Shown here: positions 1-39,781 of the stretch, in pieces
Layout: every line of letters begins with the position of its first letter
How positions within the stretch are numbered: position 1 is the stretch's first letter
Notes under the pieces: generated by a model
Told to the model about the DNA's origin: nothing
The model's database searches: none
The model's input: only the letters and a program-made list of their open reading frames with translations
Made by a program: the position numbers and the translations under genes
Assembly: GCA_022841625.1 (NCBI GenBank)
Contig: JALHRD010000039.1
Location: forward strand, 1-39,781
Length of the DNA: 39,781 bases
DNA from: Xanthobacteraceae bacterium
Lineage (GTDB): Bacteria > Pseudomonadota > Alphaproteobacteria > Rhizobiales > Xanthobacteraceae
Direction of reading: 5' to 3'

Positions 1-111
1 CGAAAATGCTCCATTGCAAGTCCGTTAGATCGCCCCGACTCAATGCTGCCTCCTTCAGAAAGGCAGTCTTGAATCAAAACTCGATTCATCTGTCAAAAAC
101 CGTCAACACGG

Positions 112-259
112 CCTAGTGTTCTGGCCCATTTATTGGAATCCCAACAGCCTGCAACTGAGACTTAGCGGAGGCACGCGAAACATAGGTAGAATGCATCGGC
201 TTAACCCGATCGAAGAGGCTGTCGCGGTGGGGACCAATTGAATGAGTCAGAACACTAGG
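112..259. mobile_element. Short non-autonomous inverted-repeat element (MITE-like)
   Basis: A perfect 12-bp inverted repeat, CCTAGTGTTCTG, lies at 112-123 and again inverted at 248-259. Similarity continues inward for about 14 more bases with a few mismatches (CATT and TTGG blocks on both sides). The roughly 148-bp body has no open frame that could encode a transposase. The TA at 114-115 and 256-257 could be the duplicated TA target of the IS630/Tc1-mariner group; that family assignment is inference. It lies just beyond the 3' end of the minus-strand chemoreceptor-globin set and could also fold as a long hairpin in that transcript. Confidence 0.6.
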
Positions 260-274
260 GCGCAGCGGCCCTCC

Positions 275-547
275 TTAGCTTGAGCCTGGGCGGCGATTTG
301 GCAACGAGAAGCTTTGCCCGCTGGGTATTCCGGCAGAACTGATTTCGTACAGCAACTCCTTCCTCTCAGCGAAGGCCGCTCGTAATTCGGTGACCTGCCG
401 GTTGATGGCTTCTACATTTCGGACGATCTCCACCAGGTACAGTTCCAAAGCTTCTACACCTTCAAGTGGCATGAGCTGCCTTTGGGCAGTGGATTTGTCG
501 GGCAATATTCCTACCTTCGCCATAGCAATCACTGCCTCCTTTGCCAT
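275..547 (-). CDS. Small coiled-coil protein of unknown function
   Basis: A 90-residue protein that I do not recognise. The start chosen is the ATG giving MAKEAVIAMAKVG, because it begins 14 bp after the globin stop; an upstream in-frame ATG at 598 would add 17 residues and overlap the globin gene. Residues about 30-70 form a heptad-rich helix (EALELYLVEIVRNVEAINRQ and onward), so a short coiled coil or helical hairpin is likely. There are no membrane segments or cysteines. It is the last gene of a same-strand run behind a chemoreceptor and a globin, so it may be co-transcribed with them. No function can be assigned. Confidence 0.55.
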   Translation of the reverse strand: MAKEAVIAMAKVGILPDKSTAQRQLMPLEGVEALELYLVEIVRNVEAINRQVTELRAAFAERKELLYEISSAGIPSGQSFSLPNRRPGSS

Positions 548-560
548 TGACCGCTCAGGT

Positions 561-1004
561 TCAGCCCGATGCGACGACCTTGGTTTTGGCTCGATCATTA
601 GAATACGCGGCTTCTTTCATGACCTTTGCCAGCATTCGGAACGCTTCGACCCAGGCGTCGCACAGCTCCGGAGTAAATTGATCGCCGAGTCCCTTTTTGA
701 GCGTCCGAAGCAACGCGTTGCCTACGTAGGTATAATGAATTGGCATCACACCATAGCTCACGTGTTTCACGGCAAGCACTTGGGCGGGACCAACGATTTT
801 CGATGGTGCATGCAATGATCGAATAGTCATACCAAGGGCTGTCAAGAGCTTCTTGTGCTGCTCACGCATATCGCCCTTGAACATCCGCCGTAATGATGGA
901 TCGATGGCAAACAGCTCGGAGTAAAATAGCTCCGCTACGGGCTCCCCCATTGCGGCAACCTTCTCGAAGCTCTGCTGTACCAATGCGACGTCTTTCGCGT
1001 TCAC
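561..1004 (-). CDS. Single-domain bacterial haemoglobin (Vitreoscilla type)
   Basis: A 147-residue globin of the flavohaemoglobin/VHb branch. The proximal haem ligand (F8) is His81 in the VKHVSYGV motif, the distal E7 residue is Gln49 (EQHKKL), and Tyr28 sits at the B10 position, as in Vitreoscilla haemoglobin. No FAD/NAD reductase domain follows, so this is a stand-alone globin expected to bind O2 or NO in the cytoplasm. The GTG at 1004 is preferred because GGAGG lies 5 nt upstream; a GTG at 1016 would add four residues and lacks such a site. It follows the chemoreceptor stop by about 50 bp on the same strand. Co-transcription with an aerotaxis-like receptor suggests a role in gas sensing or oxygen buffering, but this is inferred from context only. 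Confidence 0.88.
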   Translation of the reverse strand: MNAKDVALVQQSFEKVAAMGEPVAELFYSELFAIDPSLRRMFKGDMREQHKKLLTALGMTIRSLHAPSKIVGPAQVLAVKHVSYGVMPIHYTYVGNALLRTLKKGLGDQFTPELCDAWVEAFRMLAKVMKEAAYSNDRAKTKVVASG

Positions 1005-1055
1005 ATTTACCTCCACATGCCTGTTCCTGGCTCAAGGATGACCCAGAACGATGGT

Positions 1056-3290
1056 CTAGAATTCCTTCCAATCCTGATCGGCGTTGACCGCAGTCGCGAG
1101 CGCCGCCTGCATCCGCCTCGCCGGTCCGCTGCCATTGCTCCCGGCGGCGGCCCGCCTGGGCGCGGCGGCCAGCAGCCGCTTCGGCGCGGCGGCCGTGCCT
1201 CTCGCCGGAGCGGTTGCCGCAGGCGCCCTCGCCGTATCGCCGGCGGCAACCCCCGCAGATTCGTCGAGCCGGAAGAAGCCGACTCGCTCCTCCATCACCT
1301 TCGCCTGCTCTTCCAGTGTCTTGGCCGTGGCTGCGTTCTCCTCAACCAGCGCCGAGTTCTGCTGCGTCACCTCGTCCATCTGCGTCAAGGCCTTGTTGAC
1401 CTGCTCGATGCCGGTGGATTGCTCGATGCTGGCCGACGCGATATCCGACACGATCTTGGCGACCGCCTTGATCGATTCGACGATTTCCTTGAGCGAGGAG
1501 CCGGTCCGGTTGACGAGATCGACGCCGTCCTTGACGTGTGCGGAACTGGTGGTGATCAGGTCCTTGATGTCCTTGGCGGCCTGTGAGGAGCGCTGCGCCA
1601 GACTGCGCACCTCGGTCGCCACCACCGCGAAGCCGCGACCGGCCTCCCCAGCGCGCGCCGCCTCGACCGCGGCATTGAGCGCCAGTAGATTGGTCTGCCG
1701 CGCGATTTCGTCGATCACCCCGATGATATCGGAGATCTTGCGCGAGGACTCCTCGATCTTCGCCATTGCGGCCACCGCTTCGACCACCACCTCGCCGCCG
1801 CGGTTGGCGACGTCACGCGTGCCGGCAGCCGACTGATTGGCGGCTTCCGCACTCTCGGCGTTCTTCTTCACCGTGGCAGAAATCTCTTCCATCGAGGCCG
1901 AGGTTTCCTCCAGGCTGGCGGCCTGTTCCTCGGTACGTTGCGAGAGGTCTGTGGAGCTGGTGGAGATTTCGGCCGACGCACTGGTGACCTCGCGCGCCGC
2001 AGTCCTGATCTCGGAGACGGTCGAGCCGATTCGCTCCGCCATGGAATTGGCGTCGCTTTTGAGCTGGCCGAACATGCCTTGATAGTCGGCAGCGATACGC
2101 TGTGTCAGATCGCCCTGGGCAAGCGCGCCCAGCATGTCGACCAAGTCTTGCAATACGTTGGCGGTGTTCTCGCACAGGCCGTTCAGCGCGGTGGCGAGAT
2201 TGAGCATGAAGCCCTTCTTGCCCTCGAGCGGCACGCGCTGGGAGAAATCGCCGGCAACGGCGGCCTGCACGACGCCGTTGACTTCCACTTCGACCCTTTT
2301 TTCGGCCGTCTGGTCCTTCCACTCGACGGTCGTGCCAAGGCGGTTGCCATCCTTGCCGACGATCGGCGAGACTACCAGGTTGAAACTGAGCCCCGCGAGC
2401 GCGAGATCGGTCTGGAAGGGGCTGCTCAGCTTGTCGAGCATGCCGCGCTGATGCGCTGGATTCTTATGGAAGATGTCAATGCACGCGCCGACCAATTTCT
2501 TGGAATCGAAGGCCGGCAGCAGCTTGCGGAGATCGCTCTCGTTCCTCCGCATCATTTCCAACATCGTCTCGTTCATGTAGACGATCTTATAGTTTTCGTC
2601 GGCAACCATGATGTTGGTCTGGCAGGTGTCAAGCGCGGAGCGGACACGGAGCGCCGCCTCCTCTGCTGCCTTTGCGGCGGTTTCGTTCTTCCACTCAACG
2701 ACTGTGCCTTGGCGCCGTCCGTTCGCACCTATGATCGGCGTTACGACCAGATGGAAGCTCAGGCCGGCGACCGTGATATCCGTCTCAATTGTTGTGGTAA
2801 GGACATCGAGGATGCGCCGCTGGTGCGCGGGGTTCTTGTGAAAGATGTCGATGCACGAGCCGATCAACTTTTTGGAATCGAGGGATGGTATCTCCTTGCG
2901 AAGATCAGCCTCAGCTGCTTGCAGCATTTCGAGCATGGCATTGTTCATGTAGACGATAACGTAGTTCTCATCGGCAACCATCACGTTGGTCTTGCACGTA
3001 TCGAGGGCGGAGCGAATACGGAGATCTTCCAGCCCCGCAGTTTGGTGATGACCGCTCGCGCCGGAGCGGAGGAACAAGATCGCAGCGAAAGCCATCGCCA
3101 CAACCGCGCCTAAGCCCAAGCCAGAGGCGAGCACAGGCTGGCCATATAGGAATGCAACAGAGGCGGTGAGCATTAGGCCCAAGCCGGCTATGAGCGCCGC
3201 ATAAGCGAAGATTGTTCCACGTCCGTGATTCCCGCGAGCACCGACCGGGGCTGGGTCACGATGTGTGGATCGATATGTGGCATTGCTCAT
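1056..3290 (-). CDS. Methyl-accepting chemotaxis protein with tandem PAS domains
   Basis: A 744-residue chemoreceptor. Two hydrophobic segments (about 27-49 and 53-75) are separated by only a few residues, so there is no periplasmic ligand domain and sensing must be internal. Two PAS domains follow (about 88-200 and 215-325). They are clear duplicates: both carry [17 protein letters not shown] and [14 protein letters not shown]-like segments (about 335-440) precede the signalling domain, whose hairpin tip reads [20 protein letters not shown]. After a low-complexity Ala/Pro-rich tail the protein ends in DWKEF, resembling the C-terminal pentapeptide that tethers CheR/CheB. The ATG at 3290 has AAGGAG 7 nt upstream. 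Redox, oxygen or haem sensing is typical of PAS receptors, but no cofactor can be read with certainty here. Confidence 0.95.
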
Positions 3291-4025
3291 GTTGTCTCTC
3301 CTTAGGGGGCACGAGGTGTGGCGTTTTCGATTGGCTGATAACGGGCCTATTCAATGTATTGCGGTGCTCTCCGCAGAATCGCGTGTCGGCAAGTCGGGCG
3401 GTTTGACCAATCAATCAGCGCGATCACAGCGTGTTTGATTGTCACCAGCCCAGCGAGGGGGCATCGAAGCCCATCGATTGCGCCACGTCCGGCGCCGCCC
3501 CAAATTGCCGGATTGGCCTCTTCAGGTGCGGGGGCCGACGGTACCGTCTGTGTCGTGCTCATAGCCGGATAAGCATCCAAGTCGCGTCTCGCCTCACCCG
3601 CAGAAAGCTTCGTTCATCAGGACATCGCGAGGTCGGCAGAAACGACATCGAGAAGCGGATCGACCCGCTAAGTCCAAGGTCACCTTCGACCAGTCCCGAG
3701 AAGAACTCTTTCGAGTAAAACAAGTACAAAGTAAGCCAAACTTCTTAATATTCGGTTAGTATTAAATATTAGGGCATTTCCATTACTATAATATACTTTG
3801 TTGAAATAGTTCATTGAACCAAGTCATAGATTCGGTTCGGGACCCGTAGATCAAACCGTTAGTCCCGCTGACCCGACGCGGCGACCATATCCGTCCGATC
3901 CGGCTCGGCCGTTTATCCGTTTGCATGCAAGTTCGTGCAGCGAAGGCGCAGCACGGTGCTTGTCGAATGCGCCGCACATGTTCTCGGCAGCATCACGTCC
4001 GTAATTAATTTACTAATTCTTCGTA
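3291..4025. other. Gene-poor 735-bp intergenic region, AT-rich in its centre
   Basis: No convincing gene. Short open frames exist on both strands (for example 3347-3580 minus and 3354-3572 plus), but they overlap each other, lack good ribosome-binding sites and match nothing I recognise. About 3715-3830 is strikingly AT-rich for this genome (runs such as TAATATT, TATTAAATATTA and TATAATATAC), which fits promoter DNA or a foreign insertion. The promoter of the chemoreceptor set should lie in this region. Confidence 0.6.
3745..3759. promoter_or_regulatory. CtrA-like site (TTAA-N7-TTAG)
   Basis: TTAA, seven bases, then TTAG is one mismatch from the alphaproteobacterial CtrA box TTAA-N7-TTAA. 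CtrA commonly controls motility and chemotaxis genes. The site is about 455 bp upstream of the chemoreceptor start and lies in AT-rich DNA, where such a match can occur by chance. Confidence 0.2.
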
Positions 4026-4634
4026 GTGATTAGGACGCTGGAGGCTGCCTTGCGAATCGAACTCCGCAATGAAATCTCTGCCCGGAAAAGTCTTGTCACG
4101 CACGAAGTCCAGCGGGCGCGTGCACTGGGGCCGATGCTCGACCCGGTGTGTTGCTCTCATTGCCCAGACTACAATCGATCAATCGGTTGTCATCGCGATT
4201 GCTCTGCGGCGCCGCGACGACTGTCCAGCGAAGGCGCGAGCAGTCCGGTGGAGCCGCTGGTCGCACCGCTGATATTCGAATTGAAGAAGCTTGGCGTGTT
4301 CCATCCGTGCTGGTCGTGCGAAGGGCACACTGACCAGGCAGGCAATCTATGGAAAATTCCGCGCATCTGGTTCTATTCCGATTCGGTCGTCCACATTCGC
4401 GCCCTGGCCGATGCGATCGATCGGCTGTTCAACACGCGCCGGCTTTTGGCGCGCTGGCACGTCGTCCTGACGCATTCCGACGCAGACAATCCCGATACAA
4501 CCTTTAGCTTGGAGCCGGATCCGGCTGCTGAGAACCCCTTAGGCAGGCTCCAGGGCGACTTGCGCACTTTAGCCGACGAGTTGGATCGGCATTTCTGGCA
4601 TGCGTGTGACGCTTTGGCAGCCCAGGCGCGATGA
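4026..4634 (+). CDS. Cysteine-rich conserved hypothetical protein
   Basis: A 202-residue protein with a GTG start. I do not recognise the family. It has two Cys clusters: Cys42, Cys43, Cys46, Cys55 and Cys59 (VCCSHCPDYN then GCHRDC), and CWSCEGH at 95-101, so a structural zinc site or an iron-sulfur cluster is plausible. The second half (IPRIWFYSDSVVHIRALADA, RWHVVLTHSD) looks like an alpha/beta fold. There is no signal peptide or membrane segment. Upstream is the AT-rich gene-poor stretch; downstream, after 6 bp, is a degenerate fragment of an oxidoreductase gene. Both flanks suggest a rearranged locus. Confidence 0.6.
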   Translation: MIRTLEAALRIELRNEISARKSLVTHEVQRARALGPMLDPVCCSHCPDYNRSIGCHRDCSAAPRRLSSEGASSPVEPLVAPLIFELKKLGVFHPCWSCEGHTDQAGNLWKIPRIWFYSDSVVHIRALADAIDRLFNTRRLLARWHVVLTHSDADNPDTTFSLEPDPAAENPLGRLQGDLRTLADELDRHFWHACDALAAQAR

Positions 4635-4640
4635 GTGCTT

Positions 4641-4840
4641 CCGGAGTTTCATTTCGTCGATTTGATGATCCCGATCCCGAATTCCGTGAGTATTTCAGGA
4701 GGTCATCGACTACGGCCTCTATAGCGGGGCAATGTCGCGGTTCACCGGCGCCTGGACTGCGCTCAAATGCATGCCCCTGACGGTCGAGACCACGGGGGGT
4801 GGTCGACGACAGCCTCGATCGCGTCAAAATTGTCGTCCCG
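4641..4840 (+). pseudogene. Frameshifted fragment of an indolepyruvate:ferredoxin oxidoreductase gene
   Basis: About 200 bp on the plus strand match an internal part of the intact oxidoreductase gene, which is on the minus strand (counterpart near 7725-7922). Translation in shifting frames gives EFHFVDLMIPI, then IDYGLYSGAMSRFTGAWTAL, then SLDRVKIV. The intact gene has EFHFVDLMIPI, IDYGLYGWAMSRYTGAWAAL and SLDRVKIV. There is one +1 shift near 4670-4685 and another near 4797. The fragment points toward the intact gene's 3' end and is too diverged for a recent copy, so it is probably the remnant of a decayed paralogue or an old inverted duplication. Confidence 0.8.
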
Positions 4841-4886
4841 CCGCGCCCGCCAGCCTGGGGCCCCGGCCGGTAGCCACCGCGCATCC

Positions 4887-7800
4887 CTACTCCGCCGCCT
4901 TCATCACCGGCGAAACGCCAGCGCGGAACTGCGCCAACAGCGCCGCCTCGTCGGCCTTGGCGGCGGCGAGATGACGCGCCTTGACATGGCCGAAGCCGCG
5001 GATTTTTTCCGGGATCGCGGCGAGGCCAATTGCGACGGCATGATTGTTCGGCGTGAGCTTGGCCCGCAGCTCGTCGAGCATGGCTTCATAGTCGGCAATC
5101 AGCCGCCGTTCGCCGCGGCGCTCCGCGGTGCGGCCGAACGGATCGAACGCGGTGCCGCGCAGGAATTTCAACCGCGCCAACAGCCCGAACGCGCGCAGCA
5201 TCCAGGGGCCGAATGTAAGCTTGCGCGGCGCGCCGGTGGCGGGATCGCGCCTTGCTAACAACGGAGGAGCAAGATGAAACTGAAAACGCAATTTGCCGTC
5301 GAACGTGGCGGCGGCCTGGCGCAGAAATTCGCCGTCACTGTAGAGCCGCGCCACCTCGTATTCGTCCTTATAGGCCATGAGCTTGAACAGATTGCGCGCG
5401 ACCGCCTCGGCAAGCCCGCATTTGCCGGGCGCCCGGCCCGCTTCCGCCGCCCGCGCCTGCTCCACCCGTGAGCGATAGCGCGCGGCATAGGCGGCGTCCT
5501 GATAGACCGCGAGATCGGCGACGCGGCGCGCCAGCATCTCCTCAAAGCTCTGCGACAACCGGCGCGCGTCGGTCGCGTCCTGTGGCTCGGGGATATTGAG
5601 CGCGTCGAGCGCCTTCGGATCGAACGCAATGCGCCGGCCCCAGCGGAACGCCGATGTGTTCATCGCCACCGCTTCGCCATTGAGTTCAATCGCGCGCTCG
5701 ATCGATGCCGCCGACAACGGCAGCGCGCCGACCTGATAGGCATAGCCGAGCATCACCATATTGGCCGCGATCGACTGCCCCGCCACCGCGTTGGCGATGC
5801 GCGCCGCGTTGAAGAAATAGTAATTCTGGTCGCCGACCGCGGCCGCGATCGCGCGCTTGAGCCGTTCGGTCGGCAGCGAATAGTCGGCATCACGGGTGAA
5901 TTCGCCGGGCAGAACCTCGGCGGTGTTCACGACCACCGTGCTCTTGCCGGGCGTGACCGCCGCCAGCACTTTCTTGTTGCCCGCCACCACGATGTCGCCG
6001 CCAAGCACGAGGTCGGCGCCGCGCGCGGCCACCCGGATGGCGTGGATATCCTCCGGCCGCTCGGCAATGCGCACATGGCTCTGCACCGCGCCGCCCTTCT
6101 GCGCGAGCCCGGCCATGTCGAGCACGCCGACGCCCTTGCCTTCAAGATGCGCCGCCATGCCGATCAACGCGCCGACCGTGACCACGCCGGTACCGCCGAC
6201 GCCGGTGATGATGATGTCGTAAGTGAGCCCGAGCGCCGGCAGCGTCGGCTGCGGCAGCGCCACCCCCCCATTGGACAATTCCGCAACCGCCGCCTTCTTC
6301 GGCGTCGCGCCGCTGACCGTCACGAAGGACGGGCAGAAACCCTTGAGGCAGGAGAAATCCTTGTTGCAGCTCGACTGGTCGATGGTGCGCTTGCGACCCC
6401 ATTCGGTTTCAAGCGGCTGCACCGACACGCAGTTCGACTGCACGCCGCAATCGCCGCAGCCTTCGCAGACGCGCTCGTTGATCAAGACCCGCTTGTCGGG
6501 ATCGGGGAACGTGCCGCGCTTGCGGCGGCGGCGTTTCTCGGCGGCGCAGGTCTGATCGTAGATCATCACGGTGCAGCCCGGGACCGCTGCCAGTTCGCGC
6601 TGCACCGGGTCGATTTCATCACGATGATGGATGCTCACGCCGTCGGGCCACCCCCTCCCTGCCCTCCCCCGCAAGCGGGGGAGGGTAAGGGTGGGGGCAT
6701 ATTTCTCCGGTTCGTCAGAGACAATGACGACGCGACGCGCGCCCTCCGCCGCCACTTGGCGCGCGACCCGCGGCACCGTGAGGCCGCCGTCGTTCATCTG
6801 CCCGCCGGTCATCGCCACGGCGTCATTGAACAGAATCTTGTAGGTGATGTTGGTGCCGGCGGCGATCGCGGCGCGGATCGCCATCGAGCCGGAGTGATTG
6901 TAGGTGCCGTCCCCGATATTCTGGAACACATGCGCGCGCTTGGAGAACGGCGCCTCGCCGATCCAGTTGGCGCCCTCGCCGCCCATCTGGGTGAAGCCCA
7001 GCGTGTCGCGGTTCATCCACTGCACCATGTAGTGGCAGCCGATGCCGGCATAGGCGCGCATGCCCTTGGGCACCACGGTCGAGGAATTGTGCGGACAGCC
7101 CGAGCAGAAATACGGAATGCGGGTGGCGATGTCGGTGGTCTCGGCCAGCACGCGTTGCGCTTCCTTAAGCCGCGCGACCTGGGCGGCGAGCTGTTCATTG
7201 GGGCTGCGCGCCAACAGTCGCTCGCCGATGCAAATTGCTATTTCATTGGGATCGAGCGCGCCCTTCTGCGGAAACAGCCAGTTGCCGCGCTCGTCGCGCT
7301 TGCCGATGCAAGTGGGCTGATTGAGCGTGCCGTAAAGCTCCTCGCGCACCTGCACCTCAACCAGCGATCGCTTTTCCTCGACCACGATAATGAGTTCGAG
7401 CCCCTGCGCGAATTCGGCGAGCTCGCGCTGGCTCAAGGGATAGGGACATGCGACTTTATAAATCCGCAAGCCGAGATCGTTGGCGCGCACCTCGTCGATG
7501 CCCAATTCGTCGAGCGCCTGGCGCACGTCGAGATAGGATTTGCCCAGCGTGATGACGCCAATGCGGGGATTGCGGCCGCCCGACGTGATGTATTTGTTGA
7601 GCTTGTTGGCGCGCACAAACGCGATCATGGCGTCGCGCTTATAATCGGTGAGCCGCGCCTCCATGCCAAGGATGGTGTCGCCGAGACGGATGTTGAGCCC
7701 GCCCTCCGGCATTGCGAAGTCGTCGGGGAGGACGATCTTGACGCGATCGAGGCTGCCATCGACCACCGCGGTGGTCTCCACCGTCTCGTGCATGCATTTG

Positions 7801-8396
7801 AGCGCGGCCCAGGCGCCGGTGTAGCGCGACATCGCCCAACCATAGAGACCGTAATCGATGATCTCCTGAATGCCCGCCGGATTGAGGATTGGGATCATCA
7901 GATCGACAAAATGAAATTCCGACTGGTGCGCGGTGGTGGACGATTCAGCGGTGTGATCGTCGCCCATCAGCGCCAGCACGCCGCCATGCTTGGAGGTGCC
8001 GGCGAAATTAGCGTGGCGGAACACGTCGCCACAGCGGTCGACGCCGGGGCCCTTGCCATACCAAAGACCAAACACGCCGTCGTACTTGCCCTCGCCGCGC
8101 AGCTCGGCCTGCTGCGTGCCCCACAGCGCGGTGGCGGCGAGTTCCTCATTGATGCCGGCTTGGAACACGACATCGGACGGCTTGAGCCAGGCCTTGGCGC
8201 GCTGGAACTGCTGGTCGAGGCCGCCGAGCGGCGAGCCGCGATAGCCGGTGACATAGCCCGCGGTGTTCAGCCCCGCGCGCCGGTCGCGCTCCTTCTGCAT
8301 CAGCGTGAGCCGCACCAATGCCTGAAAGCCGGTCACGAAGATCCGGCTCTTGCCCAGGTCGTATTTGTCGTCGAGCGTGACGTGATTGAGCGCCAT
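4887..8396 (-). CDS. Indolepyruvate:ferredoxin oxidoreductase, fused subunits
   Basis: A 1169-residue single-chain 2-oxoacid:acceptor oxidoreductase. It is expected to oxidise aryl pyruvates from aromatic amino-acid transamination (indolepyruvate, phenylpyruvate) to acyl-CoA. The N-terminal pyrimidine-binding domain begins ALVRLTLMQKERD. The thiamine-diphosphate motif GDGTYNHSG is near residue 495. A Cys-rich [4Fe-4S] region (CEGCGDCGVQSNC, then CNKDFSCLKGFC) spans about 640-690, and the gamma-type domain starts at GVGGTGVVTVGAL near 730. The ATG at 8396 has GGAGG 7 nt upstream; the open frame extends 35 codons further without support. Residues about 566-582 (YAPTLTLPRLRGRAGRGWPD) are encoded by a palindromic repeat inserted in frame. 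A decayed partial copy lies just past the stop. The gene is divergent from the M24-fold gene. Confidence 0.93.
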   Translation of the reverse strand: MALNHVTLDDKYDLGKSRIFVTGFQALVRLTLMQKERDRRAGLNTAGYVTGYRGSPLGGLDQQFQRAKAWLKPSDVVFQAGINEELAATALWGTQQAELRGEGKYDGVFGLWYGKGPGVDRCGDVFRHANFAGTSKHGGVLALMGDDHTAESSTTAHQSEFHFVDLMIPILNPAGIQEIIDYGLYGWAMSRYTGAWAALKCMHETVETTAVVDGSLDRVKIVLPDDFAMPEGGLNIRLGDTILGMEARLTDYKRDAMIAFVRANKLNKYITSGGRNPRIGVITLGKSYLDVRQALDELGIDEVRANDLGLRIYKVACPYPLSQRELAEFAQGLELIIVVEEKRSLVEVQVREELYGTLNQPTCIGKRDERGNWLFPQKGALDPNEIAICIGERLLARSPNEQLAAQVARLKEAQRVLAETTDIATRIPYFCSGCPHNSSTVVPKGMRAYAGIGCHYMVQWMNRDTLGFTQMGGEGANWIGEAPFSKRAHVFQNIGDGTYNHSGSMAIRAAIAAGTNITYKILFNDAVAMTGGQMNDGGLTVPRVARQVAAEGARRVVIVSDEPEKYAPTLTLPRLRGRAGRGWPDGVSIHHRDEIDPVQRELAAVPGCTVMIYDQTCAAEKRRRRKRGTFPDPDKRVLINERVCEGCGDCGVQSNCVSVQPLETEWGRKRTIDQSSCNKDFSCLKGFCPSFVTVSGATPKKAAVAELSNGGVALPQPTLPALGLTYDIIITGVGGTGVVTVGALIGMAAHLEGKGVGVLDMAGLAQKGGAVQSHVRIAERPEDIHAIRVAARGADLVLGGDIVVAGNKKVLAAVTPGKSTVVVNTAEVLPGEFTRDADYSLPTERLKRAIAAAVGDQNYYFFNAARIANAVAGQSIAANMVMLGYAYQVGALPLSAASIERAIELNGEAVAMNTSAFRWGRRIAFDPKALDALNIPEPQDATDARRLSQSFEEMLARRVADLAVYQDAAYAARYRSRVEQARAAEAGRAPGKCGLAEAVARNLFKLMAYKDEYEVARLYSDGEFLRQAAATFDGKLRFQFHLAPPLLARRDPATGAPRKLTFGPWMLRAFGLLARLKFLRGTAFDPFGRTAERRGERRLIADYEAMLDELRAKLTPNNHAVAIGLAAIPEKIRGFGHVKARHLAAAKADEAALLAQFRAGVSPVMKAAE
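6645..6700. repeat. Palindromic repeat inserted in frame in the oxidoreductase gene
   Basis: The core is a perfect inverted repeat with 11-bp arms, CCCTCCCCCGC at 6662-6672 and GCGGGGGAGGG at 6675-6685, around AA. Outer C-rich and G-rich arms extend the hairpin. The element is translated as part of the enzyme (PTLTLPRLRGRAGRGW), in a loop before IHHRDE. Its composition and core resemble the repeats bounding the DUF559 gene at 10745 and 11216. Confidence 0.85.
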
Positions 8397-8514
8397 CGCG
8401 CGGCCTCCGCCGGTAGTTTGCCCCCGCGACGCGAATGCGGACAAGGACCTCGCCAGCCCCAAACACATAATTGGCGCGCCGCCGAACGGCAATGCTAACA
8501 AGTTGCGCAGGGTG

Positions 8515-8572
8515 GTAGCCCGGCTTGAGCGCGGCGAAGGCCGGGGCGCCTATCCCGGATGTCGCTGCCGCG
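8515..8572. repeat. REP-like palindromic sequence in the divergent intergenic region
   Basis: The segment starting GTAGCCCGGC can pair its AGCCCGGC with GCCGGGGC about 20 bp later, and then continues to CTATCCCGGATG. It resembles the common extragenic repeats of rhizobia that begin TAGCCCGGAT. It lies in the 214-bp gap between the divergent oxidoreductase and M24-fold genes, where their promoters must also be. I could not identify the promoters. Confidence 0.45.
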
Positions 8573-8610
8573 CCATTCGGGCTACGATCTGCGACAGTCC
8601 GGAGAAAACA

Positions 8611-9807
8611 ATGTCCGACCTGGCCGAACGCCTGATCTCCCCGATCTCAACCGCCGAATTGGAGCGGCGCTGGGCGGCGGTGCGCGCGGCGATGGCGGCG
8701 CGGAGCATCGACGTCTTGGTGATGCAGAACTCCAACGAGCTCTCCGGCGGCTATGTCAAATGGTTCACCGACCTGCCGGCCGGCAACGGCACCATGACCA
8801 CGGTGATCTTCCCCAAGGACGATCTGATGACGGTGGTCGCGCCGGGGCCGTTCGGCATCGACAATGCCCCGCCGCCCGGCGACCCGGTGCGGCGCGGGGT
8901 CAAGCGATTTTTGGCCTCGCCGAATTTCATGGGCGCATCGTTCACCACCGCGCTCGATCTCGATAATATCGACAAGGCGATGGCGGATTATTCCGGCGCC
9001 ACCATCGGGCTCGTGGCGCAGGGCTCGATGGGCCACGCGCTTGGCGAACGGCTCAAGCACGGCAAACTCGGCAATGCCCGCTTTGTTGACGCGACCGAAC
9101 TGGTCGACGCCATCATGGCGATCAAGAGCGACGAGGAGATCGCGCTGATCCGCGCCACGGCACACTTGCAAGACCGCGCCATGCGCGCCGCCTTCGACGC
9201 CATCAAGCCCGGCATGCGCGACATCGAAGTAACGGCGGTGGCGGAGACCTTTACCCGTAATGCCGGCGCGGAATACGGGCTGTTGATGGGTGCGTCGTCG
9301 CCGATTGGCCAAGCGGTGATGATCCAGCCGCGCCACTTGCAGAACCGCACCGTGCGCGACGGCGATCAATTCGTGCTGCTGGTGGAAACCACCGGCCCCG
9401 GCGGCTTCTTCTGCGAGATCGGTCGCACCTGCGTGCTCGGCAAGGCGACGCAAAGCATGAAGGATGAATTCGCGTTCGCGCGCGAAGCGCAGGAATTCAC
9501 CGCCAAGCTGCTGCGGTCAGGCGCGTCATGCGCCGATGTCTGGAACGGCTACAACGACTTCATGGCGAAGAACGGCCGGCCGAAGGAGAACCGGCTTTAT
9601 TGCCACGGCCAAGGCTATCATCTGGTCGAACGGCCGCTGGTGCGCTTCGACGAGACCATGCCGCTTGCCGCGCGCATGAATATCGCAGTGCATCCGATGT
9701 ATCATTCCAAGGACACCTATACCTGGATCTGCGACAATTTCCTGATCGGGACAAACGGCGCCGAGCGGCTGCATGCGTTTCCGCAAGAGATCGTGGAATT
9801 GGGATAA
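8611..9807 (+). CDS. M24/creatinase-fold (pita-bread) protein, Xaa-Pro peptidase-like
   Basis: A 398-residue protein. The start at 8611 (MSDLAERLISP) has GGAGA 5 nt upstream; the frame is open farther upstream without support. The N-terminal creatinase/prolidase domain (about 20-160) precedes a C-terminal pita-bread domain. The usual M24 metal ligands (Asp, Asp, His, Glu, Glu) are not conserved: the two-Asp region reads VETTGPGGFFCEIGRT, the His region reads GQGYHLVERP, and the expected Glu-Pro is replaced by VHP. Creatinase has the same fold without metal, so this may be a metal-free hydrolase rather than a peptidase. The stop is 3 bp from the next start, so it is probably co-transcribed with the metallo-beta-lactamase-fold hydrolase. 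The substrate is unknown. Confidence 0.85.
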   Translation: MSDLAERLISPISTAELERRWAAVRAAMAARSIDVLVMQNSNELSGGYVKWFTDLPAGNGTMTTVIFPKDDLMTVVAPGPFGIDNAPPPGDPVRRGVKRFLASPNFMGASFTTALDLDNIDKAMADYSGATIGLVAQGSMGHALGERLKHGKLGNARFVDATELVDAIMAIKSDEEIALIRATAHLQDRAMRAAFDAIKPGMRDIEVTAVAETFTRNAGAEYGLLMGASSPIGQAVMIQPRHLQNRTVRDGDQFVLLVETTGPGGFFCEIGRTCVLGKATQSMKDEFAFAREAQEFTAKLLRSGASCADVWNGYNDFMAKNGRPKENRLYCHGQGYHLVERPLVRFDETMPLAARMNIAVHPMYHSKDTYTWICDNFLIGTNGAERLHAFPQEIVELG

Positions 9808-9810
9808 TCA

Positions 9811-10707
9811 ATGACCGACAGTTTCCGCGTCACCCTGCTCGGCACCGGCACGCCGATCCCCCGTCCGGACCGGTTCGGGCCGGCGACACTCATTGAGGCC
9901 GGCGGCCAGCGGTTGCTGATCGACGCCGGGCGTGGCGCGACGATCCGGCTCTATCAGCTCGGCGTGCCGATCGGCGCGCTCGATGCCGTGCTGATCACGC
10001 ATTACCACTCCGACCACACCAACGGCATTCCCGACCTGTGGCTGACCGGCTGGCTGAAATCGGTCTATGCGCGGCGCACAGCGCCATTGCGCGTGATCGG
10101 CCCGACCGGCGCCAAGGAGCTGATGGAGAACCTGGAGCGCGCCTATGCCGCCGACATCAGGATCCGGCTGGTGGACGAGCAACTGCCGCCGGACGGGATC
10201 AAGGTCGACGTGTCGGAGTTCATCGCCGACGGCGTGGTCTACGAGAAAGACGGGCTGAGGGTGATCGCGTTCGAGGTCGATCACGGCGACGTGATCAAGC
10301 CGGCCTATGGCTATCGCTTCGAATATGGCGGGCGCGTCGCGGTGCTCTCAAGCGACACCCGCTACAACAAGAACGTCATCAAACACGGCACCGGCGCCGA
10401 CCTGCTGATTCACGAGGTCGCCACCGCGCGGCCCGAACTGATGCGTGAAGCGCACATCCAACGCATCATCGCCCATCACACCACGCCGCGCGAAGCCGGT
10501 CAGGTATTCGCCGCGGCCAAGCCGAAGCTCGCGGTCTATACGCATTTGGTGCTGCCGGCGACCCCAGCGATTCCGCCGCCGACACTCGACGAGGTGATCG
10601 CGCAAACCCGTGAGAGCTATGACGGCCCGCTGGTGATCGGCGAAGACCTGATGCGGTTCGAGATCGGCGAGACCGTGACGGTGACGCGGTGGGACGGCGC
10701 GCGGTGA
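9811..10707 (+). CDS. Metallo-beta-lactamase-fold hydrolase (RNase Z/arylsulfatase-like)
   Basis: A 298-residue cytoplasmic MBL-fold protein without a signal peptide. The zinc motif HYHSDH covers residues 64-69 (H64, H66, D68, H69). Further metal ligands are expected at VDHGD and SSDTRYNKN in the middle and at the His cluster IAHHTTP (about 220). The N-terminal LLGTGTPIPRPDRFGP is typical of the RNase Z/arylsulfatase-like branch. It starts 3 bp after the M24-fold gene, so the two probably act in one small-molecule catabolic step. A true RNase Z is less likely, given the length and this partner. The C-terminus ends shortly before the repeat-bounded DUF559 unit. Confidence 0.88.
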   Translation: MTDSFRVTLLGTGTPIPRPDRFGPATLIEAGGQRLLIDAGRGATIRLYQLGVPIGALDAVLITHYHSDHTNGIPDLWLTGWLKSVYARRTAPLRVIGPTGAKELMENLERAYAADIRIRLVDEQLPPDGIKVDVSEFIADGVVYEKDGLRVIAFEVDHGDVIKPAYGYRFEYGGRVAVLSSDTRYNKNVIKHGTGADLLIHEVATARPELMREAHIQRIIAHHTTPREAGQVFAAAKPKLAVYTHLVLPATPAIPPPTLDEVIAQTRESYDGPLVIGEDLMRFEIGETVTVTRWDGAR

Positions 10708-10744
10708 ACCCGGTGGTAACCGATACAGCCGCGCCACTCGCTCC

Positions 10745-10800
10745 GTCACCCTCCCCTGGAGGGGGAGGGTCGGCGCGCAACGCGCGCCGGGGTGGGGTGA
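10745..10800 (+). repeat. Left palindromic repeat of the DUF559 unit
   Basis: It begins GTCACCCTCCC (10745-10755), contains GGAGGGGGAGGGTCG (10758-10772) and ends CGGGGTGGGGTGA (10788-10800). All three blocks recur, inverted and base-perfect, in the repeat at 11216-11306. A GC-rich hairpin (GGCGCGC-AAC-GCGCGCC) fills the middle. The DUF559 stop codon and last 18 or so codons lie inside it. Confidence 0.85.
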
Positions 10801-11213
10801 TTGCGTTTGCGTTCGTGTTTGAACTCAATGGCGTCGGAATTGAGCGATCCGAATAACGCGATATGGATCGTCTCCAAAATGCCGATGATGTTTTCCGATA
10901 TCTCGTTGTTCCAGAAGCGAATGACCCGGTAACCCTCTCGTTCCAGCCATCGTGTGCGTTCACGATCGCGCGCTATTCCTGCCTCGCCGCCGTGCTGGGA
11001 GCCGTCAACCTCGATAATCAATCGCGCGGCCATGCAAGCAAAATCGGCGACATAGGGTCCGACCGGAACCTGACGGCGAAAATGGCTGCCGAGCATCGAT
11101 GCACGCCTGAGATGTTGCCAAAGGCGCCGTTCGGCATCGGTTGCGTTCGCGCGCAGCCGTCGCGCGGTATCGCGGCGAAAGCTTGCGATGGTTCGGCGCG
11201 GTGTCTTCGCCAT
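10746..11213 (-). CDS. DUF559 domain protein (Vsr/restriction-endonuclease-like fold)
   Basis: A 155-residue protein. The DUF559 core is LRANATDAERRLWQHLR, HFRRQVPVGPYVADF and LIIEVDGSQH, followed by the RDRERTRWLEREGYRVIRFW block. The conserved Asp of VADF and the Glu/Asp of IEVDG match the catalytic positions of the PD-(D/E)XK-like fold of very-short-patch repair endonucleases. The biochemical role of DUF559 is not established. The ATG at 11213 is chosen because MAKTPRRT starts the domain; the frame is open 8 codons further. The upstream GGGGTG that could serve as ribosome-binding site lies inside the right repeat, and the C-terminal NHPTPARVARRPSPSRGG is encoded by the left repeat. The gene therefore sits exactly between two inverted repeats, like a mobile cassette. 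Confidence 0.9.
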   Translation of the reverse strand: MAKTPRRTIASFRRDTARRLRANATDAERRLWQHLRRASMLGSHFRRQVPVGPYVADFACMAARLIIEVDGSQHGGEAGIARDRERTRWLEREGYRVIRFWNNEISENIIGILETIHIALFGSLNSDAIEFKHERKRNHPTPARVARRPSPSRGG

Positions 11214-11215
11214 GT

Positions 11216-11306
11216 TCACCCCACCCCGCTCGCTCACGCTCGCGACCCTCCCCCTCCAGAGCCTGCACTCGGGGCGCGCTTGCGCGCGCCCGGGTGGGAG
11301 GGTGAC
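11216..11306 (-). repeat. Right palindromic repeat of the DUF559 unit (inverted)
   Basis: Read on the minus strand it begins GTCACCCTCCC (11306-11296), contains GGAGGGGGAGGGTCG (11257-11243) and ends CGGGGTGGGGTGA (11228-11216). These are the same blocks, in the same order, as in the left repeat. It is longer (91 against 56 bp) because of an extra GC-rich hairpin (GGGCGCGC and GCGCGCCC). It ends 2 bp before the DUF559 start codon. Confidence 0.85.
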
Positions 11307-11358
11307 AGCGTATGCCTCACCGACTTCCCATCAATGAGCAAATATTGAAAAAACGTCA

Positions 11359-12333
11359 TCACTGAATCTTGATATTGCCCCGCTTCGCCACCTCGGCCCA
11401 TTGCGCGAGTTCCCGCGCGATCACCTTGGCGAATTCGGCCGAACTGCTGCCCGCCGGATAGGTTTGATGCGACGCGAGCTTCTCGACCACGTCGGGCAAT
11501 TGCACGATCGCTCTGATTTCGTCTTCCAGCCGTTTCACGATCGCCGGCGGCGTCTTGGCGGGCGCCAACAGCCCCGTCCAGAATTCGACCGTCATGTCCT
11601 TGAAGCCCTGCTCCGCCATGGTCGGCACATCGGGATGCGACGCGAGCCGCTGCGGCGAGGTCACCGCCAGCGCCCGCACGCGGCCGTCCTGCAGCGGACC
11701 GGTCGCCGGCCCCACGTCCGTGAGCGACATCAGCGCGTCGCCGCGCATCAGCGCCAGCATCGCCTCCGAATTGGCGCGGAACGCGATATATTCGAATTTC
11801 GTGCCGGTGCGCTGCTCAAACATTTTCTGCACCACCTGGAAGATCGGCCCCGACGCCGCGGCATTGGCTTTGTCCGGATTGGCCTTGGCATAGGCCACCA
11901 GCTCCGGCACGCTGCGCACTGGCGCCTTGGCATTCACCACCAGGATCAACGGAAACTTGGCGACCATCGAGATCGGCACGAAGTCGCGCTGCGAGTCGTA
12001 AGTCAGGTTGGCCACCACCACCGGATTGACCGTGAGCATGCCGATCGAGCCCAACAGCAGGGTGTGGCCGTCCGGCGCCGCCTTGGTGACCTGCCCGGCG
12101 GCGATGTTGCCATTGGCGCCGGGGCGGTTCTCGACCACGACCGGGCGACCAAGCCGATCCGACAGCTTCTGGCCGACCAGGCGCGCGAAGAAATCGAGGC
12201 CGCCGCCGGCCGCATTCGGCACCACAATATGAACATTGCGGCTCGGAAACTGACCGGCGTCCTGCGCAAACGCGGCAGCCGCCAGACTCGTGGCCACGAT
12301 CCCGGCCAGAACAATAGCGCGACGAATCTTCAT
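11359..12333 (-). CDS. Bug/TctC-family periplasmic solute-binding protein
   Basis: A 324-residue tripartite tricarboxylate transporter receptor protein. A signal peptide (about residues 1-23, KIRRAIVLAGIVATSLAAAA then FAQD) directs export. The family signatures are present: FPSRNVHIVVPNAAGGGLDF, VVENRPGANGNIA, HTLLLGSIGMLTVNP, and the late segment LLAPAKTPPAIVKRLEDEI. It should bind a small carboxylate in the periplasm. No TctA/TctB membrane genes lie nearby, which is common for this over-represented family, so the ligand and partner transporter are unknown. GGGAGG lies about 9 nt before the ATG. It is divergent from the tandem transporters, with a 215-bp shared upstream region in which I see no clear operator. 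Confidence 0.93.
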   Translation of the reverse strand: MKIRRAIVLAGIVATSLAAAAFAQDAGQFPSRNVHIVVPNAAGGGLDFFARLVGQKLSDRLGRPVVVENRPGANGNIAAGQVTKAAPDGHTLLLGSIGMLTVNPVVVANLTYDSQRDFVPISMVAKFPLILVVNAKAPVRSVPELVAYAKANPDKANAAASGPIFQVVQKMFEQRTGTKFEYIAFRANSEAMLALMRGDALMSLTDVGPATGPLQDGRVRALAVTSPQRLASHPDVPTMAEQGFKDMTVEFWTGLLAPAKTPPAIVKRLEDEIRAIVQLPDVVEKLASHQTYPAGSSSAEFAKVIARELAQWAEVAKRGNIKIQ

Positions 12334-12548
12334 GTGGGGGGCCCTCCCGATCGCTGGGCATAGTCAAGGATTCCCGTTCATCAGCCATTGCGCATCGGCC
12401 CGCGTCAAGATCGCGGCTCGGGCGTTGCCGCATGCACCGGCAGCATGGGCGCGATCGTCGGCCGTCGCTGGTCGAACGCGCACGGCTGCTCTAAAACGCG
12501 AACTCCCTCCCCGGCTCTGAGAGCACCGCCAACAGAGGCCTAAGCCCC

Positions 12549-14018
12549 GTGGATGCCCGCAACGAATCCACCCCGATGACATCGCTCTCCCACAAGGAGG
12601 CGCGCCTGATCGTCTTGGGGATGATGCTGCCGGTATTCATGGGATCGCTCGACAACACCAATCTGGCGACCGCGCTGCCGACCATCGGGCGCGACCTCGA
12701 CGATATGCACAGCCTGCCCTGGCTAATCACCGCCTATCTGCTCGCAGCCACCGCGGTAGTTCCGCTCTATGGCAAGATCGCCGACATCTACGGGCGCAAG
12801 GTCACGCTGCGAATCGCCATCGTGATCTATATGGCGGGCTCGCTGATGTGCGCCTTGGCGCCGAACATGCCGGTGCTGATTCTCGGGCGCGCGCTGCACG
12901 GGCTCGGCGGCGGCGGGCTCTCGACCATGGGCGCGGTGGTGCTGGGCGATGTGGTCGCGCCCAAGGAGCGCGGCCGCTACTACGCGTATTTCGCCGTCGT
13001 CTATACCACCGCCGGCGCGCTTGGCCCGGCGCTCGGCGGGATGCTCTCGGAGCACCTGCACTGGTCGGCGATCTTTTGGTTCAACATTCTGCTTGGATTT
13101 ACCGCGCTGGCACTGACCGACGTTCTGCTCCGCAAGCTGCCGCGGCACGAGCGGCCGCACAAACTCGACGTGACCGGCGCCGCGCTGGTCGTAACGGCCA
13201 GCATCTCCTTCATGCTGGCAATCAATCTTGGCGGCGTGCGCTTCGCCTGGACATCGCCGCAAGTCCTCGCGCTGTTCGCGCTCGCCGCCGTGGTGGGGCT
13301 CTTATTTGTCCGGCGGCTGATGACCGCGCCCGAGCCGCTGATCCCGATTGCGATCCTGCGCAACCGTCAGGTCCGCTTCGCTACCGGCGCGCACGCCTTC
13401 GGCTGGGCCTCGATCGTCGGGCTCAATATTTTCTTGCCGCAATATCTCCAGAACGTGATTGGACTGACTCCGACCTCGGCCGGCCTGACGCTGATCATCT
13501 TCATGATCGCACTCAACATCAGCGCCGGAACCTCGGGCTATGTTCTGGGCCGCATGACGCATTACAAGATGCTGCCGATGATCGGCCTTACAATCGCGAT
13601 CAGCGCGATTCTCGTTCTGGCCTGGAAGGTCGACAGCGTCAGCCTGGTCTGGTTCGAAGTGCTGCTGGTGGTGATCGGATTAGGTTTCGGCGCCTTGCCC
13701 GGATTGACGCAGGTCGTGGTGCAGAATTCCGTCGAACGCCATCAGCTTGGCATCTCGGTCGGCGCCATGACGTTCACCCGCAATCTCCTGTCGACCTTCA
13801 TGGTGGCGGTGTTCGGCGCGATTGTCGCGGGCTTTGCAGTCACGCTGGCGGTACCCGGCGAACTCGGCGGCGCGCTGACGCAAGACGCGGCGATGGCGGC
13901 GGAAGCTTACCGGCGCGTGTTCTTCACGACCGCCGCGATCATGGCCGTGGCGCTGATCTCGGTCGCCCTGATCGAGGAAAAGCCGCTACAGTCGGGCGCG
14001 GCGCCGGAGACCAAGTAA
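12549..14018 (+). CDS. DHA2-family MFS drug/proton antiporter, first of a tandem pair
   Basis: A 489-residue, predicted 14-helix major facilitator of the EmrB/QacA type in the inner membrane. Motif D1 is near the first helix (GSLDNTNLATALPTIGRDL), motif A is YGKIADIYGRK and motif C is TTAGALGPALGG. The GTG at 12549 (MDARNESTP) is used because the paralogue downstream also begins MDA; an ATG at 12576 (MTSLSHKEA) is an alternative. It is followed after 6 bp by a close paralogue, so the two arose by tandem duplication and are probably co-transcribed. There is no outer-membrane or periplasmic partner gene and no adjacent regulator. The exported substrate cannot be inferred. Confidence 0.93.
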   Translation: MDARNESTPMTSLSHKEARLIVLGMMLPVFMGSLDNTNLATALPTIGRDLDDMHSLPWLITAYLLAATAVVPLYGKIADIYGRKVTLRIAIVIYMAGSLMCALAPNMPVLILGRALHGLGGGGLSTMGAVVLGDVVAPKERGRYYAYFAVVYTTAGALGPALGGMLSEHLHWSAIFWFNILLGFTALALTDVLLRKLPRHERPHKLDVTGAALVVTASISFMLAINLGGVRFAWTSPQVLALFALAAVVGLLFVRRLMTAPEPLIPIAILRNRQVRFATGAHAFGWASIVGLNIFLPQYLQNVIGLTPTSAGLTLIIFMIALNISAGTSGYVLGRMTHYKMLPMIGLTIAISAILVLAWKVDSVSLVWFEVLLVVIGLGFGALPGLTQVVVQNSVERHQLGISVGAMTFTRNLLSTFMVAVFGAIVAGFAVTLAVPGELGGALTQDAAMAAEAYRRVFFTTAAIMAVALISVALIEEKPLQSGAAPETK

Positions 14019-14024
14019 CGCCGC

Positions 14025-15488
14025 ATGGACGCTGTCGCAGCCAAACCGCTGACCCACAAAGACCTTCGGCTGTTGGTCATTGGCGCCTTGCTGCCGGTGC
14101 TAATCGGCTCGATGGACAACACCATCCTTGCGAGCGCGCTGCCGACCATCGGCCGCGACCTCAACGACGTCCATAACCTGCCCTGGCTGATCACGGTGTT
14201 TCTCCTGGCATCGACCGCCTGCATGCCGCTCTACGGCAAGATCGCCGATATTTACGGACGCCGCCTGACGCTATGCGCGGCGCTGGCAATCCATCTGCTG
14301 GGCTCGGTAATCTGCGCACTGTCGGACTCGATGACCATGCTGATCCTGGGCCGGGTGGTGCAGGGCCTCGGCGGCGCCGGCCTGACCTCAATTCCGGTGG
14401 TCGTCCTCGGCGACGTCGCTGCGCCAAAGGAGCGCGGAAAATATTCGGCCTATTTCGCCGTTACTTACACCACCGCCGGGGCGCTCGGCCCGGCGCTCGG
14501 CGGCGTTCTGGCCGACAAATTGCATTGGTCGGCGATTTTCTGGCTCAATGTGCCGCTTGATCTGCTGGCGCTTTTGGCGGTGATAACGCTGCTGCGCCGC
14601 CTGCCCCGCTATGAGCGGCGGCATCGGCTTGATCTGATCGGCGCCGCCTTGATTGTGATCGCGGGCGTCTCGTTCATGCTTGCGCTCAATCTCGCGGGCG
14701 TGCGCTTGCCGTGGAATTCGCCGCCGATCCTATTGCTGTTTGGCGCCGCCGTGGCGGTCGCGGGATTGTTCGTATGGCGTGTGCTCACCGCGCCCGAACC
14801 GCTGATCCCGGTCGCCGTCCTCAAACATCCGATTATCCGCCGTGCGACCATCGCCTATTCTTGCGGATGGGCGGCGATTGTCGGGCTCAATATTTTTCTG
14901 CCGATCTACCTGCAAAGCGTTGTCGGACTGTCGCCGACCGATGCCGGGCTGAGCCTGGTCGTGCTGATGGTGAGCCTAAATATCAGCGCCGGTATCGGCG
15001 GGCAGGTGCTGTGCCGGGTGACCCATTACAAGGCGCTGCCGATCGCCGGCTTGGCGATAGCGGTCGGCGCGCTGATCCTGCTGGCCCTGTGGGCGGACCG
15101 GCTGACGCCGATTTCGTTCCAGGTGCTGCTGTTGCTGATTGGCGCGGGCTTCGGGCCAACGCCTTCGCTGACCACCGTGATGGTGCAGAACGTGGTCGAG
15201 CGTCACGAGCTCGGCATCGCCCTCGGCACCATGAATTTCTCGCGCAATTTGTTCTGCACCATTCTGGTGGCGATCTTCGGCGCATTGGTGCTGGCGGTGA
15301 CGGCGGCGCTCGGGCCGGGCACGAGCGGCGAACTCGGCGGCGCATTGCCGGCGGGCAGCGCGGAGGCCGCCGAAGCCTTCCGGCGGGTTTTCTTTGTCGC
15401 CGCCGGCTGCCTCGCAATCAGCTTGATTGCGGTTATCATGACCGAACGGCGGCCGCTACGCACCGACCTGCCGGACGACAAGGCCTGA
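14025..15488 (+). CDS. DHA2-family MFS drug/proton antiporter, second of a tandem pair
   Basis: A 487-residue transporter aligned end to end with the preceding gene: GSMDNTILASALPTIGRDL, YGKIADIYGRR, VAPKERG-type loop (here AAPKERGKYSAYFAVTYT) and HKALP/HKMLP-type late loops. Fourteen helices are expected. The start is 6 bp after the first gene's stop, and a split YeeE/YedE pair follows 16 bp downstream, so four membrane-protein genes probably share a transcript. The two paralogues differ throughout and both look intact, so they are more likely specialised than a recent amplification. The substrate is unknown. Confidence 0.93.
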   Translation: MDAVAAKPLTHKDLRLLVIGALLPVLIGSMDNTILASALPTIGRDLNDVHNLPWLITVFLLASTACMPLYGKIADIYGRRLTLCAALAIHLLGSVICALSDSMTMLILGRVVQGLGGAGLTSIPVVVLGDVAAPKERGKYSAYFAVTYTTAGALGPALGGVLADKLHWSAIFWLNVPLDLLALLAVITLLRRLPRYERRHRLDLIGAALIVIAGVSFMLALNLAGVRLPWNSPPILLLFGAAVAVAGLFVWRVLTAPEPLIPVAVLKHPIIRRATIAYSCGWAAIVGLNIFLPIYLQSVVGLSPTDAGLSLVVLMVSLNISAGIGGQVLCRVTHYKALPIAGLAIAVGALILLALWADRLTPISFQVLLLLIGAGFGPTPSLTTVMVQNVVERHELGIALGTMNFSRNLFCTILVAIFGALVLAVTAALGPGTSGELGGALPAGSAEAAEAFRRVFFVAAGCLAISLIAVIMTERRPLRTDLPDDKA

Positions 15489-15504
15489 ACCCATAGGAAG
15501 CGCC

Positions 15505-15930
15505 ATGAATAATTTCACGCCACTCTCGGCCGCCATCGGCGGCGCGTTGATCGGGCTCGCATCGACGATGCTGCTGCTGCTGGCCGGCCGCATTGCCGGC
15601 ATCAGCGGCATCCTCGGCGCCACCTTGGGGTTTGGCACCGGCGAGCGCAGCTGGCGCCTGGCCTTCATCGCCGGGCTGATCCTGGCGCCACTCGCCGCCA
15701 TGCTGGCGGGCTATGCGGTGCCCGCGCCGCAGATGCCCGATAGCTGGCTTCTGGTCATTGTCGCCGGGTTACTGGTCGGCTTCGGCGCCCGGCTCGGCGG
15801 CGGCTGCACCTCCGGCCACGGCGTCTGCGGCATTGCACGGTTCTCGCAACGCTCGATCGTTGCCACCATCATTTTCATGGGCACGGCGGTCGTCACTGTC
15901 GCGCTGATGCGCCATGTGGTGGGAGGCTGA
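15505..15930 (+). CDS. YeeE/YedE-family sulfur-compound transporter, N-terminal half
   Basis: A 141-residue membrane protein with about four helices. The family signature GGGCTSGHGVCG (about 96-107) contains the cysteines that in the thiosulfate channel YeeE (TsuA) relay thiosulfate across the membrane. Full-length YeeE is one chain; here the family is split into two adjacent genes, as in PmpA/PmpB-type systems. GGAAG lies before the ATG. It is 3 bp from the second half, so equal expression is expected. No sulfurtransferase (TusA/YeeD) gene is next to it. Confidence 0.9.
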   Translation: MNNFTPLSAAIGGALIGLASTMLLLLAGRIAGISGILGATLGFGTGERSWRLAFIAGLILAPLAAMLAGYAVPAPQMPDSWLLVIVAGLLVGFGARLGGGCTSGHGVCGIARFSQRSIVATIIFMGTAVVTVALMRHVVGG

Positions 15931-15933
15931 ACC

Positions 15934-16389
15934 ATGCTGATATTGGCCTCGCTGCTGTGCGGCTTTGTGTTTGGCCTCGGGCTGCTGATCTCCGGCATGT
16001 TGCAGCCGACCAAGGTGCTTGGCTTTCTCGACATCTTCGGCGCCTGGGACGCCAGCCTGGCGGTCGTGATGGCGGCCGCGCTCGCCGTTTCGGGGCTCGG
16101 CTATCGGCTGTCGCAGCAACGTTCGCAGCCGGTGCTGGCGCTGCGCTTCGACCTCTCAACCAAGACCGCCATCGACCCGTCGCTAATCGCGGGCGCGGCG
16201 CTGTTCGGCATCGGCTGGGGGCTCGCTGGGCTGTGCCCGGGCCCGGCGCTGGAAAACCTCGCGACGCTGTCGCCCAAGGTAATTGCGTTCTGCGTCGCGA
16301 TGGCCGCCGGCATGATCGTGCATGACCAGTGGTACGCCAAGCGGCCGGCGACGCCGAAGAGCGGCGCGCTGGCGGGAACGGACGGCTAA
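15934..16389 (+). CDS. YeeE/YedE-family sulfur-compound transporter, C-terminal half (DUF6691)
   Basis: A 151-residue membrane protein, the partner of the preceding gene. It starts with a hydrophobic helix and FGLGLLISGMLQPTKVLGFL, and carries the second pseudo-symmetric cysteine motif, GWGLAGLCPGPAL (about 104-116). Together the two chains would form one YeeE-like unit importing thiosulfate or a related sulfur compound. Its stop overlaps the stop of the convergent SDR gene within one CTAA (16386-16389). Confidence 0.9.
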   Translation: MLILASLLCGFVFGLGLLISGMLQPTKVLGFLDIFGAWDASLAVVMAAALAVSGLGYRLSQQRSQPVLALRFDLSTKTAIDPSLIAGAALFGIGWGLAGLCPGPALENLATLSPKVIAFCVAMAAGMIVHDQWYAKRPATPKSGALAGTDG

Positions 16390-17162
16390 CCGCGCACCGC
16401 CACCACCTGGCCGCCGTCGACCACAATGGTCGTGCCATTGATGAAACGGCCGGCGTCGGACGCAAGCAACAGCAGCGCGCCGTCAAGGTCGCGCGCCGCG
16501 CCGAACCGTCCAACCGGAATCTCGCGCTTGATCGCGGCGCCGGCTTCGCCCGCGAGATAGTCGCGGTTGAGGTCGGTGACAATCCAGCCGGGCGCGATGG
16601 CATTGACGCGGATGCCCTTGAAGCCCAGCTCCAGCGCCAGCGCCTTGGTAAGCTGGATCACGCCGGCCTTCGACACCGCATAGGGCGCGACGCCTTTGGC
16701 GACCGCGAGCCCGAGCATGGAGGCAATATTGACAATCGCTCCACCCTTATTGCCGGCGAGCATGCGCCGCGCCGCTTCCTGCGACCAGGCAAACACCGCA
16801 TCGAGATTGGTGCCGATGACGCGCCGCCAATCCGCATCGTTGACATCGAGCGCGCGGCCCGAGGTCACGACGCCAGCATTGTTGATGAGCGCTGTCACAG
16901 TGCCGAACGCCTGCTCGGCGGCGTCGAACGCCGCCTTCATGGCCGCGCCATCACACACATCGGCGGCAATCGCGACCGCGCGGCCGCCATTTTGCTCAAT
17001 GGTGTTCTTCACCACCGTCAGCCGGTCGGCGCGGCGCGCCACCAGCACGACCGCCGCCCCGGCCTCTGCCAGCACCTCGGCGAAGCGCACGCCAAGCCCG
17101 CTCGAAGCGCCGGTGACCAGCGCTACCTGGCCGGTGAGGTCGAACAGTCGGGCTATTGTCAC
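16386..17162 (-). CDS. Short-chain dehydrogenase/reductase (classical SDR)
   Basis: A 258-residue NAD(P)-dependent oxidoreductase. The cofactor-binding [11 protein letters not shown] is near residue 15, the NAG motif is INNAGVV, the catalytic Ser is in IVNIASM, and YAVSK supplies Tyr and Lys. The C-terminal [11 protein letters not shown] is typical of the family. The GTG at 17162 ([12 protein letters not shown]) is preferred because AGGGAG lies about 8 nt upstream; a GTG at 17183 would add seven residues. It resembles 3-ketoacyl-reductase-like and polyol-dehydrogenase-like SDRs, and the substrate is unknown. It diverges from the nitrile hydratase operon and shares with it a short region containing an 18-bp palindrome. 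Confidence 0.92.
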
Positions 17163-17206
17163 TCTCGACACTCCCTGGACCACGGACGATAATGCCGCCA
17201 GCCGCT

Positions 17207-17224
17207 TTGTGGACTATGCCACAA
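17207..17224. promoter_or_regulatory. Candidate operator, TTGTGG-N6-CCACAA palindrome
   Basis: A perfect 6-bp inverted repeat around six bases lies in the 86-bp gap between the divergent SDR and nitrile hydratase genes, 25 bp before the hydratase start. The size and symmetry suit a dimeric repressor, for example a GntR-type protein. No regulator gene is adjacent, so the identity of the binding protein is inference. Confidence 0.4.
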
Positions 17225-17248
17225 CCAGCCACCGCGAGTTCAACCACC

Positions 17249-17902
17249 ATGGCCGGACACGATCATCACGACCACGACCACCATCATCACGACCATGACC
17301 ACGCGCACGGCTCGGAACTATCCGAGACCCAGCTGCGGGTGCGCGCGCTCGAAACCGTTCTGACCGAAAAGGGCTATGTCGATCCGAAAGCGCTCGACGC
17401 CATTGTCGAAGCCTACGAGACCCGGATCGGCCCGCACAACGGCGCGCGCGCGGTGGCCAAGGCCTGGGTCGATCCGGCGTTCAAGCAGGCGCTTTTGGCC
17501 GACGCCACCGCGGCGGTCGGCACGCTTGGCTTTGGGAGCCGGGTCGGCGACCATCTGGTGGCGGTCGAGAACACGCCCACGCGCCACAACATGGTCGTGT
17601 GCACGCTGTGCTCCTGCTATCCGTGGGAAGTGCTCGGCCTGCCGCCGACCTGGTACAAATCCGCGCCCTATCGCTCGCGCACGGTAATCGACCCGCGCGG
17701 CGTGCTCAAGGACTTCGGCGTGACGCTGCCGTCCGACACCGAAATCCGAGTCTGGGATTCAACGGCGGAAACGCGCTTCATCGTGCTGCCGATGCGGCCG
17801 GCCGGCACCGAAAGCTGGAGCGAGGACCAGCTCGCCGAGCTGGTGACCCGCGACTCCATGATCGGGACCGGCCTGCCGAAACCGCCGGGCGCCGCGCGAT
17901 GA
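17249..17902 (+). CDS. nthA: Nitrile hydratase alpha subunit, cobalt type
   Basis: A 217-residue alpha subunit that hydrates nitriles to amides with the beta subunit. The metal site is VCTLCSC: Cys118, Cys121, Ser122 and Cys123 coordinate the ion, and Thr119 marks the non-corrin cobalt class (iron enzymes have Ser there). The following [15 protein letters not shown] and [13 protein letters not shown] are canonical. The ATG at 17249 gives an unusual His/Asp-rich N-terminus ([18 protein letters not shown], residues about 4-21), absent from typical alpha subunits, which could hold cobalt. The stop overlaps the beta-subunit ATG (ATGA). The operon faces a NicO transporter gene that also has a His-rich loop. 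Confidence 0.96.
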
Positions 17903-18555
17903 ACGGCATTCACGACATGGGCGGCATGGAAGGCTTCGGGCCGGTTATGCCGAAGCCGAACGAACCGCCGTTCCATCACCCCTGGGAGGGCCGCGCGCTG
18001 GCAATGAACCGCGCGCTTGGCTACGCGAAAATCTGGAACATCGACAAGTCGCGCGCCAAGATCGAGGAAATGCCGCCGCACGACTATCTCACCTGGACCT
18101 ATTACCAGAAATGGGCGTTCCGGCTTGAACAATTGCTGATCGAATACGGCTATATCGGCAACGACGAGGTCAAAGCCGGGCGTGCGCTCCGTCCTGGAAA
18201 ACCACTGCCGCGCTTCCTGCCCGCCGCCGAGGTCAGCAAGGCGCTGTCGCGCGGATCCTATGCGCGCGAGCCCGACCGGCCGGCGCGCTACAAGGTCGGC
18301 GATCGGGTGCGGACCAAAAATATTCATCCGCACACCCACACGCGGCTGCCGCGCTATGCCCGCGACAAGACCGGCATTATCGAATGCGTGCGCGGCTTTC
18401 ATGTGTTTCCGGATTCGATCGCCGTCGGCCAGGGCGAAAATCCGCAATGGCTTTACACGGTGCTGTTCGACGCGCGCACCTTGTGGGGCGAGGGCGCCGA
18501 CCCCACGCTGAAAGTTTCGATCGAAGCCTGGGATCCCTATCTTGAGCCCGCCTGA
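17899..18555 (+). CDS. nthB: Nitrile hydratase beta subunit
   Basis: A 218-residue beta subunit. The N-terminus [16 protein letters not shown] is diagnostic of the family. The region around [14 protein letters not shown] is the conserved helix next to the active site, and the C-terminal SH3-like barrel ([39 protein letters not shown]) is complete. Its ATG overlaps the alpha stop by 4 nt, which indicates translational coupling. Its own end overlaps the activator gene by 14 nt. Confidence 0.96.
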
Positions 18556-18934
18556 CGCCATCGATCCCGCCGCTGCGCGGCGCGCGGCCGAGGCGGTGCC
18601 GAGCATTCCCTGCGATGCGGAAGGTCCGGTGTTTCGTGAGCCGTGGGAAGCGCAGGCCTTCGCAATGGCGCTCGCGCTGCACCAGCGCGGATTGTTCAGC
18701 TGGAGCGAATGGGCGGCAACGCTGTCGGACGAAATCAAGCGCGCGCAGGCCGCCGGCGATCCCGACACCGGCGAAACTTATTACCGGCATTGGCTCAATA
18801 CGCTGGAGCGGCTGGTCACCGAGAAGGGAGCGACCGACGCGGCGACACTGGCGCGCTATCGCGATGCCTGGGACCGCGCCGCCGACCGCACGCCGCACGG
18901 CCAGCCGATTGAGCTGAGGCCGGAGGATTTCTAA
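18542..18934 (+). CDS. Nitrile hydratase activator/accessory protein (P14K/NhlE type)
   Basis: A 130-residue protein resembling the beta-subunit N-terminal half (FREPWEAQAFAMALALHQRG, FSWSEWA, YYRHWLNTLERLV). It belongs to the small activators that deliver cobalt to the alpha subunit by subunit exchange in cobalt-type operons. The TTG start at 18542 overlaps the beta stop; no alternative ATG exists before the conserved region. The single Cys in SIPCDAEG is near residue 25. Its TAA shares CTAA with the stop of the convergent NicO gene (18931-18934). Confidence 0.88.
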   Translation: MSPPDAIDPAAARRAAEAVPSIPCDAEGPVFREPWEAQAFAMALALHQRGLFSWSEWAATLSDEIKRAQAAGDPDTGETYYRHWLNTLERLVTEKGATDAATLARYRDAWDRAADRTPHGQPIELRPEDF

Positions 18935-20067
18935 AAGCCGCCGAGGCGCTCTTGGGCCATGTAGCCCATCAGCAGCAAAGCGCCGAAGGCGGTGATCAAC
19001 AATGCCGCCCCGATTTCGATGCCGCGCATCATCAGCATGCCGTAGCCGCCCCGGCTTGAAGCCATGCGATCGGCCCAGCTGGTTGCGAACACCGCAACGA
19101 CTGCGATGGTCGCCACCGTGATTGCCGTGCCCAGCCCCATGATGAAGGTCGCGACCACGCCGGCCCAGAACAACCCCTGCGCCAGCGTAAACACCAGCAC
19201 CAAGATCGCGCCCGAGCAGGGTCGCAGGCCCACCGCGATGGTCGCGGTCAACCCGCGCTTCCAGCCGCCGGGCCCGGCGAGTTCCCTCGGCTCCGGCGCA
19301 TGGCCATGACCCCAGGCGGATGCATGGTCTTGATGATCGTGCCCGTGATGATCGTGGCCATGATGCGCGTGATCATGATGGGCGTGGCCATGGTGCGCAT
19401 GATCGTGATGACCATGGCCGTGGTCATGCGCATGAGCGGCGGCCGCCGTGGCGCCGACCGTCTTAGGCCGACGGATTTCGCGCAGCACCGCGATGGCGGC
19501 GCGGCCTTTCACCCAAACGAGCCGCAATCCGATGGCAATGATCAGCGAATAGCTGACGACCTCGATCCAATAGACCGTGGTGCGCATGGTGGCCGCGGTC
19601 GCGTTCAACAGCACCGCGGCGATACCGACGATCGCCACCGCCACCGCCGCCTGCACCATCGCCGACGCGAACGACAGCACGACGCCCCGCCACCAGGTCT
19701 CGCGGTTGGCCACCACATAGGACGAGATCACCGCCTTGCCGTGCCCAGGACCGGCGGCGTGGAACACGCCATAGGCGAAGGAGAGGCCGAACAAAACCCA
19801 CAGCGCCGAATTGTCGGTCCGGGCGGCGCGGATCGCGCCCGACAGACCTTTGTAGAATTCGGCCTGCTTGACCATGATCCAGCCGACCAGACCGGTCGAG
19901 GACGCGGCCGGTGGCGCGCTTTTCGGGGCGGCGCCGCCAAACGGCGTGCCTTGCGCCAGCACTGCATCGATCATGCCTGCGGCCAGAAGCGCCGCAGCGA
20001 TCGCGGCGCCGGCAATCAGCAATTGGCGGCTTGCGCTTAGCTCGGTGTGCCGGCCGGTCAGGAACAT
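18931..20067 (-). CDS. NicO-family nickel/cobalt transporter with His-rich loop
   Basis: A 378-residue inner-membrane protein. After an N-terminal membrane anchor (about 14-38), helices include ALWVLFGLSFAYGVFHAAGP and GHGKAVISSY, whose HAAGPGHGK motif is characteristic of NicO/RcnA-type transporters. A cytoplasmic loop (about 210-255) carries a long run of His and Asp (HAHHDHAHHGHDHHGHDHQD within it). The C-terminal half begins GLTATIAVGLRPCSGAILVL. It should move Ni2+ or Co2+. The start overlaps the DUF1007 gene by 10 nt, the usual pairing for this family. Position next to a cobalt enzyme suggests cobalt, in the import direction, but neither is proven. Confidence 0.92.
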   Translation of the reverse strand: MFLTGRHTELSASRQLLIAGAAIAAALLAAGMIDAVLAQGTPFGGAAPKSAPPAASSTGLVGWIMVKQAEFYKGLSGAIRAARTDNSALWVLFGLSFAYGVFHAAGPGHGKAVISSYVVANRETWWRGVVLSFASAMVQAAVAVAIVGIAAVLLNATAATMRTTVYWIEVVSYSLIIAIGLRLVWVKGRAAIAVLREIRRPKTVGATAAAAHAHDHGHGHHDHAHHGHAHHDHAHHGHDHHGHDHQDHASAWGHGHAPEPRELAGPGGWKRGLTATIAVGLRPCSGAILVLVFTLAQGLFWAGVVATFIMGLGTAITVATIAVVAVFATSWADRMASSRGGYGMLMMRGIEIGAALLITAFGALLLMGYMAQERLGGF

Positions 20068-20711
20068 TTAACGACAATACGGTTGGCGAATTGCGCGCCG
20101 AGAAGCTCGGACGGATCAAGTTTCTGATCCGGCGTCATCTGGAACAGTTTTGCCGCCTTCGCTGGGTCCATTTCCTCGGGACGGGCAACCGCAAGCTTGC
20201 ATCCGGCCGGCGAGCCGACCAGCGCCACCGGATTGTTCTTCTCAAACGAGAAGTCGACAAAATACGATGGATCGTAAATTTCGATCTGGAGATCCTTCAC
20301 CTTGATCGGCGACTTGAATGGCAAGGTGAAATTCAGCGTCAAGATCTGGTCCTTGTATTCAAGGTAGTAGCCGCCGGTCGGATCGGCGAGATCGACCTTT
20401 TTGCCGTTCAAGCGCGCGACCGTGAAATAGTCGAAGTCCTTAAGCGACTCGATATTGGTCTTGGCGAGCGGCGCCAATTCCTCGCGGGTAAAAACGCCGC
20501 GTTTTTTGCTGTCAATGCCCTGGGTCGCAAAGGCCGAGAACATATCGTCGAAGGTCCAGGCATGACGGATGCCGGTAATGGTTCCGTCGGGGGCATAGAC
20601 CAATTCGCTCCGCATCGTCACCCAGACATGGGGATGGGCGGCAGCCGTGTGGACGGTCGCAACCAAGCCTGTGAGCGCGGCCGCGACGGCAAAGAAGACC
20701 TGCTTGATCAT
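20058..20711 (-). CDS. DUF1007 periplasmic protein, partner of the NicO transporter
   Basis: A 217-residue exported protein. A signal peptide (about 1-25, ending TAAAHPHVWV) leaves a mature N-terminus starting with HPHVWV, a His-containing start typical of DUF1007 proteins and suited to metal binding. The body (LVYAPDGTITGIRHAWTFDD, FSAFATQGID, PVALVGSPAGC) is standard for the family. It overlaps the NicO start by 10 nt. DUF1007 proteins are regularly found beside NicO genes and are thought to hand metal to or from the permease. AAGGTG lies 6 nt before the ATG, and an upstream palindrome may regulate the pair. Confidence 0.88.
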   Translation of the reverse strand: MIKQVFFAVAAALTGLVATVHTAAAHPHVWVTMRSELVYAPDGTITGIRHAWTFDDMFSAFATQGIDSKKRGVFTREELAPLAKTNIESLKDFDYFTVARLNGKKVDLADPTGGYYLEYKDQILTLNFTLPFKSPIKVKDLQIEIYDPSYFVDFSFEKNNPVALVGSPAGCKLAVARPEEMDPAKAAKLFQMTPDQKLDPSELLGAQFANRIVVKCS

Positions 20712-20763
20712 CCAATCACCTTAGCATGGAGTGCGGCGGAATGGAGGCCCCTCTGGGTGCCCC

Positions 20764-20778
20764 ATACCGGGCTGGTAT
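20764..20778. promoter_or_regulatory. Candidate metal-regulator operator ATACC-N5-GGTAT
   Basis: A 5-bp inverted repeat around GGGCT sits 53 bp upstream of the DUF1007 start. On the minus strand it directly follows an AT-rich TATAAATGTCTTATATA segment that could contain the -10 box, so a bound protein would block transcription of the DUF1007-NicO pair. The short arms make chance occurrence possible, and no cobalamin-riboswitch-like sequence is present. Confidence 0.3.
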
Positions 20779-20787
20779 ATAAGACAT

Positions 20788-22374
20788 TTATAGCCCGGCC
20801 GCCCCGCCATCCGCGCGCGGATCGTGCGCGCCTTCCAGCGCGCCATCCGAATGCAGCACCACCGCGCCGGCATGACCCATGGTCCCGCCATAGGCCGCGC
20901 CGACCGTCACCTCATGGCCGGCGGAGATCAAACGGTCGATCAGGTTACCGTCGAAGCGCCCTTCCAACATCACGCTGCTATGCGCCGAACCCCAGGTGCG
21001 GCCGACAAACCAGCGCGGGCGATCAAGCACCTGATCGAGCGGTTGGCGGAACGCTATATGTCGCGTGAACAGCGCCGCTTGAATCTGCGGCTGCGCGTCG
21101 CCCCCCATGGTGCCGTAGGCCATGATCCGCCCGTCGCGCAGCACCGCCAGCGCCGGATTGAGCGTGTGCGGCGGCAACCGTCCCGGCTGTAGCGCGTTGA
21201 GCGCGCGCGGATCGAGTGAGAAACTCGTGCCGCGATTCTGCATCAAGACCCCGGTGCGCGGCAGCACCACGCCCGAGCCAAACTCCCAATAGAGCGACTG
21301 GATGTATGAAACCACCAGGCCGGAGGCATCGGCGGCGCCCATCCAGATGGTGTCGCCCTGCCCGGCGGTTGCATGCCACTGACCGGCCTTGCGGCGGTCG
21401 ATGGCCGCGGCCTCGGCGTCGAGAAACGCTGCGGTCAGGTAACGATCGGGCGGTTGTGGCGACTGCGCGGGATCGGCGACGACCTGGTCGCGAACACGGA
21501 GCGCGCGTTTCGCCGCCTCGATCAAACCATGCACATGATCGAAGCTCTCGGGGTCCTTGACTCCCAGCCGCTCAAACAGCCCGAGAATCATCAGCGATGC
21601 CAGGCCCTGGGTCGGCAATGGCGTGTTGTAGAGCGTGCCGGCATCCAGCGTCAGCGACAGCGGCTCGGCGACCGTCGCTTGTGCCCGAACGAGGTCGGCG
21701 CGCGTCACCGGCGCGCCCACGCGATCGAGATCGGCCGCAACCTCGCGCCCGACATCGCCGCGATAAAAATCGGCCAGCCCGGCATGGGCCAATTGTTCGA
21801 GCGTTGCGGCCAGCGCGGCTTGCCGCAGCAGGTCGCCTTTGGCCGGCGCCTTGCCGTCGTTCAGAAAAGTCGGCGCAAAGCCCGGAACATTCTTGAGTTC
21901 GTCCGCGACCGCCGCGGTGAGATCGGCAAGACTGCGCGCGACCGGCGTGCCCTCACCGGCCTGGCGTATGGCATGGCCAAGCAATTCGGCAAGCGGCAAC
22001 GCGCCGCCCAGCGCCTTGGCCACGTCCAGCGCCAGCATCCAGCCGCTTATTGCGCCTGGCACAGTCAAAGCGGCAAGCGGCCCGCGCGGCGGAATCGCAT
22101 CGTATTCCCGATAGCGTTCCGGCCGCGCATGTTCGCCGGCGCGCCCCGCCGCCATCAGCGCCCGCACCCGGCCGGATGGCTCGCGGATCAGCCAAAATCC
22201 ATCGCCGCCGATGCCATTCATATGCGGATAGACCACCGCAATCGAAGCGGCCATCGCCACCATGGCCTCGAGCGCATTGCCGCCCTCGGCGAGCACGGCG
22301 CGGCCGGCCTCCGCCGCCGCTGTGTGCGGCGCACAGACGACGCCCCGGCGATGGCCTGCGGTATGAAGATCCAA
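20788..22374 (-). CDS. Gamma-glutamyltransferase-like Ntn hydrolase
   Basis: A 528-residue member of the gamma-glutamyltranspeptidase family, which is made as a precursor and self-cleaves before a catalytic Thr. That residue is Thr342 in GQGDTIWMGAADASG, at the expected large/small subunit junction. The N-terminal half has AEAGRAVLAEGGNALEAMVA and MNGIGGDGFWLI, and the C-terminal half has LPRTGVLMQNRGTSFS and YGTMGGDAQPQIQ. There is no signal peptide, so it is probably cytoplasmic, unlike the glutathione-degrading periplasmic enzyme. The family also includes cephalosporin acylases and other amide hydrolases, so the substrate is open. Nearest to it are the nitrile hydratase metal genes, but no functional link is evident. 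Confidence 0.9.
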   Translation of the reverse strand: MDLHTAGHRRGVVCAPHTAAAEAGRAVLAEGGNALEAMVAMAASIAVVYPHMNGIGGDGFWLIREPSGRVRALMAAGRAGEHARPERYREYDAIPPRGPLAALTVPGAISGWMLALDVAKALGGALPLAELLGHAIRQAGEGTPVARSLADLTAAVADELKNVPGFAPTFLNDGKAPAKGDLLRQAALAATLEQLAHAGLADFYRGDVGREVAADLDRVGAPVTRADLVRAQATVAEPLSLTLDAGTLYNTPLPTQGLASLMILGLFERLGVKDPESFDHVHGLIEAAKRALRVRDQVVADPAQSPQPPDRYLTAAFLDAEAAAIDRRKAGQWHATAGQGDTIWMGAADASGLVVSYIQSLYWEFGSGVVLPRTGVLMQNRGTSFSLDPRALNALQPGRLPPHTLNPALAVLRDGRIMAYGTMGGDAQPQIQAALFTRHIAFRQPLDQVLDRPRWFVGRTWGSAHSSVMLEGRFDGNLIDRLISAGHEVTVGAAYGGTMGHAGAVVLHSDGALEGAHDPRADGGAAGL

Positions 22375-22384
22375 TGTCTCTCTC

Positions 22385-22504
22385 CGTCATGCCCGCGCAT
22401 AGCCCGTCGGAAGACGGGCGTAAACGCCCTTATGTCGCGGGCATCCACGTCTTCAGCGCGGCAGGTTAAAGGCGTGGATGGCCGGGACAAGCCCAGCCGT
22501 GACA
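22385..22504 (-). repeat. Two-hairpin extragenic repeat, copy 1
   Basis: It fills the gap between the M3 peptidase stop and the gamma-glutamyltransferase-like start. It contains CGTCATGCCCGCGC pairing with CGCGGGCATCCACGTC, then GGCGTGGATGGCCGGGACAAG with a pairing right arm. The reverse complement of the repeat at 31538-31627 has the same order of blocks. This copy carries about 30 extra bases inside the first hairpin (a nested GTCGGAAGAC and GGCGTAAACGCC). Confidence 0.75.
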
Positions 22505-22509
22505 CGTCG

Positions 22510-24627
22510 TTAGGTGGTCGCAGGCGTTGGCGCAAACCCGCGCTGCTTGAGCAACGCATCCACCGTCGGCATGCGGCCGCGAAACGCCGTGTAGAGCGTT
22601 TCCGGATCGCTTTTGCCGCCGGCGGAATAGACGTGATCGTAGAGCTTCTTCGCGGTTGCCGGATCGAAGATGTCGCCGGTTTCCTCGAAGGCGGCGAAGG
22701 CATCGGCGTCGAGCACCTCCGACCACATGTAGCTGTAATAGGCCGAGGCATAGCCGCCGCCCGAGAACACATGGGCGAATTGCGTCGGCCGGTGCCGCAT
22801 CGCGATTTCCGCCGGCATCGCCATGCGCGCGAGCGCGGCCGCTTCGAACGCGCCGACCTCGAAGCCATCCGCGTTCTGGAGCATATGCGCGTCGAGATCG
22901 AACAGCGCGGAGGCGACAAACTCGACGGTTGCAAAGCCGCGATTGAAGTTACGCGCCGCCAAAAGCCGCCGGAGCAGATCGTCGGGGATCGAACGGCCGC
23001 TGCGCGCATGGATTGCAAAGCGACGCAGGATGTCCGGCTGCTCCAGCCAATGTTCATAGAGCTGCGACGGCAGTTCGACCCAATCGGTGAGCACGCTGGT
23101 GCCGGCGACCATCGGATAGGTTACGTCCGAGAGCAGCCCATGCAACGCATGGCCGAATTCGTGGAACAGCGTGCGCGCGTCGTCGAACGAGAGCAGTGTC
23201 GGCGCGCCGTCGCCACCCTTGTTGAAGTTCATGACATTGATGACCAGCGGACGGACATCGCGCGTAAGCTTCTCCTGGTCGCGCAGCGTCGTCATCCAGG
23301 CGCCGCTGCGCTTGGAGGGGCGCGCGAAGTAATCGCCGAAGAACAGCCCGAGATGGCGGCCGGCGGCGTCTTTGACCTCCCAGGTCATGACATCGGGATG
23401 CCAGGCGGCGATATCCTTGCGGCGCTCGAAGCCGAGCCCGAACAGCTTGTAGGCGGTGTAGAACGCGGCATCGATGATGTGATGGAGCTGGAAATAGGGC
23501 TTCACCGTCGCTTCGTCGATGTCGCAACGCACCTTGCGCAACTTCTCGGCATAATAGCGCCAGTCCCAGGGCGCGATGGCGAAGTTGCCGCCTTCCGCAC
23601 GCACCAATTCCTGCATGGCGTCGCGGTCGGCCAGCGCCGAGGCCCGCGCCGGCGCCCACACCCGGTCGAGCAGGTCACGCACCGCGGCCGGGGTCTTGGC
23701 CATGGCGTCGTCGAGCCGGTAATGCGCGAAGCTCTCATAGCCCAGGAGCTTGGCGCGTTCGGCGCGCAGCGCCACGGTTTCCGCGATCGCCGCCTTGTTG
23801 TCGGTGGCGCCGCCGCCATCGCCACGCGCGATCCAGGCCCGGAACGCCTTTTCGCGCAGGTCGCGCCGGGCGGAGAATTGCAGGAACGGCTCGACGCTCG
23901 ATCGCGACAGGGTGATGACATGCTTGTCGGCCAAGTCCTTGCCCGTCATGTCCTTGCCGGTCATGTCGCGCTCGGCGGCGGCGGCACGCGCAGCGGCGCG
24001 CACAAAATCCGGCAAGCCCGCGAGATCCGCTTCGGTTTCAAGCGTCAGCGTGTAGGCCTGCTCGTCGGCGAGCAGGTTCTGGCTGAAGGTGGTCCCGAGC
24101 GTCGCCAGGCGTTCGGCGATTTTTGCCAAACGCTGTTTGGTGGTGGCATCGAGGCCGGCGCCGGCGCGGCGATACATGGTGTGGTAGCGCTCCAGCACCC
24201 GCCGCTGCTCGGCGGTGAGGTCGACATGCGCTTGACGGAGCGCATCGATCCGCTGGAACAGGCGTTCGTTTTGCAGGATACGGTTGTAGTGAGCGGCGAG
24301 CCGCGGCCGGATCTCGCGTTCGATCGCAAGCAACGCGTCGTTGCTGTCGGTGCTCACCAGATTGAAGAACACGCTGGAGACCCGATCGAGCAGCCCGCCG
24401 CCGCGCTCCAAGGCTTCGATGGTGTTGGTAAACGACGGCGCGCTCGCCGGTGACGCAACGCTCTCGGTCTCGGTGTCGTGTTCGGTAAAGGCGCGTTCGA
24501 AGGCCGGCAGGAAATGCGCCGGCGCGATACGGCCGAACGGCGGCATTTCGAACGCCCCGGTCCAGGCTTCGAACAACGGATTGGGCGCCACGGACGGCCC
24601 GCCACCCGGATGGTTCTGTTCGGTCAT
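22510..24627 (-). CDS. dcp: M3-family zinc peptidase (peptidyl-dipeptidase Dcp-like)
   Basis: A 705-residue thimet-oligopeptidase-type enzyme that degrades short peptides in the cytoplasm. The zinc motif is HEFGHALHGLLS (near residue 487), with the third ligand expected in the helix after it. NVMNFNKGGDGAPTLLSFDD before it, and MVAGTSVLTDWVELPSQLYE after it, are typical of the Dcp branch. The N-terminus NPLFEAWTGAFEMPPF is also Dcp-like. The ATG at 24627 (MTEQNHPGG) starts the conserved region; the frame is open further with no homology. A 15-bp tandem duplication near 23935-23970 encodes DMTGKDMTGK. The gene is divergent from the DapA-family gene with 76 bp between. Confidence 0.92.
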   Translation of the reverse strand: MTEQNHPGGGPSVAPNPLFEAWTGAFEMPPFGRIAPAHFLPAFERAFTEHDTETESVASPASAPSFTNTIEALERGGGLLDRVSSVFFNLVSTDSNDALLAIEREIRPRLAAHYNRILQNERLFQRIDALRQAHVDLTAEQRRVLERYHTMYRRAGAGLDATTKQRLAKIAERLATLGTTFSQNLLADEQAYTLTLETEADLAGLPDFVRAAARAAAAERDMTGKDMTGKDLADKHVITLSRSSVEPFLQFSARRDLREKAFRAWIARGDGGGATDNKAAIAETVALRAERAKLLGYESFAHYRLDDAMAKTPAAVRDLLDRVWAPARASALADRDAMQELVRAEGGNFAIAPWDWRYYAEKLRKVRCDIDEATVKPYFQLHHIIDAAFYTAYKLFGLGFERRKDIAAWHPDVMTWEVKDAAGRHLGLFFGDYFARPSKRSGAWMTTLRDQEKLTRDVRPLVINVMNFNKGGDGAPTLLSFDDARTLFHEFGHALHGLLSDVTYPMVAGTSVLTDWVELPSQLYEHWLEQPDILRRFAIHARSGRSIPDDLLRRLLAARNFNRGFATVEFVASALFDLDAHMLQNADGFEVGAFEAAALARMAMPAEIAMRHRPTQFAHVFSGGGYASAYYSYMWSEVLDADAFAAFEETGDIFDPATAKKLYDHVYSAGGKSDPETLYTAFRGRMPTVDALLKQRGFAPTPATT

Positions 24628-24703
24628 GGCTGCTATATGTGGGGAGGTGCTGGGCCGGGCAAGCCAAACTTTGCCGGCCACCCGCCGATCCCCGGAGGAG
24701 ACC

Positions 24704-25654
24704 ATGCCCCGCCACGCCAATTATGTTCCCCATGGCGTTATTCCGGCCGTGCTGCTGCCGTTCAACGAGGATCTCTCGATTGACGAGGCAAGCTTCCGCA
24801 ACCATCTGCGCGACGTAGCGGCGACCGAGGGGATTTCGGCGATCACCATCAATGCCCATTCGACCGAGGTCGCCTCCTGCACCTTCGAGGAACAGCGCCG
24901 GGTGTTGGCGATCGCACAGGACGAAATTGGCGGCCGGCTGCCGATCGTCAACGGCATCTGGGCCGACGGCAGCCTGGAAGCCGCCCGCCTGGCCAAGATG
25001 GCGGCCGAGAGCGGCGCGTCGACGCTGCTGGTGTTCCCACCGGCGCCTTTCACCTTGCAGCAGTCGCCGGAGATGGCGCTTGCCCATTTCAAGCGCATTG
25101 CCGACGCCACCGACCTGCCGATCATCGTGTTCCAATATCCGCTGGCGACCGGCCAGGGCTATCCGCGCGACACGCTTTTGACGATGTGCGAGCAGATCCC
25201 CGCGATCCGGGCCATCAAGGATTGGGCCGGCAATGTGCCCCAGCACGAGATGCAGATCCGCATGCTGCAAAGCCTGCCGCGGCCGGTCAATGTCTTGACC
25301 ACCCATTCGGCCTGGCTGCTCTCGTCGCTGGTGCTGGGCTGCAACGGGCTCTTGTCCGGCTCCGGCAGTGTGATTGCCGATTTGCAGGCGCAATTGTTCC
25401 GCGCCGTGCAGCGCAACGACCTCGCCGCGGCGCGCGCGCTCAACGACCGCATCCACCCGACCGCGCGCGTGTTCTATGCCGAACCCTGGGCCGACATGCA
25501 CAACCGCATGAAAGAGGCGCTGGTGCTGCTCGGCCGCCTGCCGCGCGCGGTGGTGCGTCCGCCGCTGGTCAAGCTCGGCGGCGCCGAGATCGCGCGCATC
25601 CGCGCGGCACTGGTCGAGGCCGGCCTGTTGGACGACAAAGCGCGCGCCGCCTGA
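24704..25654 (+). CDS. DapA-family (N-acetylneuraminate lyase fold) aldolase
   Basis: A 316-residue TIM-barrel class I aldolase of the dihydrodipicolinate synthase family. The Schiff-base Lys is in IRAIKDWAGN and the catalytic Tyr in VFQYPLA. The GTTGE-type carboxylate-binding loop of true DapA is replaced by INAHSTEV, so it is probably not the lysine-pathway enzyme but a related lyase or dehydratase for a 2-keto acid. GGAGGAG 4 nt before the ATG at 24704 fixes the start. It is divergent from the M3 peptidase and followed by a small membrane protein gene. The substrate cannot be inferred from context. Confidence 0.9.
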   Translation: MPRHANYVPHGVIPAVLLPFNEDLSIDEASFRNHLRDVAATEGISAITINAHSTEVASCTFEEQRRVLAIAQDEIGGRLPIVNGIWADGSLEAARLAKMAAESGASTLLVFPPAPFTLQQSPEMALAHFKRIADATDLPIIVFQYPLATGQGYPRDTLLTMCEQIPAIRAIKDWAGNVPQHEMQIRMLQSLPRPVNVLTTHSAWLLSSLVLGCNGLLSGSGSVIADLQAQLFRAVQRNDLAAARALNDRIHPTARVFYAEPWADMHNRMKEALVLLGRLPRAVVRPPLVKLGGAEIARIRAALVEAGLLDDKARAA

Positions 25655-25725
25655 ACCGCCCGTCCGCAGGGCTTGATTGCGCCGGCCATATTGTGGACAT
25701 TGCACCCGCCACCAGGATCCCACCA

Positions 25726-26052
25726 ATGACCAATGCCCCCGATCTCGGCCAGCGCAGCAAGATTAACTGGCTGCACGTCAACACCGTGTTGAGCGCCGCC
25801 ATTCTGATCGGCGCCGAGGTGTTCGGCGCCGCCTATGCCGGCGGCTGGGCAATCGAGAATCTCACCGGCCTGGGCAGCTTCGTCATCGGCATCGTGGCCG
25901 CGATCGCCGGTCTTGTCGGGGTTCCGTTCGACATCTCGCCGCGCGCCGGAACTCTGCTGCTGCAGATCATCTTCTTTGCCATCGGCGCCTATGTCATGGC
26001 TATCTTCGTGCGCCACGCGGCGCGCGTCGAGCCGTTCACGTCGCGCCGCTAA
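25726..26052 (+). CDS. Small membrane protein of unknown function
   Basis: A 108-residue protein with three hydrophobic stretches (about 19-40, 46-66 and 77-95), probably two or three membrane helices, and a basic C-terminus (FVRHAARVEPFTSRR). There are no cysteines and no recognised family. The ATG at 25726 (MTNAPDLGQRSK) is the first in a region where the composition becomes membrane-like. It lies 71 bp after the DapA-family gene on the same strand and 55 bp before the promoter of the first polyamine leader. Confidence 0.6.
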   Translation: MTNAPDLGQRSKINWLHVNTVLSAAILIGAEVFGAAYAGGWAIENLTGLGSFVIGIVAAIAGLVGVPFDISPRAGTLLLQIIFFAIGAYVMAIFVRHAARVEPFTSRR

Positions 26053-26106
26053 CGTCACGCCGGCGCCACGCGCAAAGAAAAAATTCACCCTCGACGACGA
26101 ATCTTC

Positions 26107-26135
26107 TTGATTGTGACGGCGCGAATCCTTATTTG
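26107..26135 (+). promoter_or_regulatory. Promoter of the first ornithine decarboxylase leader
   Basis: TTGATT (26107-26112), a 17-bp spacer and TATTTG (26130-26135) form a sigma-70-type promoter whose start would fall at the first base of the conserved leader RNA. The second leader has the same arrangement (TTGACA, 16 bp, TATTGC), which supports both assignments. Confidence 0.55.
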
Positions 26136-26137
26136 CG

Positions 26138-26560
26138 CCGTTGCCCAAATTCGCACGTGCCTGTGGCCGTGTGTCGGTCGGTGAGCATCCGGACAAGAGG
26201 CCGGACCGCTGCCAGGGAAGCGAACTAGCTTCCTTACCATGCGACCGGCAGCCGGAGGCGAAACCGGCGCACCCTGCGCTCAACAGGGGACGCGGCTTAA
26301 AGCAACGACGGAGCGGGCTTCTCTGGTCTCGTCGGCCCTCCAAAGGTCGACACCGCAGAGGCTTGTCCATCTTGCCGGCCGTGCGGAACGGGTCTCCCGC
26401 TCCAAACCAAGGCAGCATCTCGGGTGAAAAACCCGGCGCGCTTGTCTGTGTCTCCATCGCACGGCAAGGGCTCCGCGAGTTCACCCGCTGACGCCGGGCG
26501 CGCGCTTGCGTGCGCCTGAACTTTAACCTGGGCCGCGAGGCCCCTTGGCTTTGGTGAGGA
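26138..26560 (+). ncRNA. speF-type leader RNA, copy 1
   Basis: A roughly 420-nt non-coding 5' leader upstream of ornithine decarboxylase. It begins with GTTGCCCAAATTCGCACGTG. Its core at 26249-26320 differs from the second leader at only three of 72 positions and includes the hairpin CCGGAGGCGAAACCGG. GGAAGC/GCTTCC (26216-26233) is replaced by GGAAGAGA/TCTCTTCC in copy 2, a paired change that argues for RNA structure. GGACAAG (26191-26197) can pair at long range with CTTGTCC (26362-26368) in both copies. Gene context and size match the alphaproteobacterial speF motif known from comparative genomics. Its ligand, if any, is unknown to me. Confidence 0.85.
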
Positions 26561-26567
26561 GAGCGCC

Positions 26568-27710
26568 ATGACTCAGCGCATCCGCGACTTTCTGCGCAAC
26601 CGCCGCGACGCCGGCCACGACGAGGCTCCGTGCCTGGTCGTCGACCTTGAGGTCGTGCGCGACAATTACACGACCTTCGCAAAGGCCCTGCCCGATACGC
26701 GCGTGTTCTACGCCGTGAAGGCCAACCCTGCGCCTGAGGTCCTGGCGCTGCTGGCGAAGCTCGGCTCGTGCTTCGACACCGCCTCGGTTCCAGAGATCGA
26801 GATGGTGCTGGCGACCGGCTGCACCGCCGACCGCATCTCCTATGGCAACACCATCAAGAAGGAGCGCGACATCGCGCGCGCCTTTGCGCTCGGCGTGCGG
26901 CTGTATGCCGTCGATTGCAAGGCCGAGGTAGAGAAGGTCGCCCGCGCGGCGCCCGGCAGCAAGATATTCTGCCGCATCCTGTCCGATTGCGTCGGGGCGG
27001 AATGGCCGCTGTCGCGCAAATTCGGCTGCGAGCCAGCCATGGCCGCCGACGTGCTGGAGCATGCCCACCGGCTCGGGCTCGAAGCGCATGGCGTGTCGTT
27101 CCACGTCGGCTCGCAGCAGCGCAACACCAATGCCTGGGACCGCGCTTTGACGCAGGCCGCCGCCGTTTTCCGCGAATGCGGCGAGCGCGGCATCAACCTC
27201 GCCATGGTCAATCTCGGCGGCGGTTTCCCGACCAAATATCTCAAAAACGTGCCGACGGTGAAGACCTACGGCGCGGCGATCTTCCGTGCCCTGCGCAAGC
27301 ATTTCGGCAACCGCATCCCGGAGACCATCATCGAGCCGGGCCGCGGCATGGTCGGCAATGCCGGCATGATCGAGACCGAGGTCGTGCTGATCTCCAAGAA
27401 GTCCGAGGAGGACGACGTGCGCTGGGTCTATCTCGACATCGGCAAATTCGGCGGTCTCGCCGAAACCATGGACGAGTCGATCCGCTACCCGATCCGTACG
27501 CCGCGGGACGGCGATGCGCTGGCGCCGTGCGTGCTGGCGGGGCCGACCTGCGACTCGGCCGACGTGCTGTATGAAAAGCAGCCCTACCCGCTACCGGTCA
27601 GCCTGGAGATCGGCGACAAGGTGCTGATCGAAGGCACCGGCGCCTACACCGCGACATACTCAGCGGTCGCCTTCAACGGCTTCGCGCCGTTGCAGACGTT
27701 CCATATCTGA
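26568..27710 (+). CDS. odc: Ornithine/lysine decarboxylase, alanine-racemase fold (first copy)
   Basis: A 380-residue type III PLP decarboxylase expected to convert ornithine to putrescine. The PLP Lys is K51 in FYAVKANPAP. The cofactor phosphate and ring motifs are HVGSQQ, NLGGGFP and EPGRGMVGNAG. GPTCDSADVLYE supplies the Cys/Asp pair from the partner subunit of the dimeric active site, typical of eukaryotic-type ornithine decarboxylase rather than diaminopimelate decarboxylase. GAGGAG lies 7 nt before the ATG. Some family members also accept lysine, so cadaverine formation is possible. A GNAT gene starts 9 bp later, then homospermidine synthase, so this is the first enzyme of a putrescine-homospermidine operon under the speF-type leader. 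Confidence 0.94.
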   Translation: MTQRIRDFLRNRRDAGHDEAPCLVVDLEVVRDNYTTFAKALPDTRVFYAVKANPAPEVLALLAKLGSCFDTASVPEIEMVLATGCTADRISYGNTIKKERDIARAFALGVRLYAVDCKAEVEKVARAAPGSKIFCRILSDCVGAEWPLSRKFGCEPAMAADVLEHAHRLGLEAHGVSFHVGSQQRNTNAWDRALTQAAAVFRECGERGINLAMVNLGGGFPTKYLKNVPTVKTYGAAIFRALRKHFGNRIPETIIEPGRGMVGNAGMIETEVVLISKKSEEDDVRWVYLDIGKFGGLAETMDESIRYPIRTPRDGDALAPCVLAGPTCDSADVLYEKQPYPLPVSLEIGDKVLIEGTGAYTATYSAVAFNGFAPLQTFHI

Positions 27711-27719
27711 GGCCCCGAC

Positions 27720-28283
27720 GTGGCGACGATTCGCAAAGAGCAGCGGCGTGACAGCGCTGCGCGCGAGGCGCTGCTCGACCTTTGCCTGGGCGATGCGCGC
27801 TTCCAGAAGACCTCCGAACGGCTGCGCGACGGCCGCCTGCCGGCGCATGGCTTGGCGTTCGTGGCCACCGAGCGCGACCGGGTGATCGGCACCGTCCGGC
27901 TGTGGAACGTCGCCGCCGGGCCGGCGCGGCCAGCGCTGCTACTCGGCCCGCTTGCCGTCCATGCGGACTATCGCGGTCGCGGCATGGGCGGCGCGCTGAT
28001 GCGGCACGCGATTGCGGCGGCGCGTCAGGGCGGCCACCGCGCGGTGCTGCTGGTCGGCGATGCGGCCTATTACCAACGCTTCGGCTTCTCGACCGAGGCG
28101 ACCGGCAGCCTGTGGCTGCCCGGACGCTACGACGCCGACCGATTCCTGGCGCTCGAACTCGCGCCCGGCGCGCTTGCGGGCGCACACGGCTTGGTCAGCG
28201 CGACCGGCCGGCTCAAGCCGGCGCTATCCACACCCGTCAACCGTTCTCCACAGCGCGCCGCCCCGGTCGCACACGCGGCGTGA
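27720..28283 (+). CDS. GNAT-family N-acetyltransferase (YhbS-like)
   Basis: A 187-residue acetyltransferase with GTG start. Motif A, the acetyl-CoA pyrophosphate loop, is LAVHADYRGRGMGGALMRHA (RGRGMG). Motif B follows as RAVLLVGDAAYYQRFGFS, typical of YhbS-like proteins. It sits 9 bp after ornithine decarboxylase and 27 bp before homospermidine synthase, so co-transcription is likely and a polyamine or a precursor is a reasonable substrate guess. Many YhbS-like proteins sit in other contexts, so this is inference. The C-terminal 25 residues (STPVNRSPQRAAPVAHAA) look disordered. Confidence 0.88.
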   Translation: MATIRKEQRRDSAAREALLDLCLGDARFQKTSERLRDGRLPAHGLAFVATERDRVIGTVRLWNVAAGPARPALLLGPLAVHADYRGRGMGGALMRHAIAAARQGGHRAVLLVGDAAYYQRFGFSTEATGSLWLPGRYDADRFLALELAPGALAGAHGLVSATGRLKPALSTPVNRSPQRAAPVAHAA

Positions 28284-28310
28284 CGCCCCTCTTGCCTCGG
28301 AGAAACCGAT

Positions 28311-29762
28311 ATGAACGCACTAACCGGCATGAACGATAATCATCTGCTGCATGCGCAGTTTGCCGGGCCGATCGTGATGATCGGCTTCGGCTCCATTGGC
28401 CGCGGCGTGTTGCCGCTGCTTGAGCGTCACATCGGTTTCGACCGCGCGAAATTCGTGGTCATCGACCCGGTCGACACCGACCGTGCGCTGCTCGACGAGC
28501 GCAAGCTCCGCTTCGAGCAGGTCGCGATCACCCGGGACAATTACCGCCAGCTGCTGACCCCGCTGCTGACCGGCGGTCCCGGCCGCGGCATGGTCATCAA
28601 TCTCTCGGTCGACACCTCCTCGGCCGACCTGATGGACTTCTGCAAGGACATCGACGCCTTCTATATCGATACCGTGTGCGAGCCCTGGCCCGGCCTCTAT
28701 ACCAATGCCAAGGCCTCGATCTCGCAGCGGTCGAACTATGCCCTGCGCGAGGGCGTGCTCGATGTGCGCCGCCGCCGGCCGGGCGGGGTGACGGCGGTGA
28801 GCTGCTGTGGCGCCAATCCCGGTATGGTGTCCTGGTTGGTCAAGCAGGCGCTGCTCGACATTGCCCGCGACACCAATGTCTCCTTCACCGAACCGACCGA
28901 CCGCGACGGCTGGGCCCGGCTGATGCAGCGCGTTGGCGTCAAGGGCATTCACATCGCCGAGCGCGATACCCAGCGCGCCCGCGACCCCAAGCCGAAGGAC
29001 ATGTTCGTCAACACCTGGTCGGTCGAAGGATTTTGCTCCGAGGGCCTGCAGCCGGCCGAGCTGGGCTGGGGCACGCATGAGAAGCACATGCCGGCGAACG
29101 GCCATCGCCACGACTTCGGCTGCGAAGCCGCGATCTACCTGACCCGGCCGGGCGCCGGCACCCGCGTGCGATCCTGGACGCCGACCGCGCAAGCCCAGCA
29201 CGGCTTCCTGGTGACCCATAACGAGTCGATCTCGATCGCCGACTACTTCACGCTGCGCGAGGCCGGCAAGGCGGTCTATCGGCCGACCTGCCACTACGCC
29301 TACCACCCGTGCAACGACGCGGTGCTGTCGCTGCACGAAATGGGCGGCGCGGCCTGGAAGCGTCAGCCTGACTGGAAGATCCTGGACGAAAACGAGATCG
29401 TCGACGGCATCGACGAATTGGGCGTCTTGCTCTACGGCCACGCCAAGAACGCCTATTGGTACGGCTCGCAGCTATCGATCGAAGAGACCCGGCGGCTCGC
29501 GCCCTACCAAAACGCCACCGGCCTGCAGGTGACCTCGGCGGTGCTGGCCGGCGTCGTGTGGATGCTCGAGAACCCCGAGCGCGGCGTGATCGAGGCCGAC
29601 GAGATGGACTTCCGCCGCTGCCTCGCAATCCAGCGGCCCTATCTCGGCCCGGTCACCGGCCACTATACCGACTGGACACCGCTGGTCGGGCGCGGCGGCT
29701 TGTTCCCCGAAGACGTCGACGCGGGCGATCCCTGGCAGTTCAAGAACGTGCTGGTGGTCTGA
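28311..29762 (+). CDS. hss: Homospermidine synthase
   Basis: A 483-residue NAD-dependent enzyme that makes sym-homospermidine from two putrescines. The N-terminal Rossmann domain has IVMIGFGSIGRGVLPLLERH. The family blocks CEPWPGLYTNAKAS, VSCCGANPGMVSWLVKQALL, NESISIADYFTLR and TCHYAYHPCNDAVLSLHEM match the bacterial enzyme characterised from Blastochloris viridis, and the length is normal. GGAGA precedes the ATG. It lies in an operon with ornithine decarboxylase upstream; a second leader and second decarboxylase follow, so the substrate supply is doubly encoded. Homospermidine is the signature polyamine of many alphaproteobacteria. Confidence 0.96.
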   Translation: MNALTGMNDNHLLHAQFAGPIVMIGFGSIGRGVLPLLERHIGFDRAKFVVIDPVDTDRALLDERKLRFEQVAITRDNYRQLLTPLLTGGPGRGMVINLSVDTSSADLMDFCKDIDAFYIDTVCEPWPGLYTNAKASISQRSNYALREGVLDVRRRRPGGVTAVSCCGANPGMVSWLVKQALLDIARDTNVSFTEPTDRDGWARLMQRVGVKGIHIAERDTQRARDPKPKDMFVNTWSVEGFCSEGLQPAELGWGTHEKHMPANGHRHDFGCEAAIYLTRPGAGTRVRSWTPTAQAQHGFLVTHNESISIADYFTLREAGKAVYRPTCHYAYHPCNDAVLSLHEMGGAAWKRQPDWKILDENEIVDGIDELGVLLYGHAKNAYWYGSQLSIEETRRLAPYQNATGLQVTSAVLAGVVWMLENPERGVIEADEMDFRRCLAIQRPYLGPVTGHYTDWTPLVGRGGLFPEDVDAGDPWQFKNVLVV

Positions 29763-29901
29763 CGCGCGCCGCGCTGTGTCGCGCCGCCAAATGGCAGACG
29801 ACGGAGCGCGCATGCCGGCGCGCTGACACAATCATTTCAAATTGGTAAACGCGCCGCCACATCTATCCGTGGTGTATCGCGCATGCGCGACACCAAAATT
29901 G

Positions 29902-29929
29902 TTGACAGCGAGACTGATTCGACTATTGC
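29902..29929 (+). promoter_or_regulatory. Promoter of the second ornithine decarboxylase leader
   Basis: A consensus TTGACA (29902-29907), 16-bp spacer and TATTGC (29924-29929) lie a few bases before the conserved leader start. This makes the second decarboxylase an independent transcription unit after the homospermidine synthase gene. Confidence 0.65.
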
Positions 29930-29933
29930 GTGG

Positions 29934-30360
29934 AGTTGCCCAATTTCGCACGTGCCTGTGGCCGCGTGTCGATCGGTGGGGTCCGGACAAGAGGCCGGAC
30001 AGCCGCCTACGGAAGAGAGCTTCTCTTCCTTGCTAGGTGTCGAGGATGGTGCGTGTCCGGCATGGACACAAATCCAAACTCGGTGCCGACGTGATCGACA
30101 GCCGGAGGCGAAACCGGCGCACCCCGCGCTCAACGGGGGACGCGGCTTAAAGCAACGACGGAACGGGCTTTTTTGGTAACGCCGGCGCGAATGCCGGACT
30201 GACTAAAAAGGCTTGTCCTTCTTTGCCAGCAGTGCGGAACGGGTTCTTCCCTCATCCGGACCAAGGCAGCCATCGCCGTGATGCCCCAAACTCGCACGTG
30301 GCGAGCCAGCGGCCTCACAGGAGGTTCACCTGACGGCAAAGCCGTCGCACCGGACTAAGG
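29934..30360 (+). ncRNA. speF-type leader RNA, copy 2
   Basis: A second roughly 425-nt leader, starting GTTGCCCAATTTCGCACGTG. The conserved core is 30099-30170. The GGAAGAGA/TCTCTTCC hairpin at 30011-30029 is the structural equivalent of copy 1's shorter stem. GGACAAG (29985-29991) and CTTGTCC (30212-30218) repeat the long-range pairing. Compared with copy 1 it has about 60 extra bases between the hairpin and the core, themselves able to fold. Near its 3' end CCCAAACTCGCACGTGG (from about 30286) partly repeats the leader's own first bases; copy 1 lacks this. Confidence 0.85.
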
Positions 30361-30373
30361 GAACAAGATTGAG

Positions 30374-31504
30374 ATGACCCCACGCATTCGCGAATTTCTC
30401 AAGCGCCGTACCGATGAAGGACCTTGCCTCGTGCTCGACCTCGATGTCGTCCGCGAGAATTATCATTCCTTCGCCAAAGCGCTACCTGACAGCAAAGTCT
30501 ATTACGCCATCAAGGCCAACCCGGCGCCGGAGATCCTCAAGCTCCTGGTCGAACTCGGCGCCTGTTTCGATGTCGCCTCGGTCGGCGAAACCGAGGCCGT
30601 GCTCGCCGCCGGCGCCACCCCCGACCGCATCTCCTACGGCAACACCGTCAAGAAGGAGAGCGACATCGCCAAGGCCTATCGGCTCGGTGTCACCCTGTTC
30701 GCGATCGATTGCGAAGCCGAGGCTGAAAAGGTGGCGCGCGCCGCGCCGGGCTCGCGGGTGATCTGCCGCATTCACTGCGACAATGCCGGCGCCGACTGGC
30801 CGCTGTCGCGCAAGTTCGGCTGCGAACCGGCTTACGCCACCGATATCCTGGAATTCTCCCACCGGCTGGGGCTGGTGCCGTTCGGCGTTTCCTTCCATGT
30901 CGGCTCCCAGCAGAACAATGTCGAAGCCTGGGACCGCGCGCTGGCCTCGACCGCCGCGATCTTCCGCACCTGTGCCGAGCGCGGCATCAACCTGTCGACG
31001 GTCAATCTCGGCGGCGGCTTCCCGGCGAAATATCTCCGCAAGACCCCGAAGCTCGAAACTTATGGCAAGGCGATTTTCCGTTCGCTGCGCAAGCATTTCG
31101 GCAATGCGATCCCGAACACCATCATGGAGCCGGGCCGCGGCCTGGTCGGCAATGCCGGCATGATCGAAACCGAAGTGGTGTTGATCGCGCGCCGCAATCC
31201 CGAGGACGAATTGCGCTGGGTCTATCTCGATATCGGCAAGTTCCACGGCCTGGCCGAAACCATCGACGAATCGATTCGCTATCCGATCAAGACCCAGAAG
31301 GACCGCGACGAGATGGCGCCCTGCGTGCTGGCCGGGCCGACCTGCGATTCGGTCGACGTGTTGTACGAAAAGACCCCCTACCCGCTGCCGGTGTCGCTCG
31401 CGATCGGCGACAAGCTGCTGATCGAAGCGACCGGCGCCTACACCACGACCTATTCGTCGATCGGCTTCAACGGCTTTCCGCCGCTGCGGCAATATGTGAT
31501 CTGA
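30374..31504 (+). CDS. odc: Ornithine/lysine decarboxylase, alanine-racemase fold (second copy)
   Basis: A 376-residue paralogue of the first decarboxylase, colinear throughout. The PLP Lys is K47 in YYAIKANPAP. HVGSQQ, NLGGGFP, EPGRGLVGNAG and GPTCDSVDVLYE are intact, so it should be active. AAGGGA lies about 10 nt before the ATG. It has its own promoter and speF-type leader. Retaining two decarboxylases with separate leaders around one homospermidine synthase suggests different substrate preference (ornithine against lysine) or different regulation. The sequence alone does not say which copy is which. Confidence 0.94.
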   Translation: MTPRIREFLKRRTDEGPCLVLDLDVVRENYHSFAKALPDSKVYYAIKANPAPEILKLLVELGACFDVASVGETEAVLAAGATPDRISYGNTVKKESDIAKAYRLGVTLFAIDCEAEAEKVARAAPGSRVICRIHCDNAGADWPLSRKFGCEPAYATDILEFSHRLGLVPFGVSFHVGSQQNNVEAWDRALASTAAIFRTCAERGINLSTVNLGGGFPAKYLRKTPKLETYGKAIFRSLRKHFGNAIPNTIMEPGRGLVGNAGMIETEVVLIARRNPEDELRWVYLDIGKFHGLAETIDESIRYPIKTQKDRDEMAPCVLAGPTCDSVDVLYEKTPYPLPVSLAIGDKLLIEATGAYTTTYSSIGFNGFPPLRQYVI

Positions 31505-31537
31505 CCCCGATCTTTGCCGTAATCAGCAGTCTTTCCA

Positions 31538-31627
31538 CGTCATGGCCGGGCTTGTCCCGGCCATCCACGACTTTCATGCAGCCTGTAAATTAAGACGTGG
31601 ATGCCCGCGCCAAGCGCGGGCATGACG
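31538..31627 (+). repeat. Two-hairpin extragenic repeat, copy 2
   Basis: CGTCATGGCCGGG-CTTG-TCCCGGCCATCCACG forms the first hairpin, and CGTGGATGCCCGCG-CCAAG-CGCGGGCATGACG the second, separated by about 25 AT-richer bases. It is the same element as 22385-22504 in the opposite orientation, without the nested insertion. Lying between the convergent second decarboxylase and the TSUP gene, it may also terminate transcription from either side. Confidence 0.8.
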
Positions 31628-31651
31628 AGCCAAACGTTGCGAGCATTGACA

Positions 31652-32422
31652 TCAAAACCAGTAGCGCCAGGCGAAGGCGACGGTCAGCAGCGTGCCGATC
31701 GCCACCAGCAGCCAGCGTGCCACGTCATTGGGCAAGATGCGCGCAATGCGGGAGCCGAGCAGCGCGCCGAGCGGAACCCCGGCCATCATGGTGAGCGCCT
31801 GCGGCCAGGCCACCATGCCGCTGATGGCAAAATACACCGCGACCACCGCGCTATTGATCCCGACCACCAGATTTTTCGCGACATTGGCGGAGCGATAGTC
31901 GCCGCCGGTGCCGACCGAGGTCAGACCGAGCACCAACACCCCAAGGCCGGCGCCGAAATAGCCGCCATAGACCGACACCGGCATCAGCCAGGCGACGATC
32001 GCGCCCCAGTTATGGGGGCCGGCGCCACGCGCTTCAGCGCGGGCGCGCAGCCAGGCGCCGATGCGCCCGGCATAGGCGAACAGAATGGTGGCAAAGCCGA
32101 GCAGCAGCGGAATGAACGCAGCAAACACGCGCTCGGGCGTGAGGATCAGAAGCGTCGCGCCGGCCAGCGACCCGACGATCGAGGCGGCCATCATCCAAGC
32201 AAAGGAGCGCCCGAGCAACGGCATCTGCTTGCGGTCGTAATAGCTGGAGAACAGATTGCCGGGCACCAGCGCCACCAGGTTCGAGCAACTTGCGAGCACC
32301 GGCGAGAGGCCGGTCGCGAGCAGCGCGGGGAAGGTGACGATCGCGGCGCCGCCCGCGAGCGTCGAGATCGCGCCGCCGGCAATGCCGGCGAAGAACAGGA
32401 ATGCGATGTGGAGGGGGTCCAT
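31652..32422 (-). CDS. TSUP-family (TauE/SafE) membrane transporter
   Basis: A 256-residue, eight-helix permease of the sulfite exporter TauE/SafE superfamily. Both inverted-repeat halves show the family's glycine motif: FAGIAGGAISTLAGGAAIVTFPAL at the N-terminus and YGGYFGAGLGVLVLG in the second half. PGNLFSSYYDRKQM lies in the loop between. Family members export sulfite, sulfoacetate or related organosulfonates. No sulfur metabolism gene is adjacent here, so the substrate is open. It lies 56 bp downstream of glutaryl-CoA dehydrogenase on the same strand. Confidence 0.9.
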   Translation of the reverse strand: MDPLHIAFLFFAGIAGGAISTLAGGAAIVTFPALLATGLSPVLASCSNLVALVPGNLFSSYYDRKQMPLLGRSFAWMMAASIVGSLAGATLLILTPERVFAAFIPLLLGFATILFAYAGRIGAWLRARAEARGAGPHNWGAIVAWLMPVSVYGGYFGAGLGVLVLGLTSVGTGGDYRSANVAKNLVVGINSAVVAVYFAISGMVAWPQALTMMAGVPLGALLGSRIARILPNDVARWLLVAIGTLLTVAFAWRYWF

Positions 32423-32478
32423 TGCTCGAAGGACTCGGTCGCAGAAGGTCGGCTCGCTCGCCTCGCACCGGCGCCGAT

Positions 32479-33711
32479 TTAGAAAAACGCCTGGATCCCG
32501 GTCTGGGCGCGGCCGAGCACCAAAGCGTGGATATCGTGGGTGCCTTCGTAGGTATTGACGGTTTCGAGGTTCGCCAACACCCGCATGACATGAAACTCAT
32601 CCGAAATGCCGTTGCCGCCATGCATGTCGCGGGCAAGCCGGGCGATGTCGAGCGCCTTGCCGCAATTGTTGCGCTTCATCAGCGAGATCATCGGCGGCGC
32701 GGCCTTGCCCGCCTCCATCAACCGGCCGAGCCGCAGCGCGCCCGCAAGCCCGAGCGCAATTTCGGTCTGCATGTCGGCGAGCTTTTTCTGAATCAATTGA
32801 TTGGCGGCGAGCGGCCGGCCGAACTGCTTGCGGTCGAGCACATATTGCCGCGCCCGGTGCCAGCAGAATTCCGCCGCGCCCATCGCGCCCCAGACGATGC
32901 CATAGCGCGCATTGTTGAGGCAGCCGAACGGCCCGGCGAGCCCCGTGGCGTTCGGCAGCAAATTCTCCTCCGGCACCACCGCGCCTGCGAGCACGATCTC
33001 GCCGGTAATCGAGGTGCGCAGACTGAGCTTGCCCTCGATGATCGGGGTGGAAAAACCCTTGGTGCCGCGCTCGACCAGGAAGCCGCGGATCGCGCCATCG
33101 AGCTTCGCCCACACCACTGCGACGTCAGCGACCGGCGCGTTGGAAATCCACATCTTGTTGCCGGTCAGCCGGTAGCCGTCCGCGACCTTCTCCGCCCGCG
33201 TCGCCATCGAACCGGGATCGGAGCCGTGATCGGGCTCGGTCAGGCCGAAGCAGCCGAGCATTTCACCGCTGGCGAGCTTGGGCAGATATTTGCGGCGCTG
33301 CGCCTCGGTGCCATAGGCATAGATCGGATACATCACCAGCGACGATTGCACCGACATCACCGAGCGGTAGCCGGAATCGACGTGCTCGATCTCGCGCGCA
33401 ATCAGCCCGTAACAGACATCGCCGAGCCCGGAACCGCCATAGTCCTCGGGCAGGGTCGCACCGAGCAGGCCGAGCGCGCCCATCTCACTGACGATCTCGC
33501 GGTCAAACCGCTCCTCGCGATACGCCGTGAGCACGCGCGGGAGCAGCTTGTCCCGGGCGTAGCCGCGCGCGGTGTCGCGCACCATGCGCTCGTCCTCGGT
33601 CAACTCGCTTTCGAGCGCGAGCGGATCCTGCCAGTCGAAGGCGGTGTCGGTCAGCGGCGCGGCGGATTTCTTGGCGCGCACGGGCTTTTGCGGGGTGGCG
33701 GCTTCAGACAT
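32479..33711 (-). CDS. gcdH: Glutaryl-CoA dehydrogenase
   Basis: A 410-residue FAD-dependent acyl-CoA dehydrogenase that oxidises and decarboxylates glutaryl-CoA to crotonyl-CoA in lysine, tryptophan and aromatic breakdown. FAD/substrate motifs are [17 protein letters not shown] and [16 protein letters not shown]. The active-site segment [21 protein letters not shown] carries the catalytic Glu and is characteristic of this subfamily. The first 25 residues (basic, Ala/Lys-rich) are an extension before the usual start but have the best ATG. It pairs logically with the aryl-pyruvate oxidoreductase elsewhere in the window, but it is not linked to it in an operon. Confidence 0.95.
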
Positions 33712-33753
33712 ACTTTACTTATAGGACGGCTGACGGGTCGCGGGGAAGAGCGG

Positions 33754-34755
33754 CTATTTCAGCCGCCGCGCCGCCTCTTCGATGAAGCTCAGGTCGAGAT
33801 ACGGGGCAGGATCGAGCGCGACCGGCAGGAAGCCGGTTTCCTGCAACGTGGCAAGATTCGCCCGCAGCGCCACAACGTTCGGGCGCGCCGACGGATCGCG
33901 ATAGAAGTCGTCGCGCGTAAAGGCCCAGCTTGCAAACCGCGCCTCCGGCAGATTCGAAACCTTGGCCAGAATGCCAATCGCCGCGTCGCGATTGGCCGGG
34001 GCGGTAAACCAGCGCATCGCGGTCACATAGTCCTCGAAGAAGTCATGGAGCGCCGGACGGTTGGTTTCGAGGAATCCGCGCATCGCCGTGGTCACGAGCT
34101 GCTGGGTGGGCCCGAGCCCATCCTGCACGGAGAACAGCTTGCGCGCGCCGGCCTTGACGGCGGGATCGTAGCTGAACGGCGCCGGCAGCGAGACCAGCGC
34201 AACCTTGCCGTCGAGCAGCAGCTTGCCGAGCGTCGGAAACGGCGATGCAATAATCGTGACATCGCGCTTGTCCTGCAATCCGTTGCGGTGGAGCATGACG
34301 CGCAGGCCGAAATCCGCCGCGCCGCCGAACCCGTTGGTCGCGAGCACCCTACCCTTCAGATCGGCGATCGCGCGGATGTCGCTGTCGTTGCGGACGTAGA
34401 AATCAACCGATGCATAACCGTCGACGCCGCCCTGGTTGCCGTCGGCGACGATGCGCAGGTCTTGAATGCCTTGCCGGACGATGCCGTCTCCGACATTGGA
34501 ATAGGACACCGCGCCGATTTCGATCTCGCCGGCTCGCAGCGCCGCCAGAACGGCGGTCGAGCCCGCGAATTTGACCGGCTCGACGACATAGGCTTTGCCG
34601 TAATGCTTGAGGATATCGCGCTTCTGAAACAGCAGCGGCGACATGGTGGCGGGCGTGTTGACCCAGCCGGCGCGGATTTTCAGCGGCTCGGCGGCGGCGC
34701 TCCCGGCGGCAAGCGCCAGCGCGACGGCAGCTATCGCGATCGGCGATCTGTTCAT
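33754..34755 (-). CDS. ABC transporter substrate-binding protein (NMT1/SsuA-like), orphan
   Basis: A 333-residue periplasmic binding protein with a signal peptide (about 1-22, IAIAAVALALAAGSAAA). It has the SsuA/TauA/NrtA fold: PLKIRAGWVNTPATMSPLLF, the VLAALRAGEIEIGAVSYSNV segment that lines the pocket, DLKGRVLATNGFGGAADFGL and LLDGKVALVSLPAPF. Family members bind sulfonates, nitrate, taurine or pyrimidine precursors. No permease or ATPase gene is nearby. It lies 42 bp upstream of glutaryl-CoA dehydrogenase on the same strand, so co-transcription with a catabolic enzyme is possible. Confidence 0.9.
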   Translation of the reverse strand: MNRSPIAIAAVALALAAGSAAAEPLKIRAGWVNTPATMSPLLFQKRDILKHYGKAYVVEPVKFAGSTAVLAALRAGEIEIGAVSYSNVGDGIVRQGIQDLRIVADGNQGGVDGYASVDFYVRNDSDIRAIADLKGRVLATNGFGGAADFGLRVMLHRNGLQDKRDVTIIASPFPTLGKLLLDGKVALVSLPAPFSYDPAVKAGARKLFSVQDGLGPTQQLVTTAMRGFLETNRPALHDFFEDYVTAMRWFTAPANRDAAIGILAKVSNLPEARFASWAFTRDDFYRDPSARPNVVALRANLATLQETGFLPVALDPAPYLDLSFIEEAARRLK

Positions 34756-34830
34756 GCGACGCCCTTCCCGTGCGGCTTTTGCTTGGGCGTCAGACTACCG
34801 GGCGCCCGCTGCCGCCGCCATAGCCCGGCC

Positions 34831-34860
34831 CGAAGGCGCCCGAAGGCGCCCGAAGGCGCC
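34831..34860. repeat. Perfect 3 x 10-bp tandem repeat
   Basis: CGAAGGCGCC occurs three times without a gap, 75 bp downstream of the binding-protein gene's start side and 41 bp before tRNA-Arg. It is intergenic. Slippage makes copy number in such a run likely to vary between strains. Confidence 0.95.
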
Positions 34861-34901
34861 GTTGCCGCTGCCGCCCGGTTCGGTTATTGAGAGGCCGGCA
34901 C

Positions 34902-34978
<77 letters not shown>

Positions 34979-35181
34979 GCGATTTCAATCGATTGCGATT
35001 CCGTGGCGATGGTGCGCGGCCGGTCAGGTAAGCACCGGGTAAGCAAGGTGGTCGGCGTGATACGTTCTGCGCTGGCACCGTACACCGCCTCCAATGCTTT
35101 TGTGTTGACCGACCGTGGCGCTTGGCTGTTTGGCCCGTAATCACAATCCGCAACGCTCGCTGCCGTGATACAATCCCCGAC

Positions 35182-35322
35182 ATGAACCTGGGGGTGGCAA
35201 CTATTCTGGCGGCAGCAATCGTTTCTGCGGCCATCCTCGTGAGCGGGCGCTACACAATCACCCCCGAACAGAACGGCGCGGATTGGCGAGTTGATCGGTT
35301 GACCGGAAAGCTATGGACATGA
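35182..35322 (+). CDS. Small single-pass membrane protein
   Basis: A 46-residue protein. An N-terminal hydrophobic helix ([19 protein letters not shown]) is followed by [24 protein letters not shown]. The pattern of one anchor plus a short WRVDRLTGK-type tail occurs in small proteins of rhizobial accessory regions and prophages. The ATG at 35182 excludes an upstream extension that would give a poor hydrophobic start. The function is unknown. Confidence 0.55.
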
Positions 35323-35369
35323 GGCGGGTTTAATACTTCCCACCTTCGCTGTATCGAGGTCCGTGATTA

Positions 35370-35912
35370 ATGCGACGCGAGAAGGGCATTGAGTTTCACT
35401 CTCCTGGCGGGGGCATCAACCTGTTCAGGCATTTCGTTTGCGCGGCAGCGTTCGTTGCGGCGGCCCCGACGTTGGTTACGGGAAACGAGATTGACGGCTT
35501 TCGTCTGGGTATGACGATGGAGCAGGCCATGAAAATGGCTGCCGAGAGGAACTACTCTTTTGGCAAAGCGGTCGCGAGGGGCACGAACTGGACAGCCTGG
35601 CAGCTCGAAAAAGACGGTCCCGCAATTACGTTTTGCAGCAATGAGCTTGTTGGGGTTGTCAAAACCACCGATAGCAATCTGCATCAACTTGCCCACACGT
35701 TGGAGCGTTGGACGAAGTCGTTGGGTGCCCCTGAAACAGTTGCTTCGCAGACGTTTGAGCAGGGCGTCCCCTACAGCAGTTTGAACTACGGGTGGGTAAT
35801 GCAAGGAAACGTGAAGTTTTCTTTGAACTTTCATCAGCTCGGTACGGCCAATGCTCGTATTTCATATGGCTACAACTACATCAAGGATGCCTGCGGACCA
35901 TCTACTCGATGA
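35370..35912 (+). CDS. Putative secreted protein of unknown function
   Basis: A 180-residue protein. After a basic N-terminus a hydrophobic segment (about 20-36, FRHFVCAAAFVAAAPTLV) should act as signal peptide. The mature domain starts IDGFRLGMTMEQAMKMAAER, a layout also seen in small exported proteins whose repeats begin FRLGMT, and has two Cys (about 90 and 176), which could form one disulfide. It ends YNYIKDACGPSTR. The start might be later than 35370. GC is lower than in the core genes, and no family function is recognised. Confidence 0.6.
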   Translation: MRREKGIEFHSPGGGINLFRHFVCAAAFVAAAPTLVTGNEIDGFRLGMTMEQAMKMAAERNYSFGKAVARGTNWTAWQLEKDGPAITFCSNELVGVVKTTDSNLHQLAHTLERWTKSLGAPETVASQTFEQGVPYSSLNYGWVMQGNVKFSLNFHQLGTANARISYGYNYIKDACGPSTR

Positions 35913-36368
35913 GCAACCTCGGCGCCGCCACCATCAAGACGCGATGGATCACTGCATTGCTGGCTCGGGTCAAATCGCTGGAGCAACTGTTGATTGGCCA
36001 GTTGACCGGACGCCGATCAAGGGCTGCTCCGGCCTGTCCGCCAACGTCGTAGGTCGTGGTGCGGAATCGGGTGCCGCCCGCACCGAACCGCCTGCCTATG
36101 GAATCGACTCACCAGCGGTGCCCGTATTGGCGACAAGGGCTGCTGGCTTGCCAGGCGGCGACTGCGCCGTAGATCAAGTTTACCCGACATTGCTCGGTAT
36201 GCCGTTCGCACGAGCAAGTTGAACTTTTCATATGTGCTACGGTGAATCCGAATCGTGATCAGCGCCACCATCGGCAAATCGCCGTAGTGCACCCCGCCCA
36301 GCGCGGTAACGGCATCGACGTGCGCCGAGCATCTTCGCTAGACATCCAGCTCAAGGAGGATCGCAAGT
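35913..36368. other. Non-coding 456-bp region leading into the duplicated module
   Basis: The first part has no recognisable feature. From about 36050 the sequence is the left part of a 1-kb direct duplication whose second copy starts at 38325. It includes the hairpin-prone GTGCGG...CCCGCAC and a conserved GAATCGACTCACCAGCGG block. Short minus-strand frames through both copies (both reading SPIRAPLVSRF) are likely shadows of the repeat. Confidence 0.6.
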
Positions 36369-36608
36369 GTGATCTCGAAGAGCGCTCGTATCCGGGCAGC
36401 GTGGGCAGCTGGCGACCGACTTACGGCGTTGCGAATGGCTGCGCAGTTCTTCGACCGATCGCCCGAGACCAAGGCGTTCAAGCGCGGCATGGACGCGCAT
36501 AACCATCCGGATTTCTACCGGCAACTGGGTAAAGACCCGAGTCAAATCGTTGCCGAAGCGCTATTTGCGTTGGCGCAGAAGTTCAGATTGCCAAATTCAG
36601 GTCCGTGA
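36369..36608 (+). CDS. 79-residue conserved hypothetical protein, copy 1
   Basis: A small, basic, mostly helical protein: IRAAWAAGDRLTALRMAAQF, then FKRGMDAHNHPDFYRQLGKD, then VAEALFALAQKF. The GTG at 36369 has AAGGAGG 9-10 nt upstream. The copy at 38589 aligns end to end, with changes mostly conservative, which argues that both are translated. There is no membrane segment or Cys. It converges with the XRE-type regulator gene 172 bp downstream. Similar short proteins are familiar from rhizobial accessory DNA, with no known role. Confidence 0.7.
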   Translation: MISKSARIRAAWAAGDRLTALRMAAQFFDRSPETKAFKRGMDAHNHPDFYRQLGKDPSQIVAEALFALAQKFRLPNSGP

Positions 36609-36780
36609 ACCAAGCAAATTGGTGCCCTAGATTGCGCAGTCAGCCGGCTCGTCTATTCCGATAGTGAGTTTGAAATCTTGCTCACCAAAGCAACCGGGTT
36701 TCGGTCGCCATCACCGGGGGTGGGGGGACCATTTTGTCGAGTCGGCGCGTCCTCAACACCGTCAACGGCGTGACTGCGCG

Positions 36781-37008
36781 TCAATCATTCTTGAGCAGCT
36801 TCCAAGGCTCCACCTGCAACCCCTTTGCGATCCGGGCAATGTTATCGATTGATACGTTGCGCTCAGCCCGCTCCACAGAACTGAGATAGGTCCTGTTGAT
36901 CCCACTGTCGTGCGCTAGGGCCTCCTGCGTAAGCCCGCGCTTGGCGCGCAGGCGGCGCATGTTCTTAGCCAAGATGTCCCTCAGCGGGCCTTTGTGCGTC
37001 CTTTTCAC
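36781..37008 (-). CDS. XRE-family helix-turn-helix regulator, intact copy
   Basis: A 75-residue stand-alone Cro/C1-type DNA-binding protein. The HTH is complete: NMRRLRAKRGLTQEALAHDS (helices 1-2), GINRTYLSSVERAERN (recognition helix), then SIDNIARIAKGLQVEPWKLL. It probably acts as a dimeric repressor. It is divergent from the secreted-protein gene at 37112, and the 103-bp gap, including the palindrome-like TTTTAAGGCGAACGTCTTTAA, is the natural place for its operator. Its paralogue at 39037 is frameshifted. Confidence 0.9.
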   Translation of the reverse strand: MKRTHKGPLRDILAKNMRRLRAKRGLTQEALAHDSGINRTYLSSVERAERNVSIDNIARIAKGLQVEPWKLLKND

Positions 37009-37111
37009 GGACGCAAATACTCTTCAATACCGCTTTTAAGGCGAACGTCTTTAAGTTACATTCGACAAGGGCCACCCAGTTACTGCACTGATTTTTGGGA
37101 GGGCGTTGGTC

Positions 37112-37570
37112 ATGTTGCGGGTGATTGCTGTTGTAGTCGGCCTGCTCGGGTTCACCAGTTCGGTGGCGATGGGCGCCGAGTGGGGGCCATGGCCGGCACC
37201 AAAGGACGGCTCGTTCGCCGCCGCTGGCTTCAAGCACGACGATGGCGGGGCCCTTGTCATAGTGTGCAACACCAGGGCCCGGCTTATCTCGATCCTAATT
37301 GAGGAACCGCGCGCACGCTGGAACAAGGGTGCCACGATGAGCGTCACGGTCCGGTCCGATAATGGGACCGAATTGAAGCCCTCAACCGGGGTGGTCACGG
37401 GCCCGACGCAACTGATTGTTCAGGAGCAGGCGACGTGGGACTTGTGGATCATGGGTAAGGCCAACAAATTCTTTGCGACCGGCGTGGGCGGTTACGCGCG
37501 CATCTTTCCGACCGCGAATTTCAAGCCAATAACAGCACCGGTATTGGCCGCGTGCGGCGACCGTTGGTAG
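37112..37570 (+). CDS. Putative exported protein of unknown function
   Basis: A 152-residue protein from the ATG at 37112 with GGGAGG about 10 nt upstream; a TTG two codons earlier is also in frame. The signal peptide is about 1-22 (RVIAVVVGLLGFTSSVAMGA). The mature part (GFKHDDGGALVIVCNTRARL, GPTQLIVQEQATWDLWIMGK) is beta-rich with two Cys (one in VCNT, one in AACGDRW at the end), probably a disulfide. It is the first of three small envelope-type genes in the gap between the duplicated modules. No function is recognised. Confidence 0.65.
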   Translation: MLRVIAVVVGLLGFTSSVAMGAEWGPWPAPKDGSFAAAGFKHDDGGALVIVCNTRARLISILIEEPRARWNKGATMSVTVRSDNGTELKPSTGVVTGPTQLIVQEQATWDLWIMGKANKFFATGVGGYARIFPTANFKPITAPVLAACGDRW

Positions 37571-37597
37571 GCCCGCGTCAGCGTAATGGGGGAGGCC

Positions 37598-37969
37598 ATG
37601 AGGCCCTGGTACCTTTTGACATTTATTGCGATCACCGCCACCGGTTGTGTGAGCGCGGAAAAACTTGCCGAGATGGATCATCAACAATGCCGGTCATACG
37701 GCCTTGCTGCCGGCACCCAAGGTTACGCGCAGTGCCGTCTCACGCTTGAGGTTCAGAAGCGGGAGGCAGTTGCAAGAAGGGCCGCAATTATGGCCGCTGG
37801 GATCGCCGATATCGCCGATGGTGTTGCGCGTACCAAGGGAAGTTATTCGAGCCCGCGTTCGGCACCGGAGTACGAGCAGCCACGGCCTGGTCCAGCTGTG
37901 ACCCCTTCGTGCCCGGAGGGATACCGATGTGCCGGAAGGATTCAACAAGCAGATGGCGTCTGGCGGTAA
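37598..37969 (+). CDS. Putative lipoprotein
   Basis: A 123-residue protein. The N-terminus RPWYLLTFIAITATGCVSAE is a lipoprotein signal with Cys at about 17 after ATG. The motif QQCRSYGLAAGTQGYAQCRL (about 29-48) is a two-cysteine pattern I know from small lipoproteins of rhizobia and their prophages. The C-terminal part is Pro/Ser-rich. The ATG at 37598 gives the better signal, but GGAGG lies only 2 nt before it; ATG at 37586 would add four residues. It lies 28 bp after the previous exported protein, so an operon is likely. Confidence 0.7.
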   Translation: MRPWYLLTFIAITATGCVSAEKLAEMDHQQCRSYGLAAGTQGYAQCRLTLEVQKREAVARRAAIMAAGIADIADGVARTKGSYSSPRSAPEYEQPRPGPAVTPSCPEGYRCAGRIQQADGVWR

Positions 37970-38004
37970 GATGAAGTTTTGTGTAGTGCGATTTGCAAAG
38001 CATC

Positions 38005-38256
38005 ATGAAGACATTTCTGTTGCTCGTGACTTGGCTCGCGCATAATCAGCCGCCGAGCAATTATCAGGTGCCATTCAGTTCGCCCGAAGCCTGTCAGGCT
38101 GCCCGACTACAGGTTATCAAGGACGCTGAGCGCGTACGGCAGGAAATGCTTGCACGCCTTACGCGTCACGATCAACAATTCGGCATAGATCAGCAAATGA
38201 CCGGGCTCGTGATGCAGACGGCGCCTTCCGTCTCCGCTGTTCGTGTGGCGCGATAG
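38005..38256 (+). CDS. Small putative exported protein
   Basis: An 83-residue protein from the ATG at 38005. A short hydrophobic start (KTFLLLVTWLAHNQ) precedes YQVPFSSPEACQAARLQVIK and a helical region. The phrase VPFSSPEACQAAR, a Cys after an acidic helix cap, recalls small exported proteins in which a residue range is read as 'segment, then count of added residues', but I cannot name a family. It lies 36 bp after the lipoprotein gene on the same strand. A role in the envelope is a guess from the neighbours. Confidence 0.5.
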   Translation: MKTFLLLVTWLAHNQPPSNYQVPFSSPEACQAARLQVIKDAERVRQEMLARLTRHDQQFGIDQQMTGLVMQTAPSVSAVRVAR

Positions 38257-38588
38257 AGCAATTGGTGGTTGGAGGCTCACCGCGAGCAACCCAAGGGCGC
38301 TCTGGCCCGTGTCGGCCCGTCCTTGAGTCGTGGTGCGATTCGGGTGCCACCCGCACCGAGCCTACCGCCCAAGAGAATCGACTCACCAGCGGCGCCCGTA
38401 TTGGCGACCCGCGGCTCCTGGCAACCCCGGGCTCCTTTAGCGGCACGGCAGCTCCACACTCAACGTTGCTCCGGCCACACCGAGCACAATAAAATTGAAA
38501 CCTGGCACATGTGCCGTGGTGAATCCAAATGAACTCGAAGAGCCGATCATTTTCGCTATAAGTCCCGCTGCAAGCAGGAAGCGGTGCC
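38257..38588. other. Non-coding 332-bp region opening the second module copy
   Basis: From about 38325 this matches 36050-36360: GTCGTGGTGCG, GGGTGCCACCCGCACCGA and GAATCGACTCACCAGCGG are shared. No gene is credible here. The last 40 bp include GCAAGCAGGAAGCGG, the likely ribosome-binding region of the next gene. Confidence 0.6.
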
Positions 38589-38828
38589 ATGTTTTCAAAG
38601 AACGAACGCATTCGAGCAGCATGGGCCGCCGGCGATCGGATTTCTGCGTTGAGAATTGCTGCCCGGTTTTTCGATCGGTCCATCGAGACCAAAACCATTA
38701 AGCGCGGCATGAACGCCTACAACAATCCGAGCTTCTACCGGCAGCTTGGAAAAGACCCTGACCGAATCGTTGCCGAGGCGCTATTTGCGTTGGCGCAGAA
38801 ATTCACGTTGCCGGATTCAGGTCGGTGA
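38589..38828 (+). CDS. 79-residue conserved hypothetical protein, copy 2
   Basis: Starts with ATG (MFSKNERIRAAWAAGDRISA) and aligns over its full length with the copy at 36369: FDRSIETKTIKRGMNAYNNP, FYRQLGKDPDRIVAEALFAL, QKFTLPDSGR. Roughly 70% of residues are identical and the length is the same, with no frameshift in either, so both appear to be under selection. GCAGGAAGCGG upstream gives a plausible ribosome-binding site. The function is unknown. Confidence 0.7.
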   Translation: MFSKNERIRAAWAAGDRISALRIAARFFDRSIETKTIKRGMNAYNNPSFYRQLGKDPDRIVAEALFALAQKFTLPDSGR

Positions 38829-39036
38829 ACCAAGCAAACGACGCCGCAGGTGCGTGGCTAACCGTCAGTTGCGATCCGGCTCGTATATTTTGATAACCAG
38901 GTCTAAAATCTTGCTCACCAACGCGAGCGGAAATCGATTGCTGTCAACCGAGGGAGGGGGACCATTCCTTGCCAGTATTGCGTTGATGAAAACGCTGCCA
39001 AGGCGCGCGGTCGAAAAATAGCCACGCCCGGCAAGC

Positions 39037-39212
39037 TCAATCGTTTTTGAGCAGCTTCCAGGACTCCACTTGCAGCCCCTCCGCGATGCGCGCGATGTTA
39101 TCAATCGACACGTTGCGCTCAGCGCCTCTTGCGTCAGCTTACGCGTGGCGCGGAGGCGGCGCATGTTCTTGGCCAAGATGTCCCGTAGCGGGCCTTTGTG
39201 CGTCCTCTTCAT
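39037..39212 (-). pseudogene. XRE-family regulator, disrupted by a 52-bp deletion
   Basis: The start MKRTHKGPLRDILAKNMRRL and LTQEAL match the intact regulator at 36781. The next 52 bp, encoding the turn and recognition helix, are missing. After the gap the sequence resumes in another frame as NVSIDNIARIAEGLQVESWK and LLKND, ending at the homologous stop (39037). In the intact gene the lost segment is bounded by GCGCTCAG and GCGCTAG, so slippage between short repeats is the likely cause. The original frame reads on to 38865 as unrelated residues. Confidence 0.88.
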
Positions 39213-39294
39213 GGACGCCGATAGTCGGGCATACCGCTTTTAAGGCGACCGCTTTCAAGTTACATTCGCCCAGGGCAATCGAAAGGCACCCACG

Positions 39295-39666
39295 ATGCAT
39301 TCTCGCTTGGGCGGATGGCAGCGCATCGGAATTATCCTATCAGCGGTATGGGCAATTGGAGCGGCGGTGTATGAGGAGCGTGCGATGTCAGAGCGCGAAG
39401 GAGACCGAATTACCCGGCTCGTCTTCTGGCCATATAAGCAATGCCGAGAAACTCAAGATCAATACGGCAGCTTAAAAATGCCGTTCAAACGTGACTGCTC
39501 CGCAGAGATGCAAGCGGACATAGAACGAATTAGGCCGGGGGTGATCGGGAACGAAAGCCCCTGGCGCATTGCGATTGTATCGCTCGCACCAATTCCGATC
39601 TTCTGGTTGCTGGGCTTCTTGCTGATCGGGCTCGGTCGTTGGGTGCGGCGTGGGTTTGCCGCCTAG
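39295..39666 (+). CDS. Small membrane protein with two terminal helices
   Basis: A 123-residue protein. The helices are at about 9-27 (QRIGIILSAVWAIGAAVYEE) and 91-113 (WRIAIVSLAPIPIFWLLGFL then LIGLGRW), flanking a hydrophilic middle with two Cys (YKQCRE, RDCSAE). The start and end (RIGI.LS.VWAIGA and LAPIPI.WLLGF) match a small-protein family I know from Bradyrhizobium-type accessory DNA, with no known role. The 82-bp region before it is the end of the module copy. The transposase remnant begins just after its stop. Confidence 0.7.
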   Translation: MHSRLGGWQRIGIILSAVWAIGAAVYEERAMSEREGDRITRLVFWPYKQCRETQDQYGSLKMPFKRDCSAEMQADIERIRPGVIGNESPWRIAIVSLAPIPIFWLLGFLLIGLGRWVRRGFAA

Positions 39667-39781
39667 GAGCCTGTCCAGTTAGCTCCGGGATTAATTGTTT
39701 GATGGGATGATAGCCGGTTCAGGCGGCGCGGGCGAGCTTGGTGAGGTTATGGGCGGTGCAAATCAGCGCCCATTCGGCCTT
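39667..39781 (-). mobile_element. 3' end of an IS1182-like insertion sequence (cut by the window edge)
   Basis: The non-coding tail and terminal region of an insertion sequence, followed by the C-terminus of its transposase on the minus strand. The boundary is set by the stop of the preceding gene. The likely terminal repeat (starting GGAGCCTGTCCAGTTAGCTC) cannot be confirmed because the other end is outside the window. Confidence 0.7.
39719..39781 (-). CDS. Transposase, C-terminal 20 residues (partial)
   Basis: The reading KAEWALICTAHNLTKLARAA and stop match the conserved C-terminal phrase (W.L.CTAHNL.KL) of DDE transposases of the IS1182 group. The rest of the gene lies beyond the window. 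Its presence supports the view that the segment after tRNA-Arg is mobile or rearranged DNA. Confidence 0.75.
   Translation of the reverse strand, partial: KAEWALICTAHNLTKLARAA

Follow-up and report, generated by a model that had tools for sequence, protein, structure and literature searches.

A joined ar45–speF leader RNA, present twice around a homospermidine synthase gene in a Xanthobacteraceae bacterium, as a candidate folding switch

The window analyzed here is the whole 39,781-nt stretch (positions 1–39,781) of contig JALHRD010000039.1, assembly GCA_022841625.1, from a Xanthobacteraceae bacterium; all coordinates are those of the window, and all features described lie on the + strand. 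Four genes in the order odc1-gnat-hss-odc2 form the locus: ODC1 (26568–27710), with an Orn/DAP/Arg decarboxylase fold and placed in an ODC (ornithine decarboxylase) tree; a GNAT acetyltransferase gene (27720–28283); hss (28311–29762), encoding homospermidine synthase, with 4plp as its best PDB match (E 7.5e-237); and ODC2 (30374–31504), assigned by the ODC tree and ODC identity. The GNAT gene between odc1 and hss was absent from an earlier note on this DNA. Each ODC gene is preceded by a long leader beginning at a GCCC: leader 1 (26143–26567) and leader 2 (29938–30373) measure 425 and 436 nt to the respective start codons, in agreement with the leaders of about 420 nt that the note had described.

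Both leaders consist of a match to the ar45 family (RF02347), then 7 nt, and then a match to the speF family (RF00518). The ar45 covariance model matches both over its full length and above its 40-bit cut-off, with 56.2 bits in leader 1 (26143–26322) and 61.2 bits in leader 2 (29938–30172). The speF matches (26330–26482 and 30180–30315) score 34.3 and 35.4 bits, neither reaching the 37-bit cut-off, but their E-values in a whole-genome search are significant (1.2e-6 and 5.8e-7). With an ODC gene downstream of both, the proposed identification as speF-type leaders holds, although it is incomplete: the speF model spans the 3′ part only, and what lies 5′ of it is ar45, a family with its own catalogue entry. 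A 72-nt core with three differences (26249–26320 against its leader 2 copy) was recovered by pairwise alignment. The local hairpin said to change on both strands together, GGAAGC/GCTTCC against GGAAGAGA/TCTCTTCC, is likewise present, but its arm length and sequence vary across relatives. As a natural covariation pair, the role for which they had been suggested, the two window copies alone yield little, and the covariation evidence comes instead from 116 aligned leaders.

Across 199 genomes of the order, speF lies 6–12 nt downstream of ar45 in 71 of 74 ar45 matches, and the spacing is exactly 8 nt in 54 of the 74. An ODC-like ORF was found within 900 nt of all 125 distinct parsed leaders, with 407–433 nt from GCCC to the start codon in five of them (the f24 leaders). 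Because of the 71 linked matches, ar45 and speF can be regarded as one element, and comparison across relatives suggests that these two families, catalogued apart, are one folding switch. The leader alignment (A2) holds 116 of the 125 leaders, leaving out duplicates and leaders in which no 5′ end was found, the 5′ end had more than five mismatches, a GUGCGG-like end was lacking, or an N occurred. A later set comprised 60 loci, of which 57 were parsed (all but L217, L220, and L222). The leader 2 type is over-represented, since many loci were collected by best match to leader 2.

The speF leader (extended element, Corbino et al., 2005) occupies the same position upstream of alphaproteobacterial ODC genes and shows the same order of parts—that is, a conserved start close to where transcription begins, a stem carrying a multi-stem insertion, and approximately 80 conserved nucleotides in a bulged stem-loop (PMC1273637). 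The window copies differ from it in their scores of 34–35 bits, and in a pseudoknot and a pair of alternative helices (P1/P0) that were not found in the accessible text describing it (PMC1273637). In Bartonella and Methylosinus, ar45 is described as a transcript in its own right, an sRNA without known function (PMC7717549, PMC12403871). Its Sinorhizobium counterpart, SmrC45 of S. meliloti, has a 5′ end determined by mapping and is given as 181 nt long on the assumption that it ends at a U-run (PMC2780559); elsewhere it was tabulated as smrC45/SpeF at 3105298–3105445, 148 nt, under the trans-sRNAs (PMC7143759). The two lengths disagree, and only the 148-nt entry would fit an end at the U-tract. 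The window matches, too, start at GCCC and end at the U-tract, but here they form the 5′ half of an ODC leader, and in leader 1 the U-tract is not clean. Two further systems invite comparison. rnTrpL of S. meliloti is a short RNA produced as a biosynthetic operon undergoes transcription attenuation (PMC7143759), whereas no leader peptide is evident in the window leaders; and the SAM-II riboswitch (metA element) also has a promoter a few nucleotides upstream, a pseudoknot, and a metabolic gene downstream (PMC1273637), whereas ar45–speF is far larger and has no known ligand.

The leader starts coincide with promoter-like sequences. A sigma70-like promoter, TTGATT-17-TATTTG (26107–26135), ends 7 nt before the GCCC of leader 1, and TTGACA-16-TATTGC (29902–29929) ends 8 nt before that of leader 2, confirming the similar placement already noticed. 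Such hexamers were found at 111 of 117 leaders, compared with 19 of 465 control windows farther upstream.

The strongest structural evidence concerns a pseudoknot, in which the speF loop is paired with the gap lying 5′ of GGGC and the U-tract: GGA (26310–26312) with UCC (26366–26368) in leader 1, and GGA (30160–30162) with UCC (30216–30218) in leader 2. Across leaders the partners are GGA/UCC, GUA/UAC, and GGU/ACC, with 87.4% of the pseudoknot cells paired as against 45–71% for slid partners. At alignment pair 454/526, 66 GC, 36 UA, 9 AU, and 3 GU pairs were counted, and none of the 114 was unpaired; at least nine pair-state changes were placed on the ODC tree. At least three contiguous Watson–Crick pairs occur in 55 of 59 distinct combinations, compared with a mean of 32.7 and a maximum of 44 in 5000 shuffles. 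A fourth pair fails to form in 50 of 108. In the later set, read from individual rows because an any-register, GU-allowed count is too loose, all nine GUA rows carry UAC in the loop, and one row, L173, breaks the third pair. A pseudoknot across the ar45/speF border is therefore strongly supported by sequence covariation, and the ar45–speF leaders have the covarying structure looked for in a riboswitch leader. No description of this pseudoknot was found in the accessible text of the open-licence literature.

The conserved long-range GGACAAG/CTTGTCC pairing proposed in the earlier note fared differently. Its strings are present in both copies (26191–26197 with 26362–26368, and 29985–29991 with 30212–30218), but as a conserved helix it was rejected, being lineage-linked and hardly covarying: three of its pairs are each broken in 28–32 of 96 rows; covariation scored 0.082, the shuffles giving 0.074, and 43 of 500 shuffles reached the observed value. 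CTTGT occurs in the speF loop of 59 of the 75 leaders whose ar45 part contains ACAAG, and of 7 of the 43 whose ar45 part does not; among the 16 leaders with ACAAG and no CTTGT, the ACAAG of L023, L035, and L114 lies outside the hairpin by eye.

Folding predicts two alternative helices around the U-tract. In P1a, the leader-initial GCCC pairs with GGGC just before the U-tract: 26143–26146 with 26315–26318 in leader 1, where the tract is a degenerate TTCTCT (26319–26324), and 29938–29941 with 30165–30168 in leader 2, where it is U6 (30169–30174). In P0, CGCAC pairs with GUGCG beyond the speF loop (26152–26156 with 26381–26385; 29947–29951 with 30232–30236), as an alternative to P1. When the RNA ends at the U-tract, the median probability of P1a is 0.998, exceeding 0.5 in 87% of 116 leaders; when the speF part is included, it exceeds 0.5 in none of the 116. 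Control truncations gave a P1a-type result in 4 of 320. P1c is also predicted, but P1b in the Rfam register hardly ever is (median 0.002, above 0.5 in 1 of 116), and for leader 1 the probability of P0 drops at the two greatest lengths folded, to 0.13 and 0.51. Because P1a and P0 scarcely vary among leaders, they offer little covariation, with double changes in L152 and L127, respectively. Covariation of the U-tract stem between the window copies was also considered and rejected, given an in-register C–C mismatch in leader 1 and a double change in none of eight pairs. The predicted states would thus be exclusive, with a terminator-like GCCC/GGGC–U6 form persisting until the speF part has been made and GUGCGG takes the 5′ strand; this helix abutting a U-tract and its displacement are folding predictions, and the U-tract of leader 1 is degenerate.

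On balance, we somewhat favor the interpretation that each leader is a single cis-acting RNA switch on its ODC gene, built of ar45 and speF. Transcription would start at or near GCCC. By the time the polymerase reaches the U-tract, GCCC would already be paired with the adjoining GGGC, so that transcription could terminate there and the ar45 part come free as a short RNA. On readthrough, the speF part would fold, the first pairing would be lost, and GUGCGG would capture CGCAC, with the U-tract enclosed in the speF stem and a pseudoknot formed between the speF loop and the gap 5′ of GGGC; a helix farther down, covering the Shine–Dalgarno region, would be a second control point. For this bacterium, we infer termination, ribosome-site masking, and polyamine supply as the signal. 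Confidence in the switch is reduced by the 181-nt length of SmrC45, by P1b not being predicted, and by the fall of P0 at the longest leader 1 lengths. A further point against it is that the speF strands lie 3′ of the U-tract and cannot themselves block termination there.

The alternative that survives best, though appreciably less probable, is a leader controlled by a protein or by Hfq and not by a metabolite, its conserved single strands being protein sites. SmrC45 does bind Hfq (PMC2848018), and none of six pathway metabolites bound an A. tumefaciens construct (PMC1273637). However, the strong conservation and the pseudoknot resemble an aptamer, homospermidine is missing from the listed ligands, and the construct began at −400 (PMC1273637). 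If the GCCC distance of the five f24 leaders, none from A. tumefaciens, is a guide, that construct may lack the 5′ strand, and the earlier binding tests could have failed for this reason. No homospermidine riboswitch was found by title in the open-licence literature. As a leader, speF has remained an orphan since 2005; a joined RNA with a pseudoknot, two states, and a common start points to full-length constructs and precise mutants as the way to find its signal.

It is unlikely that ar45 is a trans-acting sRNA gene in its own right that lies by chance upstream of a separate speF leader. The same Hfq binding, the trans-sRNA listing, the 181-nt length, and the Rfam type of ar45, sRNA, all favor this reading, but it is opposed by the exact 8-nt spacing in most matches and by a pseudoknot whose covariation spans the border; the promoter-like sequences at the ar45 start also count against it. 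The Hfq binding and trans-sRNA label of SmrC45 are not needed by the switch model. Less probable still is leader-peptide attenuation, by which gammaproteobacterial speF is controlled: a 116-aa TTG-started ORF (26141–26491) spans much of leader 1 and an ATG is present in 107 of 117 leaders, but no conserved translated leader ORF was found, an ATG ORF of at least 8 codons behind a Shine–Dalgarno-like 4-mer occurring in only 13 of 117 (a count of ATG starts only), and the reading frames of the two window leaders are offset by one base within ar45.

With respect to the proposed second control point, a helix farther down the leader may mask the Shine–Dalgarno region. The candidate in leader 1 (26402–26554) pairs CCAAACCAAGGC (26402–26413) with GCUUUGG (26548–26554), and that of the ODC2 type in leader 2 (30254–30354) pairs AUCCGG (30254–30259) with CCGGA (30350–30354). 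A tail of CGGAT, CCGGA, or CCGGC occurs in 20 of 24 leaders with a CCGG head, compared with 13 of 92 with a CCAA head, and a leader's own pairing was better than a swapped one in 86 of 123, the swap test and the 2 × 2 tables ignoring relatedness. The CCAA motif pattern is loose, being matched by 68 of 124 shuffles, and the helix was inspected in 12 leaders hand-picked from 29. For 20 ODC2-type leaders, RNAalifold did not choose the proposed helix, other columns pairing with the Shine–Dalgarno sequence. Leader 1 also contains a CUCCA-loop hairpin (26446–26464), not found in leader 2; hairpins with a TCCA loop occur in 91 of 124 leaders, with 8.8 expected. The CUCCA loop was considered as an anti-Shine–Dalgarno element, but this was unsupported (own versus swapped, p 0.094).

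The occurrence of two copies is unusual, as had been suggested, with two ODCs found in 12 of 149 family genomes. The further suggestion of two differently tuned regulators is borne out as far as a divergence of output elements in sequence: the rows of the ODC2 clade (support 100, 20 rows) have an intact U-tract in 20 of 20 and a [CU]UCCA-loop hairpin called in 1 of 20, the clade lists having been compiled by hand and the "other" rows of the feature table including some of the window's family. Since leader 2 has kept its U-tract, whereas leader 1 has a degenerate one and has kept the CUCCA hairpin, their outputs probably differ, and the window copies may have drifted toward different modes of gene control. 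That the second leader is merely a recent duplicate without its own function, for which the three differences between the 72-nt cores would speak, is the least probable reading of all, given the well-supported ODC2 clade, the covarying hairpin that the ODC2-type 3′ leader has of its own, and the retention of both leaders around odc1-gnat-hss-odc2 in seven loci (the window, L002, L003, and L156–L159). No support was obtained for ODC2 having arisen recently through duplication within the family, its clade not being nested within ODC1 in a quick, midpoint-rooted tree.

A bolder and quite tentative extension of the switch model, a shade less probable than protein control, is that ar45 and speF form a two-output switch of an unrecognized class, that it senses an end product of the polyamine pathway, for example homospermidine, that ar45 is the RNA left when it terminates, and that in odc1-gnat-hss-odc2 loci the duplicated switch has split, ODC2 being governed by termination and ODC1 by masking of the ribosome site. 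In any event, a locus with two diverged copies offers a natural comparison of two outputs. Among ODC1-type leaders, assigned in the later set by ODC identity below 80% and without a tree, U-tract loss is, by counts entered by hand, commoner where a second leader exists; it also occurs in single-leader genomes, in 6 of 73.

The locus is read entirely on the + strand, in the order promoter, leader 1 (26143-26567), odc1 (26568-27710), a GNAT gene, hss, promoter, leader 2 (29938-30373), and odc2 (30374-31504). The product of hss is homospermidine synthase, and both ODC1 and ODC2 match Orn/DAP/Arg decarboxylase domains, with lysine/ornithine decarboxylases being the best solved relatives of ODC2; neither decarboxylase reaches a curated NCBIfam cut-off, so their naming as ODCs is based on fold, on relatives, and on context. 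A tRNA gene (RF00005, 70 bits) lies downstream, at 34902-34975.

In both leaders, Cmscan placed ar45 (RF02347) above its cut-off, followed 7 nt later by speF (RF00518). The description of both leaders in the earlier note as speF-type thus holds insofar as the model matches each of them, at scores (34.3 and 35.4 bits) just under its cut-off of 37. When 199 genomes from this order were searched, 74 ar45 matches had an E value of at most 0.001, with the cut-off exceeded in 64 genomes, and speF was matched 87 times in 86 genomes; speF was found 6-12 nt 3′ of ar45 on the same strand for 71 of the 74 ar45 matches (not for the other 3), with a spacing of exactly 8 nt for 54. The 16 speF matches without an ar45 match are at least partly accounted for by a strict filter, because leader 2 is among them yet is matched to ar45 by Cmscan, and two others (L073 and L077) carry long insertions in the ar45 part. 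The overlap itself is not new, since the accessible text of Corbino et al. describes an extended speF element beginning near the transcription start (PMC1273637), and that of a 2008 S. meliloti survey gives smrC45 (speF) as a single locus (PMC2573895); linkage counts and leader structure were not found in the accessible portions of published speF/smrC45 descriptions. The RNA family was already known, and what is added here is the unity counts, a pseudoknot, predicted alternative states, and a probable output split in two-copy loci.

In total, 125 distinct leaders were parsed, and each has an ODC-like ORF no more than 900 nt away. Their CGAC-GGGC gap, which the ar45 model leaves unpaired, shows covariation with the speF apical loop (GGU/ACC, GUA/UAC, GGA/UCC, GAA/UUC, and others). 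In 116 aligned leaders, the four pseudoknot pairs were formed in 87.4% of cells versus 45-71% with a slid partner. The second pair was present, as GC, UA, AU, or GU, in each of the 114 rows that carry letters there, with at least 9 pair-state changes on the ODC tree (7 in the 5′ column and 8 in the 3′ column), and the fourth in 58 of 108. None of 500 shuffles attained either the pseudoknot's percentage paired or its covariation score; shuffles often equaled the pseudoknot in the number of double-change pairs (493/500) and pair types (236/500), which is what few-pair shuffles allow. An additional 57 leaders from the window's family follow the pattern, with a single broken third pair (L173), but 42 of these belong to the GGA/UCC class and so add less support than their number suggests. 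Four leaders of a GAU class (L140, L143, L146, and L150) are without a Watson-Crick triplet partner in the loop.

The pairing GGACAAG/CTTGTCC, claimed previously as the conserved long-range contact, was formed in 78.7% of cells, exceeding both shuffles (75.6) and its own slid versions (41-57%). Three of its pairs, however, are broken in 28-32 of 96 rows, and it has a covariation score of 0.082, versus 0.074 in shuffles. The window's lineage may have this pairing, but it is not the conserved contact. Separately, the ar45 hairpin loop ACAAGAGG (26193-26200 and 29987-29994) persists in many lineages despite changes in its stem, and may therefore act as a separate contact site.

Folding was predicted at equilibrium and without pseudoknots, and does not describe kinetics. 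In RNA ending at the U-tract, P1a (5′ GCCC with the GGGC directly before the U-tract) had a median probability of 0.998 and exceeded 0.5 in 87% of 116 leaders; in RNA extended to GUGCGG, it did so in 0 of 116. The inner part, P1b, was not predicted in the Rfam register (median 0.002), and the minimum-energy fold of leader 1 has another P1b register that takes up the pseudoknot strand, so that pseudoknot and first state would exclude each other there. With progressively longer RNAs, P1a disappears at the point where the speF loop becomes available (26366 in leader 1 and 30216 in leader 2), after which GUGCGG is predicted to hold the 5′ CGCAC (P0) with a probability of 0.96-0.998. For leader 1, a dip in P1a is also seen at 26334-26346, and the two longest RNAs tried, ending at 26414 and 26418, give P0 probabilities of 0.13 and 0.51. 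Among 320 random truncations, the 5′ end was closed in 4. An exact P0 is present in 110 of 116 rows, and one row (L127) shows a double change. Being downstream of the U-tract, the speF strands cannot by themselves prevent termination there, and something earlier must decide. According to the accessible text of the reports, SmrC45, the S. meliloti ar45 RNA, has a mapped 5′ end and a 3′ end assigned to a U-run, at 181 nt (PMC2780559), and is tabulated elsewhere at 148 nt (PMC7143759), and ar45 is a separate transcript in Bartonella (PMC7717549) and Methylosinus (PMC12403871). Of the two lengths, only 148 nt, that of the ar45 model, is compatible with an end at this U-tract.

With respect to the 3′ leader, RNAalifold of 12 of the 29 ODC1-type sequences predicted pairing between a conserved CCAAnCCAAGG and the UUUGG that precedes the Shine-Dalgarno sequence, and own pairing exceeded swapped pairing in 86 of 123 leaders (p 1.7e-6, relatedness ignored). 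CGGAT, CCGGA, or CCGGC precedes the Shine-Dalgarno sequence in 20 of 24 leaders with CCGG at the position of the CCAA motif versus 13 of 92 with CCAA; the RNAalifold structure of 20 ODC2-type leaders omits the CCGG helix and pairs a nearby CUCC stretch with the Shine-Dalgarno sequence. These models suggest that the leader masks the Shine-Dalgarno sequence through one of several candidate helices. A hairpin with UCCA in its loop occurs in 91 of 124 leaders versus 8.8 expected (78 of 125 with the stricter CUCCA or UUCCA); as a Shine-Dalgarno partner it was unsupported in the own-versus-swapped comparison. ODC2-type 3′ leaders have a hairpin of their own, GUGAUG with CAUCAC, with double changes. 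By eye, the 3′ part of leader 2 (30281-30358) contains CCCCAAACTCGCACGTGG, a sequence that is similar to the leader's 5′ start, begins an ATG frame of 25 codons terminating upstream of ODC2, and is not in the related loci L002 and L003.

Two copies are indeed unusual, as had been proposed: of 149 family genomes, 145 had an ODC2 match at 1e-90 or better, 22 an ODC match at least 80% identical to ODC2, and 12 two ODC matches, while speF matched in 144 and twice in 11, with a second copy in G304 seen separately. The order odc1-gnat-hss-odc2 with both leaders was found at seven loci (the window, L002, L003, and L156-L159); the available part of one report indicates that other alphaproteobacteria can also have odc close to hss, whereas hss is solitary in S. 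meliloti (PMC13293326). ODC2 forms one clade (SH-aLRT 100, 20 rows), in which the U-tract is intact in 20/20 and the UCCA-type hairpin called in 1/20, versus hairpin 19/29 and U-tract 21/29 in ODC1-type rows of the family, and 58/76 and 66/76 in the remaining rows. The U-tract is broken in the ODC1-type leader of 6 of 11 two-leader genomes (the window, L002, L003, L156, L158, and L165; intact in L157, L159, L162, L163, and L168) versus 6 of the other 73 (Fisher test with 74 in place of 73: p 0.0007, a value made too small by related rows); overall, ODC1-type versus ODC2-type leaders did not differ significantly (12/85 versus 0/21, p 0.12). Three ODC1-clade decarboxylases (L084, L085, and L091) lie behind an ODC2-type 3′ leader of the CCGG form, and such mixed sequences suggest that leader parts can be exchanged between paralogues. 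In G200, which already has ODC1 and ODC2 leaders, a further leader-like match (L161) lies at a contig end; G227 has two leaders near contig ends (L169 and L204), one U-tract intact and the other broken, and no ODC at 1e-90.

Homospermidine is a fair first candidate for the signal, because hss shares the locus and the compound is absent from those tested in the accessible published text. In five leaders from f24, suggested by its high ar45 scores to be the Agrobacterium family, the distance from GCCC to the start codon is 407-433 nt, which places GCCC outside a construct beginning at -400.
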